This document shows, piece by piece, positions 1 through 48,451 of a stretch of DNA of 48,451 nucleotides. Origin of the DNA: a virus; the IMG/VR virus record IMGVR_UViG_3300006802_000145, positions 1 to 48,451 of that record; one strand, 5' to 3'. The notes under the pieces are model-generated. The model ran no database searches, had not been told where the DNA came from, and saw only the letters and a program-made list of their open reading frames with translations. Each line of letters begins with the position of its first letter. Position 1 is the first letter of the stretch. The translations under genes and the position numbers were made by a program.

Positions 1-1
1 T

Positions 2-406
2 ACAGCGGCTGTTGCTGGTACGGCTTGTTGGCAATATATAAGTGACAATCCTGCTGTTGTGGCTACTTGTGCAGTTGCAGGTTCATTTAAAGGTGCAGAT
101 ATTATGAATGCTGAAACAGATGACCAATTAATGACAAGAGCATTTGTAGATCATTTAGAAAACGCACCTAATAGTCCAGGGTTTACAACTTGGCAAAATC
201 CTAAAACACAAAGTAACGGTATTATCAAAACTACAGGTTTTTATTTAAAAGGTCCAATTAAATGTACGATGGTCGAAACTACACACGATCAAAATTTAGA
301 CAATACAAGATTTTTTGACTCAATACTATATGGCAATCCATATAGAAAAATGGAATGGCACGAAGCTTGCAAAATGCCTGATGGAAGATGGATGATAAAT
401 GAATAA
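2..406 (+). CDS. Hypothetical protein, 5'-truncated by window edge
   Basis: The reading frame is open from base 2, so the gene begins upstream of the window; the GTG at 59 is internal and is not a credible start. About 134 residues are visible. The first part is rich in Ala, Gly, Val and Cys (motifs AAVAGTACW and VVATCAVAG), which resembles a glycine/alanine-rich membrane-associated stretch. The remainder is soluble and ends in HEACKMPDGRWMINE. The stop overlaps the next gene by 8 bases, so the two are probably translated together. I do not recognise the family; a periplasmic or envelope protein is a guess from the next three genes, which all have export signals. Confidence 0.6.
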   Translation, partial: TAAVAGTACWQYISDNPAVVATCAVAGSFKGADIMNAETDDQLMTRAFVDHLENAPNSPGFTTWQNPKTQSNGIIKTTGFYLKGPIKCTMVETTHDQNLDNTRFFDSILYGNPYRKMEWHEACKMPDGRWMINE

Positions 407-821
407 AAAGAGAACATTATTTTTTATATTTCTATTGTTATTATTGATACCAATATTAATGCAAGTTGCTTACTCGGAAGACTCATTTGAAAACACAATG
501 AAGAAACTAGAGGCATTAGAAAACAATGGTACAAAAGTTGAATATGATAAAATACAACCTATCAAAGATCAATATTGTTTCATTAAAGTAGAAATTAAGC
601 AATTAGACAATGGTGAGATTGTTAAACAGGAAGTAGTAGAATGTGCAGATGGCCGAAAGGCATACGATGGCCCTAGTTATTGGGAGTTGTATGCTCAATT
701 TTACTATAGAGATATGTTTACACCTGCCTATTGCAGATATTATGAAAGGCCGAAACATGCTTATCATAAACCTGGCAAAGTTTGCCTTGATAAAGACGGT
801 AATTGGGAGGTACAAAAATGA
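399..821 (+). CDS. Secreted protein with signal peptide, unknown function
   Basis: 140 residues. The N-terminus MNKKRTLFFIFLLLLLIPIL followed by AYSED is a clear Sec signal peptide with predicted cleavage near residue 26, so the mature protein is periplasmic. The mature part has six Cys residues (QYC, VVEC, PAYC, KVC and others), compatible with disulfides, and a tail of Tyr, His and Pro. The start overlaps the upstream stop by 8 bases and the stop overlaps the next ATG by 4 bases (ATGA), so it sits in a translationally coupled run. The family is not recognised. Confidence 0.7.
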   Translation: MNKKRTLFFIFLLLLLIPILMQVAYSEDSFENTMKKLEALENNGTKVEYDKIQPIKDQYCFIKVEIKQLDNGEIVKQEVVECADGRKAYDGPSYWELYAQFYYRDMFTPAYCRYYERPKHAYHKPGKVCLDKDGNWEVQK

Positions 822-976
822 TAAGAGGTCTATTGACACTTACAATATTGTGGGTTATCCTTGCTTTTGCATGGGATCCATTTACGTCAACCGTTGAGAA
901 AACACAGGCTGTTGACAAAACAAAAGAAATAGTATATAATGTGTTTAATAATGTAAAGGAGAAGGTGAATGAGTAA
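818..976 (+). CDS. Small single-span membrane protein (52 aa)
   Basis: ATG at 818 overlaps the preceding stop (ATGA) and the stop overlaps the next gene by 8 bases. The protein starts MIRGLLTLTILWVILAFAW, one hydrophobic segment at about residues 4-19, then a polar Lys/Glu/Asn-rich tail. It may be anchored in the inner membrane with the tail outside, or have an uncleaved signal. A consensus promoter for the next gene lies inside its second half. No family is recognised; coupling on both sides is the main reason to believe it. Confidence 0.6.
   Translation: MIRGLLTLTILWVILAFAWDPFTSTVEKTQAVDKTKEIVYNVFNNVKEKVNE
912..940 (+). promoter_or_regulatory. Sigma70-type promoter inside the upstream ORF
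   Basis: TTGACA (912-917), a 17-base spacer, then TATAAT (935-940): a perfect consensus pair. It lies within the coding sequence of the 52-aa membrane protein and would drive the lipoprotein gene starting at 969, whose ribosome site AAAGGAGAAGG lies just before the ATG. Confidence 0.8.
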
Positions 977-1577
977 GATACTCAAATATATAATGATCGG
1001 TTCTATAGGTCTGTTACTTGCAAATTGTTCTAGTAGCACTTATAAAATCAAACAAGAAAAGGATAAACAAGTCCTTAAAGTACCATCTTGGTATATGAAA
1101 GATTATAACGAGAAGAAAGAATGTGGTACTAAAACGTTCGGCAAAGGCAAAGATAAAGTTTGTATCTTTGGTGTCGGTACAAGTGTTTCACCAGATTTAG
1201 AACTTGCAATTGAAAAAGGTATGATGATTGCAAAGGCTGAACTTGCTGATAAAGTAAAAGGTGAGATGAATAAGAAAGCAAAAATATTTACTACAGAATT
1301 AGGTAAGAATACTAATAAAACTGTTGTAACAGATGTAGAAACTACATTAGTCAATATCATAAAACAAACACCAGTTAGAGGATACGAAGTGTTTGCTCAG
1401 GAAGTAACACTTACGAAGAACGGTTACTATCGTGCTTGGATTGGTTTAAGATTGCCTATGGGTGAGTACAATAAGATGTATAATTACTCTGTTGAAACCG
1501 TAGTTGACGCTTTCAAACTAAAGGAAATGGCTGATAAGGCATATGATGAAGTAGAGGTTATTGCAAATGAGTCATAA
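969..1577 (+). CDS. Lipoprotein, LPP20-like
   Basis: 202 residues. The N-terminus MSKILKYIMIGSIGLLLANC has the hydrophobic core and Cys of a lipoprotein signal; the residue before Cys is Asn rather than Gly/Ala, so the lipobox is imperfect. The mature part carries the GVGTSVSPDLELAIEKG segment and a C-terminal region ending in YYRAWIGLRLP, which resemble LPP20-type bacterial lipoproteins (low confidence in the family). It would be attached to the periplasmic face of a membrane. It has its own sigma70-type promoter and a strong ribosome site, and its stop overlaps the glutaredoxin start by 11 bases. Confidence 0.65.
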   Translation: MSKILKYIMIGSIGLLLANCSSSTYKIKQEKDKQVLKVPSWYMKDYNEKKECGTKTFGKGKDKVCIFGVGTSVSPDLELAIEKGMMIAKAELADKVKGEMNKKAKIFTTELGKNTNKTVVTDVETTLVNIIKQTPVRGYEVFAQEVTLTKNGYYRAWIGLRLPMGEYNKMYNYSVETVVDAFKLKEMADKAYDEVEVIANES

Positions 1578-1854
1578 AATAGAAATATACTCAAAACCTA
1601 ATTGTGTCTATTGCGAGAAGTCTAAACATCTTGTAAAGACACTAGGCTTTGAATACACAGAAAAAATGTTTGGCAAAGACTTTAAAACGCCAGATGAATT
1701 GTTTGAAGCTGTAGGTAAACAAGTTAGAACTATGCCACAAATAATAATAGATGATAAACACATTGGTGGATATAATGAGTTAGTTGAGTATCTTGCTGAT
1801 AAAGGTCTATGTAATTTTAAAGGTGAAGTAACAAAGAATGTTGATGGCAAATAA
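1567..1854 (+). CDS. Glutaredoxin
   Basis: 95 residues. The dithiol active site CVYC is at residues 13-16 after IEIYSKPN, the conserved TMPQIIID segment with the cis-Pro is at about 55-62, and the GGYNEL glutathione-binding segment at about 67-72: a complete thioredoxin-fold glutaredoxin. ATG 1567 was chosen over the in-frame TTG at 1561 because it gives the usual family N-terminus. T4-type phages use glutaredoxin as reductant for ribonucleotide reductase; here SufE and an A-type Fe-S carrier elsewhere in the window allow a second, inferred role in Fe-S handling. It overlaps its neighbours on both sides. Confidence 0.92.
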   Translation: MSHKIEIYSKPNCVYCEKSKHLVKTLGFEYTEKMFGKDFKTPDELFEAVGKQVRTMPQIIIDDKHIGGYNELVEYLADKGLCNFKGEVTKNVDGK

Positions 1855-2215
1855 AAACAAAGATAACGTAATATTGTTTCCTAAAATTCCTAAACAGCCA
1901 CCTAATGCTAAGGCTCTGGAATTAGATGCCAAAAGACAAGAAATGATAAGACTTGAACATAATAAAATTTTTGTTCAATCAGTAAGTGAAGACCTCACAG
2001 AAACAATGTTAATGAGATTAAAAGATGAAAATTTTAATTTAACTGATCCAAAATTTTTAAGTGATTATAAATTATTATCTGAGTCGTTAAAATCAATGCT
2101 ATTAAGACAAGTACACATGAAACACCCTTTACAAGAAAGAGTCGATAAGGCTGTAACAACAAAAGGTGAAGGTGAAAATTTATATGCTATTACAATTGAT
2201 TATAAAAAATTTTAA
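1838..2215 (+). CDS. Conserved marine T4-type phage protein, unknown
   Basis: 125 residues, starting MLMANKNKDNVILFPKIPKQ; the start may be ATG 1838 or ATG 1844. After the basic-Pro NVILFPKIP segment the protein is mainly helical and charged, with ETMLMRLKDEN and DYKLLSESLKSMLLRQVH helices, and a C-terminus LYAITIDYKKF. The layout (short FPKIP lead, helical core, hydrophobic end) recalls small proteins of marine T4-type phages of unknown function. It overlaps the glutaredoxin gene by 17 bases and is the last gene of the first coupled run. Confidence 0.6.
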   Translation: MLMANKNKDNVILFPKIPKQPPNAKALELDAKRQEMIRLEHNKIFVQSVSEDLTETMLMRLKDENFNLTDPKFLSDYKLLSESLKSMLLRQVHMKHPLQERVDKAVTTKGEGENLYAITIDYKKF

Positions 2216-2236
2216 AGAATTCCATAAAGCACTTTG

Positions 2237-2289
2237 GAATACTATGAATGCTATAACGTGCCTAGTATTCAATAGTTTAAATAAGGCAC
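2237..2289 (+). promoter_or_regulatory. Leader with interleaved stems and a late-promoter-like octamer
   Basis: GAATACTA (2237-2244) is complementary to TAGTATTC (2263-2270), and GTGCC (2258-2262) to GGCAC (2285-2289). The two pairings interleave, so both could form an H-type pseudoknot. TTTAAATA at 2276-2283 is one mismatch from the T4-type late octamer. The ribosome site TAGGAGTG lies just before ATG 2312. Pseudoknot formation is inferred from complementarity only. Confidence 0.35.
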
Positions 2290-2311
2290 ATTATATAATA
2301 GGAGTGAATAA

Positions 2312-2644
2312 ATGTTTAAATCATTATTCTCAAATGACTCATTAAGAGTTGTAAAAAAAACTAAAAAAACTGAAACTAGAGGCAGAAAAACTTTGTCAAA
2401 AAGACAAAAAGTTTTAAACCTTTTATCAAAAGGTGAGTCTGTGACTTGGAAAACTCTAAGGAACAAATTTGATCTAGTATCACCAAGAGCTTTAATTGAT
2501 ACATTAAGATCAGAAGGAAACATGATCTATGTTAATCAAACTGCTAAAGGTACTTCATACAGAATGGGTGTACCAACAAAAGCGATTATCGCTGCTGGTA
2601 TTAAAAAATTATATGGGACTCCGTTCGCATATAAAAATGCGTAA
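2312..2644 (+). CDS. Putative winged-helix DNA-binding protein
   Basis: 110 residues, strongly basic. Residues about 20-85 (RGRKTLSKRQKVLNLL, VTWKTLRNKF, PRALIDTLRSEGNMIYV, GTSYRMG) read as a winged helix-turn-helix: three helices followed by a beta wing, as in small MarR/LexA-like folds. The tail TKAIIAAGIKKLYGTPFAY is hydrophobic. It is a single gene with its own leader and a following hairpin, which fits a separately controlled regulator or nucleoid-associated protein. The fold is inferred from the pattern; no family name is claimed. Confidence 0.6.
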   Translation: MFKSLFSNDSLRVVKKTKKTETRGRKTLSKRQKVLNLLSKGESVTWKTLRNKFDLVSPRALIDTLRSEGNMIYVNQTAKGTSYRMGVPTKAIIAAGIKKLYGTPFAYKNA

Positions 2645-2662
2645 TCTCTCTCTTTAAAAACG

Positions 2663-2695
2663 CATAAATAAATGTAGAGGCGGCCTTGTGCCGCC
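2663..2695 (+). promoter_or_regulatory. Late-type octamer followed by GC-rich hairpin
   Basis: CATAAATA (2663-2670) is one base from the late octamer TATAAATA. GGCGGC (2679-2684), loop CTTGT, GCCGCC (2690-2695) form a perfect 6-bp stem, conspicuous in this AT-rich sequence. There is no U-run after it, so it is either a weak terminator for the gene ending at 2644 or a 5' stabilising hairpin for the transcript of the next gene. The ribosome site GAGGAGGG follows at about 2710. Confidence 0.45.
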
Positions 2696-2722
2696 CTTAC
2701 ATAACAAAATGAGGAGGGCATT

Positions 2723-3211
2723 ATGCCAATGACAACATCACAATTACATGGTATGGATACAGCAGGTTCATCTGCTCCATTACTACATGAAATTCTAATC
2801 AAAGTAAACAACGCCAAAGACAAAGCAAAAAAGATTGAAGTATTAAGAGAAAACGATTCAGTACCTTTAAGACAAGTACTGAAAGGTGCTTTTGATCCTA
2901 AAATTAAATGGGCTTTACCAGAGGGTACGCCACCATACAAAGAGAATGACGCACCAGCAGGTACTGAACATACAACACTACACCAAGAAGCCAGAAGACT
3001 ATGGCATTTTGTAGAAGGCGCTGATCAAAAACTTTCTAAATCCAAAAAAGAAACCATGTTTATTCAAATGCTAGAAGGCCTACATAAAGATGACGCTAAA
3101 CTTTTAATTGCAGTTAAAGAAAAAGAACTGAACAAAATATATAAAGGTTTGACTGATTCTGTGGTCAAAGACGCATTTAGATGGAATGAAGAATACAAAA
3201 CCATCGGATAG
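2723..3211 (+). CDS. DUF6433-like conserved phage protein
   Basis: 162 residues. The order LLHEILIKVNNAKDKAKKIE, LRENDSVPLRQVLKGAFDP, LPEGTPPYKENDAPAGTEHT, LWHFVEGAD, KKETMFIQMLEGLHKDDAKLLIA, and a C-terminal VVKDAFRW matches the small cytoplasmic protein family common in T4-type cyanophages, which I recall as DUF6433. The function is unknown. It has a strong ribosome site and sits alone between a late-type octamer upstream and a hairpin region downstream. Confidence 0.75.
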   Translation: MPMTTSQLHGMDTAGSSAPLLHEILIKVNNAKDKAKKIEVLRENDSVPLRQVLKGAFDPKIKWALPEGTPPYKENDAPAGTEHTTLHQEARRLWHFVEGADQKLSKSKKETMFIQMLEGLHKDDAKLLIAVKEKELNKIYKGLTDSVVKDAFRWNEEYKTIG

Positions 3212-3280
3212 CATAAATATTATAGAGTGATTCTATAAAATTCAATTATAGGGTGTATTGACAAGATGTCGCACCCTATA
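3212..3280 (+). promoter_or_regulatory. Late-type octamer and two hairpins after the DUF6433 gene
   Basis: CATAAATA (3212-3219) follows the stop directly. Two inverted repeats follow: TATAGA/TCTATA around 3222-3238, and TATAGGGTG (3247-3255) with CACCCTATA (3272-3280), a perfect 9-bp stem with a 16-base loop. No T-run follows either one. They may end transcription of the gene before, or belong to a short non-coding late transcript. No reading frame of use is present. Confidence 0.4.
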
Positions 3281-3318
3281 AACCATTGATTTATCTACAT
3301 TATTAGTCCATTTTTTGC

Positions 3319-3347
3319 TTGATTTCTTTGTTGATTTCTGATATTAT
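3319..3347 (+). promoter_or_regulatory. Sigma70-type promoter
   Basis: TTGATT (3319-3324), 17 bases, TATTAT (3342-3347), with TGA directly before the -10 (TGATATTAT), the form seen at other promoters in this window. It drives the gene at 3380, which has ribosome site AAAGGAG. Confidence 0.6.
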
Positions 3348-3379
3348 TATCATATGAAAACAACAAAGGAGAATATATA

Positions 3380-3574
3380 ATGTCAAAAACAAAACAATGG
3401 ATTGAAGATACTACTGAAACTAAAGTTGACAACATTATTGCTAAATTAACATCTGGTGAGATTACTAGAACAGACGCTAGAAATCAAATTATGAATGTTG
3501 ATAATATTGCAATGTTAGGTATTGATGAAAATACAGTTGATGAAGTAATTTACGAGGCTCATGCCAATGCGTAA
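3380..3574 (+). CDS. Small acidic protein, unknown (64 aa)
   Basis: 64 residues, soluble, with a helical pattern (TKVDNIIAKLTSGEITRTDARNQIMNVDN). It is the first gene after a sigma70-type promoter and has a strong ribosome site, so it is likely made early. The stop overlaps the next gene. No family is recognised. Confidence 0.65.
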   Translation: MSKTKQWIEDTTETKVDNIIAKLTSGEITRTDARNQIMNVDNIAMLGIDENTVDEVIYEAHANA

Positions 3575-3887
3575 ATCTTTTTTAATTTTATTTTTATTAT
3601 TTGTCTATACTTGGTCTTGGTCTATCTTTAATGTTGCCAAGGCAGATGATTATAACAAGGCAGTAATTGGTCATGTTATTTCTGAAACTATTAAAGGCAC
3701 AGATATTGATACATCATATATTATGGAGCAAGAACTTGAAAAACTTGCACATAAATTTATGATTGATTCTGTAGTTATATTACAGGCATACTTACCACAA
3801 ATACTTGATGGTGTTGCCGCTGATTTAAGATTAAAACTTGACGAGAAATACAAAGAGGCAATTTTAAATGGCGAAAATAACAACTAG
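3561..3887 (+). CDS. Secreted protein with signal peptide, unknown
   Basis: 108 residues from ATG 3561, or 106 from ATG 3567 (MRKSFLILFLLFVYTWSW); the second gives a cleaner signal peptide. Cleavage is likely near AKA-DDYN. The mature part is helical without Cys (IMEQELEKLAHKFMIDSVVILQAY) and ends in a run of Asn. It overlaps the preceding and following genes, so it is coupled with both. The family is unknown. Confidence 0.65.
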   Translation: MPMRKSFLILFLLFVYTWSWSIFNVAKADDYNKAVIGHVISETIKGTDIDTSYIMEQELEKLAHKFMIDSVVILQAYLPQILDGVAADLRLKLDEKYKEAILNGENNN

Positions 3888-4287
3888 AAAAATGAAGGCA
3901 ATGAAGTTGAAAAAGGCTCTTAAAAAGGAGTTTTCTTCTAAGCGTCAATATAAGACTACCTATAAAGATATTAAAAAGTATTTCAAAATTCTAAACAATG
4001 TTATTTTTAATAGCAAGTTAAGTCCGTTCGGACAAATTGAAATAAAAGATTTACAAAGAGAGAAGTGTGTAGGACAAGTAGTAACCTTTGAATGGAAAAG
4101 AAAAGGTACTAGATTATACAAATTAGAGATGTTACCTACATATCCTGATAAAAGAGATTTTATGGACACGTTAGTACATGAAATGGTACATTTGTACCAA
4201 ATGCAAAACCTGGGAGACTCGGGCAATCACAATAATGTGTTTTGGTCGTTTAGTCCAAAAGTAAACTACTTAGGTTTACAATTATAA
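3868..4287 (+). CDS. SprT-like zinc metalloprotease
   Basis: 139 residues. Basic N-terminus, then YFKILNNVIFNSKLSPF typical of the SprT-like start, and the zinc motif HEMVH at residues 104-108 (LVHEMVHLYQ) with a third likely ligand, His at about 121 in GNHNNVFWSF. Glu105 is the expected general base. SprT-like domains cleave or handle DNA-bound proteins in cells; members are common in T4-type marine phages with unproved roles. The protein stops soon after the third ligand and lacks the C-terminal zinc ribbon found in many relatives. It overlaps the preceding gene by 20 bases. Confidence 0.85.
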   Translation: MAKITTRKMKAMKLKKALKKEFSSKRQYKTTYKDIKKYFKILNNVIFNSKLSPFGQIEIKDLQREKCVGQVVTFEWKRKGTRLYKLEMLPTYPDKRDFMDTLVHEMVHLYQMQNLGDSGNHNNVFWSFSPKVNYLGLQL

Positions 4288-4300
4288 GAAAGAATATATT

Positions 4301-4579
4301 ATGAAAAACGGTGAGAAGAACCACATTGATGAGTGGCTACAAAAACAAATCAAAAAAGGTATTGTCATTATTGACAAGGTACTTAACAATAACATAAAAG
4401 AGTGGGAACTATACTATACAGGTCATCTACAAAAAGATATACTAACTAACTTTCCTGGTAGAACTAGTAAAAAGATTTTCAAAGGATATAGAAGTCATTT
4501 GGATAACGACAACCTTGTCTTTACACAAAAAAAATTTGAAGAACATGGTTATGAATACTATGTAAAGAAAGGTATATAA
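4301..4579 (+). CDS. Hypothetical protein (92 aa)
   Basis: 92 residues, basic and soluble, with segments WELYYTGHLQKDIL and FPGRTSKKIFKGYRSHLDN. Ribosome site AAGAA is weak. The stop shares a base with the next start (TAATG), so the pair is coupled. No family is recognised. Confidence 0.6.
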   Translation: MKNGEKNHIDEWLQKQIKKGIVIIDKVLNNNIKEWELYYTGHLQKDILTNFPGRTSKKIFKGYRSHLDNDNLVFTQKKFEEHGYEYYVKKGI

Positions 4580-4869
4580 TGAAACTATTGAAAAAACATA
4601 AAGAGATATTAAACGAACTAATCAAAGGTAAAGGCTTCTGGAAGACGCCTACTCTACCTAAAGATTACAAAGACAAAACAAGTGTGCTAGATATACTTGT
4701 GCCATTGTACTTAAAAGGCTTATTGACGTTTCAAAGACAATACGACATACCAATAATCGGACCTAGTAACGAGCATATGATTAGATTTAAATGGTATAAT
4801 GTTAAGATTGATAAAAAGAAAACAATTAAAGACTTGAAAAAGGTGGTTAAAGATGGGCAAATCATATAA
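4579..4869 (+). CDS. Hypothetical protein (96 aa)
   Basis: 96 residues, Lys-rich at both ends, with a central hydrophobic VLDILVPLYLKGLLTF helix that is short for a membrane span. It begins on the last base of the preceding stop and overlaps the glucosaminidase start by 17 bases. No family is recognised. Confidence 0.6.
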   Translation: MKLLKKHKEILNELIKGKGFWKTPTLPKDYKDKTSVLDILVPLYLKGLLTFQRQYDIPIIGPSNEHMIRFKWYNVKIDKKKTIKDLKKVVKDGQII

Positions 4870-5536
4870 TTGGCATACATTAGCAAATAAGGCTTGGTTT
4901 TATACAAAGGTATTTTTTACAATATTAACTTTAATGGTTGCTGCTTATATCTACGGCACATACAATCCTAATAATACAGCAAAGACTATAGTCAACGAAG
5001 AGCTTGATTTATTCTATATGAAAAAAATAGAAGACATGGGATTACAAGAACCTGAATTTACTTACAACAATGATATTCAATTTATACGTGCTATGCACAA
5101 ATGTATAAATTATATAAACTTTTCATTATCAAAGGATAAAAGAGTGCCATACGAGATGATTATAGGTCAGGCTGCGTTAGAGTCTGGTTGGGGTAAAAGT
5201 AGATTTGCTATAAAGGCAAACAATTTATTTGGTATTAGAACATGGTCAGAATCAACACCACACCTATTACCACAAGGTATAACTGAATGGCCAGGTTGGG
5301 GTGTAAGAGCATTTGCTAGTAAGTGTGATAGTGTTAAAGAGTATGTAAGATTATTAAACGAACATAATGCTTACAAAGAGTTTAGAGTGTTAAGGCAAAA
5401 GATGTTAGATAAAAATCAACAACTTGATTCTATACAACTTATAAAAACTTTAGATAAGTTTTCTACTACAGGAGATTATGACAAAAGAGTTATAAGAATG
5501 ATAAAAAAAATAAGAAAACTAGAGGAGAGTAAATGA
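4853..5536 (+). CDS. Membrane-anchored glucosaminidase, Bax-like (lysin candidate)
   Basis: 227 residues. One N-terminal transmembrane helix (about 16-35, VFFTILTLMVAAYIYG) followed by a periplasmic glucosaminidase domain: IGQAALESGWGKSRFA with the catalytic-type Glu at about 110, and NNLFGIRTW at 123-131. This layout matches Bax/FlgJ-like beta-N-acetylglucosaminidases that cut peptidoglycan glycan strands. A signal-anchored hydrolase is a plausible endolysin of the signal-anchor type, or a remodelling enzyme. The next gene encodes a one-span membrane protein and its start overlaps this stop (ATGA), which supports a lysis or envelope unit. Confidence 0.85.
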   Translation: MGKSYNWHTLANKAWFYTKVFFTILTLMVAAYIYGTYNPNNTAKTIVNEELDLFYMKKIEDMGLQEPEFTYNNDIQFIRAMHKCINYINFSLSKDKRVPYEMIIGQAALESGWGKSRFAIKANNLFGIRTWSESTPHLLPQGITEWPGWGVRAFASKCDSVKEYVRLLNEHNAYKEFRVLRQKMLDKNQQLDSIQLIKTLDKFSTTGDYDKRVIRMIKKIRKLEESK

Positions 5537-5715
5537 CAGTAGAGCATGGTTTGTTAATGGGTTTTATAGGTTGCTCAGTAACGTTTATCGGTTTCTTTAT
5601 TGCACATCTAATTGCTAATAGAAATCATATGAAGTTATATAAAAAGAAAGCCAAAACCCCTATGGATGATCTAATGAAAGATATGCCTGGGTGGAAAGCA
5701 GATGATTGTCAATAA
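5533..5715 (+). CDS. Small membrane protein next to the glucosaminidase (holin candidate)
   Basis: 60 residues with one transmembrane helix (about 6-27, LLMGFIGCSVTFIGFFIAHLI), then a basic cytoplasmic-type tail (NRNHMKLYKKKAKT) and an acidic end. Size, topology and overlap with the lysin-like gene suggest a holin or lysin partner, but there is no sequence proof. Confidence 0.55.
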   Translation: MTVEHGLLMGFIGCSVTFIGFFIAHLIANRNHMKLYKKKAKTPMDDLMKDMPGWKADDCQ

Positions 5716-5743
5716 GTACTGTAAAAACAAGTATTTTTAATGC

Positions 5744-5772
5744 TTGACTTTGCAGATAAATTGATATATAAT
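5744..5772 (+). promoter_or_regulatory. Sigma70-type promoter giving a predicted leaderless mRNA
   Basis: TTGACT (5744-5749), 17 bases, TATAAT (5767-5772). Only 7 bases separate the -10 from ATG 5780, so transcription should begin at or within a base of the start codon. There is no Shine-Dalgarno sequence. Confidence 0.8.
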
Positions 5773-5779
5773 AGACCCT

Positions 5780-5962
5780 ATGATACACGAAGAAGACATT
5801 AAAAGACAAGAAGACCCAAAGATTAGAAGACTCAAGGCATTAGCAAAAGCATGTTCCAATGCTCAACTTGACTCTTTCAAAAATTTATGGTATAATAAAC
5901 TAATGCAACTTGCTAAACAATACAACATGACAGATTATGTTACGAGAAAGCTGATACACTAA
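5780..5962 (+). CDS. Small basic protein, unknown (60 aa), probably leaderless
   Basis: 60 residues, helical and basic (RRLKALAKACSNAQLDSFKNLWYNKLMQLAKQY). The only upstream start is the ATG that coincides with the predicted transcription start. It leads a run of coupled genes (5780-7016). No family is recognised. Confidence 0.65.
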   Translation: MIHEEDIKRQEDPKIRRLKALAKACSNAQLDSFKNLWYNKLMQLAKQYNMTDYVTRKLIH

Positions 5963-6540
5963 TGAATATTTTTTACGTTGACAAAGACCCGAAGACAGCG
6001 GCTAAGATGATGTGTGATAAACATATTATCAAAATGATACTAGAGTCTGCTCAGATGTTATGTACTGCTAAAAGAGTACTTGACGGCACAGAATATTTTG
6101 ATACTACAAAGAATGGTCGTAAGATTAAAAGATGGCGACTAGATAATTCTAACGAAGAAGCAATAGTTTACAAGGCAGGTTGGTTAGGTCACCCTAGTAC
6201 ACAATGGGTACTAAAGTCAGCATATAATTACAAGTGGTTATTCAATCACTTCATAGCACTAAACGAAGAATACAAATTAAGATGGCAAAAAGATACAGAC
6301 CATGTATCAATAACTAAACTTGCTGATCTACTAAAACACCCACCTAAAAATGCACCATTGAATGTAATTGCTACAGACGCTACACCAGCAATGCCAGATC
6401 ATTGTAAGATACCAGGCGATGTTGTAGGTTCGTATCGTAAGTATTACATATTAGAAAAAGTAAGATTTGCTAAATGGGAAAAACATGGTGCAGTTATGCC
6501 TGATTGGTTCAAACAAGGTATAGAACAAAATGCCAGGTAA
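5962..6540 (+). CDS. Conserved marine phage protein, CDKH motif, unknown
   Basis: 192 residues. The N-terminus MNIFYVDKDPKTAAKMMCDKHIIKM with ESAQMLCTA is a pattern I recall from T4-type marine phage proteins of unknown function. Other fixed-looking segments are KAGWLGHPSTQWVLKS and MPDHCKIPGDVVGSYRKYY. Invariant-looking Cys, His and Asp residues suggest an enzyme. It starts on the last base of the preceding stop and overlaps the following small gene, so it belongs to the same coupled operon as SufE. Confidence 0.65.
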   Translation: MNIFYVDKDPKTAAKMMCDKHIIKMILESAQMLCTAKRVLDGTEYFDTTKNGRKIKRWRLDNSNEEAIVYKAGWLGHPSTQWVLKSAYNYKWLFNHFIALNEEYKLRWQKDTDHVSITKLADLLKHPPKNAPLNVIATDATPAMPDHCKIPGDVVGSYRKYYILEKVRFAKWEKHGAVMPDWFKQGIEQNAR

Positions 6541-6673
6541 GTGGGACGGTAAAAGTAGGATACCTACTCAACTATACAAAGATAATTACGACAGAATATT
6601 TGGTAAGAAGGATGATAAAAGAAAGAATACAACAAAAAGGCGAAGACCTAAAAATGTTGCAAGGACACGATAG
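6530..6673 (+). CDS. Small basic conserved protein (47 aa)
   Basis: ATG 6530 overlaps the preceding stop by 11 bases and the stop TAG at 6671 overlaps the SufE start. The product begins MPGKWDGKSRIPTQLYKDNY and ends in an Arg/Lys-rich tail. Short proteins with a GKWDGKSRPS-like start are, as I recall, recurrent in T4-type marine phages. The function is unknown. Overlap on both sides and the family-like N-terminus support it in spite of the length. Confidence 0.6.
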   Translation: MPGKWDGKSRIPTQLYKDNYDRIFGKKDDKRKNTTKRRRPKNVARTR

Positions 6674-7016
6674 ACTTGCATATTTAATTGACATTGCCAA
6701 AGACGTAGAATCACTACCACAAGAATTAAGAACAGATCAAAATAGAATACGAGGGTGTGCTAGTAATCTATGGTTGATTGGTGGAGCAAAAGAAGATAAT
6801 ACAATGATATATAAAATAGACGCTGACGCATTTATAACAAAAGGCACAGCGAAATTAGTAACAGACCTAGTCAATGGTTGTCCTAGAGATGAAGTGGCTG
6901 CTCTTACTATAGAGGATTTTTTACCTTTAGGTGTTAGAGAACTACTTACAATGCAAAGACAGAATGGTTTAGGGTCATTAATACAGAGGATAGTAGATAT
7001 AGCAAATACTAAATAA
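6654..7016 (+). CDS. sufE: SufE-like sulfur acceptor
   Basis: 120 residues from ATG 6654; the frame is open to 6504, but that extension covers other genes and is unlike SufE. The core LPQELRTDQNRIRGCASNLWL has the conserved Cys (about residue 35) in the GCxSxxW context, followed by a DADAFITKGTAKLVTDLVNG beta-alpha pattern and the C-terminal LLTMQRQNGLGSLI segment of the family. SufE takes persulfide sulfur from the cysteine desulfurase SufS and passes it to the Fe-S scaffold. As no SufS is visible, it would work with the host enzyme. It is coupled to the two preceding genes. Confidence 0.92.
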   Translation: MLQGHDRLAYLIDIAKDVESLPQELRTDQNRIRGCASNLWLIGGAKEDNTMIYKIDADAFITKGTAKLVTDLVNGCPRDEVAALTIEDFLPLGVRELLTMQRQNGLGSLIQRIVDIANTK

Positions 7017-7020
7017 TATT

Positions 7021-7401
7021 ATGAATAATACAACAGATTTTATACAATTAAATATGAACTTTTTGAATGATATTCAAAGTTACCATTGGCAAACAGAGTC
7101 ATATTCTGAGCATGAAAGTACAGGTGAATATTATGAAAAGTTTAGTAAATTAAATGACGAGTTTGTAGAAACTTGGCAAGGCAAATCAGGTACTAGAATT
7201 AAGTTTAGTGCTGAATTAAGACCTGGCATAATGAATTACGCTGACAATGGTCAAGTTAAAGGTGAAGTACAAAAACAAGTAGCACGAATAACGAAGATTG
7301 CAGAAAACAGCAAAGTAAAAGGTCAAATGGATTTAGAAAGCATACTTGAAGATATGCTTTTAACAACTAATCAGTTATTGTTTCATCTAACATTAAAATA
7401 A
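7021..7401 (+). CDS. DUF5856-like, ferritin/Dps-like small protein
   Basis: 126 residues. LNMNFLNDIQSYHWQTESYSEHESTGEYYEKFSKLNDEFVE has the H-W-x-T, H and E/D spacing of a ferritin-like (Dps) first helix pair, and ESILEDMLLTTNQLLFHL forms the last helix. I recall this arrangement as DUF5856 of marine T4-type phages. Iron binding is suggested by His, Glu and Asp positions but is not shown. It stands right after SufE, which fits an iron/sulfur theme. Confidence 0.65.
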   Translation: MNNTTDFIQLNMNFLNDIQSYHWQTESYSEHESTGEYYEKFSKLNDEFVETWQGKSGTRIKFSAELRPGIMNYADNGQVKGEVQKQVARITKIAENSKVKGQMDLESILEDMLLTTNQLLFHLTLK

Positions 7402-7716
7402 ATGCCCATATACACATTTACAAATAAAAGAACTGGTAAAGAGTTTACCGAAATGATGACTATTGACGAGAGGGAAAAGTATCTTAAAAAGAACAAACAC
7501 ATCAAGCAAAATATATCAGGCATAAGAATTGTTGCAGGTGTAAGTGGCGCTAGTTATAGATCAGATAGTGGTTGGAAAGAAACATTATCAAAAGTAGCAG
7601 AAGCACACCCAATGAGTGCTTTAGCAAATGAAATGGGAACAAAGTCAACAAAACAAATCAAAACAGAGCAAGTTATGAAAAAACACAAGGCTAGACAAAG
7701 TGCAAAATCTAAATAA
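7402..7716 (+). CDS. FmdB-like conserved phage protein
   Basis: 104 residues. The N-terminus MPIYTFTNKRTGKEFTEMMTIDEREKYLKKN matches a small protein common in marine T4-type phages that begins like FmdB-type zinc ribbons (MPxYxF) but has no Cys, so no metal site. The middle GWKETLSKVAEAHPMSALANEMG is conserved in layout; the tail is basic. It begins one base after the preceding stop. The function is unknown. Confidence 0.65.
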   Translation: MPIYTFTNKRTGKEFTEMMTIDEREKYLKKNKHIKQNISGIRIVAGVSGASYRSDSGWKETLSKVAEAHPMSALANEMGTKSTKQIKTEQVMKKHKARQSAKSK

Positions 7717-7721
7717 TATAG

Positions 7722-7794
7722 GGGTGCAGAGCGAGCAACTGAAAAACAACGGTCGTATACCAGAGTCTAATAAGTCAATCCGCTCATTGCACCT
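7722..7794 (+). ncRNA. Candidate structured RNA between genes
   Basis: GGGTGCA (7722-7728) pairs with TGCACCT (7788-7794, one GU), and directly inside it GAGCG (7729-7733) pairs with CGCTC (7781-7785), giving 12 bp closed over a 47-base loop with a 2-base bulge. Inside, GGT (7751-7753) and ACC (7759-7761) form a small hairpin. It occupies the only real gap in this gene run and ends about 8 bases before the ribosome site of the next gene, so it may be a cis-acting leader or a small RNA. It is not a tRNA. Confidence 0.5.
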
Positions 7795-7815
7795 ACCTAA
7801 ACAAGGAGAAAACTA

Positions 7816-8205
7816 ATGGCAGACATACCTGATTTTATGAGGGAGTTTGATACCGATGTAGATTATGGTTTTACTCCTGTATCAAAGAAACCAGTTGAAG
7901 ACACACCAGCAATAGATCCGAAGGTTGTAGAAGACTCTAATTTAGAGATTGCAAAAGTTAAAGCAGACGTAGGCGATATAAAGTCTATGATGAATGAGAT
8001 TATGCAAATTGTAGCAGAGAAAGATTCTGTTAACAAAGAGATACAGGACGCTGACGTATCAGCGAGATTTAAAGAGATTGAAAAGACTATACTACCGTTT
8101 TTGTATAATCTTTCAAAAACCAACGAACCTTATATACATTGGCCTAATAGAGGACCAATTATTAAGGCACAGATGGATAAAATATTAAAACTTACAAGGG
8201 GATAA
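7816..8205 (+). CDS. Conserved marine T4-type phage protein, unknown
   Basis: 129 residues. N-terminus MADIPDFMREFDTDVDYGFT, acidic middle with a helical or coiled-coil stretch (about 45-90), and C-terminus FLYNLSKTNEPYIHWPNRGPIIKAQMDKILKLTRG. The IHWPNR end and the acidic DxDxDYGF start are shared, in my recollection, by small proteins of T4-type marine phages. It has a strong ribosome site AAGGAG. The role is unknown. Confidence 0.65.
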   Translation: MADIPDFMREFDTDVDYGFTPVSKKPVEDTPAIDPKVVEDSNLEIAKVKADVGDIKSMMNEIMQIVAEKDSVNKEIQDADVSARFKEIEKTILPFLYNLSKTNEPYIHWPNRGPIIKAQMDKILKLTRG

Positions 8206-8206
8206 T

Positions 8207-8380
8207 ATGTTAGAAGTAAAAGCTCATCACAAAGAATTAAAACGAGCGGTGAATGAAATTGAAGATAAAAGAAAACAAGACAGATCAACTAAATTATGGT
8301 ACGATATAAGAACCTTAAAGAAAATAAAACTTATAGCAAAGGATAAATTAAATGCAACTAAGCAAAAACTTTTCGCTTAA
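8207..8380 (+). CDS. YdcH/DUF465-like small helical protein (57 aa)
   Basis: ATG 8207 follows the preceding stop by one base and the gene overlaps the M15 peptidase start by 29 bases. The sequence LEVKAHHKELKRAVNEIEDKR, then LKKIKLIAKDKLNA, has the H-x-x-L-x-x-x-I-x-x-I-E and LKKxKLxxKDxL pattern of the YdcH/DUF465 family of small helical-hairpin proteins. The function is unknown. Confidence 0.65.
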   Translation: MLEVKAHHKELKRAVNEIEDKRKQDRSTKLWYDIRTLKKIKLIAKDKLNATKQKLFA

Positions 8381-8822
8381 AGAACTAACTGCTTCTCAAA
8401 CAGCAGATAGACATGGGATTAGTAATAATCCAAGCGAAGATCATATGGATAACTTAAAGAAGCTATGTGATAATGTTCTACAAAAAGTTAGAGATCATTA
8501 TGGCAAAGTGGTATCTGTATCTTCAGGATATAGAAGTCCTGAACTATGTTTAAAAATAGGTTCAAGTGCAAAATCACAGCACGCAAAAGGTCAAGCCGCG
8601 GATTTTGAAATCTTTGGCGTGCCGAATGCTGAACTAGCAAAATACATCATTGACTCGTTAGATTTTGACCAGTTGATATTAGAATATCATAATCCAGAAG
8701 AGCCTAACAGCGGTTGGATTCATTGTTCGTACAAGAATGCTGAAGACAACAGAAAACAAGTATTAAGAGCATACAGAAATGATGATGGTAAGACGGTATA
8801 TGAACCGTACGATCCCAGCTGA
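8352..8822 (+). CDS. Peptidase M15 (D-Ala-D-Ala carboxypeptidase-like), endolysin candidate
   Basis: 156 residues. SLKELTASQTADRHGISN is the usual M15A start; SSGYRSPELC, SQHAKGQAADFEI (H and D zinc ligands) and SGWIHCSY (third ligand His) give the complete catalytic set. The enzyme would cleave peptide cross-links or D-Ala-D-Ala ends in peptidoglycan. No signal peptide is present, so release would need a holin. With the glucosaminidase it forms a likely lysis pair. The stop is TGA, and the same frame then stays open for 25 further codons. Confidence 0.9.
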   Translation: MQLSKNFSLKELTASQTADRHGISNNPSEDHMDNLKKLCDNVLQKVRDHYGKVVSVSSGYRSPELCLKIGSSAKSQHAKGQAADFEIFGVPNAELAKYIIDSLDFDQLILEYHNPEEPNSGWIHCSYKNAEDNRKQVLRAYRNDDGKTVYEPYDPS

Positions 8823-8900
8823 GCGTTTGAACGTCTTAATAATGATAAAAAACTAGAGCAAGATAAGATCATAGATCAATATATGCAGAAAGGTATATGA
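8823..8900 (+). other. Open frame directly after the M15 TGA stop
   Basis: In the same frame as the peptidase, 25 codons follow its TGA without an ATG, GTG or TTG start, reading like a charged helix (ERLNNDKKLEQDKIIDQYMQ) and ending at TGA 8898. The next gene starts at 8902. It may be a stop-codon readthrough tail, a relic after a point mutation, or chance. Confidence 0.3.
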
Positions 8901-8901
8901 G

Positions 8902-9459
8902 GTGAAGACGGTTATATTATTAATAGATTTTAAAGGACATCCTGCCCTCGGTAGCGAATATCTTAACAATAGGAGATATGCCGAGGTGCAGAAAATCTTA
9001 ACAGATACACAAATAGATAGATCAAAAATAATATTTGCAGTTTCCAAAGGCAATAAAGATTTAAAACTTGAAGAACTTAAATTTATGGCTAAACACCTTG
9101 ATATTAAGTATTACGAATATGATTCACATATAACCTTTGAAGATTTACAAAAACAATTACTTCAACACCACAATTTTTTAATGGGTACAGATAATACACA
9201 AATTATAATTGGTGGAACTAATACAGCAGGTTGTGTTATAAAATCATCTAAACCTATGAACGCAATTAATTCATATATTAAAGGTTATGCAACAACCATA
9301 TATTTGCCAATGTGTGCTGAATATGAGCAACCAGGTATTAATGATATTGAAAGAACAATGGTGTCTTTAGTTGATGTATATAAATGGATTAAAAAGTATG
9401 GAGCATATAAAATAAAACTTGAAACAAATTATACAGAATTAAATTTACCCAAAAAATGA
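8902..9459 (+). CDS. Isochorismatase-fold protein, paralogue A
   Basis: 185 residues with a GTG start just after the preceding frame. The first strand VILLIDF carries Asp9, where isochorismatase-type cysteine hydrolases have their catalytic Asp, and QIIIGGTNTAGCVI holds Cys111 where they have the nucleophile, followed by a helix and the GYATTIYLPMCAEY strand. The expected catalytic Lys is not certain. Substrates in the family include nicotinamide, isochorismate and N-carbamoyl compounds. The next gene is a homologue with the same motifs, so this is a tandem duplication. The cytosolic function is unknown. Confidence 0.65.
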   Translation: MKTVILLIDFKGHPALGSEYLNNRRYAEVQKILTDTQIDRSKIIFAVSKGNKDLKLEELKFMAKHLDIKYYEYDSHITFEDLQKQLLQHHNFLMGTDNTQIIIGGTNTAGCVIKSSKPMNAINSYIKGYATTIYLPMCAEYEQPGINDIERTMVSLVDVYKWIKKYGAYKIKLETNYTELNLPKK

Positions 9460-10130
9460 ATACACTTATATTATTAATAGACTTTGAGGGTGAAAAAGAA
9501 TTACAAGATCAGAATTACCTACACAAAAGATATCTTGCTTTAGCGAACATATTATCTAATAGATACATAGATAGAGAAAAATGTTTAGTTGTCTTTAATA
9601 CTTACAATAAACAGAAATCATGGATAAATCAATGGTCTAAACCACTTGATGAAAAATTAAGAGCATTAAGTAAATTTGCATGGATTAATAAATGGCAAGT
9701 ATTTGAAACATCAAAAGAAACTCAAACTGAAGATGGCTCAATAAAAGATATAGATATTGATTTTTTTATAGACACAATAAACAAAAAAGTATCAAATTTT
9801 CAATTTGATTCTAAAATTACAAAAGTAATAATAGGTGGTACAGAAACATCAGGTTGTTGTTTAGATAGTAAAAAACTAGGTGCCTTAAATTGGGTAAAAC
9901 GAGGTTACGATACAACAATATATTTACCTATGATGTGTGATTATTCAACTGAAGGTGATACTTGGTATGAAAAACAACAATGTGGTTTTGTTAGCTTCTG
10001 GAGAACAGTAATTAACTCTAATTTAAGACCTGATTATTATACAAAATTGAGTGTAGAATACAAATATCAATCAATTTTAAAGAAATTACCAATGGTAACA
10101 AAAGATAAAAAAGTTGATCCATTAGCTTGA
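9456..10130 (+). CDS. Isochorismatase-fold protein, paralogue B
   Basis: 224 residues, overlapping the preceding stop by 4 bases (ATGA). It repeats the plan of its neighbour: LILLIDF with Asp9, DREK after the first helices, and VIIGGTETSGCCLD with Cys134/Cys135, then GALNWVKRGYDTTIYLPMMCDY. It has an insertion of about 25 residues before the Cys motif and a longer C-terminus. The second Cys is unusual. The pair could form a heterodimer. The catalytic function is inferred only from fold and residue position. Confidence 0.65.
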   Translation: MNTLILLIDFEGEKELQDQNYLHKRYLALANILSNRYIDREKCLVVFNTYNKQKSWINQWSKPLDEKLRALSKFAWINKWQVFETSKETQTEDGSIKDIDIDFFIDTINKKVSNFQFDSKITKVIIGGTETSGCCLDSKKLGALNWVKRGYDTTIYLPMMCDYSTEGDTWYEKQQCGFVSFWRTVINSNLRPDYYTKLSVEYKYQSILKKLPMVTKDKKVDPLA

Positions 10131-10155
10131 CAATATTGACAAATTGTGATATAAT
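10127..10155 (+). promoter_or_regulatory. Sigma70-type promoter
   Basis: TTGACA (10127-10132), 17 bases, TATAAT (10150-10155), preceded by GTGA. The -35 overlaps the stop of the previous gene. It drives the nuclease gene at 10187, which has ribosome site GGAAAGG. Confidence 0.85.
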
Positions 10156-10186
10156 AATTATATAAATTTATACGGAAAGGTATATT

Positions 10187-10888
10187 ATGTTTAAACATGT
10201 TAAATTGAATGAAGAAGTATTGCCTAAATCGTTAGGTGTGAAAGGCAAGAATCAAAACGGTGTAAGATATTATACTATTGATGGTGTTAATATGCCTTCC
10301 GTTACATCTATACTAGGACAAATACCCGAAAAACAAGCAGGTCTACAGGCATGGCGAAATGCAGTTGGTGAGAAAATGGCTAACTACATATCAACGTCTG
10401 CTGTCAATAGAGGTAAGACAACTCATACCTTGATTGAGAATCACTTGAACAACGAAGACGAGAAGTCGGTAGGTATAACTGCTGTTACACCACTAGGTCT
10501 TTTTAGAATTATTAAACCATATCTTGCTAGAATAGATAACATACATTGCCTAGAAGAATACCTATACTCAAAAGAAATAAGTGTTGCAGGTCAGGTAGAT
10601 TGTATTGCTGAGTATAGAGGTAAACTATCAGTTATTGATTTTAAGACCTCTACAAAGAAAAGGGATGCCAATTACAATTATGCTAACTTTTTACAATGTT
10701 CGGCATATGCAAAAATGTATGAAGAGCTATACCCAAATCACAAAATAGAACAAACTGTTATATTAGCCACATGTGAAGATGGTTTTGTACAAGAATGGAT
10801 ACATACCGAAGATAAAATCAAAGAACACCAAGAGTTATTTTATAAACACACTAAAGACTTTTTTAACAGAAATAATATAAATAGTTAA
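10187..10888 (+). CDS. PD-(D/E)XK nuclease (RecB/Cas4-like exonuclease)
   Basis: 233 residues. PSVTSILGQIPEK and RGKTTHTLIENHL (about 75-87) form the N-terminal helical part; EISVAGQVDCIAEYRGKLSVIDFKTS gives the catalytic core with Asp at about 138 and D151-K153 of the DFKTS motif; then NYANFLQCSAYAKMYEEL corresponds to the Q-x-x-x-Y motif. This is the RecB-like PD-(D/E)XK family, widespread in T4-type marine phages, where it is thought to act in host DNA degradation or recombination. It has its own strong sigma70-type promoter, so expression is probably early. Confidence 0.88.
   Translation: MFKHVKLNEEVLPKSLGVKGKNQNGVRYYTIDGVNMPSVTSILGQIPEKQAGLQAWRNAVGEKMANYISTSAVNRGKTTHTLIENHLNNEDEKSVGITAVTPLGLFRIIKPYLARIDNIHCLEEYLYSKEISVAGQVDCIAEYRGKLSVIDFKTSTKKRDANYNYANFLQCSAYAKMYEELYPNHKIEQTVILATCEDGFVQEWIHTEDKIKEHQELFYKHTKDFFNRNNINS
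10876..10883 (+). promoter_or_regulatory. T4-type late promoter
   Basis: A perfect TATAAATA within the last codons of the nuclease gene, about 82 bases before the secreted-protein gene at 10965; its transcript could also run through the tmRNA gene. Confidence 0.65.
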
Positions 10889-10964
10889 TAAAGAGTCAAT
10901 AGTTGAATTAATAAAAAAGGCGATTTATATATCCTACTTGCGACCATAACAGCTAAAGGGAAAT

Positions 10965-11300
10965 ATGAAAAAAATATTAATAGTTTTAAGTATATTATTT
11001 GCAACTGTAGTTTATGCCGAGCATGAAGAATTTAGTAATGAAGTTTATATGCAACAGGTACCTGCTTTATGTGGTACAGTAAATGCTATACAAACTTATG
11101 TTGATCATTATAAATTTAAACCATATCACTTAACACTAGGTAGAACAGGTATGGTAGAAGATGGTGAACCAGTTTATATGATAACTTATATGGTAAATGA
11201 AGATAATACACAATCAATTGCTGTATTAGATATACCAAGTGGACTTGAAAGATGTATTTTATTTCATACATTTGATTTAGTAGTGCCACAAAAGAATTAA
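10965..11300 (+). CDS. Secreted protein with signal peptide, unknown
   Basis: 111 residues. MKKILIVLSILFATVVYAEHEE is a clear Sec signal peptide with cleavage after VYA. The mature part has Cys in PALCGTVNAIQTYVDHY and in LERCILFHTF, and a central GEPVYMITYMVNEDNTQSIAVLDI beta pattern. It probably acts in the periplasm. A perfect late octamer lies upstream and the tmRNA gene begins right after the stop. The family is unknown. Confidence 0.7.
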   Translation: MKKILIVLSILFATVVYAEHEEFSNEVYMQQVPALCGTVNAIQTYVDHYKFKPYHLTLGRTGMVEDGEPVYMITYMVNEDNTQSIAVLDIPSGLERCILFHTFDLVVPQKN

Positions 11301-11304
11301 ACGT

Positions 11305-11524
11305 TGAAGGTAAGAGAATACCTGGAGAAGACGTGGCTGCAATGCCACCCACTCCACCATTTAAACAATGAAATTTAAGGGGTGGAACTAGGATCGATTC
11401 ACAGTTAAAACTTACTGGAGTTTAGTCGCTGACAACGTAAAGTCATCTTATAAATGCTAACAATTTAGCGATGGCAGCTTAATACTGCTAAACGGTTTGC
11501 CTGTACCGAGTAACAGAAACAGGC
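11305..11524 (+). ncRNA. ssrA: Circularly permuted two-piece tmRNA (alpha type)
   Basis: The acceptor piece comes first: T-stem GTGGC/GCCAC (11333-11337/11344-11348), acceptor strand CCACTCC (11349-11355) and encoded ACCA (11356-11359). After a 19-base AT-rich spacer the coding piece starts with GGGGTGG (11379-11385), which pairs fully with the acceptor strand and puts a G-U at the third pair, the alanine identity element. AACTAGGATCGATTC resembles the tmRNA D region. A hairpin (TTAC/GTAA with GTC/GAC) is followed by 13 unpaired bases and the tag frame GCT 11456 to TAA 11480, encoding ANNLAMAA. The stop lies in the H5 loop (TTTAGC 11464 / GCTAAA 11487). Then a pseudoknot: CGGT/ACCG interleaved with GCCTGT/ACAGGC (11493-11524). 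The 5' end is uncertain. Confidence 0.9.
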
Positions 11525-11552
11525 TTGACAAACACGTAGATTGTGATATAAT
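11525..11552 (+). promoter_or_regulatory. Sigma70-type promoter
   Basis: TTGACA (11525-11530), 16 bases, TATAAT (11547-11552), directly after the last tmRNA helix. It drives the block starting at 11576 (gp33, gp59 and following genes), whose first gene has ribosome site GTGAGGT. Confidence 0.8.
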
Positions 11553-11575
11553 ATTATTATAAAGTGAGGTAAATT

Positions 11576-11779
11576 ATGAGTGAAAATATAGAAAGAGATT
11601 CCCGTGAGCATGATATGACTTATGAGAATGAACAATCAACGGTAACAATACCGTTAAAAGAATATGATAGACTAAAAGCAGAACAAACTTATATCACAGA
11701 CCCAAGTTTAATTAGTATCATAGATAAAATAGAAGAACTAACAAGAGCATTAAGAAAACACATAGTAAGAAAATTCTGA
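11576..11779 (+). CDS. Small coiled-coil-like protein (67 aa)
   Basis: 67 residues, polar N-terminus, then STVTIPLKEYDRLKAE and a helix SIIDKIEELTRALRKHIVRKF. The VxIxxxEYxxL pattern is often seen in small phage proteins that form coiled coils. It is the first gene behind a strong promoter and is joined to gp33 (stop TGA overlaps ATG). The function is unknown. Confidence 0.6.
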   Translation: MSENIERDSREHDMTYENEQSTVTIPLKEYDRLKAEQTYITDPSLISIIDKIEELTRALRKHIVRKF

Positions 11780-12000
11780 TGTTAATGAATAGTAAAAAGT
11801 TTGCTCAAATAATAGAGGCAATAGTAAAAGAGAAACGGATGTCCTATATGGATGCCGTGTTAAAATATTGTGAAGAAAATGATATTGACACAGCGTCTGT
11901 AGGTCCTTTAATCAACAAGTCACTAAAAGAAAAGATAAAAGAAGAGGCAGAAAAGCTAAACTTGGTTGAACGATCAAGCACAGCAATCTTACCTATATGA
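11779..12000 (+). CDS. 33: gp33-like late transcription co-activator
   Basis: 73 residues. KKFAQIIEAIVKEKRMSYMDAVLKYCEENDIDTASVGPLINKSLKEKIKEEAEKLNLVE matches the marine T4-type gp33 plan: helix, the SYxDAVxxYCEExxI segment, then an (I)xKxLKEKIxxEAxxLN helix and a short ILPI end. In T4, gp33 links the sliding clamp to RNA polymerase carrying gp55, so that late promoters fire. Late octamers are abundant in this window, so its presence is coherent. It precedes gp59, as in T4 (33-59-32), and overlaps it by 4 bases. Confidence 0.82.
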   Translation: MLMNSKKFAQIIEAIVKEKRMSYMDAVLKYCEENDIDTASVGPLINKSLKEKIKEEAEKLNLVERSSTAILPI

Positions 12001-12599
12001 ACAGTTATGAGGCTTATACATTATATTTGGCTATTAAACTACACTTCACTTCCGATAGTTATGATTTTTACAGGCACAATGCCAAAGTTAATTCAACATT
12101 TAACACATTTTTAAAACGTAATGATAGGTTCTTTTTTCATAAACTTACAACTAAATATACAAAGGAAGAAATGCTAGACTATTTTGTATCTAATTTCTTT
12201 CATAATTCAAAAACATGGATAGGTAATCTAGTTAGAGCAGATGGAGAAACAACTTATAACAAGTGGAAAAAATATAATCAATCTTTTACGTACAATTTTA
12301 GAGGGGATTGTGTATTACTTTCTAATGTCATTAATGATAATAGGATTCGGTTTGATGATTTGTTTCGTGTACATAGTGGGCAACATCCACGATTGCTACG
12401 ATTACTTCTATCTGAAAAAATATCAGTACAGACAATCATCATCTTGGATAAAGTTTTATCATTTGTTAAAAGATGGGACAAAGAGATTGCTGAAACAGTT
12501 ATCTGGCCTGAAAAATCGTTTAAAATAAAGAAATTATCACCTTTTATTAAGTTTAACCTTACTAAGTGTAAGTTTATAATGAAAGAGGTGTTTGTGTGA
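11997..12599 (+). CDS. 59: gp59 helicase loader
   Basis: 200 residues. SYEAYTLYLAIKLHFTSDSYDFYRHNAKV followed by FLKRNDRFFFHKLTTKYTKEEMLDYFVSNFF is the typical N-terminal domain; WIGNLVRADGETTYNKWKKYNQSFTYNF and the HSGQHPRLLRLLLSEKISVQTIIILD segment complete the T4 gp59 plan. gp59 loads the gp41 helicase at forks and recombination intermediates and binds gp32. The gene lies between gp33 and gp32, as in T4. Confidence 0.9.
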   Translation: MNSYEAYTLYLAIKLHFTSDSYDFYRHNAKVNSTFNTFLKRNDRFFFHKLTTKYTKEEMLDYFVSNFFHNSKTWIGNLVRADGETTYNKWKKYNQSFTYNFRGDCVLLSNVINDNRIRFDDLFRVHSGQHPRLLRLLLSEKISVQTIIILDKVLSFVKRWDKEIAETVIWPEKSFKIKKLSPFIKFNLTKCKFIMKEVFV

Positions 12600-12769
12600 G
12601 TGATGACTATGTACCTACGCCGTGCATAAACATATGTACGATTGACCAAGATAGTGGTTATTGCATGGGTTGTAGTAGAACACCAGATGAAATAGATAAA
12701 TGGGGTAGGCCTGAAACAACTAAAGAATGGAAAGAAAACAATTTGAAGGAGTTGGATGGAAGAACGTAA
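12596..12769 (+). CDS. DUF1289-like Cys-rich small protein
   Basis: 57 residues from GTG 12596, overlapping the gp59 stop. PCINICTIDQDSGYCMGCSRTPDEIDKWGR has the C-x3-C-x7-C-x2-C arrangement and the GCxRTxDEIxxW motif of DUF1289 proteins, common in proteobacteria. The four Cys probably bind zinc or an Fe-S cluster. The role is unknown; it may have come from the host lineage. Confidence 0.8.
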   Translation: MSDDYVPTPCINICTIDQDSGYCMGCSRTPDEIDKWGRPETTKEWKENNLKELDGRT

Positions 12770-12920
12770 ACTAACAGAGCAAGAAGTAAGAGAAGAATAC
12801 AGATCACAACGTAAGGACAGAGTCTTTGCTGCATGTTGGCCTGCTAATAATGATAGTTTTTACGAGTGGTGTTCTGAATATGTAGATTACAAACATATAA
12901 CAAAAAATAAAAAGAAATGA
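12756..12920 (+). CDS. Small charged protein (54 aa)
   Basis: 54 residues from ATG 12756, overlapping neighbours on both sides (14 and 4 bases). A charged helix EERKLTEQEVREEYRSQRKDR precedes FAACWPANNDSFYEWCSEYVDY. It is real by coupling and ribosome site (AAGGAG at about 12746); no family is known. Confidence 0.6.
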   Translation: MEERKLTEQEVREEYRSQRKDRVFAACWPANNDSFYEWCSEYVDYKHITKNKKK

Positions 12921-13228
12921 CAATTGAACCTATAAGAGAAAAACTAGATGATAAGATTGCCAAACTAAACTCAAGCAGAGTTTATAAAAAGGTAACACCT
13001 AAAGGTGACTTGTCATGGTACATCAAGTGGGCAAGTAGTATTATATTAATTATTGCTATGATGTTTACAGCAGTAGAGTTGTTTCCTTTAAACATGTTTA
13101 TTGCTAACATAGGTTTCATAGGTTGGTTAACTGTAGGTTTGTTATGGCATGACAGGTCCTTAATTGTATTGAATGCTATATCACTTACAATATATTCTAT
13201 GGGTTTATTGAATTATTATTATGGCTAA
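12917..13228 (+). CDS. Small multi-span membrane protein
   Basis: 103 residues, with a cytoplasmic-type charged N-terminus and about three transmembrane helices from residue 33 (WYIKWASSIILIIAMMFTAV, MFIANIGFIGWLTVGLLW, IVLNAISLTIYSMGLL). The layout, with LxWYIKWxxSxxLI and a FIGWxxVGxLWHDRSLI segment, is familiar from small membrane proteins of marine T4-type phages. The function is unknown. It overlaps the following gene by 8 bases. Confidence 0.65.
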   Translation: MTIEPIREKLDDKIAKLNSSRVYKKVTPKGDLSWYIKWASSIILIIAMMFTAVELFPLNMFIANIGFIGWLTVGLLWHDRSLIVLNAISLTIYSMGLLNYYYG

Positions 13229-14072
13229 GAAATATTTTGATGAAGAATGGCCTAGACAAGGTAAGATTATGAAAAAAAGAGCATTTATTATAGGTAATGG
13301 CGAGTCACGTAAGGACTTTGACTTGACAACATTAAAAAAGCATGGTAAGATATATGCCTGTAATGCTTACTATAGAGATAATCCTCTACCAGATGTATTG
13401 ATTGCTGTTGACAGCACAATGACACACGAAATATATCACAAGGGTGTTGCTCATAAGATACCTTGTTACTTTAGAGAGTGGACTAAATGTCCCAACTTCA
13501 TGTATGACACAATGGTGTTAGGCATGTTACATACACAAGACAAAGACAAGGCAGATAGTTTTATAACTAATAAAGGCCCAACTAATTACTATGTTATGAA
13601 TGCCCATACAATCAAAGGCAACGCAACAATAAGAAAAGAAGACGGTACGAAGTATAAGAAAGATATTGACAATACCCACATTTATGTGTCTTGGATCACA
13701 GACGGCGATAAGACACAAGAATGGGAAGACCCAGGATATCATGCTGGTGCAACAGCAGGTTATATTGCTTGCAAGTATGATACAATAGACGAAGTGTATA
13801 TGATAGGTATGGATTTGAGATCGGATACAAAAATGTTCAATAACATTTACAAAGGCACTAAAAACTACTCATCAGCACATTATGAACCTAGTCCTACAGG
13901 CGTATGGGAAGCAGAGTGGTTACAAGTATTGAAAGACAACCCTAAAGTGTCATTTTTTAAGGTAAACAAGGCAGATGATGACAATACAACTAATCAAAAA
14001 CTACTAGGAAACGAGAAGAATTTAACATATATTACTCAAGCACAGCTGCTTGACAATATCAGTAAATGGTGA
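13221..14072 (+). CDS. Glycosyltransferase-29-like / MptE-like protein
   Basis: 283 residues; the start may be ATG 13221 or ATG 13272 (MKKRAFIIGN). RAFIIGNGESRKDFDLTTL, then GKIYACNAYYRDNPLPDVLIAVDS, and further on HAGATAGYIACKYDTIDEVYMIGMDLRS form the Rossmann-like plan shared by GT29 sialyltransferase-like and MptE/DUF115-type proteins: a glycine loop with N-G-x-S, the NA-Y/R pocket and the second G-xD motif. It probably binds a nucleotide sugar or nucleotide substrate in the cytosol. It could modify DNA, capsid or lipopolysaccharide; the target is unknown. Confidence 0.65.
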   Translation: MAKKYFDEEWPRQGKIMKKRAFIIGNGESRKDFDLTTLKKHGKIYACNAYYRDNPLPDVLIAVDSTMTHEIYHKGVAHKIPCYFREWTKCPNFMYDTMVLGMLHTQDKDKADSFITNKGPTNYYVMNAHTIKGNATIRKEDGTKYKKDIDNTHIYVSWITDGDKTQEWEDPGYHAGATAGYIACKYDTIDEVYMIGMDLRSDTKMFNNIYKGTKNYSSAHYEPSPTGVWEAEWLQVLKDNPKVSFFKVNKADDDNTTNQKLLGNEKNLTYITQAQLLDNISKW

Positions 14073-14078
14073 TACAAT
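14050..14078 (+). promoter_or_regulatory. Sigma70-type promoter of gp32
   Basis: TTGACA (14050-14055), 17 bases, TACAAT (14073-14078), preceded by GTGA; it overlaps the end of the glycosyltransferase-like gene. Confidence 0.8.
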
Positions 14079-14104
14079 ATTATAATGGTTGAGTATGTTG
14101 CCAG

Positions 14105-14112
14105 TATAAATA
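14105..14112 (+). promoter_or_regulatory. T4-type late promoter of gp32
   Basis: A perfect TATAAATA 27 bases downstream of the sigma70-type promoter. gp32 therefore has early and late start sites in tandem, followed by ribosome site AAGGAGAA. Confidence 0.75.
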
Positions 14113-14170
14113 ATAGTAATACTTACATTAATACAAATACGTACAACAATATATACAAGGAGAAAATACA

Positions 14171-15070
14171 ATGTCAAGTGCATTAGAAGCCCTAAAAAAG
14201 TCAAAGTCAAATTTTGACGTACTAACGAAGAAGTTAGAAAACACAATAGAACAACCCGAAAAGAAAAACAAGTACCAAGACGACAGGTTATGGAAACCTG
14301 AACTAGATAAGTCTGGCAATGGTTACGCAGTATTGAGATTCTTACCTGCTGTAGAAGGCGAAGATATGCCTTGGCAGAGAGTCTGGAACCATGCGTTTCA
14401 AGGACCAGGTGGTCAATGGTATATTGAAAACTCATTAACAACTTTAAACAAAAAAGATCCTGTTAGTGAAGAAAACACTAGACTATGGAATACTGGCATA
14501 GAAGCCGATAAAGAAATTGCTAGAAAAAGAAAAAGAAAGTTATCTTACTATTCAAATATTCTAGTAGTATCTGATCCAAAACATCCTGAAAACGAAGGTA
14601 AAGTTTTCTTATTCAAATTTGGTAAAAAGATATTTGATAAGATTACAGAAGCAATGAACCCAGCGTTTGAAGATGAAAAGGCTGTTAACCCATTTGATTT
14701 TTGGGAAGGTGCAAACTTTAAACTAAAAATCAGAAAAGTTGATGGTTATTGGAATTATGACAAATCTGAATTTGAGCAACCAAGTAGAGTAAAACCTACT
14801 GATGAGGAGATTGACAAAATATGGAAATCTCAACATGCTCTAAAGCCCTTCATTGACCCTAGTAATTTTAAATCTTATGATGAACTCAAAGAGAAACTGA
14901 ATAAGACACTTACTGGACAAAGAAGTACCGAGTCAGTTGAAGATATTGACCTCCCACCTGTCAGCAATGACATACCAACGTCTTCTAACAATTCGGTAGA
15001 GAAAGTTGAATCGTCTAACGACAGCGATGACCTGTCGTATTTTAGTAAACTAGCTGAAGACGATTCATAA
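14171..15070 (+). CDS. 32: gp32 single-stranded DNA-binding protein
   Basis: 299 residues. The N-terminal cooperativity part (about 1-35) precedes an OB core: NGYAVLRFLPAVEGEDMPWQRVWNHAF, NTGIEADKEIARKRKRKLSYYSNILVVSDP, NEGKVFLFKFGKKIFDKI, and WEGANFKLKIRKVDGYWNYDKSEF. The C-terminal about 60 residues are acidic (DSDDLSYFSKLAEDDS), the usual partner-binding tail. The protein contains no Cys, so the structural zinc site of T4 gp32 is missing, as I recall for marine T4-type relatives. gp32 coats single-stranded DNA in replication and recombination. It has tandem early and late promoters and a downstream terminator-like hairpin. Confidence 0.95.
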   Translation: MSSALEALKKSKSNFDVLTKKLENTIEQPEKKNKYQDDRLWKPELDKSGNGYAVLRFLPAVEGEDMPWQRVWNHAFQGPGGQWYIENSLTTLNKKDPVSEENTRLWNTGIEADKEIARKRKRKLSYYSNILVVSDPKHPENEGKVFLFKFGKKIFDKITEAMNPAFEDEKAVNPFDFWEGANFKLKIRKVDGYWNYDKSEFEQPSRVKPTDEEIDKIWKSQHALKPFIDPSNFKSYDELKEKLNKTLTGQRSTESVEDIDLPPVSNDIPTSSNNSVEKVESSNDSDDLSYFSKLAEDDS

Positions 15071-15095
15071 TCTATCTCTCTCACTTTCTCAATAT

Positions 15096-15115
15096 GGGGT
15101 GCCTTCGGGCACCCT
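15096..15115 (+). terminator. Hairpin terminator after gp32
   Basis: GGGTGCC (15097-15103), TTCG tetraloop, GGCACCC (15108-15114): a perfect 7-bp stem extended by a G-T pair. No continuous T-run follows, so it may act as a weak terminator or a 3' stabiliser. Confidence 0.7.
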
Positions 15116-15161
15116 ACTAAATGTTCACGTTTTGTTCTCATTTTACACACCAAAATAACGC

Positions 15162-15190
15162 TTGACAAAAGCCGTATTTTCTGATATACT
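15162..15190 (+). promoter_or_regulatory. Sigma70-type promoter
   Basis: TTGACA (15162-15167), 17 bases, TATACT (15185-15190), preceded by CTGA. It drives the single gene at 15238 with ribosome site AAGGAGT. Confidence 0.85.
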
Positions 15191-15237
15191 TAAAGTAACA
15201 ATGGTCATAAGACCTTTAAACTATAAGGAGTATCGTA

Positions 15238-16809
15238 ATGATAACAATAAAAAAAACACTTGAAGTAGAACAAGTACCAAATGCTACATTTCAATGGTTA
15301 TATACCAATCTTTCACACAAAACAATTGTATCATGTCCAGAATTAATACAAAGGGCATTGATGAAACATAGATGGAATAATAAAGTTATAAAAGATTATT
15401 TTGAGTCTAACTTTGTATTTACTGGTGCTTCAAAAGCACAAACTTTTCATATAGTATCAAAGAAATCACTTTTAGATTCTTTTGAACATGCTCATACGTT
15501 GTGTTTAGATGATGATGAAAAGAATTTTTTACAAGAGTGTATTGACATTATAAACTATTATGAAGACTCTGAATATTTTATTATTGATGGACAAAGTAGA
15601 GGTTATTTAGCACACTTACCTTTCTTTAATAGTGAATTTAAGTGGACAATGGATATCACTTTTGTTAACGAAGAAACAGGAGAAGAATATACAAAAAGTG
15701 ATTTTTTCTTTGAAGATTTAACAGAAAATGAAAGAACTGCTTTTCTTTCACAAGAAATAACTGTTTTAAAATACACAAAAGGCACGTTGCAAGATTATGC
15801 TACATTAGTTGTAGGTATCAACCAAGGTTTACAATGGGCTGATTCTGAAATGATGTGGACAAAATGGTTTGCAGGATTAAAGTTTGATATTAAAAAAGAT
15901 ATTATTCAAACATTGAACTGGAAAAATCTATTTAAAAATGTTGTGACAGGTACAAGTGAAAAGTATGAGTACAATAGGGCAGGTTATGTTTCATTTATAT
16001 TAGAAACTATACATTTATTAAGAAACCTTAATAATTCATCCAGTAAGTTAAACTTTCCAAGCTCAACAGAAATGTTAAGTTGGTTTGATAAACCTTCCTT
16101 GTATGCAAAGAAGGTAGAACTTGATAAGTCAGAATATAAAATGTTAAAATTAATATTAAAACAGGTATCTGATATACAAGAAACAAATGTTAAATTACCT
16201 AAATTTGCAAACTTAACAAATTTAGTTATAACAACAATGTTGATACTTAATAAAAATTCAGTTGAGGGTCAGAAAATGTTGAAAGAAACATTTACTACCT
16301 ATAAAGATAAAACTTTTATTAGAGTTGAAAATCCAGTTGAATTTATTAAAAAACTGGCAACAAGTGAGGTAGATGAATATTCTAAAGATATTTACCTAAC
16401 TGATAGTAAAGGTAAACTTATAACTGATGAACTTGGTAATAATAAGAAAAACTATGATTGTTACCATTATTATGGTTCTAAAAATAAAGGCGACTTTTTA
16501 ATTAAAAGAAAAAATAATATTTTAAAAAGATTACCAAAAATGTTAAAAGAACTTTATGATAAAAAAATAATATCAGTTTGTACAGATAGAGAATTTATTG
16601 ACTATCTTGCAGTTTATGACCAAACTAATAAAACAGGTGGTATAAGTGATATGTTTGATAGACCAATTTCTAAAGATGAACTTTTAGATAAAAGTAAATT
16701 TCAAAAAGGTCATAATAAATCCTTGAGAAAATCTGGCACAAATGATATTACAAATTTTACATTAGAAGATGGTCAGATTAATGTAAGAAAACAGGCACAA
16801 AACTATTAA
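15238..16809 (+). CDS. DUF262-like (DGQ motif) protein with HNH-like C-terminus
   Basis: 523 residues. EYFIIDGQSRGYL (Asp117-Gly-Gln-Ser) matches the DGQxR nucleotide-binding motif of DUF262/ParB-like proteins, and TLVVGINQGLQWADSEMMW (about 190-208) their second conserved Asn-Gly region. The C-terminus KGHNKSLRKSGTNDITNFTLEDGQINVRKQ resembles a degenerate HNH end (H, then N, then N). DUF262 proteins include GmrSD-type restriction enzymes against modified DNA and several defence proteins. A phage copy could exclude rival phages or degrade host DNA. It is a single gene behind a strong promoter, so likely early. The middle third is Lys/Asn-rich and unrecognised. Confidence 0.6.
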   Translation: MITIKKTLEVEQVPNATFQWLYTNLSHKTIVSCPELIQRALMKHRWNNKVIKDYFESNFVFTGASKAQTFHIVSKKSLLDSFEHAHTLCLDDDEKNFLQECIDIINYYEDSEYFIIDGQSRGYLAHLPFFNSEFKWTMDITFVNEETGEEYTKSDFFFEDLTENERTAFLSQEITVLKYTKGTLQDYATLVVGINQGLQWADSEMMWTKWFAGLKFDIKKDIIQTLNWKNLFKNVVTGTSEKYEYNRAGYVSFILETIHLLRNLNNSSSKLNFPSSTEMLSWFDKPSLYAKKVELDKSEYKMLKLILKQVSDIQETNVKLPKFANLTNLVITTMLILNKNSVEGQKMLKETFTTYKDKTFIRVENPVEFIKKLATSEVDEYSKDIYLTDSKGKLITDELGNNKKNYDCYHYYGSKNKGDFLIKRKNNILKRLPKMLKELYDKKIISVCTDREFIDYLAVYDQTNKTGGISDMFDRPISKDELLDKSKFQKGHNKSLRKSGTNDITNFTLEDGQINVRKQAQNY

Positions 16810-17267
16810 AAAGTCTTTAAGTGGTCTTCGGTTAGTATCAGAAATTTCATATTTCGTTTTATACACCAAGCATACGCCGTTGACCACTTTCTTCTATTTC
16901 TCTCATAAGTAATCAACGCATTTTTATAAGTACGGGTTTCACGTAAAGGTTTTTTAGGTTTGCGTGTTTGTGCTTTAGGTTTAATCTCTACAACAAACTT
17001 TTTGAATGTGCCGTCTGATTGTCTAACTTTCATATAAAAATCAGGATAGTATCTATGTGGCCTATTGTCAACTGAACGATAGTAAATTGCTATTTCTTCA
17101 CTACCCCATTCCATTACAGCCCTAGTTTTATCACAATAAATCATAAAACGTTTCTCCCAACTAGACCTATAAATAATGTTGTTTACATTGCCTTTATATT
17201 TCTGTGGGTTGAGTGGTTTGTATATACCTGAATAAGGGCGTTTATCTGGATTCTTCAACTTCTTCAT
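16806..17267 (-). CDS. 4: gp4-like head completion protein
   Basis: 153 residues on the minus strand. YKPLNPQKYKGNVNNIIYRSSWEKRFMIYCDKTRAVMEWGSEEIAIYYRS, then RYYPDFYMKV and KKFVVEIKPKAQT match gp4 (gp50/65) of T4-type phages, which has a nuclease-like PD-(D/E)XK plan (E-x-K in VEIKPK) and finishes DNA-filled heads before tail joining. It is divergent from the tail genes, and its start lies 6 bases from an AATAAATA octamer with no ribosome site. The stop overlaps the preceding gene on the other strand by 4 bases. Confidence 0.88.
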   Translation of the reverse strand: MKKLKNPDKRPYSGIYKPLNPQKYKGNVNNIIYRSSWEKRFMIYCDKTRAVMEWGSEEIAIYYRSVDNRPHRYYPDFYMKVRQSDGTFKKFVVEIKPKAQTRKPKKPLRETRTYKNALITYERNRRKWSTAYAWCIKRNMKFLILTEDHLKTF

Positions 17268-17273
17268 AGAATC

Positions 17274-17294
17274 TATTTATTATCAACATAAATA
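17274..17294. promoter_or_regulatory. Back-to-back late promoters of gp4 and the tail operon
   Basis: On the minus strand AATAAATA (17274-17281) lies 6 bases before the gp4 ATG; on the plus strand CATAAATA (17287-17294) lies 5 bases before ATG 17300. Both starts lack Shine-Dalgarno sequences, so both mRNAs should be leaderless. Confidence 0.65.
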
Positions 17295-17299
17295 GTAGT

Positions 17300-17854
17300 A
17301 TGGCAAGTGTATTTGACACAATCAAACAAAGAGCAGGAGACGCTCAAAAATCTGCTACTTGGTATAGAACGCAAGTAAATAAAATAGCGAGTGGCACAAC
17401 TGCTAAACAATTGTTTAGACAAAACAAACTAAATGGTCGTCCTAGCGTAGGTAGATTGAACTTGTTTGGGTACAATCCTAAATTAAGAAAAACTCTACCT
17501 TATTATGACGTGTTCCCATTAGTGTTGCCATTAGAACCAATATCAGGTGGGTTTATGGGTATGAACTTTCACTATTTGCCACCTCTATTGAGATTTAAAC
17601 TATTAGAACGTATGCAGGCAAGAGCGTCTGATACAAGATTTGATAAGAATACAAGATTTGAAGTCAACTATGATGATGTAAAGAATGTGAAAATAGTAAA
17701 ACCAACAATAAAGAAATATTTGTACTCATATGTACAGACAGGTTTTTTAAGAATAAATGCTGATGAGGCTGCAACAGCGATTTATCTACCTGTACAAAGA
17801 TTTAAAAAGGCGTCTGTAGGACAAGTCTATGCAGATAGTAGGAGATTTATTTAA
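17300..17854 (+). CDS. Conserved tail-module protein of marine T4-type phages
   Basis: 184 residues. FDTIKQRAGDAQKSATWYRTQVNKI, then LFGYNPKLRKTLPYYDVFPLVLPLEPISGGFMGMNFHYLPPLLRFKLLERM and the C-terminal IYLPVQRFKKASVGQVYADSRR are patterns I recall from a conserved but uncharacterised protein in T4-type marine phages, encoded near the tail tube genes. It is probably structural or an assembly factor. It heads a late, coupled operon, and its stop shares a base with the next start. Confidence 0.65.
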   Translation: MASVFDTIKQRAGDAQKSATWYRTQVNKIASGTTAKQLFRQNKLNGRPSVGRLNLFGYNPKLRKTLPYYDVFPLVLPLEPISGGFMGMNFHYLPPLLRFKLLERMQARASDTRFDKNTRFEVNYDDVKNVKIVKPTIKKYLYSYVQTGFLRINADEAATAIYLPVQRFKKASVGQVYADSRRFI

Positions 17855-18954
17855 TGTCATTAATTAGTATAGGCAAAAGAATAGGTGACATGGATATACG
17901 ATTAGGTATACCACCTAGTAAACCACAATTCAGTACAACAGAAACAAATAAAAGATTCTCATATAACAACGTATCATCTAATTACAATTCTGTATTCAAT
18001 CAATTTAGATCAGGTCTAACAGGTGCTGGTGGGTTGGCTAGACCTACGCAGTTTCTATGTACGATTGATGGACCACAAAGTAAAACATTACCACGTGATT
18101 ACGTTTATGCTGACCCTACAGGTGGTAAGAAGGCTGCTGCTAGAATGGCAAAGAGTGCTAGATTAGCAGGTGCAATAAAAGAGAATTTACAATTAAGAAT
18201 GGATCTATTCTGTTCTAACGTATCATTGCCAGGTAAAACAATTACAGATGATGTGAATGAAACATACTATGGTCCTAAAAGAGCGATAGCAAAGAATGTT
18301 AGTTTTGAAGAGGTTACATTAGAATTTTATACAAGTGTTAACTATGATGAACGATTATATTTTGAGGCATGGCAAAACTCTATCGTAGATCCTATTACTC
18401 ACAACGTGGGTTACTATGATGACTACGCTACACCATGTATGATTACGATTACACCATTACATAAATCATTTACAGCAGCTCTTGCTAACTTTGAGCCATC
18501 AGGTGACGCAGTAAAAGATAGGGAAAGAATACGTAAGAGTTTAGGTGACTCATCTGGTTTTACGTCATATCAGGTACAGATGTACGAAGTATGGCCTAAA
18601 ACTATTGCTTCAACACCATTGTCATATGACGCTCAAAATCAATTAGTAAAAACAAGTGTAACATTTACATATAGAAATTATGCTACATCAGCATGGAACT
18701 ATTTAAGACAAGGTATGGATGTAGAGAATAGAAGAAACAAAAAAAATAGAGAAGAATATAGATCAAATACTACAGCACTACAAACTAACTTTTTAGATAA
18801 CTTACCATTTGGTATAGGTAACGAGATAGGTAGAGCAGGTAGACAAGTCTATGAAAAGTTAAGAAGAAATTTGCCTATTGGGCGAGTAACGGGAGGGCGT
18901 GTGTTCCCGAAAGGTCTGCCAGACCCTAAAATCATACGTGATATATTATATTAA
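17854..18954 (+). CDS. 54: gp54-like baseplate-tail tube initiator
   Basis: 366 residues. The N-terminus MDIRLGIPPSKPQFS with YNNVSSNYNSVFNQFRSGL, and the tube-fold core ARPTQFLCTIDGP, LFCSNVSLPGKTITDDVNETYYGPKRAIAKNV, TLEFYTSVNYDERLYFEAWQNSI and YQVQMYEVWPKTIA match tail-tube-type baseplate proteins. In T4, gp54 starts tube polymerisation on gp48. The assignment to gp54 instead of gp48 follows because a better gp48 candidate is at 21835. The basic C-terminal part (about 300-366) is extra relative to T4. Confidence 0.65.
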   Translation: MSLISIGKRIGDMDIRLGIPPSKPQFSTTETNKRFSYNNVSSNYNSVFNQFRSGLTGAGGLARPTQFLCTIDGPQSKTLPRDYVYADPTGGKKAAARMAKSARLAGAIKENLQLRMDLFCSNVSLPGKTITDDVNETYYGPKRAIAKNVSFEEVTLEFYTSVNYDERLYFEAWQNSIVDPITHNVGYYDDYATPCMITITPLHKSFTAALANFEPSGDAVKDRERIRKSLGDSSGFTSYQVQMYEVWPKTIASTPLSYDAQNQLVKTSVTFTYRNYATSAWNYLRQGMDVENRRNKKNREEYRSNTTALQTNFLDNLPFGIGNEIGRAGRQVYEKLRRNLPIGRVTGGRVFPKGLPDPKIIRDILY

Positions 18955-18965
18955 AGGAGTAAATA

Positions 18966-19682
18966 ATGCTTAATTTTATGAAGACGCCTGAACATGACTT
19001 GATATTGTCAAACGGTGTGAAGGTAAAGTACAGACCATTTTTAGTAAAAGAAGAAAAGATTTTATTGATGTCTGTAGAGAACAATGTAGAACAGGAGATG
19101 GTTAATACACTAATTAAAACTGTTCAAACTTGTGTATTGACAGATGGTATTGACGTTACAAAGTTACCAGTTTATGATTTTGAATGGTTATGGTTAAACA
19201 TAAGATCAAAGTCAATAGGTGAAACTGTACAACTTAAACTAAAATGTCCAGATGATGAAACACAGGTTGTAGATTATGATTTTAATATTGAGAGTGTAAA
19301 ACCAGACTTTAGTAAAAAGGTGGACACACATATACCTTTTTCAAAAGATTACGGTGTGATAATGAAAGTGCCTACTATAATTGAAGTGTCGAATAAGAAG
19401 ACTATTATTGACCTTACAGTTAATTTAATGAGGGATTGTATTGCTCAGATTTACAATGGTGATGAAGTGTTTGAAACTTCAGACCTTGAAGCAAAAGAAC
19501 TTGAGCAGTTTGTTGACAACTTGACTATGCCACAATTCAAAAAACTAAAAGATTTTTTTGAAACGTTGCCTATCATAAGTCACAAAATAAAATACAAGAA
19601 CCCTAAATCAGGTGTAGAGCATGAGTTATTATTACAAGGGGCTTCTGATTTTTTTCAGTTACCCTCTTACATGAAAGCCTAG
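18966..19682 (+). CDS. 26: gp26-like baseplate hub assembly protein (T4_baseplate family)
   Basis: 238 residues. MLNFMKTPEHDLILSNGVKVKYRPFLVKEEKILLMS, then DVTKLPVYDFEWLWLNIRSKSIGETVQLKLKCP and LMRDCIAQIYNGDEVFET match the marine T4-type gp26 plan: an EEKxLL helix start, the PxYDFEWLWLxIRxKSIG motif and a Cys/Asp beta part. It acts in baseplate hub assembly. Near the end (codons GAT TTT TTT) a seven-T run gives a canonical -1 slippery site leading into gp51. Ribosome site AAAGGAG. Confidence 0.88.
   Translation: MLNFMKTPEHDLILSNGVKVKYRPFLVKEEKILLMSVENNVEQEMVNTLIKTVQTCVLTDGIDVTKLPVYDFEWLWLNIRSKSIGETVQLKLKCPDDETQVVDYDFNIESVKPDFSKKVDTHIPFSKDYGVIMKVPTIIEVSNKKTIIDLTVNLMRDCIAQIYNGDEVFETSDLEAKELEQFVDNLTMPQFKKLKDFFETLPIISHKIKYKNPKSGVEHELLLQGASDFFQLPSYMKA
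19649..19655 (+). promoter_or_regulatory. Candidate -1 frameshift slippery site (T TTT TTT)
   Basis: Seven T residues in the zero-frame phase GAT TTT TTT, near the 3' end of gp26. A -1 slip enters the gp51 frame at 19655 and reads 63 codons to TAA 19844, including conserved gp51-like residues upstream of the only ATG in that frame (19712). Confidence 0.6.
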
Positions 19683-19846
19683 AGAGTTTTTATAGGACAA
19701 ACTTTGCTTTAATGCAATACCATAAATACTCATTAGGTGACCTTGAAGGAATGTTACCATGGGAGAGGGAAATATATGTTGACTTATTGTTACAACATAT
19801 ACGAGAAGAAAACGAGAAGATAAGAGAAAAACAAAGAGGGAGATAA
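19655..19846 (+). CDS. 51: gp51-like hub assembly protein, probably made by -1 frameshift from gp26
   Basis: From the slip point the frame encodes 63 residues: a lead of about 10, then SFYRTNFALMQYHKYSLGDL, and further EGMLPWEREIYVDLLLQHIREENEK. The HxYSLxxLExMxPWExxIY pattern is typical of marine T4-type gp51. If translation began at the only ATG (19712) the product would be 44 residues and would lose SFYRTNFAL, and that ATG has no clear ribosome site. A gp26-gp51 fusion protein parallels the frameshifted tail assembly chaperones (G/GT) of other phages. Translation by frameshift is inferred. Confidence 0.75.
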   Translation, partial: SVTLLHESLESFYRTNFALMQYHKYSLGDLEGMLPWEREIYVDLLLQHIREENEKIREKQRGR

Positions 19847-19847
19847 T

Positions 19848-20147
19848 ATGAACTTTTTAAAAAATATGTTAACTACAGGTTGGCTAGGTTTTAAATACGG
19901 ATGCAAATCATTATGGCATTTTATTGAGGTAGAGATACCTGAATTGATGTCTAACTGGAGACTAGTACCAAGACTATTAATGCTTGCTTATGGTTGGGCA
20001 TTTTTAGATGTAATCAATTGGTTTATGGCACTAGAGAATCCTAACAACGCACAGGCAGGGTTAGTGTCAGTAGTCGTTGGGGCTGGTGCAGGTTGGTTTG
20101 CAATATACGTAAACGGTAAACCATCAAAAGTAAAGAATAAAGAATAA
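19848..20147 (+). CDS. Two-span membrane protein in the hub operon (holin-like)
   Basis: 99 residues. WRLVPRLLMLAYGWAFLDVINWFMAL and AGLVSVVVGAGAGWFAIYVNG are two transmembrane helices separated by a short polar loop (ENPNNAQ), with both ends likely on the same side. The WRxVPRxxMxxYGxxxxxxxxWFM pattern is, as I recall, conserved in marine T4-type phages between gp51 and the tape measure. It could be a holin or a membrane-sensing tail part. It begins two bases after the gp51 stop and its stop shares a base with the next ATG. Confidence 0.7.
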   Translation: MNFLKNMLTTGWLGFKYGCKSLWHFIEVEIPELMSNWRLVPRLLMLAYGWAFLDVINWFMALENPNNAQAGLVSVVVGAGAGWFAIYVNGKPSKVKNKE

Positions 20148-21823
20148 TGGCAGCACAAGTCGAATCCAAGGTCTTTAAAAAGGCTTCAGCAGAGAACTTT
20201 AAGTCGATTCTAAAAAGACAAAAAGAAGATGAATCTGATCCTAAGTTTGCTATATCTGACTCGTTACAAGAGTACCAATCTCAATTAGAGAGGTCTGCTG
20301 GTTACACGAGTCAGGCAAAGTTGAATGACGCACAAATACGACAAGAGATAATCAACTTTGTTATAGACTATTCTGTTGTTGAACTTGACTCTTTGAAAGG
20401 TATGGATTTTGATGACGCAAAAACTCAACAACAAACTACAGAAAAAACAATCAAAGAGTATGAAGGTCTATTTAAGAAAGGTATTATTTCAGAGGAAGAA
20501 CTTGCATATATCCAAGAAACTGTAGGTAAAACGAATGCTGAATTAAAAAAAGTATTAGGGTTATCAACTAAATTATCATTATCATTTAGAGATTTTAAGA
20601 AAGAATTAAAACCACTTAAACTTGCTAAACGTATAGGTCTTACAAATGTTCCTATTATAGGCAAAAGAATAGAAAGAGCAATTGAGTCTGAAGAAAGAGC
20701 AGAGCAAAGAGGTATATCTGCTAAAAGACAATTGCGTAGAAAAGAAACAAAAGGTTCTTTAAAACAAGGCGATAGCACATCAACAGCTGCAGGTACAAAA
20801 GGTGGTAGAGAAGATATAGCAAAAGACGCAACTGCTGGGTCGTTAGGTATGGATCTTATGCCTGATACTGCCGATAGTGGTCTTGCAGATAGTGAAGAGG
20901 CAACTGAACAAGAAAGAGAATCAGATAAACAATTTGATACATCATCAGGTTTATTAGAAAAGATTTACGAAGAATCAAAACTTACAAACGAACTATTAGG
21001 TGGTAAAAAAGAAGACGATAAAGGTTTCTTTGAGGGCGTAGGTAATGCCTTGTTACCACTTGCAGCCTTATCAACATTAGGTGGTACAATTACAGGTGCA
21101 ATCACAGGACTAGGTAGTACACTTGCAGGCTCAGTAAGAAGTATGTTAGGTCTACCACCAAAAGCACCTAAAGGACCTGTGGGTGCAAAACCAAAGGTAC
21201 TTGGTACTGGTTCAGGCACTACAGCAGTAACAAGCACAGGTGCAGATAAAAAAGATTTAAAGACTAAAACAAAAACAGGTTCACTTGTTAAAAACAATCT
21301 TAAAAAAGGTGTCAAGGTAGCAGGTAAAGTGGCAGGTGGTGCTGCTAGAGTTGCAGGACGTGTATTCTTACCTCTTGCTGCTGTTATGGGCATGTTTGAC
21401 GCTGCTAAAGGTGTTGCAGAAGCAGGTGATTTACTTGACAAAGAAGAAGGTGAAGAACTAACATTTAGAGATAAAGCGTCATCAGGTTTTGCTGGGTTCT
21501 TATCAGGTTTAACATTAGGATTAGTAGATAAGAAAAAGACTGCTAAGTTTCTTGCAGGCGATAGTGACTCACCATCAATTGCTGATCAACATAATGATTT
21601 GGGTCTTGTAAAGAACGATCAAAAGACGCTTGACAAGGTAGAAGAATTAAAGGCAGATAAAATAGAGAAATTAACAATAGGTAATGGTGAGGCTGGTACT
21701 ATAATTAACAACATTAATAACAGCTCATCTAATACAACAAATAAAACAGAATACGGTTCAACAAACATAGGAACAACAAATCCAGATAGTACAGTTAAAG
21801 ATCAATCTGTGATGATACCTTAA
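20147..21823 (+). CDS. 29: gp29-like tail tape measure / hub protein
   Basis: 558 residues. A helical, charged first half (about 1-200, EYQSQLERSAGYTSQ, TIKEYEGLFKKGIISEEELAYI) is followed by Gly/Ala-rich hydrophobic segments (NALLPLAALSTLGGTITGAITGL, FLPLAAVMGMFDAAKGVAEAGDLL, FAGFLSGLTLGLVD) and a Gly/Asn/Thr-rich end (NNINNSSSNTTNKTE). This plan, and its place directly before gp48, fit T4 gp29, the hub subunit that sets tail length (T4 590 residues). Direct sequence identity with gp29 is not claimed. It contains no enzyme motif. Confidence 0.55.
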   Translation: MAAQVESKVFKKASAENFKSILKRQKEDESDPKFAISDSLQEYQSQLERSAGYTSQAKLNDAQIRQEIINFVIDYSVVELDSLKGMDFDDAKTQQQTTEKTIKEYEGLFKKGIISEEELAYIQETVGKTNAELKKVLGLSTKLSLSFRDFKKELKPLKLAKRIGLTNVPIIGKRIERAIESEERAEQRGISAKRQLRRKETKGSLKQGDSTSTAAGTKGGREDIAKDATAGSLGMDLMPDTADSGLADSEEATEQERESDKQFDTSSGLLEKIYEESKLTNELLGGKKEDDKGFFEGVGNALLPLAALSTLGGTITGAITGLGSTLAGSVRSMLGLPPKAPKGPVGAKPKVLGTGSGTTAVTSTGADKKDLKTKTKTGSLVKNNLKKGVKVAGKVAGGAARVAGRVFLPLAAVMGMFDAAKGVAEAGDLLDKEEGEELTFRDKASSGFAGFLSGLTLGLVDKKKTAKFLAGDSDSPSIADQHNDLGLVKNDQKTLDKVEELKADKIEKLTIGNGEAGTIINNINNSSSNTTNKTEYGSTNIGTTNPDSTVKDQSVMIP

Positions 21824-21829
21824 TAAATA
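21822..21829 (+). promoter_or_regulatory. Late-type promoter of gp48, leaderless spacing
   Basis: AATAAATA ending at 21829, overlapping the stop of the preceding gene, then 5 bases and ATG 21835. There is no Shine-Dalgarno sequence. Confidence 0.55.
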
Positions 21830-21834
21830 TTAAT

Positions 21835-22947
21835 ATGAAAGCATTTAAAGCACTAACAACACTTATCAACGGCCTGAAGAACAAAGGCAACGTTTTACAA
21901 GGTCGTAATATACCATCATTTAGAACGATAGCAAGTAAAGCAGGTGTTATCAATTATAACCCTGGTAATGCAGATTACACATCAACAAGACACTCAATGA
22001 GCAATAACTTTTTTGTGTACCCTATAAACCATGAAGACCAAGAGCATTACATGTTATTTGATATTATAGAACGTGTAGCTGAAGAAGGTGGTGCAGGTAA
22101 TAATAGAAGTGTAGGTAATCAATACTTAACAAAAAGAGCAGATAACCTTAACAAGGTCGTGTACAATGCAAATAGATTTTTTGGTGAAGGTTCTTCTAAC
22201 ATAGGATTCGGTATACCTACAGGTAAAGGTTCTGCTAGAAATATAAAAAATACAATTGCAATATACATGCCACAAACATTAAAATTCAATATGCAGGCAG
22301 ACTATGGTGCTGAAGAGGTTGGTATGATAACAGGTGCAATGGCAAAACTAAAAGACGCAGTTAATAGTGGTAAATTCTTTGGGTCAGATTTAGGATCAAT
22401 TACAGCACAATTAGGTAAGGCTGTATCAGGTGTAGGTGCATTTGCCTCTGGTGGTCTATTGTCAGGTACACAGGCTGCATTGCAACGTAGAACAGGTATT
22501 GCCCCAGCAGCCATGCAAGAGATGATATTCAATGGCATAGATTACAGAAATTTTAGTTTTACATTTAAATTTACACCACGTAGTAAAGAAGAATCAGATG
22601 TGGTTAATAAGATATTACATGCTATCAAAGACGCTATGTTGCCTGAAAGATACGGTGACGGTAGTAGTATTGCAGCCTACAAGGTGCCACATGAATTTGT
22701 AATTAGATTTATGAAAGGTACAGCAATCAACCCATACATAGATCAAATAGGATTGTGTGCTTGTACAGGTGTTGATATAGATTATGGCTCAGACAAATTT
22801 AGTACACACCCTAGTGGTGATCCTGTGTCAATAGACGCAACATTAAGTTTTAGAGAACTAGAACTAATGGAAAGAAAACGTTACAACGAATTAAGATTGT
22901 CAGCAAGCAACGCACCGTCAGCTGCTGAAACAAAGGGGGCTAGATAA
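21835..22947 (+). CDS. 48: gp48-like baseplate tail tube cap
   Basis: 370 residues. The N-terminal part is Gly/Asn-rich; NNFFVYPINHEDQEHYMLFDIIER and IAIYMPQTLKFNMQADYG lead to MQEMIFNGIDYRNFSFTFKFTPRSKEESDVVNKIL, the hallmark FxFxPRSxEE segment of gp48, and then VPHEFVIRFMKG with a conserved tube-fold end. gp48 caps the baseplate and carries gp54 and the tube. The start has a late-type octamer 5 bases upstream. Its stop shares a base with gp53. Confidence 0.85.
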   Translation: MKAFKALTTLINGLKNKGNVLQGRNIPSFRTIASKAGVINYNPGNADYTSTRHSMSNNFFVYPINHEDQEHYMLFDIIERVAEEGGAGNNRSVGNQYLTKRADNLNKVVYNANRFFGEGSSNIGFGIPTGKGSARNIKNTIAIYMPQTLKFNMQADYGAEEVGMITGAMAKLKDAVNSGKFFGSDLGSITAQLGKAVSGVGAFASGGLLSGTQAALQRRTGIAPAAMQEMIFNGIDYRNFSFTFKFTPRSKEESDVVNKILHAIKDAMLPERYGDGSSIAAYKVPHEFVIRFMKGTAINPYIDQIGLCACTGVDIDYGSDKFSTHPSGDPVSIDATLSFRELELMERKRYNELRLSASNAPSAAETKGAR

Positions 22948-23477
22948 TGCCATCATATTTTGAGAACTTTCCTAAAATTTACTATGACGCAGTAGGCAAA
23001 GGTGATTACAAGTTAGTCACAAACCTATTAAGACGTGTACAGATTAAAGAAGGATTAAGTGAAACGGCTGCTCTATTTGATCTATATGACATAGGTGGTG
23101 AAGACACACCAGAGTCAGTATCAGAGCAGTTTTATGGCGATCAACGATATTACTGGATAATATTGTTATTCAACAAAGTCAAAGATAGATTTTATGATTG
23201 GCCTTTACCTCAAGCACAGTTTGAGCAATATGTAAATGACAAGTACAATGCACCTAATGGCATACATCATTACGAAGTTGCTCAGTCTTCTGGTTCAACA
23301 TCTTCATTTGACGACTCACATATGATAGAAGTAAACAGCACCGTGTCAGGTGCTACGTCTGTTTCTAATTACGAGTATGAATTACGAATACAAAATAAGA
23401 AGGCAAGGATCAAACTAATCAAACCAGAATTTTTAGAACTGATTACACAAGAATTTAAAACCTTGATAGGAGGATAA
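22947..23477 (+). CDS. 53: gp53 baseplate wedge protein
   Basis: 176 residues. MPSYFENFPKIYYDAVGKGDYKLVTNLLRRVQIKEGLSE, then LFDLYDIGGEDTPESVSEQFYGDQRYYWIILLFN with FYDWPL is the complete gp53 pattern (YxI--G-TPE-vA---YGd--YhWvILl-N). gp53 clamps wedges around the hub in the baseplate. It overlaps gp48 by one base and is followed by gp27 after one base. Confidence 0.93.
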   Translation: MPSYFENFPKIYYDAVGKGDYKLVTNLLRRVQIKEGLSETAALFDLYDIGGEDTPESVSEQFYGDQRYYWIILLFNKVKDRFYDWPLPQAQFEQYVNDKYNAPNGIHHYEVAQSSGSTSSFDDSHMIEVNSTVSGATSVSNYEYELRIQNKKARIKLIKPEFLELITQEFKTLIGG

Positions 23478-23478
23478 G

Positions 23479-25470
23479 ATGGCCGATAAGGCAGCTCCCA
23501 AATATGATGACCTGAACAACAGATTCCCTGGCGATTTTAGAGCAGGTGAGATAATACTTTACAGTTACGGTGGTTCGCAGTTAGAAATATCAGGTATGAC
23601 AGCCGTAGTCAACGTCTACCAAGATTTAGATTCAGCATTTTTATCAGGCAACCTCATGTTCATAGACAGCGTAGGTGCAGTTAATAAGTTGCCTATCATA
23701 GGTAACGAGTTTTTAGAGTTTAAATTTAGAACACCTATAGACGCAGGTGGTGATGAAGAAATGAACGCTACAAACCACAGATTTCAAGTATATGAAAAAC
23801 GATCAGTAAGATCAACACAAAACTCACAGGCTGTTGCCTTATTCTTTACATCAATCGAATCAATACGAAATGAGCGAATACGTGTATCAAAATCATTAAC
23901 AGTATCATATGCAGAAATGGTTGACAAGATAGTCAAATCAGACAAATCCTTGCTCAACTCTAAAAAAGACCTATTCATTGACCCTACAAAAGGCGTGTAC
24001 AAATACACGTTTCCTAATTGCAGACCTGCTGAAGGTGTAAGGCACATGACGTTTATGTCAGAGCCAGTCAATTACAAAACACCTGATTATATGTTCTATG
24101 AAAACAATAGAGGTTTTCATTTTAGATGTTTAGAGTCATTGTATAGAGAGAGTGGTGACACATCACGTAACAGACCATTTGTTGCCTTTGTAGACCTATT
24201 GTCAGCGTTTAATCCTAACTTTAGTACACCAGACGTAGAGTCAGAGTCGCCTATAACTAAACCATATTCATTTTCATTTAACGACTCATATAACACATTA
24301 AAAAATACAAGACGAGGCATGTTCGGTAGTGTGACCTATGCACACGACCTAATAGATAAGAAATTTGTAAAGAGTAAATTGACATACACAAACTACTATG
24401 AACAGGCATTACACATAGACGCACCGACAGGTGCTGGTGCAGTATATCAAGGTATCATGCCACCTGGGCCTGCTGACTTTGATGATGACTATACAATAGA
24501 TGATAAATCATATGGTTCAAAAAACAAACACCAGATCAATAGACTACATGCTAGTAAATTGACCAAGGCGTCAAGTGCTGACAATCGTAAGTACATGGAT
24601 GATTATTTTGCTCGTGTATTTGTTGTACCTGATACTAAATCAAATCACATTTTCAATAGTGAGGGTATGGGATCAGATCCTAGAATGACAGGAAAACAGA
24701 ATTTATCAGAAGCAACGAGAGATTACTTCTCAATGAATATAGACGTACCAGGTAACTTTACATACAATGTAGGTGACCTAGTATGGTGTGAAGTGCCATC
24801 ATATAACGCTGCAGATATGACAACAGATAATAAGGTTATGAGAGAAGACGTGATAGACCCATTCCTTACAGGTCGTTATCTAATATCTAAATTACACCAT
24901 CAAATTGATATGATAGATCAGAAACACACTACAGCGATGACTGTGGTTAGAAACGTATTTGCTAATGATTTACCAAATGCTGATACATTTAAAGCAGGTG
25001 CTCACTTTAGATCACAACCTATAGATGTAATCGGGTCAGGTGTAGATATATCAACGTTAACACCTATTAAGAACAAATTAGACGGCAAAATACCGTCACC
25101 ACAGATTAGTAACGTAAATGACATTGCTAAGAAGTTAGGCGTAGATTTGAATAGTAGTGACATGTCCATCAAGGATGCCGCTAATAAGGCGGTTAATAAC
25201 GTCCTAAACAGTACTTCCAATAGAGTTTTGATGAACGAACACCTTGCAAAGATCAATAGCACAATACTACAAAGAAAGACCGTAGTAGAGAAAATTGCAG
25301 AAAAGGCTAAACTAGCATTAGGAGGCATAAACCTCAGTAACGTAAACAACATACCACCATCAATGAGGGGCTCAATGCAAGGGAATATCAATAGCTTTGT
25401 ACAATCTAGTATGGTTGCCTTTAAGAAGAACTTATCTAGTGCTAAGAGTTTTTTTAAAGGATTCTTCTAG
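23479..25470 (+). CDS. 27: gp27-like baseplate hub protein
   Basis: 663 residues, longer than T4 gp27 (391). GEIILYSYGGSQLEISGMTAVVNVYQDLDSAFLSGNLMFIDSVGAVNKLPIIGNEFLEFKFRTP is the typical first hub domain; MFYENNRGFHFRCLESLYRE is the segment found in all gp27-like hubs (FxEtxxGfxFrsL). Then comes NFTYNVGDLVWCEVPSYN and FLTGRYLISKLHHQID. The last about 150 residues (ISTLTPIKNKLDGKIPS to the end) are helical and extra. The trimer forms the hub that holds gp5. Ribosome site AGGAGGAT. Confidence 0.88.
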   Translation: MADKAAPKYDDLNNRFPGDFRAGEIILYSYGGSQLEISGMTAVVNVYQDLDSAFLSGNLMFIDSVGAVNKLPIIGNEFLEFKFRTPIDAGGDEEMNATNHRFQVYEKRSVRSTQNSQAVALFFTSIESIRNERIRVSKSLTVSYAEMVDKIVKSDKSLLNSKKDLFIDPTKGVYKYTFPNCRPAEGVRHMTFMSEPVNYKTPDYMFYENNRGFHFRCLESLYRESGDTSRNRPFVAFVDLLSAFNPNFSTPDVESESPITKPYSFSFNDSYNTLKNTRRGMFGSVTYAHDLIDKKFVKSKLTYTNYYEQALHIDAPTGAGAVYQGIMPPGPADFDDDYTIDDKSYGSKNKHQINRLHASKLTKASSADNRKYMDDYFARVFVVPDTKSNHIFNSEGMGSDPRMTGKQNLSEATRDYFSMNIDVPGNFTYNVGDLVWCEVPSYNAADMTTDNKVMREDVIDPFLTGRYLISKLHHQIDMIDQKHTTAMTVVRNVFANDLPNADTFKAGAHFRSQPIDVIGSGVDISTLTPIKNKLDGKIPSPQISNVNDIAKKLGVDLNSSDMSIKDAANKAVNNVLNSTSNRVLMNEHLAKINSTILQRKTVVEKIAEKAKLALGGINLSNVNNIPPSMRGSMQGNINSFVQSSMVAFKKNLSSAKSFFKGFF

Positions 25471-25773
25471 TATGCTCAAAGTTTATTGCGAGTTTAGAAA
25501 AAAATTTCCATATAAGGGTATGGCCACATGAGAGGACACAATAGAATAGACCTACAAACAATGTAAGAACGAACTATTACAAACTTACAAAGGACCAAAG
25601 ACAATTTGAACAATATGAAAGAAATATACACAAAAAGATCAATGAATATAAGAGGTATCAACGATAGGCCTCTAATAAGTGCTTCGCACCGCGGCGCCTA
25701 CGCAATCCTTTTAAATACGGATAAATATAAGGAGGTGACCGCTTTAAATACGGTCATTTATGGGAAAAAATAA
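25471..25773 (+). promoter_or_regulatory. gp27-gp5 intergenic region with late octamer, strong SD, hairpin and mini-ORF
   Basis: About 300 bases without a full gene. A startless open frame (25545-25667) reads like a charged helix and may be a relic. TTTAAATACGG occurs twice (25710-25720 and 25743-25753). GATAAATA (25720-25727) is one base from the late octamer. AAGGAGGT (25729-25736) is a strong ribosome site but lies 37 bases before the gp5 ATG. Between them, GACCG (25737-25741) pairs with CGGTC (25751-25755), and ATG 25760 opens a five-residue frame (MGKNK) whose TGA overlaps the gp5 ATG. Confidence 0.5.
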
Positions 25774-26865
25774 ATGAGTACTACAGATTTTATGGGCAGA
25801 GATGGCTTCATCTGGTTTACAGGTGTCGTTGAGGATAGAAAAGACCCACTTAAATTGGGCCGAGTAAGAGTAAGATGTCTAGGTTATCACACGGAAGACA
25901 AAGAGGCCTTACCTACTACAGATTTACCTTGGGCACATCCAATGTTGCCAATTACTGCCAGTGGCACATCTGGCATTGGGCAAACTCCCCTTGGCCTTTT
26001 AGAAGGCTCGTGGGTGGTTGGTTTCTTTAGGGACGCAGATACTAAACAAGACGCAGTAATTATGGGGAGTTTGCCAGGCAGACCCATTACTACAGGCGCA
26101 CAGAATTTAGCAGAGGGCCTTGGGTTTAGCGACCCTAATGGCAATTACCCACGTTACGCAGGCGAATCAGATGTTAATAGACTAGCACGGAATGACGCAG
26201 ATAATCAGAGCATTACGCTAGAAGCACGTAAGACATTTAGAGCGGCCTCTTATACAAATATACCTAGTGCAAATATACTCCCTATCGCAGATGGCATAGT
26301 AGATATAGCACAGTCGGAGGGTGATGTATGGTCCTTACCTGAAAATACATATGCAACTGAATACCCATACGGCCATGTATATGAGAGCGAATCAGGCCAT
26401 CTATTAGAGTTTGACGATACACCAGACCAAGAGCGTATTCTATTATATCATCATAGTGGTACTGAAACAGAAATCACGGCCGAAGGAACAAAGAACGAAG
26501 TAAACAAAGATTCAACTCATACGATAACCGAGAAAGACAATAAGGTCTATATCAAAGGGTCCTCTGACCTAACAATCGGTGGTCGCCATAAGATAACAAT
26601 AAACGCTGATGGTGCTGCTAATAACAATTACGATATACAGGTAGGGCCTAACGCTAATGTCAATATACAAGTAGATAAAGGTAACATTAATATGGCCGCT
26701 TTAGATGGTGATATTAATATGTTTGCTAATAACAATATGAATGTAAGAGTAGGTGGTACGTATAAACTTGTTGCTGGTAAGATATTAGAAACATCACAAA
26801 GTACAACCACACGTAGCGCTCAGAATGAGTATCACACGTATGGTAACCCAATTGACCACAACTAA
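25774..26865 (+). CDS. 5: gp5-like baseplate hub needle protein without lysozyme domain
   Basis: 363 residues. FIWFTGVVEDRKDPLKLGRVRVRCLGYHTEDK and LPWAHPMLPITASGTSGIGQTPLGLLEGSWVVGFFRD with DAVIMGSLPG form the OB-fold of gp5/VgrG; the middle holds GHVYESESGHLLEFDDTPDQERILLYHHSG; the end (HTITEKDNKVYIKGSSDLTIGGRH to the terminus) forms a repetitive beta-helix needle. The T4 lysozyme domain (about 170 residues) is missing, so peptidoglycan piercing would be mechanical or helped by another hydrolase. Base use looks richer in G+C than neighbouring genes. A possible mini-ORF precedes it. Confidence 0.92.
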   Translation: MSTTDFMGRDGFIWFTGVVEDRKDPLKLGRVRVRCLGYHTEDKEALPTTDLPWAHPMLPITASGTSGIGQTPLGLLEGSWVVGFFRDADTKQDAVIMGSLPGRPITTGAQNLAEGLGFSDPNGNYPRYAGESDVNRLARNDADNQSITLEARKTFRAASYTNIPSANILPIADGIVDIAQSEGDVWSLPENTYATEYPYGHVYESESGHLLEFDDTPDQERILLYHHSGTETEITAEGTKNEVNKDSTHTITEKDNKVYIKGSSDLTIGGRHKITINADGAANNNYDIQVGPNANVNIQVDKGNINMAALDGDINMFANNNMNVRVGGTYKLVAGKILETSQSTTTRSAQNEYHTYGNPIDHN

Positions 26866-26943
26866 AACTGGCTAGGCTTTCTAATCTATAAAAGTAGTAA
26901 GTAACATAGAGATATAACGAAGCGGTATTTTATGGTTTTATAT

Positions 26944-27093
26944 ATGAGAATTTTTTTCGTGCTATTTTTTGTGTTATTAGTCGGCTGTGTCAAAGTGTCG
27001 GTATCATGTAAAGTAGATAATATAGATGAAATCGCATCCGCGGTCGAAGACTGTAAAGAACAACCTAACATGGCTATATCAAAGGAGTTTTAG
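26944..27093 (+). CDS. Small lipoprotein (49 aa), o-spanin candidate
   Basis: ATG 26944 gives MRIFFVLFFVLLVGCVKV; a further ATG at 26932 would add four residues. LLVGC is a good lipobox, so the mature protein is about 35 residues with two more Cys and an acidic middle (DNIDEIASAVEDCKE). A very short outer-membrane lipoprotein in a phage suggests an Rz1-like o-spanin, but there is no matching inner-membrane partner overlapping it, so the role is open. Confidence 0.55.
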   Translation: MRIFFVLFFVLLVGCVKVSVSCKVDNIDEIASAVEDCKEQPNMAISKEF

Positions 27094-27117
27094 AAGTTAT
27101 TACTTTTATACATAGTT

Positions 27118-27447
27118 ATGTTGAAACCCAAAGGAACCATGCTAGAGCTAACAGATAACGCAATAAAGAGATTAACTTACATTGCCAATAAGGCAGGCAC
27201 TCGTTATGTGAGATTAGACATTAAGGGTGGTGGATGTGCAGGCTTTGAATATAAGTGGAGTACTACGGATACAAGGGAAGATACTGATTGTTTATTAGGC
27301 GATATATTAGTAGCGTCTTTAGAATTAGAGATGTACTTATTAGGTACAACGCTTGATTGGGTAGAGGAAGAGTTTAGTAGTGAATTTAAGATAACTAATC
27401 CTAATAGTAAAAGTAGTTGTGGCTGTGGGGAGAGTTTTAGCGTCTAG
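27118..27447 (+). CDS. A-type Fe-S cluster carrier (IscA/SufA/ErpA-like)
   Basis: 109 residues, or 102 from ATG 27139 (MLELTDNAIKRL). LTDNAIKRLTYIANKAGTRYVRLDIKGGGCAGFEYKW has the first conserved Cys in GGGCAGFEY; the C-terminal NPNSKSSCGCGESFSV has the paired C-G-C. All three Cys of HesB-domain A-type carriers are present. These proteins hand [2Fe-2S] or [4Fe-4S] clusters to apo-enzymes. Two radical SAM enzymes needing [4Fe-4S] are encoded 2-4 kb downstream on the other strand, and SufE is also in the window. No strong promoter is visible. Confidence 0.93.
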   Translation: MLKPKGTMLELTDNAIKRLTYIANKAGTRYVRLDIKGGGCAGFEYKWSTTDTREDTDCLLGDILVASLELEMYLLGTTLDWVEEEFSSEFKITNPNSKSSCGCGESFSV

Positions 27448-27514
27448 GAACTATCGTTAAAAATTTTTCGCTTTACTGTGCGAATACTTTGATGTTAACT
27501 TGTGCGGAAACTAT

Positions 27515-28321
27515 ATGAAATATGAAAAAGCAGATTTACCTGTATTAATCTCTATGCCACGTGCTGGTTCGCATTACGTAGGTCATTATATAAGACAAGC
27601 ATATCTTAAACGAGGTATTGTAGGACCTGAAAATCGTAGTTCGGAGTTTTTTAATAACGAAGACTATAGACAACCTATACAACAGAAAATAAAGTTATTT
27701 GAAGATTTAAGAGATAACTTTGGTGTAAATATGTTTTCTATCTATCATGGCCATCATATGAGTCAACATATATCAATGCCTAGTAAACCTCATTACACTT
27801 ATCTATTTGATTGGTTTAAAGACTTCTATTTAGGTTATACGGTTGTTTTATTAAGACGTAAGAATATATGGAAACACTTTGTATCTTTTACGTTTCATAA
27901 TATTATTAGAGATGAATTAGACAAGTATGGTAAAGAAAATGAAATAACACATCCTTGGCATTCTATGAATGTTACAGATGATGATGTATTAAAATCAACA
28001 ATACAAACATACAACATAAAGTTTAAGTTTACGGATGCTCATTTTGAAAAGTTTTTATATTATGTAAGATTTTTTAATGAACATGTAATCAACTATTATA
28101 AAGATAAATTAAATGTACATAATCTATGGTTAGAGGATTGTACTCATAGTAAAATGGTTGATATGTTTATACCAGAAGAACGTAAATTAACTTATACAAA
28201 TCCTTTTGAACCTAGTAAGATAAAGTATTTAACATATTTTAACAATACAATAGAATACAAAGCAAAGTTTACTAATTTATATAATACTCATTTTAAGCCA
28301 TATGGGTATGAGGTAGATTAA
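27515..28321 (+). CDS. Sulfotransferase-like P-loop protein
   Basis: 268 residues from ATG 27515 (an in-frame TTG at 27500 is less likely). LPVLISMPRAGSHYVGHYIRQAY carries the 5'-phosphosulfate-type loop (PRAGSHYV) at about residues 14-21; YTVVLLRRKNIWKHFVSFTFHN has the LLRR/KN 3'-phosphate-binding strand and helix of PAPS sulfotransferases. A number of His and Asp residues (YHGHHMSQHIS) may be catalytic. It would transfer sulfate from PAPS to an unknown acceptor. It converges with the PP-loop gene and overlaps its end by 29 bases. Confidence 0.75.
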   Translation: MKYEKADLPVLISMPRAGSHYVGHYIRQAYLKRGIVGPENRSSEFFNNEDYRQPIQQKIKLFEDLRDNFGVNMFSIYHGHHMSQHISMPSKPHYTYLFDWFKDFYLGYTVVLLRRKNIWKHFVSFTFHNIIRDELDKYGKENEITHPWHSMNVTDDDVLKSTIQTYNIKFKFTDAHFEKFLYYVRFFNEHVINYYKDKLNVHNLWLEDCTHSKMVDMFIPEERKLTYTNPFEPSKIKYLTYFNNTIEYKAKFTNLYNTHFKPYGYEVD

Positions 28322-29153
28322 ACGCCCACGCTTTTTCATAACACCAAAAACATTGCCAACACCATGCAGTAAAGTCTTTAGTTTGTTTACCTGAACCTAC
28401 ACAAGAACGTGTAATAGGAAACAAGTCTTCCATTAAACCTTCTTCTTTAAATACACCAGCAACAAATCTTTTATTTACATTTATATAAGGTTGATATACG
28501 TTATATGTTATATTAGGTTTGTTTGAAACATCACGTCTTGTTTCACCTTGTATTCTTTCTAAATTTTTAGGAGTATAATTGATTTCAGGAAATCTTTCTT
28601 TTGCATATTTGGCAAATGCCATACGTATTTGTACAGGTGGGTTTGCTGTCATACCATCTAATCTAATAGGTCCTTTAAATTGACTCATAAATTCAGGTAT
28701 TAGTTTATCTAATTGTAAAATCTTTGCAACAGCAGTTACAGACATATTGCCATATAACTTTTGATTTTCTAACATACTATCTCTTGCTTTAGGCCACCAG
28801 CCACCTACTTCTCTATCGTTAAAGTCTTTGATTGTTATGTCATTTAACTTACCATTAGGAAACTTCTTTTGTAAATATTCAACTATTTCTCTAGCTGCGT
28901 CAGCGTCTTTAGGGGCGTTTACGTCATTACACATAAAAGGAAATATTTCTATTTGCGGAAAGTGTTTTAATGTTAAGTATGTTGCTGACGCTGAGTCACA
29001 ACCACCTGATAATGACATAACTATTTGTTTAGGTAAAAAATCATCATCAAAGTCAATATCTTTTAATGCTTGTTCTTTATATGGTGATTTGTTTATTTGT
29101 TCTTTTATATTTGTCCAAAATTCAATTGTTTGATTTCCATATGTTAAGTTCAT
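28293..29153 (-). CDS. PP-loop ATPase, QueC-like with C-terminal Cys cluster
   Basis: 286 residues. PKQIVMSLSGGCDSASATYL has the PP-loop S-G-G-x-D-S (49-54) that adenylates carbonyl substrates with ATP. The C-terminus has Cys251, then CWQCFWC (Cys265, 268, 271), which recalls the four-Cys zinc site of QueC (7-cyano-7-deazaguanine synthase). The middle (SVTAVAKILQLDKLI, GPIRLDGMTANPPVQIRMAF) is not typical QueC, so a relative with another substrate is likely. The start overlaps the radical SAM stop (ATGA), so they are translated together; it is the last gene of the cassette. Confidence 0.75.
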   Translation of the reverse strand: MNLTYGNQTIEFWTNIKEQINKSPYKEQALKDIDFDDDFLPKQIVMSLSGGCDSASATYLTLKHFPQIEIFPFMCNDVNAPKDADAAREIVEYLQKKFPNGKLNDITIKDFNDREVGGWWPKARDSMLENQKLYGNMSVTAVAKILQLDKLIPEFMSQFKGPIRLDGMTANPPVQIRMAFAKYAKERFPEINYTPKNLERIQGETRRDVSNKPNITYNVYQPYINVNKRFVAGVFKEEGLMEDLFPITRSCVGSGKQTKDFTAWCWQCFWCYEKAWAFNLPHTHMA

Positions 29154-29908
29154 TTTAATGCTCCTTGTCTAACTTGTCTCCAACGTTGTAGTTCTGGTGT
29201 AACGTTAAAGTATTCTTCACTCTTTATTTTTTTAACTCTATTCTTGTCACTAGGTACAGCAAAGTTATCATAAGCCTTTTGTACATTTTTTCTTAATTTT
29301 CTACTTCTAGGATCAAAACCTCTATTTGTTTTTACTAATAATAATGTTATGCCTTCTTTATGTGCAATCTCTTTTGCTTGTTCTATTTCATGTTCATTGT
29401 ATCCAAATATTATATATTGCCACACTATAGGGTGACCTGCCTGTACTCCCATTTTCATAGTTTCCCATACTTGTTTAAAATTAGAACCTATACGATACAA
29501 TTCTGATTTCTCATCTAAACCATCAACACCAAAGTACCAACAATTTTCTCCTAGACCATAACTATATGCTTTTTCCCACCACTTCTCATCCATGCCTTTT
29601 GTATTAGTACCATTAGTTGCAACTCTTAAACCTTTACCTAAACCGTCCATCATTTCTAAAAATGCAAGAAAGTCAGGATGATATATTGGGTCTGATATTT
29701 GACCACAAAAGGTTATCTGATTTTCATAATAGTTTAATACTTTTCTAAATTCTGCTTTACCTATATCAAATGATCTTGCTATTCTAGGTAGACCTTCTAC
29801 CTTTTGTCGTAAACATTGTGGGCAACGTAATATACATCTATGTGATAGATCCATATTAGGTGAAGATAGTTTTTGATTTTGAATATAGAAGTCTGTTAAA
29901 TGGCTCAT
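29150..29908 (-). CDS. Radical SAM enzyme
   Basis: 252 residues. MDLSHRCILRCPQCLRQ carries the C-x3-C-x2-C cluster motif (Cys25, 29, 32). FCGQISDPIYHPDFLAFLEMM matches the GG-E-P-like second motif with bound SAM, and LRVATNGTNTKG the TNG motif. WYFGVDGLDEKSELYRIGSNFKQV is the usual catalytic-strand region (VDG instead of xDx). There is no C-terminal SPASM domain here; the next upstream gene encodes a separate SPASM-like protein. It would use a [4Fe-4S] cluster to make a 5'-deoxyadenosyl radical on an unknown substrate. Its start overlaps that gene by 4 bases. Confidence 0.9.
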   Translation of the reverse strand: MSHLTDFYIQNQKLSSPNMDLSHRCILRCPQCLRQKVEGLPRIARSFDIGKAEFRKVLNYYENQITFCGQISDPIYHPDFLAFLEMMDGLGKGLRVATNGTNTKGMDEKWWEKAYSYGLGENCWYFGVDGLDEKSELYRIGSNFKQVWETMKMGVQAGHPIVWQYIIFGYNEHEIEQAKEIAHKEGITLLLVKTNRGFDPRSRKLRKNVQKAYDNFAVPSDKNRVKKIKSEEYFNVTPELQRWRQVRQGALK

Positions 29909-30228
29909 TTTTTATAAGTATCTTTTTCTAAATTACCACACTTGTATTGGCATTGTTTCAAAGCACAACTTGGATTATTTATTAGCGTATCAAAGAAGTG
30001 TTCCCACTCTTTAGATCCATATATATCTTCTAACTTGTCAACATTTTTTAGTGCAAGGTGATCGTCTTTTAAATGAAAGACTTCCGTTACACCGTGATCG
30101 TTTTTAGGATCATCTAACCAACAACAAGGTAACATATAACCATCAGATGTATAGGCTGCTGGTTTATGATAACTTTTAGGTTGATATGTTAAACATCTAG
30201 GTTTAATTTTTATATCTTTAGGATTCAT
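29905..30228 (-). CDS. Stand-alone SPASM-like iron-sulfur domain protein
   Basis: 107 residues from ATG 30228 (an upstream ATG at 30255 would put the start inside the promoter). PRCLTYQPKSYHKPAAYTSDGYMLPCCWLDD resembles the C-terminal SPASM/twitch module of radical SAM enzymes (GxxxPCCW), and NNPSCALKQCQYKCGNLEKD adds three Cys. In usual enzymes this domain is fused to the radical SAM barrel; here it is a separate gene just upstream of a barrel without one, with coupled translation. It may supply auxiliary clusters in trans. The -10 lies 6 bases from the ATG, so the mRNA is probably leaderless. Confidence 0.75.
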   Translation of the reverse strand: MNPKDIKIKPRCLTYQPKSYHKPAAYTSDGYMLPCCWLDDPKNDHGVTEVFHLKDDHLALKNVDKLEDIYGSKEWEHFFDTLINNPSCALKQCQYKCGNLEKDTYKK

Positions 30229-30234
30229 TTTTAT

Positions 30235-30263
30235 ATTGTAACACAATCTTAACATAAAGTCAA
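30235..30263 (-). promoter_or_regulatory. Internal sigma70-type promoter of the cassette, leaderless spacing
   Basis: On the minus strand TTGACT (30263-30258), 17 bases, TACAAT (30240-30235), then 6 bases to ATG 30228. It drives the SPASM-like, radical SAM and PP-loop genes independently of the two upstream genes. Confidence 0.75.
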
Positions 30264-30264
30264 G

Positions 30265-31686
30265 CTAGTAATACTCCTTTAGTTCAGGAAATACATCAAA
30301 TAAATTGTACTCCCATTTAGTTCCCTTGTAACGTTCATCTATTTGTAATAAGTATTTAATTGTTTCTTTATAGTCATACCCATTATTGTCTTCTCGTAAT
30401 ACTTGTTGTATATCTGGCCACTTTTCATATTTAGGTATCAGTTCTTGTTTGAGTTTATCAGGCAATACGTTTGCAGCTAATTTTTCGGGACTTCTTATAT
30501 TAGACCAGTTTATCATAGAGCCTCTTTCCCTTTTTTCAAATATATCAATATTTTTGTCGTACCATTCAGGCAACTCATAAAATCTAAGCACACTTAAAAA
30601 CGATATAGCGCCATTAATATTTATTTTTACATTAGGGTACTTTCTAACGGTCTTAATGTTATTAACAATCTCATCCCAATTTGATCTTCTTCTAATATAG
30701 TTATTATATATTCCTACACTATCAAGTGATACGGTAAACTCAAATAAACCAAACTTAGGAATAAAATCTGTAACTTTCATTTTATCCATATTCATAGTTT
30801 GCATATTTGTCTGAAATTTTAAAAGCATTTTTTGACAATCATCAGGCGCCTTTTCTACCAATTTTTCAAGTAACTTATAATATGGTTTCATAACTAATGG
30901 TTCACCACCTATAAGTTTCATTGCATAGATGTAAGGTGCTATATCTACTACCTGATCTGATATTTTATCTAAACTATCATTATCTAAATTAAATGATACT
31001 CCTGCTCTAGCATACTTTTGTAATTTTTGTGAATATATGGTTTGATTATCTAATGCCTTGTGTTGTATTGTTTCTATTCTTTTTGTTGAATCCCAAGGAT
31101 GGCACATAAAACAATCAAGGTTACATTTGTTACCATATACTTTTATCTGTACCTCAAAACATCTATCTTTTATATGACCTCTCAAATCTTCTTGGTATCT
31201 TCTTACAGATTTTTTTAGTTCAGGCCATATAAGTGAATCATTAGTTTGTATTTTAAGTGCAGCTTGTCGCCTTGATCTTCCGTATAGTTTTTCTTGTTTT
31301 CTACAAGTTCTACACCATTCATTTGTAAGTTTTAAATCAGAATTTTCATCTAGCATTTCTGCTCTTAACTTGTTTAGATTTTCATTATTTTCAAACCAAT
31401 CTCTAAATGTAACGTCATGTATTTTAGGTGCTAAATGATCGTTGTTTAATTCAGCCCAAGAGCATGGTGCATATCTGCCTCTTGTATTGGTGTATAACAT
31501 TTGAAAGGGAGCGCTACAGAAAAACATTTTTTGATCTTTGATTTTTTGTTCAAACTCACCATCACTCCAAGGTTTCATACAACCTGCTTGAAACCATTGA
31601 CTAGTATCAACTTTACCATCGCCAAGATATTTGTCGCCTGGACCACCTTTTGTTAGATGTGATTTATCTTTTGTATCTTTTGTCAT
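30265..31686 (-). CDS. Twitch-domain radical SAM protein
   Basis: 473 residues. The N-terminal half has a twitch/SPASM-like region: FFCSAPFQMLYTNTRGRYAPCSW (Cys57, 75) and NEWCRTCRKQE (Cys125, 128). The barrel begins at about 178 with VYGNKCNLDCFMC, cluster Cys188, 192, 195. KLIGGEPLVMKPYYKLLEKLV is the GGEP SAM-binding motif, and LFEFTVSLDSVGIYNNYIRR the conserved strand with S-x-D-S. Having the auxiliary domain before the barrel is the order of a known family of twitch radical SAM proteins found in marine phages and bacteria. The substrate is unknown. It overlaps the nitroreductase end by 23 bases. Confidence 0.9.
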   Translation of the reverse strand: MTKDTKDKSHLTKGGPGDKYLGDGKVDTSQWFQAGCMKPWSDGEFEQKIKDQKMFFCSAPFQMLYTNTRGRYAPCSWAELNNDHLAPKIHDVTFRDWFENNENLNKLRAEMLDENSDLKLTNEWCRTCRKQEKLYGRSRRQAALKIQTNDSLIWPELKKSVRRYQEDLRGHIKDRCFEVQIKVYGNKCNLDCFMCHPWDSTKRIETIQHKALDNQTIYSQKLQKYARAGVSFNLDNDSLDKISDQVVDIAPYIYAMKLIGGEPLVMKPYYKLLEKLVEKAPDDCQKMLLKFQTNMQTMNMDKMKVTDFIPKFGLFEFTVSLDSVGIYNNYIRRRSNWDEIVNNIKTVRKYPNVKININGAISFLSVLRFYELPEWYDKNIDIFEKRERGSMINWSNIRSPEKLAANVLPDKLKQELIPKYEKWPDIQQVLREDNNGYDYKETIKYLLQIDERYKGTKWEYNLFDVFPELKEYY

Positions 31687-32449
31687 TTATATACACTTCA
31701 ATTTTTTCAAACCCATAGTGATAATTTTTATATAGGTCTTCATTTAACATAGATGGGAAAGTCCATCTCTTATCTTCATCGCCATGTTTACCTTCTTTGA
31801 TACTTATGTCTTTATTAAGTACTTCAGGATGTTCTAATCTATCCATATCTGGATGAGGATATCCTACACCCACAAGTAGTTTAGGTTCTGACTCTAGTTT
31901 TAATAATTTTTGTACATTATCGCCTTTTACATCTCTTTCAAAGGCACTACAATAACCTGTTTTATATCCTAGTAAAGCTGCAGCCATAACTAATTGACCA
32001 GATGATATACCTATTGATGTATTCTTTTGTTCTTCTAAAGTATCTATTGCTATTTTAGTTGCGTTTGGTTGTGTAGCAACAATGTGTGTACCACTTCTTA
32101 TATTTTTAGTTTCATCACAATACACAAAAACAACAGGCGCTAGTATTTGTGAATTTGTTACAGCATATCTATGATCGGTAACAAACTTCTTTTTAGTATC
32201 TGTAAATATTTTATCTGTTTGAGTATTTGTTTGAAAAGTAAATAACTTTGTTCGGTTATAGATTTTTCTTATAACATTAGGATTAGTATATACTCTTAAA
32301 CTATAATGTGTTTCATTTTGCTTTGATGGTGAGTTAGCTGCAACATAGATAAGTGTTTCTAAATCTTCCTCTGATACAGGTTTAGTCAAATCATAATTAC
32401 GCTGTGCTTTTTTACATACATCAATAGCATTCTTTATTTCATCATTCAT
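31664..32449 (-). CDS. Nitroreductase-family flavoprotein
   Basis: 261 residues from ATG 32449; the frame is open much further upstream, but that part is a shadow of the gene on the other strand. NDEIKNAIDVCKKAQRNYDLTKPVSEEDLETLIYVAANSPSKQNETHYSLRVY is the typical FMN-binding start (RxxR-like, A-x-x-SPSxxNxxxxxF/Y). NTSIGISSGQLVMAAALLGYKTGYCSAF is the second FMN-binding helix region, and PKLLVGVGYPHPDMDRLEH the C-terminal strand (vGyp). Such enzymes reduce nitro groups, quinones or dehydrogenate peptides. Expression should start at an AATAAATA 5 bases upstream; no Shine-Dalgarno sequence is seen. Confidence 0.85.
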   Translation of the reverse strand: MNDEIKNAIDVCKKAQRNYDLTKPVSEEDLETLIYVAANSPSKQNETHYSLRVYTNPNVIRKIYNRTKLFTFQTNTQTDKIFTDTKKKFVTDHRYAVTNSQILAPVVFVYCDETKNIRSGTHIVATQPNATKIAIDTLEEQKNTSIGISSGQLVMAAALLGYKTGYCSAFERDVKGDNVQKLLKLESEPKLLVGVGYPHPDMDRLEHPEVLNKDISIKEGKHGDEDKRWTFPSMLNEDLYKNYHYGFEKIEVYINDKRYKR

Positions 32450-32454
32450 ATGCC

Positions 32455-32469
32455 TATTTATTATAAATA
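32455..32469. promoter_or_regulatory. Divergent late promoters between the cassette and the pstS side
   Basis: The plus strand has a perfect TATAAATA (32462-32469), leading to the gene at 32529. The minus strand has AATAAATA (32462-32455) placed 5 bases before the nitroreductase ATG at 32449. Their first bases overlap, so the two promoters lie back to back. Confidence 0.7.
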
Positions 32470-32528
32470 TAACTAATATAATCTTATATTTACATTCCCG
32501 AACATTGCAGATAACTAGGAGGTAGTCT

Positions 32529-32786
32529 ATGCCAAAGAAGCATAAGAAAATAACTATATCCTCTCTAAAAAAGAAGGCACCTAAAGTACCTCCTTTCACG
32601 TGTATAAAGATTGACAATGTTATAAGTAAATTAGAGAAGATAGTAGATAAGAAAAAAGCGTTAGATAAGAAACAATTAAAAGAATTAGTAAAGAAACTTG
32701 AGGTATTAAGGGACGCCAATGATAAACTACGTGATAGTGGGATATATTGGTATGAAAAATTAAAACACTTATTAAAAACGAGGTAG
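32529..32786 (+). CDS. Small Lys-rich coiled-coil protein (85 aa)
   Basis: 85 residues, about a third Lys. The N-terminal PKKHKKITISSLKKKAPKVPPFTCIKID is basic and the rest is a continuous charged helix (VISKLEKIVDKKKALDKKQLKELVKKLEVLRDANDKL). It may bind nucleic acid. It has a perfect late octamer upstream and ribosome site TAGGAGGT. No family is recognised. Confidence 0.7.
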   Translation: MPKKHKKITISSLKKKAPKVPPFTCIKIDNVISKLEKIVDKKKALDKKQLKELVKKLEVLRDANDKLRDSGIYWYEKLKHLLKTR

Positions 32787-32796
32787 GAGGTCTTCT

Positions 32797-32874
32797 ATGA
32801 ATTATTATTTTACAGGTGCTCTTATAATATTGTTTATTTTGTTTACTTTATTTGTTACACCCTACCCATATTAA
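32797..32874 (+). CDS. Tiny single-span membrane peptide (25 aa)
   Basis: ATG 32797 follows a strong ribosome site GTAGGAGGT. The product is almost only a transmembrane helix (FTGALIILFILFTLFVTPYPY). It could be a holin-like or regulatory peptide. Because it is so short the evidence rests on the ribosome site and hydrophobic content. Confidence 0.45.
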   Translation: MNYYFTGALIILFILFTLFVTPYPY

Positions 32875-32889
32875 AGTTTTGTTACAATC

Positions 32890-32958
32890 GGTTTTCCTAT
32901 GTTAAATACTAGCGATAGTTATTAAACTATCAATCTCTAAAGTAAAACATAGGAAACC
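32890..32958 (+). promoter_or_regulatory. Structured leader of pstS (nested inverted repeats)
   Basis: GGTTTTCCTATGTT (32890-32903) is complementary, with one bulged T, to AACATAGGAAACC (32946-32958). Inside it GATAGTT (32914-32920) pairs with AACTATC (32925-32931) over a 4-base loop. The outer repeat covers the bases just before the pstS ATG at 32962, including the AGGAAA ribosome site, so pairing would hide it. It may be an RNA switch or a protein operator. No clear Pho box is seen. Confidence 0.6.
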
Positions 32959-32961
32959 TAG

Positions 32962-33894
32962 ATGAGAAAATTATTATTCAGTTTAATTATGATTTTGATG
33001 ACAACTACATTATATGCAAGGGATCAAATTAACATTGTTGGTTCTTCAACAGTTTATCCATTTTCAACAGTAGTCGCAGAAAGATTTGGTAAGTCAGGTA
33101 AGTTTCAAACACCTGTCATTGAATCAACTGGTACTGGTGGTGGAATGAAACTATTTTGTAAAGGCATTGGTACAAACACACCAGATATGTCAAACGCAAG
33201 TAGAAAAATAAAACCAAAAGAAGTTAAACTTTGTAAAGATAATGGTGTTACCGATATTACACAAGTGATTGTAGGTTTAGATGGTATTGCTTTTACAAGT
33301 TCAGTACAAGGCAAACAATATAACTTTACAAAAAAACAACTTTGGGAAGCGATGGCTGATCTAGGATCAAAACCAACTAAATGGTCAGATATTGATCCTT
33401 CTTTACCAGACATTAAAATAGCAATACTTACACCACCTGCTACAAGTGGTACAAGGGATGCTTGGAATGATCTAGTAATGAAAAAAGGATGTCCTGAAAC
33501 TATAAAAGGCAAAGAATGTTTTTTATTAAGAGAAGATGGTGCAGTAATTGAAGTCGGTGAAAATGATACTTTGATTATTAACAAACTTGTAGGTGAACCA
33601 ACATACTTTGGTATATTTGGTTTTAGTTATTACGATAATTCAAAAGATAAAGTTCAAGCACATACAATTGAAGATGTTAAAATATCTTTATCATCAATAC
33701 AAGATGGTTCTTATCCAATAAGTCGACCATTATACTTTTATGTAAAAAATCAACACATTGATGTAATACCAGGTATTGAGGAATTTGTAAAAGAGTTTAC
33801 ATCTAAAAGAGCTGCAGGTAAAAGAGGTTATCTTTTAGATTTAGGATTAGTACCTTTGAAAAGTTTAGATGAATCTATTTCTAAAGTAGAATAA
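32962..33894 (+). CDS. pstS: PstS phosphate-binding protein
   Basis: 310 residues. Signal peptide RKLLFSLIMILMTTTLYA, then DQINIVGSSTVYPFSTVVAERFG, the phosphate-binding GSSTVYPF start. STGTGGGMKLFCKG and SNASRKIKPKE carry ligand contacts; PPATSGTRDAWNDLV is the second loop (SGTRD). It is the periplasmic receptor of the Pst ABC transporter. The phage has no pstCAB here, so it would use the host transporter. PstS carried by marine T4-type phages is well known and linked to low phosphate. It ends before a bidirectional terminator. Confidence 0.95.
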   Translation: MRKLLFSLIMILMTTTLYARDQINIVGSSTVYPFSTVVAERFGKSGKFQTPVIESTGTGGGMKLFCKGIGTNTPDMSNASRKIKPKEVKLCKDNGVTDITQVIVGLDGIAFTSSVQGKQYNFTKKQLWEAMADLGSKPTKWSDIDPSLPDIKIAILTPPATSGTRDAWNDLVMKKGCPETIKGKECFLLREDGAVIEVGENDTLIINKLVGEPTYFGIFGFSYYDNSKDKVQAHTIEDVKISLSSIQDGSYPISRPLYFYVKNQHIDVIPGIEEFVKEFTSKRAAGKRGYLLDLGLVPLKSLDESISKVE

Positions 33895-33918
33895 AAAAAA
33901 GGGCGCCAAAAGGCGCCC
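33893..33918. terminator. Bidirectional intrinsic terminator
   Basis: GGGCGCC (33901-33907), AAAA, GGCGCCC (33912-33918), preceded by eight A residues. For the minus strand this is a perfect stem followed by an eight-U run, so it ends the serine hydrolase operon. For the plus strand it is a strong hairpin directly after the pstS stop. Confidence 0.85.
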
Positions 33919-33939
33919 CTAACAAACAACAAAGGTATT

Positions 33940-35244
33940 TTATAATTTTTCGTGTACCAACTTCATCCAATTATAATTTCTATGGATTGCCATTGTGCTA
34001 ATGATTTTATTATTTTCAAAATCAATTGTAATTGTTTGACCACCAAAACCATCTAATATGAATATTGGTTTATCTCTCTTACCAGAGATACCCATATGAA
34101 ATTGACCACCGTATGATTTAGTGTGTGAAAATGCGTCTGTTGTATTTGCATTATTAGTTTTACCTTTTTTAATTCTGTTTTCATGTAAAGATTTTAAATA
34201 TTGACCTTCACAAGTATTGTTGTTCCAATCATCTAACATTGCAACAGCAACTCTCATATAATCATATCTGGTTAGGTACATTCCATAATTTATAGACAAG
34301 TCAGATTTTTTAGATTCACTAGGTTGTTTCATCACAACATTATATTCAATACCAATTTTATTTTGAAATATATCTTTTAACATTTTTTTGTATTCTTTAG
34401 CACCCATAGTTGACATAACATAACTAGCAAAAACGTTTGTATTTAAATTTGCATAGTGATATTTGTTTTTACCAGGTGTAGTATTTTTTAATTCTTTTTT
34501 TGCAATACTATTTACTGACCATCTATTAGACCATCTTTTTGAATTTTTAAAACTACCACCACCTTTGTTATCAACATATTTTTGTGAACCTGACGCCATA
34601 TTAAGCACGTTAATTATAGGTTGATTTTCAAATAAAGTATTTTCTAATACATCCCAGTTCATAGTTTCATGTATACCATTAACATATCCTCTACAAAGAG
34701 CATGCCCGTATATATATGACATAATTGATTTACCCATAGAGTTTGAAACATACAAAGAATTGTTTTTAAATATTTTACCAAATCTATCTTTAGGTGTAAT
34801 TTGATCTATTACTATCTCACCATCAACATACATAAGGTAACTTAATAGAGCAGTTTTTTGAAATGCCTTTGTAACTTTCTCATCTTCTGTAAGATTAAAA
34901 GTAAACTCTTTATAATTTTTTGATTTCTTTATAACGATTTTGTGTTTTTCTTTTACTGGTTCGTTAATATATTTTTTTAGATATTTTTTTAATATCCTAT
35001 AATCTGGATTTGCATCCCAAGGTATTTCAGATGAAGTGCCATTTTCGTAACCTTTCCAAGGTGTATTCTTTGTATTCTTACCTGATACTTTTTTTATTTC
35101 TAATGTTTCGCCATCACAACCATTGATGTACCATATCTGACTATATTTTTGTTCATGTTTACAAACGTCATGTTCTTCAGCGAATACAGCAGCGGCAGAA
35201 AATATAAATGAAAATATTAATATTGTTATCCAAAGTCTAAACAT
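33940..35244 (-). CDS. Secreted beta-lactamase-fold serine hydrolase
   Basis: 434 residues. Signal peptide LWITILIFSFIFSAAAVFA. VSNSMGKSIMSYIYG holds the S-x-x-K motif (Ser169, Lys172), and YHYANLNTNVFA the Y-x-N motif (Tyr264, Asn266), the two active-site boxes of class C beta-lactamase / esterase / DD-peptidase relatives; YGGQFHMG and DGFGGQTITID fill the last strand. The family includes 6-aminohexanoate hydrolases, esterases and D-amino-acid peptidases. In the periplasm it could trim envelope peptides or hydrolyse an amide. It is the last gene of a minus-strand operon, and a good terminator follows. Confidence 0.85.
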   Translation of the reverse strand: MFRLWITILIFSFIFSAAAVFAEEHDVCKHEQKYSQIWYINGCDGETLEIKKVSGKNTKNTPWKGYENGTSSEIPWDANPDYRILKKYLKKYINEPVKEKHKIVIKKSKNYKEFTFNLTEDEKVTKAFQKTALLSYLMYVDGEIVIDQITPKDRFGKIFKNNSLYVSNSMGKSIMSYIYGHALCRGYVNGIHETMNWDVLENTLFENQPIINVLNMASGSQKYVDNKGGGSFKNSKRWSNRWSVNSIAKKELKNTTPGKNKYHYANLNTNVFASYVMSTMGAKEYKKMLKDIFQNKIGIEYNVVMKQPSESKKSDLSINYGMYLTRYDYMRVAVAMLDDWNNNTCEGQYLKSLHENRIKKGKTNNANTTDAFSHTKSYGGQFHMGISGKRDKPIFILDGFGGQTITIDFENNKIISTMAIHRNYNWMKLVHEKL

Positions 35245-35522
35245 TATATTCCCATCCCTTCTAATCTAAAATCTACAACAGGTACAAAGTCGTAAGCGTA
35301 TTCTTCATCCTCACCCATAGGACCTGACATCTTAACAACACAATCATTTTTCTTTCTGTTGTCAAAGAAAGTTTGTAAAGCAAGTTTTAAACTATCTGCC
35401 ATTTGTTGATGTACAGATACGTTAAACTTCGTAAACAAAGTACCACAACAAATTGTAATACCATCAGCAGACTCTGCCCTTGCAATGTTCATTATATCTT
35501 TTTTCAATTGTGTATCTTTCAT
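35244..35522 (-). CDS. Hypothetical protein (92 aa)
   Basis: 92 residues, soluble. Begins MKDTQLKKDIMNIARAESADG; TICCGTLFTKFNVSVHQQMADSLKLALQTFFDNRK follows; the acidic GPMGEDEEYAYDFVPVVDF ends it. Shares a base with the start of the serine hydrolase gene (stop/start overlap), so they are coupled. The family is unknown. Confidence 0.65.
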   Translation of the reverse strand: MKDTQLKKDIMNIARAESADGITICCGTLFTKFNVSVHQQMADSLKLALQTFFDNRKKNDCVVKMSGPMGEDEEYAYDFVPVVDFRLEGMGI

Positions 35523-35526
35523 AGTG

Positions 35527-35655
35527 TTATATCTCCCTTTTAGTTTTCATTATTTGTATTACTTCAAATAAAGATTTTGTTTTAAGTAATTTGTTTCCGT
35601 AAGCAAGTCTTTTTTCAAGTTTCTTAATTGCAGTTTTTAACTCTTTATTATTCAT
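35527..35655 (-). CDS. Small basic protein (42 aa)
   Basis: ATG at 35655, stop TAA at 35529-35527. The helix KELKTAIKKLEKRLAYGNKLLKTKSLFEVIQIM is basic. It fits exactly between its neighbours (start adjacent to the preceding stop). No family is known. Confidence 0.5.
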   Translation of the reverse strand: MNNKELKTAIKKLEKRLAYGNKLLKTKSLFEVIQIMKTKREI

Positions 35656-35892
35656 TTATTTGTTTTGTAATGCGATTGTTATTAAACCAGATACTATACC
35701 TGTTAAGGCCATCATAGCACCTATCATAAAGTTATTTGCTTCGATAGCACCAACAGATCCTACCATACTGAATAAAAATACAATAGCAGTAACTAATGAT
35801 ATGTTTTCTTTTATTTTTTTCATAATTTCTTCCTTATATCTCAACTGATTGTAAGCTTCAATTTGATTAAGTGCTTGTTTTTGTAGTGTCAT
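35656..35892 (-). CDS. Two-span membrane protein with two possible starts (holin-like)
   Basis: 78 residues from ATG 35892, or 55 from ATG 35823 (MKKIKENISLVTAIVFLFSM). Both ATGs have good ribosome sites (AAGGAG and AAGGAAG). LVTAIVFLFSMVGSVGAI and FMIGAMMALTGIVSGLITIAL are two hydrophobic helices. A short two-span protein with a dual start recalls holin/antiholin pairs, though it is not next to a lysin. A cytoplasmic N-terminal helix would distinguish the long form. The function is inferred. Confidence 0.65.
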   Translation of the reverse strand: MTLQKQALNQIEAYNQLRYKEEIMKKIKENISLVTAIVFLFSMVGSVGAIEANNFMIGAMMALTGIVSGLITIALQNK

Positions 35893-35904
35893 AGTGTTTT
35901 CTCC

Positions 35905-36108
35905 TTATTTAATTTTTAATACACCAGTTTGTTGGTATACTTTGTAGTTGTTAATGATTTTATTAATTGCATTTTTCATATTAATATCAATCATTTCTAA
36001 AAGAGTATTATCAACTTCAATAATTTCTTTTATATTTTTGTTTATTTTACCGATTTGTCTATATGCAACGTTTCTAACAATTGCCATATTCATATTATTT
36101 GTTTTCAT
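35905..36108 (-). CDS. Small helical protein (67 aa), first gene of the minus operon
   Basis: 67 residues, basic (MNMAIVRNVAYRQIGKINKNIKEIIEVDN, then NNYKVYQQTGVLKIK). ATG 36108 lies only 8 bases after the -10 of a sigma70-type promoter and lacks a Shine-Dalgarno sequence; starts at internal ATGs (residues 6 and 8) would also be possible. No family is known. Confidence 0.6.
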   Translation of the reverse strand: MKTNNMNMAIVRNVAYRQIGKINKNIKEIIEVDNTLLEMIDINMKNAINKIINNYKVYQQTGVLKIK

Positions 36109-36116
36109 ATACTACT

Positions 36117-36145
36117 AATATACCGTATTTTTATGTAAAAATCAA
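36117..36145 (-). promoter_or_regulatory. Sigma70-type promoter of the minus operon, near-leaderless
   Basis: On the minus strand TTGATT (36145-36140), 17 bases, TATATT (36122-36117), then 8 bases to ATG 36108. It drives the five genes down to the terminator at 33901. Confidence 0.7.
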
Positions 36146-36228
36146 CAAAAAAATGGATTAATTGTCCGATTCTTCCGTAGCTTGTCGGCATTCTGGCGTA
36201 TATAGAACAAAAGTAGAACAAAAACCCT

Positions 36229-36236
36229 TATAAATA
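36229..36236 (+). promoter_or_regulatory. T4-type late promoter
   Basis: A perfect TATAAATA 29 bases before the gene at 36266; it opens the PAAR-gp25-gp6 block. Ribosome site TGAGGAAA follows. Confidence 0.8.
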
Positions 36237-36265
36237 GTAGAAAAACATCAAAATATGAGGAAATT

Positions 36266-36529
36266 ATGAAAAAAATGAGAATTTTTAAGTTTTGGAACGA
36301 ATCGGGTGACGAAAAAGAGAAGGAAGCCATGAGTTTGAAGAAAGCCACTATGTCCGTACAAGGGGATTTCAAGGATAAAATCATTGGAGTTGAATATATC
36401 AGTAAAAAAGGCAAAAAAATCGTAGATTCGGTAAAAATACCAGTAGGACGGAAGATTCGTCAATCAATTATTATTGAACAAAGAAGATTAGCAAGAAAAG
36501 CTGCGTTAGAACAAAGACAAAGAGGATAA
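36266..36529 (+). CDS. Small basic protein before the PAAR gene (87 aa)
   Basis: 87 residues. KMRIFKFWNESGDEKEKEAMSLKKATMSVQGDFKDKIIGVEYISKKGKKIVDSVKIPVGRKIRQS is charged and mixed alpha/beta; the end RRLARKAALEQRQRG is a basic helix. The GVEYxSKKGKKIVDSVKxP segment has a beta-barrel look. It starts the late operon of the spike tip; perhaps an assembly partner. The family is not recognised. Confidence 0.6.
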   Translation: MKKMRIFKFWNESGDEKEKEAMSLKKATMSVQGDFKDKIIGVEYISKKGKKIVDSVKIPVGRKIRQSIIIEQRRLARKAALEQRQRG

Positions 36530-36530
36530 T

Positions 36531-36830
36531 ATGGCTGTTAGAGAAGGAGATCCGTTGACTACAGGTCATGCTTGTACTGGAATTACTAATTTAGCAACTT
36601 CATTAGTAAGAACGGTTAAAGCAAATGCGATTCCAGGTGCTGTACAAGGCACTCCTACCGTATCTCACACTTTTCCACCAGTTCCTTTGTGTCCTGCCCA
36701 TGTTGCAAATTTAAACAAAGGATCAACAAACGTTAAAATAGGTGGTATACCTTGGGGTCGTGTGGGAGATAGTGCTGACGCAGGTGCAATGATTTCAGGT
36801 TCTTTAAATGTATTAGTAAATGGTCTGTAA
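36531..36830 (+). CDS. PAAR-domain spike tip protein
   Basis: 99 residues. MAVREGDPLTTGHACTGITN is the usual PAAR start (GD-xxTGHxC); SHTFPPVPLCPAHVANLNKGSTNVKIGGIPWGRVGDSADAG gives the second repeat with C-PAH and the IGG-P-R-GD-xD-G pattern. His13, Cys15, Cys54 and His57 are candidate ligands of the metal at the cone tip. It sharpens the gp5 needle of the cell-puncturing device. It is one base after the preceding stop. Confidence 0.92.
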   Translation: MAVREGDPLTTGHACTGITNLATSLVRTVKANAIPGAVQGTPTVSHTFPPVPLCPAHVANLNKGSTNVKIGGIPWGRVGDSADAGAMISGSLNVLVNGL

Positions 36831-36835
36831 AGTCA

Positions 36836-36843
36836 TATAAATA
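36836..36843 (+). promoter_or_regulatory. Late promoter of gp25, leaderless spacing
   Basis: A perfect TATAAATA only 5 bases before ATG 36849; no Shine-Dalgarno sequence. The transcript should begin at or next to the start codon. Confidence 0.8.
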
Positions 36844-36848
36844 TTGCT

Positions 36849-37280
36849 ATGGCTTATTCAAACTATGACGCAAGTACAACGAATCAAAGTAAACGATCAA
36901 ATCGTATTTACAAAGATTTAAATTTAAACTTTACTAAAAATCCAGCAACTAAAGATGTTGCAAGATTATTTGATGTACAGGCAATTAAGAGAGCTGTTAA
37001 GAATATAATCTTAACAAACAAATACGAAAAACCTTTTAATTCTGACTTTGGTTGTAATTTAAGAGGTTTCTTATTTGAGAACATGACCGAACCTATGATG
37101 GTAATCATCAAAGATAGGGTTGCAATGGCAATTGAGAAATACGAACCTAGAGTTTCAGTAGAAGATGTAGTTGTTCGGGAAGATGAAAACAATAATGGGT
37201 TAGATATTATGGTTTCATTTTTAATTAATGGTGCAGAAGCGCCTATATCAGTATCAACATTTTTACAAAGAGTAAGATAA
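36849..37280 (+). CDS. 25: gp25 baseplate wedge protein
   Basis: 143 residues. YKDLNLNFTKNPATKDVARLFDVQAIKRAVKNIILTNKYEKPFNSDFGCNLRGFLFENM is the gp25 pattern (DlnlnF--hP-T-Dl---d--aIkqSi-nLilTn-gErpf-p-fG-n-r-llFe). ISVSTFLQRVR ends the fold. The protein links the wedge to the sheath-start and has a lysozyme-like relation only by family name. Late octamer with leaderless spacing. Confidence 0.95.
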   Translation: MAYSNYDASTTNQSKRSNRIYKDLNLNFTKNPATKDVARLFDVQAIKRAVKNIILTNKYEKPFNSDFGCNLRGFLFENMTEPMMVIIKDRVAMAIEKYEPRVSVEDVVVREDENNNGLDIMVSFLINGAEAPISVSTFLQRVR

Positions 37281-37281
37281 G

Positions 37282-39138
37282 ATGGCACAACACAAATTAG
37301 AAATTTCAGAATTAGATTTTGAAAATATAAAAGGTTCACTCAAAAGATTTTTAGCAAATCAAAACGAATTTAAAGATTACGACTTTGAAGGTAGTTCAAT
37401 GGCAATATTGCTTGACCTACTTGCTTACAATACACATTACTTGGCTTACAATGCAAACTTTGTAGCAAACGAAATGTTTATGGACACAGCACAGTTAAGA
37501 TCAAGTGTTGCGTCATTGGCTAAATTAGTAGGATACACACCTAACTCTGCTAGAGCACCAATCGCTGATTTAAAATTAGTAATCAACGATGGTACAGGTG
37601 CTTCAATTACAATTCCTGCAGGTACAAAATTTACTTCATCAATAGATGGTTTAACTTACACGTTTGTTTCAGTATCAGATAAAGTTGTACAACCAATTGA
37701 TGGTATTTACACAGCACAAAGTTTAAATGTTTACGAAGGTACATATGTTACCTATGCTTACACATATGACAGCCAAGATATAGATCAAAGATTTTTAATA
37801 CCTAGTGACAGAGCAGATACAACTACAATAAAAGTTGTAGTGCAAAATAGTGCTTCAGATGTAACACAAACCACATACACTAAAGCAAGTTCAATAACAG
37901 AATTAGATAGTACATCAAAAGTTTATTTCTGCCAAGAGGCTGAAGACGGTCAATTTGAAATTTACTTTGGTGATGGTGTAATTGGTAAATCATTAGACGA
38001 TGGTAATATAATTAGTATTAGTTATGTTGTTACAAACAAAACAGAAGCTAACGGTGCAACTGCATTTACATTATCAGGCTCTATTTCTGGATTTACAGAC
38101 GTAACTACAACTGTTAACTCATCAGCACAAGGTGGTGCTGAACCTGAAAGTTTACAAAGTATAAAATTCAATGCACCTAATTTTTATGCCTCACAAGACA
38201 GAGCAGTTACAATAGAAGATTATAAATCAAAAGTAAAACAACTTTATGCTAACACACAATCAGTTAGTGCTTGGGGTGGTGAAGACGCTGAAACGCCATT
38301 CTATGGTAGAGTTTATCTTTCTATTTTACCAACAAGTGGTTCTAATCTTACAGACGCTACAAAAGATAAAATAGTAAAAGATTTAAAAAAATATTCAGTT
38401 GCTTCAGTTACACCAGTTATCATTGATCCTGAAACAACAGATATATTAATTACATCTAACGTTAAGTTTAATGAGGCAACAACACCCAAAACTGCTGACA
38501 CAATTAAATCAAACGTTGTTACAACAATAACAGATTACAACGCAAATACATTACAAAAATTTGATACAATGTTTAGACATTCAAAACTTACAGGATTAAT
38601 TGATGATACAGATGAAAGTATTTTATCAAATGTTACTACAGTTAGATTGAGAAAATCTTTTTTACCAACAATTGGAAGTTCTACAAAATATACAATTAAC
38701 TTTGCAAACGCATTATACAATCCACATTCAGGTCACAATTCTGCTTCTGGTGGTATTTTAGAATCAACAGGATTTAAAATTGATGGCGACACTACAAACA
38801 TTTGGTTTTTAGATGATGATGGACAAGGTAATGTAAGAAGATATAGAAATGATGGTTCTGTAAGATCATATGCTAACAGTACACAAGGTACAATAGATTA
38901 CTCAACAGGTAAAGTTGAAGTAAACTCTTTAAATGTTTCTAATATAGAAAACGTAAGAGGTGCAGCTTCAACAGTTATAGAAGTTACGGTTAAACCTAAT
39001 TCAAACGATATTGTTCCTATCAGAAATCAAGTATTAGATATTGATGTTGCAAACAGTTCAGTTACAGTTGAGGCTGACACATTAGCAGGAGGCTCAGCAA
39101 ACGCTGGTATAGGATATACCACGACTAGTAGTTATTAG
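37282..39138 (+). CDS. 6: gp6 baseplate wedge protein
   Basis: 618 residues. LEISELDFENIKGSLKRFLANQNEFKDYDFEGSSMAILLDLLAYNTHYLAYNANFVANEMFMDTAQLR is the hallmark gp6 start. SVASLAKLVGYTPNSARAP follows, and GVIGKSLDDGNIISISYVVTNK and IKFNAPNFYASQDRAVTIEDYKSKVKQLY the J-family baseplate core. gp6 and gp7 form the inner wedge ring. It begins one base after gp25 and lacks an independent promoter. Length is close to T4 gp6 (660). Confidence 0.95.
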   Translation: MAQHKLEISELDFENIKGSLKRFLANQNEFKDYDFEGSSMAILLDLLAYNTHYLAYNANFVANEMFMDTAQLRSSVASLAKLVGYTPNSARAPIADLKLVINDGTGASITIPAGTKFTSSIDGLTYTFVSVSDKVVQPIDGIYTAQSLNVYEGTYVTYAYTYDSQDIDQRFLIPSDRADTTTIKVVVQNSASDVTQTTYTKASSITELDSTSKVYFCQEAEDGQFEIYFGDGVIGKSLDDGNIISISYVVTNKTEANGATAFTLSGSISGFTDVTTTVNSSAQGGAEPESLQSIKFNAPNFYASQDRAVTIEDYKSKVKQLYANTQSVSAWGGEDAETPFYGRVYLSILPTSGSNLTDATKDKIVKDLKKYSVASVTPVIIDPETTDILITSNVKFNEATTPKTADTIKSNVVTTITDYNANTLQKFDTMFRHSKLTGLIDDTDESILSNVTTVRLRKSFLPTIGSSTKYTINFANALYNPHSGHNSASGGILESTGFKIDGDTTNIWFLDDDGQGNVRRYRNDGSVRSYANSTQGTIDYSTGKVEVNSLNVSNIENVRGAASTVIEVTVKPNSNDIVPIRNQVLDIDVANSSVTVEADTLAGGSANAGIGYTTTSSY

Positions 39139-39143
39139 ATGAA

Positions 39144-41717
39144 ATGGCCGACTTTAAAGATAAAATATCAAACCTTATAAATTCACAAGTACCTGATTTT
39201 GTACTTGAAGACCACCCATTATTTTTAGACTTTGTAAAAGCATATTATCAGTTGATGGAATCAGCTGAGATTACATTAACAAACATTGGCGATCCAGATC
39301 ATTTAGTATTAGAAGGTACAACAGCTGCAAAGATTGTACTTGATGGTACAAACGTAAGTAAAGATGATGGTGACGATAACGTTCTTTTAGAAGACACAAG
39401 TTATGGTGATTTTATAAACGGCGAAACTATTACAGGTTCTACATCTGGTGCAACGACAACAGTAATAATAGAAGACGTTGATGGTGGTGGTCGTTTGTTT
39501 GTTACTCATCAAAATAAATTTATAGAAGGTGAATTAATAACAGGTTCGTCTTCAGGTGCTCAGGCAACTATAGGTAAGTACAGAGCAAACCCAGTTCAAA
39601 ATATTCAACAACTTTTAGATTACGCTGATGTAGATAAAACTATATCAGGTTTCTTATCTAAATTTAGAAACTCATTTTTAACAAGTGTACCTGATAGATT
39701 ATACGAAGGTATAGATAAAAGAAATCTTACAAAAAATATTAAATCACTATATCAATCTAAAGGTACAAAACGTGCAAGTGAAATATTTTTTAAATTACTT
39801 TTAAACGAAGACGCTGAAATAAGATACCCTAAAGATGAAATATTAAGGGTGTCTGATGGTAAATGGGATACTAAAAAAATAATTCGTTGTTTAGCATTAG
39901 GTAATTCAGAGCCTACAAATCTTATAGGTCAAACAATCACACAAGCAAACAACCCGACAGATACAAATATAAATGAAGCGACTGCAATTGTAGAAGATGT
40001 ATTTAAATTTTTAATAGGTGGTGTAGAAGTTACTGAATTAGTTGTAGGTGATAATTCTGTTTCTGGTACTTTTGTTGCTGGTGAAACAATTACAGGTACA
40101 GATAATACAGACGCTGATGTTTTAGTTTCATTAACAGTTTCAAAAATTATAGATCAAAAAACAATTACAAATGATGGTGCATTATATAACGAAGATGACC
40201 AAGTAGAAATAACAGCAGGTGGTACAGGTGCAAATGTTAAAGTTGGTACAATAGGTCCTGGTACAATACAAGAAGTATTAGTAGATACAGGTGGTACAGG
40301 TTACGCTGTAGGTGATACCATAAACTTTGGCACAGGAAATGCGACTGCAAGAGTATCAGTTGTAAATGGTGGTGTTACATTAGAGTCTGGTACAGGTCAA
40401 TTAATATTAGAAGATGAAACAGGTAAGAATGACCAATATTTTGGTAACAAAGTTGTACAAGAAGCAGGTTCAGGTAACGAAGATATTACAGATGTTAGAA
40501 TGATTGAGTTTGGTAATGGTTATACATCTTTACCTAGTGTGACGGTTACGTCATCTGGTGGTAGTGGTGCAAAACTATTAGCATATGGTTCTGAAATAGG
40601 ACGTGCATTAACAATGAAAGTAATTGAGTCTGGTTATAATTATCAAGCAAGTCCTGCACCAACAATAAAGTTACCAACTTATATTTTATACAATGGTCTT
40701 TCAGGTGGTTTAAGTGAAGGAGAAACAATAACTGGTGGTACTAGTAGTGTTACTGCTGAGATAGTTTCTATAGATACGGATTTGAATATTGTAAAAGCAA
40801 AAAATCATAGTGGATCATTTGTAGAGGGAGAAACAATTACTGGTGGTAATGGCGCTACATTTACTGCATTAAGATTACAACAAGCAACTGGTACAGTTTC
40901 AACAGGTACAGTTGTAACTACAGATGGTACTTTTATAAACGAAGATGGTTGGGTATCTGAAAACTCAATGAAAATACAAGACAGTTTATTATACCAAGAT
41001 TATTCATATATCATAAAAGTTGGTAGATCAATTAATGAATGGCGTGACGCATATGTAAAAACTTTACACTCTGCTGGTTTTTATTTTCAAGGTGAGATTG
41101 CCATACAGTCAAGTTTAAATGCTCAGATTAGAAGAATAACTGGAGTAAACTCTGGTGTAGAAGGTATCTTAAAAACTCTACTTACAAGAATTTACTCAAA
41201 ACTTATTGGTCGTAGATTGGGTACAGAAACAGATGGTACAAGTTTAAGAGCAAATGCAAAAGCGGCTGTTGCAGCTGATTTTGATACAGATACTATAACA
41301 CAATTTGATAAAACAACAAGAGATGTAACTTTAAAAACACAACCACTTGTAATAGATTATGTAAGTAGAGTTAGACGTACTATAAACAATGTCAATGTAA
41401 GACAAGGATTTGTATATGCAGGACCTAGATTTGGCACAATAAACAAAATGATACAAACTGCATTTGGTCTTACAGCAAACGGAACGCCTAGTAGTAGTGG
41501 TATTACATTTGAACAATTAAGTGCTATTAAAGTAAAAGGTACAAGAACATCACTAGATGGTTCTAACGCAATATTTTTAATGACATCTTCAGAGGATGGT
41601 AGAAAAATCAAAACAAATTTCACAATTCCTGCACAAATAGGTGTTTTACAAGGTGATACTTTTGATGAAACACAAACCACATTTGATAATACTAATATTA
41701 CAATGGATGCAGGTTAA
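39144..41717 (+). CDS. Large baseplate/virion protein of marine T4-type phages (gp7 position)
   Basis: 857 residues. NSQVPDFVLEDHPLFLDFVKAYYQLME is a conserved start seen in large marine T4-type structural proteins, followed further on by FLSKFRNSFLTSVPDRLYEGIDKRNLTKNIKSLYQSKGTKRASEIFFKLLLNEDAEIRYPKDEI. The middle has repeats of the type FxxGETITGxTSGA (about residues 90, 128, 312, 530, 560) and Gly-rich TGGTGYAVGD segments. The position right after gp6 is where T4 has gp7; sequence identity with T4 gp7 is not claimed. Coupled tightly to gp6. Confidence 0.8.
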   Translation: MADFKDKISNLINSQVPDFVLEDHPLFLDFVKAYYQLMESAEITLTNIGDPDHLVLEGTTAAKIVLDGTNVSKDDGDDNVLLEDTSYGDFINGETITGSTSGATTTVIIEDVDGGGRLFVTHQNKFIEGELITGSSSGAQATIGKYRANPVQNIQQLLDYADVDKTISGFLSKFRNSFLTSVPDRLYEGIDKRNLTKNIKSLYQSKGTKRASEIFFKLLLNEDAEIRYPKDEILRVSDGKWDTKKIIRCLALGNSEPTNLIGQTITQANNPTDTNINEATAIVEDVFKFLIGGVEVTELVVGDNSVSGTFVAGETITGTDNTDADVLVSLTVSKIIDQKTITNDGALYNEDDQVEITAGGTGANVKVGTIGPGTIQEVLVDTGGTGYAVGDTINFGTGNATARVSVVNGGVTLESGTGQLILEDETGKNDQYFGNKVVQEAGSGNEDITDVRMIEFGNGYTSLPSVTVTSSGGSGAKLLAYGSEIGRALTMKVIESGYNYQASPAPTIKLPTYILYNGLSGGLSEGETITGGTSSVTAEIVSIDTDLNIVKAKNHSGSFVEGETITGGNGATFTALRLQQATGTVSTGTVVTTDGTFINEDGWVSENSMKIQDSLLYQDYSYIIKVGRSINEWRDAYVKTLHSAGFYFQGEIAIQSSLNAQIRRITGVNSGVEGILKTLLTRIYSKLIGRRLGTETDGTSLRANAKAAVAADFDTDTITQFDKTTRDVTLKTQPLVIDYVSRVRRTINNVNVRQGFVYAGPRFGTINKMIQTAFGLTANGTPSSSGITFEQLSAIKVKGTRTSLDGSNAIFLMTSSEDGRKIKTNFTIPAQIGVLQGDTFDETQTTFDNTNITMDAG

Positions 41718-41719
41718 GA

Positions 41720-41727
41720 TATAAATA
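41720..41727 (+). promoter_or_regulatory. T4-type late promoter
   Basis: A perfect TATAAATA 13 bases before ATG 41741, with GTAAGAGAG between that may serve as a weak ribosome site. Confidence 0.75.
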
Positions 41728-41740
41728 GTAAGAGAGATAT

Positions 41741-42907
41741 ATGGCAAAACAAACAATAAACATCGGATCAATCGCAAATGACGGCACAGGTTCAACACTT
41801 CGAGCCGCTGGTGATTTAGTTAATGATAACTTTAATGAAATTTACACAGCAATAGGTGACGGTACAACTTTAACAAATATATTAGCTGCTGGTTATATTA
41901 CATCATCAAGTACAGATACATTAACTAACAAATCAGGTAATATAAGTCAATGGACAAATGACTCAGGTTATTTAACTTCATTTTCTGAAGCTAATGATTT
42001 ATCATCAGCAGTTACTTGGGCTGATGTTCCTGATGCTAATATTACACAATCAAGTGTAACACAACACCAAGCTGCAATAAATTCAGGTGTTTCCATTACA
42101 GAAAGTCAAATAAGTGATTTACAAAGTTACATAACTGCAGGCTCAACAACAGCACTTACTAATAAAACTTTTGACGCAAATGGCACTGGTAATTCAATTT
42201 CAAACATTGAAGTTGCTGACTTAGCGTCTGGTGTATTAGACACAGATTTAACTACAGTTGCAGGCACAGATACTACACTTGCTTCAGCAAAAGCAATTAA
42301 AACTTATGTTGATAATGTTGCAGCTGCAGGTATACATTATCATACAGCAGTAAGAGTAGAGTCGCCAATAAATTTAAATGCTTCATATGATAACGGTACT
42401 TTAGGTGTTGGTGCAACTTTAACTAACACAGGTACTTTAGCAGCCATTTCAATTGATGGTGTTGCTTTAAATTTAAATGATAGAGTTTTAATTTATAATC
42501 AATCAAATGCAGCTCACAATGGTGTATATTATGTATCAACTGTTGGTGATGGTGCAACTGCTTGGGTATTAACAAGAACAACAGATACAGACAGTTATGG
42601 TGCTTCTGATCCAGACTCTTTGGGGGAAGGTGATGCCTTTTTCGTAAGTGAAGGGAATACAGGTGCTGGAGAATTATATGTAATGAATACTAATGGTACA
42701 ATTACATTTGGTACTACAAATATTACATTTTCTGTAATTGCCGAAACAGCAGTATATTCAGCAGGACAGTCATTAACACTATCAGGCACAGTATTTTCAG
42801 TAACATCGGGTTCTATAAGTTCAACACAACTAACAAGTGCTGTTGAATTGCAAATATTAGATAGTTCTGGATCAACAGTTAAATCACTATATGGTGCAGG
42901 ATCGTAA
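41741..42907 (+). CDS. Tail fibre-like virion structural protein
   Basis: 388 residues. The N-terminus INIGSIANDGTGSTLRAAGDLVNDNFNEIYTAI is the NDGTGDxLRxAxxKxNDNFxExY motif common to marine T4-type phage fibre or virion proteins, thought to attach to the baseplate. The middle (SLQSYITAGSTTALTNKTF) is repetitive; the C-terminal DRVLIYNQSNAAHNGVYYVSTVGDG is a known tail-fibre module. It lies between the gp7-position gene and gp8, an insertion relative to T4. Confidence 0.8.
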   Translation: MAKQTINIGSIANDGTGSTLRAAGDLVNDNFNEIYTAIGDGTTLTNILAAGYITSSSTDTLTNKSGNISQWTNDSGYLTSFSEANDLSSAVTWADVPDANITQSSVTQHQAAINSGVSITESQISDLQSYITAGSTTALTNKTFDANGTGNSISNIEVADLASGVLDTDLTTVAGTDTTLASAKAIKTYVDNVAAAGIHYHTAVRVESPINLNASYDNGTLGVGATLTNTGTLAAISIDGVALNLNDRVLIYNQSNAAHNGVYYVSTVGDGATAWVLTRTTDTDSYGASDPDSLGEGDAFFVSEGNTGAGELYVMNTNGTITFGTTNITFSVIAETAVYSAGQSLTLSGTVFSVTSGSISSTQLTSAVELQILDSSGSTVKSLYGAGS

Positions 42908-42916
42908 TAAAAAGAT

Positions 42917-42924
42917 TATAAATA
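42917..42924 (+). promoter_or_regulatory. T4-type late promoter of gp8
   Basis: A perfect TATAAATA 15 bases before ATG 42940, with ribosome site AGAGGAAT between. Confidence 0.8.
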
Positions 42925-42939
42925 TAAAGAGGAATAACA

Positions 42940-44436
42940 ATGCCAGCAATAATAACAAATAAATTTAGAATGAACAATGCGGAACAGTTTCAGGAATCAT
43001 TTTCTGAAGCTTCTCCAACAGTTTACTACTTAGGAATAGGTAGAGCACAAGAATTTGGTACTTTAACAAGACCAGATGGTAGAACAGACTACGAAGGTAC
43101 AGAAACAGCACCTACTACACCAGGTGATAGTGTACTAAATGAATTTAAAAACTATGATGATCTGCTGGCTGCAAAAAAGATCACAGGTTCAGACGTTTCA
43201 TTTGTTATTCCTAGAAGAAACTGGACATCAGGTACAACATACGATATTTACAGACACGATTACGAGGAGTTTGTAACAGGTAGCACATCAACAAGGGTTA
43301 CATCAAATAGTGGTGCAACAACTTTGTTTGACTCTACTTTTTATGTAATAACTTCAGATAGAAACGTTTACAAGTGTTTAGACAATGATGGTAATACTGC
43401 TTCGACAGTAGAACCAACAGGTACTGGTACAACTTTAATTACAACTGGTGATGGATACAAGTGGAAATATATGTACACTTTATCTGCTGCTCAACAATCA
43501 AATTTCTTATCAACTGACTTTATGGCAGTTTCAACTGACTCAACTGTATCATCAGCTGCTGTTGATGGCGCACTAGACGTAGTAAAAGTTAAAACTGGTG
43601 GATCAAGTTATACAGTTTCAGGTGGTGGTACATCAGGAACAATAACTGCTGTGCCAATTAGAGGTGATGGTAGTGGTGGTGTTTGCTCTGTAACTTTAAC
43701 TTCAGGCGCTATAACTGCTGTATCTATAACAACTGCTGGTACTGGTTACACTTCAGGTTATATTAAAAATGCTGACATCATTGCAGCTACAAATGCTGGT
43801 GGTGCTGGATCAGGTGCAGAATTAGACGTAATCATTCCACCAAAAGGTGGTCATGGTTTTAACGCCGTAGAAGAATTAGGTGGATTCTTTGTTATGTTAA
43901 ATACAACATTAGAAGGAACTGAAAGTTCTAACTCTGGTGATTTTACGGCTGCAAACGACTTTAGAAAAATTACTTTAATTAAGAATCCAAACAACGCAGC
44001 TGGTTCGGCTGCTTCTGCGTCAACATTAAGAGGCACATATGCTGTTAAAATTAATACTTCACCCACTCCAGGAACATTTGTTGTTGATGAAGAAATTAAT
44101 CAGGCAAGTACAGGTGCTGTAGGTAAAGTTGTTGAATGGGATGCTACAAATAAAATTTTATATTATGTTCAGACTAGACACAATGGCGCTGGTGCTGATA
44201 CAAATGGTAACGTTACTGCTTTTAGTGGTACAAATGTAATTACTGGACAAACATCTAGTGCTACAGGTACTCCCGAAAATACTACTTCAACTGTTAACAA
44301 TGTTTCATTCACTTCTGGTTATGCTACTCCTGAATTGAAACATGATACTGGAGAAATCTTATACGTTGAAAATAGAACAAAAATTGCAAGAGCGACTGAC
44401 CAAACTGAAAACATCAAACTCATTATTGAGTTTTAA
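42940..44436 (+). CDS. 8: gp8-like baseplate wedge protein
   Basis: 498 residues (T4 gp8 has 334). PAIITNKFRMNNAEQFQESFSEASPTVYYLGIGR, then LLAAKKITGSDVSFVIPRRNWTSGTTYDIYRHDYEE and YVITSDRNVYKCLDNDG followed by GDGYKWKYMYTLS are the marks of gp8 (KKI--sdV--VipR--W-sGt-YdmY-hd; Y-mns---VYkC; dGY-WKymY). The extra length is in Gly/Ser/Thr-rich segments in the second half and one GETITG-like unit. gp8 forms a dimer on the outside of the wedge. Confidence 0.92.
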   Translation: MPAIITNKFRMNNAEQFQESFSEASPTVYYLGIGRAQEFGTLTRPDGRTDYEGTETAPTTPGDSVLNEFKNYDDLLAAKKITGSDVSFVIPRRNWTSGTTYDIYRHDYEEFVTGSTSTRVTSNSGATTLFDSTFYVITSDRNVYKCLDNDGNTASTVEPTGTGTTLITTGDGYKWKYMYTLSAAQQSNFLSTDFMAVSTDSTVSSAAVDGALDVVKVKTGGSSYTVSGGGTSGTITAVPIRGDGSGGVCSVTLTSGAITAVSITTAGTGYTSGYIKNADIIAATNAGGAGSGAELDVIIPPKGGHGFNAVEELGGFFVMLNTTLEGTESSNSGDFTAANDFRKITLIKNPNNAAGSAASASTLRGTYAVKINTSPTPGTFVVDEEINQASTGAVGKVVEWDATNKILYYVQTRHNGAGADTNGNVTAFSGTNVITGQTSSATGTPENTTSTVNNVSFTSGYATPELKHDTGEILYVENRTKIARATDQTENIKLIIEF

Positions 44437-44452
44437 TAGGGGAAAATAGATA

Positions 44453-47400
44453 ATGCCAAGTCCAACTGATTTTAATGTCAGTCCTTACTATGACGATTTT
44501 ACAGAGTCAAAAAAGTTTCACAGAATACTTTTTAGACCTGCTTTTGCTGTTCAGGCTAGAGAATTAACTCAATCTCAAACACAATTACAAAATCAAATAG
44601 AAAGAATGTCAGATCACCTTTTTGATAAGGGATCAATGGTCATTCCTGGTGAAATTGGTTACGATTTAAAATACTATGCTGTTAAGTTAACATCTAAATC
44701 TGCTTCAACTGTAGATAGTTATATTGACACTACACTAACAGGTGGTACTTCAGGCGTTACTGCTAAAGTTGTAAACGCTGTTGCTACAGACGGTACTGAT
44801 CCAGATACACTATTCGTTAAATACATGAATACTGCTTCTGATGGTGCACAAATTCCTTTTACACATGGTGAAACAATAACATCATCTAATACTTCAACAG
44901 CTGTTGTTGCTTCTTGTCATACAGGATCAGCTGCACAGATTAAAGAAGGTGTATATTACATCAATGGTTTTCACGTTCAAGTATCTGCACAAACTTTAAT
45001 ACTTGAAAAATATTCAGATACTCCTAGTTATAGAGTTGGTTTATCAGTAACAGAATCTTTTGTTGCACCTGGTGATGATACATCTCTAAACGATAACGCA
45101 CAAGGCGTATCAAACTCAAACGCTCCTGGCGCTCACAGATTTAAAATACTTTTAACATTAGGCAAAAAAGCATTAAACAATACTGAAGATAGTAACTTCT
45201 ATGAATTGTTAAGATTGTCAAGTGGTGTATTACAAAACCAAGTTAGAACAACTGAATACGCTGTATTAGAAGATACACTTGCTCGTAGAACATTTGACGA
45301 AAGTGGTGACTATGTTGTAAGACCTTTTGATATAGATGTTAGAGAACATTTATCTTCAGGCAACAATAGAGGTATCTTTACATCATCAGCAGGTGGTGAC
45401 GCAACTAAACTTGCAGTAGGATTCTCTCCTGGAAAAGCATATGTAAAAGGTTATGAGATAGACACAATCGCAACAACTTTTTTACCTGTAGATAAGGCAA
45501 GAGATTTTGACACACAAAATAATTTTAGTACTAGATTTGATGTAGGTAACTTTGTAAACGTAACAAACGTTTATGGTTCTCCTGACATTTCAACTGCTTC
45601 AGGTGTAGAAGGATTTAAAGGTTTAACTTTACACAATACAGCAACAAGTTCACGTGGTACTGCAAACACAGGATCAAGTTCAGATATTACTACAATTGGT
45701 AGAGCAAAAAGTAGAGGCTTTGAATATTCTTCAGGTACTGCTGCTTCAAACATATTTTCAAGTTCAAGTGTAACAAGTGCTGTTTATAAACATTATCTTT
45801 TTGATATAGTTTTATTTACACACTTAAATATTAAAACTGCACAAGCATTTACAACAGGTGAAACTGTAACTGGTAGTACTTCTGGTGCTACTGCAACAGT
45901 TCAATCTGTATCTACTACAGAAAGTGCTACAATCACAGGTGCAACAGCAGCTGATCCTGTAGTTATTACATCTTCAAATAAATTTAAAGAAGGTCAACAA
46001 GTAACAATAACAGGTGTAGGTGGTATGACTGAATTAAATGGTAACGTTTATACGGTTAGAAATCCATCGGCATCAAATTTTGAATTATACGACACAGACG
46101 GCACTACTTCAATTGATGGATCAGGATTTACTAGTTATACTTCAGGCGGTGCAGCTGCACATGGTGTAGTTATAGTATCAAACGTACAAGGTACTTTTGC
46201 TACTGGCGAAACAATAACAGGTGGCACATCAAGTAACACAGCAGTTATTCAAGCAGACGCTGTTGGTTTAAAAGGTGTTACTGCATTTGATATACCACAA
46301 GTTAAACAAATTGCAATGGCAGGTTCGCCTACATTTACTGCTGATACAGCATTAGACGCTACAAATGGCGACAATGCAACATTAACAGGTACACTATCTA
46401 TCGCAAATAGTGGTACATCTGTAACAGGTTTCAATACAAGATTTACATCTGAATTATTAGTTGGCGATTCAATATCATTTACTACAGACGGTGGTACCTC
46501 TTTAACTAGAATAGTTGAGGCTATCATTAGTGATAGTTCAATAACACTATCAGCTGCTGTTGGTGGATCAGACGTATCCACAAAAACAATTGCAACGAGA
46601 AGAAGAACAAAAATACAATCACCTGATAAAAATATTTCTATATTCAAACTGCCGTATGAAAATATTAAAACATTAAGAACAACTGCAAATGGTAATGCTT
46701 CAGATACAAGTTATACATTTAGAAAACATGAAATTAAAACACTAACTGGTGATGGTATTGCAACATTTACTGCTGGTGTAGATGAAACGTTTGCCGATTT
46801 ATCAGAAAATGATTTTACTATTTCAATTACAAGTTTAGGTTCTGGTGGTTCTGGTGCTGTAGGTGATGTATTAAGTTTGACAGGAAATAACCACGAAGGT
46901 TCTGCAATCTTTACTTTAAATGTTGCTAAAACACAATTAACTATTGACTTTGGTGCTAACTACGCTTCACATGACGTTAAAGCATTATTAACTATAAACA
47001 AAACGGTAGGTACTTCGAAAACAAAAACACTTAACAGTAATGAAACACTTGCTGTATCTACACAGGCAACAATAGAGAGTGGTGTAATTAGTTTAGCAAA
47101 AGCAGACGTAATTGCTATCAATTCAATTTACATGGCACCTGACTTTAGTACGGATGCAACAATATCACATACAGACGTTACAGATAGATTTGATTTAGAT
47201 ACAGGTCAAAGAGATAACTTCTATGATGTTGGTAGAATAAAATTAAAAACTGGTGCGTTAACACCAACAGGTAGATTACTTGTAAACTTTAACTATTACT
47301 CTCATAGTGCAGGAGATTATTTTGATGTTGACTCATATTCAGCAATTAATTACGAAGACATTCCTGCTTACACTTCAGACCATACAGGTGTTAGATATGA

Positions 47401-48451
47401 ATTAAGAGATAGTTTAGACTTTAGACCAAGAGTTGATGACGCAAGTACAATCAGTTCAGGTAACCAAGATAGATCATTTGATGGTACTGGTAATTCAGTA
47501 GTACAACCTATCAAATTTAATTCAGACGTTAGATCAGACTTTGAATACTATTTAGGAAGAGTAGATAAAATATTTTTAGATAAAGATGGTAACTTTAAAG
47601 TATTAAAAGGTGCTAGTTCATTAGAACCAAGAGTACCTGGTACATTAGATAACGCAATGCACCTATACACATTGTTTTTACCTGCATATACATTGGATAC
47701 ATCTGAAGTTGGTATAGAACACGTTGACAACAAACGATATACAATGAGAGATATTGGTAGAATAGAAAAGAGAATAGAAACTACAGAATACTATACTCAA
47801 TTATCTCTACTAGAAACAGCTGCACAGAATTTACAAATACAAGACTCAAATGGTTTTGATAGATTTAAAAATGGTTTCGTTGTAGATAACTTTACAGGTC
47901 ACGGTATTGGTGATGTAGGAAATAACGATTACAAAGTTTCTATAGATTACGCAAACGGTGAGTTAAGACCTACATTCCATGAAGACGCTGTACAACTTAT
48001 TGAAAGAGATGATGATGGTACTGCAATTACAGCTGATGATAGAACAACACATAACTATCAAAAGACTGGCGACTTAATAACATTACCATATACTGAGGAA
48101 ACATTAATAGATCAACCTTATGCAAGTAAGGCTATCAATGTTAACCCATTTGGTGTATTTACATGGATAGGTGCAATAGAATTAACACCTCCAGGTGATG
48201 AATGGAAAGAAACAGAAAGAGCACCTGAATTAGTTATCAACAACCCTAATGGTAGTTGGGACAACTTAACTAAAAACTCTGGTAACTCTAATCAGTTATC
48301 TGAATTTCCTATGTCAACAGTTTGGAATTCATGGCAAGATACATGGACAGGAAGACCTGTTGAAACAGAAAGAAAAAATGTAGGTACATATAAGAAAAGA
48401 GGTGGTCATGGTTGGAGAGTAATTGCAAAAGAAGAAGTAACTACTGCTCAA
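44453..48451 (+). CDS. Very large virion structural protein (DUF4815-like), 3'-truncated
   Basis: At least 1333 residues; the frame runs through the end of the window. PSPTDFNVSPYYDDFTESKKFHRILFRPAFAVQARELTQSQTQLQNQIERMSDHLFDKGSMV is the start of the DUF4815 family of large baseplate or fibre proteins in marine T4-type phages. The rest alternates beta-rich, Thr/Ser/Ala-rich segments with GETITGxTS-type units, and later segments such as LDFRPRVDDAST and VDKIFLDKDGNFKVLKG. It takes the place of T4 gp10 or the proximal fibre. Ribosome site TAGGGGAAA. Confidence 0.85.
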   Translation, partial: MPSPTDFNVSPYYDDFTESKKFHRILFRPAFAVQARELTQSQTQLQNQIERMSDHLFDKGSMVIPGEIGYDLKYYAVKLTSKSASTVDSYIDTTLTGGTSGVTAKVVNAVATDGTDPDTLFVKYMNTASDGAQIPFTHGETITSSNTSTAVVASCHTGSAAQIKEGVYYINGFHVQVSAQTLILEKYSDTPSYRVGLSVTESFVAPGDDTSLNDNAQGVSNSNAPGAHRFKILLTLGKKALNNTEDSNFYELLRLSSGVLQNQVRTTEYAVLEDTLARRTFDESGDYVVRPFDIDVREHLSSGNNRGIFTSSAGGDATKLAVGFSPGKAYVKGYEIDTIATTFLPVDKARDFDTQNNFSTRFDVGNFVNVTNVYGSPDISTASGVEGFKGLTLHNTATSSRGTANTGSSSDITTIGRAKSRGFEYSSGTAASNIFSSSSVTSAVYKHYLFDIVLFTHLNIKTAQAFTTGETVTGSTSGATATVQSVSTTESATITGATAADPVVITSSNKFKEGQQVTITGVGGMTELNGNVYTVRNPSASNFELYDTDGTTSIDGSGFTSYTSGGAAAHGVVIVSNVQGTFATGETITGGTSSNTAVIQADAVGLKGVTAFDIPQVKQIAMAGSPTFTADTALDATNGDNATLTGTLSIANSGTSVTGFNTRFTSELLVGDSISFTTDGGTSLTRIVEAIISDSSITLSAAVGGSDVSTKTIATRRRTKIQSPDKNISIFKLPYENIKTLRTTANGNASDTSYTFRKHEIKTLTGDGIATFTAGVDETFADLSENDFTISITSLGSGGSGAVGDVLSLTGNNHEGSAIFTLNVAKTQLTIDFGANYASHDVKALLTINKTVGTSKTKTLNSNETLAVSTQATIESGVISLAKADVIAINSIYMAPDFSTDATISHTDVTDRFDLDTGQRDNFYDVGRIKLKTGALTPTGRLLVNFNYYSHSAGDYFDVDSYSAINYEDIPAYTSDHTGVRYELRDSLDFRPRVDDASTISSGNQDRSFDGTGNSVVQPIKFNSDVRSDFEYYLGRVDKIFLDKDGNFKVLKGASSLEPRVPGTLDNAMHLYTLFLPAYTLDTSEVGIEHVDNKRYTMRDIGRIEKRIETTEYYTQLSLLETAAQNLQIQDSNGFDRFKNGFVVDNFTGHGIGDVGNNDYKVSIDYANGELRPTFHEDAVQLIERDDDGTAITADDRTTHNYQKTGDLITLPYTEETLIDQPYASKAINVNPFGVFTWIGAIELTPPGDEWKETERAPELVINNPNGSWDNLTKNSGNSNQLSEFPMSTVWNSWQDTWTGRPVETERKNVGTYKKRGGHGWRVIAKEEVTTAQ

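What the first reader, a model, noticed from the sequence alone, without database searches (positions are those of the whole stretch)
11305..11524. Phage-borne permuted two-piece tmRNA
All diagnostic parts are present in alphaproteobacterial order: acceptor piece with CCACTCC-ACCA, then GGGGTGG with a G3-U pair for alanylation, a hairpin, a tag frame ending in AMAA with the stop in the H5 loop, and a perfect pseudoknot. Phage tmRNAs are known but uncommon; a two-piece permuted form in a T4-type phage is unusual and points to the host group. It could rescue ribosomes or change the degradation tag during infection.
Basis: seen in the sequence. Interest (0 to 1): 0.85.

Follow-up and report, generated by a model that had tools for sequence, protein, structure and literature searches.

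The report
Two-piece tmRNA gene in marine phage
The stretch is a real, structurally constrained gene for a split ribosome-rescue RNA (two-piece tmRNA) carried by a T4-like phage whose closest cultured relatives infect SAR11 bacteria; such phage genes were already known, so this is a new member of a known kind, with an unusually short loop that makes a standard gene finder miss it.

Summary
Across 41 distinct phage homologues, 28 of 46 base pairs change on both sides while still pairing, and the G3-U70 alanylation pair never varies, so the gene is under structural selection. Of 103 related viral loci that span the slot, 64 carry it, between an exonuclease gene and T4-type gp33. The closest named relatives are Pelagibacter phages; no SmpB gene was found in five phage records. 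SAR11 tmRNAs share the architecture and similar tags.

It is not new in kind: two-piece tmRNAs of Pelagibacter phage Mosig and methylophage Melnitz are annotated and published (PMC9004378). New here: this clade has a 6-nt T-loop, all 19 loci of that type are missed by ARAGORN, and the tag is ANNLAMAA, with an M third from the end that was not seen in 34 SAR11 tags. Most likely function: two-piece trans-translation using host SmpB and AlaRS (inferred, not shown). Solid but ordinary; interest about 0.3.

The parts
11298..11359 (+). Acceptor (tRNA-like 3') piece of the permuted tmRNA, ending in encoded CCA; its first bases overlap the UAA stop (11298-11300) of ORF 10965-11300
   Evidence: RF04321/RF01849 hits; H2 strand UAAAC 11298-302 pairs with GUUUA 11420-24, 100% of cells paired in 41 sequences
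11333..11348 (+). T arm GUGGC-UGCAAU-GCCAC with a 6-nt loop
   Evidence: sequence; the 4 outer stem pairs covary in 41 sequences; same 6-nt type in 19 loci
11349..11359 (+). Acceptor-stem 3' strand CCACUCC + discriminator A + CCA
   Evidence: pairs with 11379-11385, G3-U70 in 41/41
11360..11378 (+). Intervening sequence (19 nt), expected to be cut out of the precursor
   Evidence: sequence; length varies between homologues; processing itself not shown
11379..11524 (+). Coding (mRNA-like) piece, from mature 5' GGGG to the end of PK2
   Evidence: RF01849 to 11527
11379..11385 (+). Acceptor-stem 5' strand GGGGUGG with G3
11398..11424 (+). H2 return strands (UUCACAG, CUUAC, GUUUA), pairing with 11322-29, 11310-14 and 11298-302
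   Evidence: covariation, helices 1-3
11427..11445 (+). PK1: CG 427-28/CG 436-37 and UGAC 430-33/GUCA 442-45
   Evidence: covariation CG to GC and CG to UA (helices 6, 7)
11456..11482 (+). Tag reading frame, ANNLAMAA*, resume codon GCU
   Evidence: ARAGORN reads the same tag in relatives with a 7-nt T-loop
11474..11488 (+). H5 hairpin GCAG-CUUAAUA-CUGC, stop codon in loop
   Evidence: covariation, helix 8
11493..11524 (+). PK2 H-type pseudoknot CGGU/ACCG + GCCUGU/ACAGGC
   Evidence: covariation, helices 9, 10
10127..10155 (+). Perfect sigma70-consensus promoter-like site (TTGACA-17-TATAAT) upstream of the exonuclease gene; possible promoter for exonuclease-ORF111-tmRNA
   Evidence: consensus match only
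11525..11552 (+). Perfect TTGACA-16-TATAAT directly abutting PK2; probable promoter of ORF67-gp33
   Evidence: the same promoter-like sequence precedes ORF67 in relatives without tmRNA

Best explanation
An ssrA gene of the permuted alphaproteobacterial type in the replication/transcription-regulator region of a T4-like (Kyanoviridae-related) pelagiphage. The precursor is probably transcribed with the upstream exonuclease and ORF111, cut by host tRNA-processing enzymes after 11359 and before 11379 into an acceptor piece and a coding piece, and held together by the acceptor stem and H2. Host AlaRS would charge it through G3-U70 and host SmpB would bring it to stalled ribosomes, which resume at GCU and add AANNLAMAA, a degradation tag for host ClpXP-type proteases. 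Shown: the anatomy, the structural selection, the synteny, no phage SmpB in the records searched. Inferred: transcription, processing, charging, rescue and tagging.
For: Rfam hits above cut-off. 41 distinct homologues: 95.7% of cells paired, 28/46 pairs with double changes, covariation score 0.391 against at most 0.055 when slid and 0/500 shuffles. G3-U70, neighbouring C-G pairs and CCA invariant. Tag frame open in homologues, ending AA. Conserved synteny exonuclease-ORF-tmRNA-(ORF67)-gp33-gp59. Same RNA class in HTVC008M, Mosig and Melnitz. SAR11 genomes carry the same permuted type with tags such as ANESYALAA, identical to the tag of several relatives. No SmpB in five phage records while the control rings in 10 of 14 genomes.
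Against: No expression or processing data. The 6-nt T-loop is absent from 34 SAR11 tmRNAs and its effect on charging or SmpB binding is unknown. 24 loci with an exonuclease at least 94% identical do without a detectable copy, so the gene is dispensable. G000 itself is a 48-kb fragment, so absence of SmpB rests on the other four records.
Confidence: 0.88

Rival explanations
1. The RNA is made and charged but works mainly as a competitor or decoy: it takes SmpB and ribosome A sites from host tmRNA and puts on a tag that host proteases handle differently, so that tagged proteins are spared or sent elsewhere.
For: The tag of this clade (ANNLAMAA) and of other phages (DNHIDYRMAA, DNESYRMAA) departs from all 34 SAR11 tags in the last four residues. 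A tagless phage tmRNA (DS6A) inhibits endogenous tmRNA in E. coli according to PMC11915505.
Against: The C-terminal AA is kept and M for L is conservative; many relatives keep exactly the host tag ANESYALAA, which argues for ordinary tagging.
Confidence: 0.08
2. A captured host ssrA copy that is passively carried or decaying.
For: Presence is patchy: 39 of 103 loci spanning the slot lack a detectable copy, and L216 keeps what looks like only the PK2 tail.
Against: Extensive compensatory change, open tag frames and invariant functional bases are not expected of a relic; the phage sequences are far diverged from SAR11 ones in the tree, so this is not a recent capture.
Confidence: 0.04

Closest known systems
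SsrA of Pelagibacter phage Mosig EXVC030M (MT647606) and the unannotated tmRNA of HTVC008M (KC465899)
   Same: permuted two-piece type, in the exonuclease-gp33 interval, same acceptor and PK2 anatomy
   Different: 7-nt T-loop, longer intervening sequence, tags GEDNFALAA and ANFNEYALAA; little DNA similarity (51 nt at 82% to HTVC008M)
Two-piece tmRNA of Methylophilales phage Melnitz (PMC9004378)
   Same: permuted alphaproteobacterial type in a T4-like phage, upstream of the late-transcription coactivator
   Different: intervening sequence of about 142 nt, tag ANDNYVPVDYALAA, followed by a glutamine riboswitch (RF01739) which the window lacks
Chromosomal ssrA of SAR11 (Pelagibacteraceae)
   Same: gene order, acceptor stem with G3-U70, resume context AAAUGC, tag frame of 9 codons ending AA
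   Different: 7-nt T-loop in 34/34 (GGCAGUA or GGCGGUA), tags mostly ANDKFALAA or ANESYALAA; 61 of 62 phage rows group apart from SAR11 in a 294-column tree of modest support

Membership tests
Permuted (two-piece) tmRNA, alphaproteobacterial type | covariance-model score above curated cut-off | tested here: met
   RF04321 75.6 > 47; RF01849 64.3 > 50
Permuted (two-piece) tmRNA, alphaproteobacterial type | acceptor 3' strand with CCA precedes the 5' strand, separated by an intervening sequence | tested here: met
   11349-11359, 11360-11378, 11379-11385; pairs covary
Permuted (two-piece) tmRNA, alphaproteobacterial type | G3-U70 identity pair for AlaRS | tested here: met
   41 of 41
Permuted (two-piece) tmRNA, alphaproteobacterial type | tag frame ending in Ala-Ala with stop in H5 | tested here: met
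   ANNLAMAA, UAA 11480-82 in H5 loop
Permuted (two-piece) tmRNA, alphaproteobacterial type | 7-nt T-loop (usual trait, not treated here as defining) | tested here: not met
   6-nt loop UGCAAU; the stem covaries and the same type recurs in 19 loci. A T arm of the same shortened length occurs in L265, L251 and L248, which ARAGORN still calls tmRNA
Permuted (two-piece) tmRNA, alphaproteobacterial type | cleavage into two RNAs | not testable with these tools
   needs RNA from infected cells
Permuted (two-piece) tmRNA, alphaproteobacterial type | alanylation, SmpB binding, tagging of nascent proteins | not testable with these tools
   needs biochemistry; no SmpB in the phage records

The most novel reading that the evidence does not exclude
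This phage clade carries a tmRNA with a shortened T-loop and a non-host tag that has been adapted to phage needs, for example by changing how tagged proteins are degraded during infection or by competing with the host tmRNA.
Probability: 0.12. Interest if true: 0.6.

Novelty: new member of a known kind. Interest (0 to 1): 0.3.

Why it matters
It adds a well-supported clade to the phage two-piece tmRNAs and shows, by covariation, that they are selected as functional RNAs rather than carried host debris. It also shows that surveys based on ARAGORN, such as the published phage count, can miss whole clades: 19 of 19 loci of the window's T-loop type went undetected although Rfam finds the window's gene easily. 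The presence or absence of the tmRNA at one slot in closely related phages makes its role in infection testable.

Tried and rejected
Sequencing error as the reason for the 6-nt T-loop: rejected, since 19 loci on many contigs share it. Chance match: rejected. Glutamine riboswitch next to the tmRNA as in Melnitz: none in 10900-12000 even at E 1. Plasmid homologue: none. A first DNA pattern (CTCCACCA..GGGG) on viral contigs gave mostly unrelated matches; protein-anchored searches were used instead. A weak second R1 hit at 41152-41317 (19.9 bits, rough calibration, inside an 857-aa ORF) was taken as chance. A DNA query of 400 bases from SAR11 locus L403 found nothing in phages, but those bases may not include the tmRNA, so no weight is put on it.

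Full report
What is there. Rfam's permuted-tmRNA model (RF04321) and alphaproteobacterial tmRNA model (RF01849) hit 11298-11482 and 11241-11527 on the + strand at 75.6 and 64.3 bits, above cut-offs of 47 and 50. Nothing else in the window reaches a gathering score. ARAGORN reports no tmRNA and no tRNA. Single-strand folding of 11301-11530 is 3.6 standard deviations more stable than shuffles.

Anatomy, checked on the letters. Acceptor piece: H2 strands UAAAC 11298-302, GUAAG 11310-314 and CUGGAGAA 11322-329, T arm 11333-348, acceptor strand CCACUCC 11349-355, A73 and encoded CCA 11356-359. Intervening sequence 11360-378. Coding piece: GGGGUGG 11379-385, H2 return strands UUCACAG 11398-404, CUUAC 11411-415 and GUUUA 11420-424, PK1 11427-445, tag GCU AAC AAU UUA GCG AUG GCA GCU UAA 11456-482, H5 GCAG/CUGC with the stop in its loop, PK2 CGGU/ACCG and GCCUGU/ACAGGC ending at 11524. 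The upstream ORF's stop codon (11298-300) is part of H2, and a perfect TTGACA-16-TATAAT starts at 11525, the base after PK2. So the gene is wedged between a coding sequence and the next promoter-like site.

Selection. Relatives were collected through the neighbouring exonuclease and gp32 proteins and found with an HMM of the RNA. On 41 distinct sequences the ten helices named from the window give 95.7% paired cells, 28 of 46 pairs with changes on both sides, and a covariation score of 0.391; slid partners give at most 0.055 and none of 500 shuffles reaches it. Caveat: related sequences exceed shuffles more easily, and the structure was derived partly from one of the sequences; the slide control and the number of doubly changed pairs remain strong. 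The G3-U70 pair and two neighbouring C-G pairs never vary.

Context. PHROGs names the neighbours exonuclease (10187-10888), late-promoter regulator gp33 (11779-12000), helicase loader gp59 (11997-12599) and gp32 (14171-15070), a T4-type region. The nearest annotated phages are Pelagibacter phages Mosig and HTVC008M. A 165-kb IMG/VR contig has the same tmRNA with 100% identity. Of 103 loci spanning exonuclease to gp33/gp59, 64 carry a detectable tmRNA and 39 do not; many contigs are near-copies, so these are not independent counts. In several tmRNA-less relatives with exonuclease 94-97% identical, the upstream ORF (itself a diverged version) is followed directly by the same TTGACA...TATAAT and ORF67. 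One relative (L216) keeps a piece that matches only the PK2 tail, suggesting loss.

Host. Sixty-two of 79 sampled SAR11 genomes hit RF04321 (stricter filters, incomplete genomes). The 34 fetched have 7-nt T-loops and tags ANDKFALAA (14), ANESYALAA (9), ANESYAIAA (4), ANNKFALAA (3), ANEQFALAA (3), ANTKFALAA (1). Several phage relatives carry exactly ANESYALAA; the window's clade carries ANNLAMAA, others ANNNFAMAA or DNHIDYRMAA. In a tree of 294 columns 61 of 62 phage rows lie apart from SAR11, the exception being a very long branch; support is rough. This fits an old acquisition from an alphaproteobacterium with evolution inside phages, but does not prove one origin. That SAR11 is the host of this phage is an inference from relatives.

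The odd feature. The window's T-loop has 6 nt (UGCAAU). The same type occurs in 19 loci and ARAGORN misses all 19; it finds 54 of the 84 phage copies tested, some of which are cut by contig ends. A few loci with 7-nt loops are also missed (for example L190/L191), and three loci with another shortened T arm are found, so the loop is the probable but not the proven reason.

Mechanism. Most likely ordinary two-piece trans-translation with host factors: no SmpB (PF01668) was found in the window, in the 165-kb relative, or in Mosig, Melnitz and HTVC008M. Transcription, processing, charging and tagging are inferred from the family (Keiler et al. 2000 and Sharkady and Williams 2004, as cited in PMC9004378).

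Known or new. PMC9004378 describes the two-piece tmRNA of Melnitz, finds permuted tmRNA in 17 of 47 related contigs, and counts 53 two-piece forms among 133 phage tmRNAs using ARAGORN; it already proposes SAR11 ancestry and possible roles. Mosig's copy is annotated SsrA. PMC11915505 lists 79 unique bacteriophage tmRNAs and introduces RF04321. The finding is therefore a new member of a known kind.

Noticed in passing
window 10919-10963: Conserved 5'UTR motif GGCGATTTA..CCTACTTGCGACC..ACAGCTAAAGGG just before the ATG of ORF 10965-11300, resembling the SAM-II riboswitch core; in other viral loci the putative P1 strands change together (ACGCG/CGCGT L477, GTGC/GCAC L503, CGTG/CACG L533). Rfam RF00521 scores it only sub-threshold in one relative (23.1 bits) and not in the window, so it is a candidate only.
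   Followed up: partly
window 11525-11779; L133, L147, L138, L140, L215: ORF67 with its promoter-like site is found in 30 of 39 tmRNA-less loci but in only 13 of 64 tmRNA-bearing ones, as if the two were alternative modules of one slot (the window has both); near-copies inflate the counts.
   Followed up: partly
L158, L200, L281, L087: Phage tmRNA tags that start with D or G instead of A, two of them ending in RMAA (DNHIDYRMAA, DNESYRMAA, GEDNFALAA, GNNNFALAA).
   Followed up: no
alignment A1, e.g. L181, L233, L187, L197: Acceptor-arm type, tag type and PK2 type combine differently in different phages (for example the 6-nt T arm with tag ANESYALAA in L233; PK2 GATAG/CTATC in L187 and L197), suggesting recombination inside the tmRNA gene.
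   Followed up: no
L281 6231-6438; L282 4616-4664: manA RNA (RF01745) upstream of a rubrerythrin gene in Pelagibacter phage Mosig, and a glutamine riboswitch (RF01739) right after the tmRNA in Melnitz.
   Followed up: no
L002 5800-6053 (KC465899.1, about 145161-145414): The tmRNA of Pelagibacter phage HTVC008M is not annotated in its GenBank record.
   Followed up: yes
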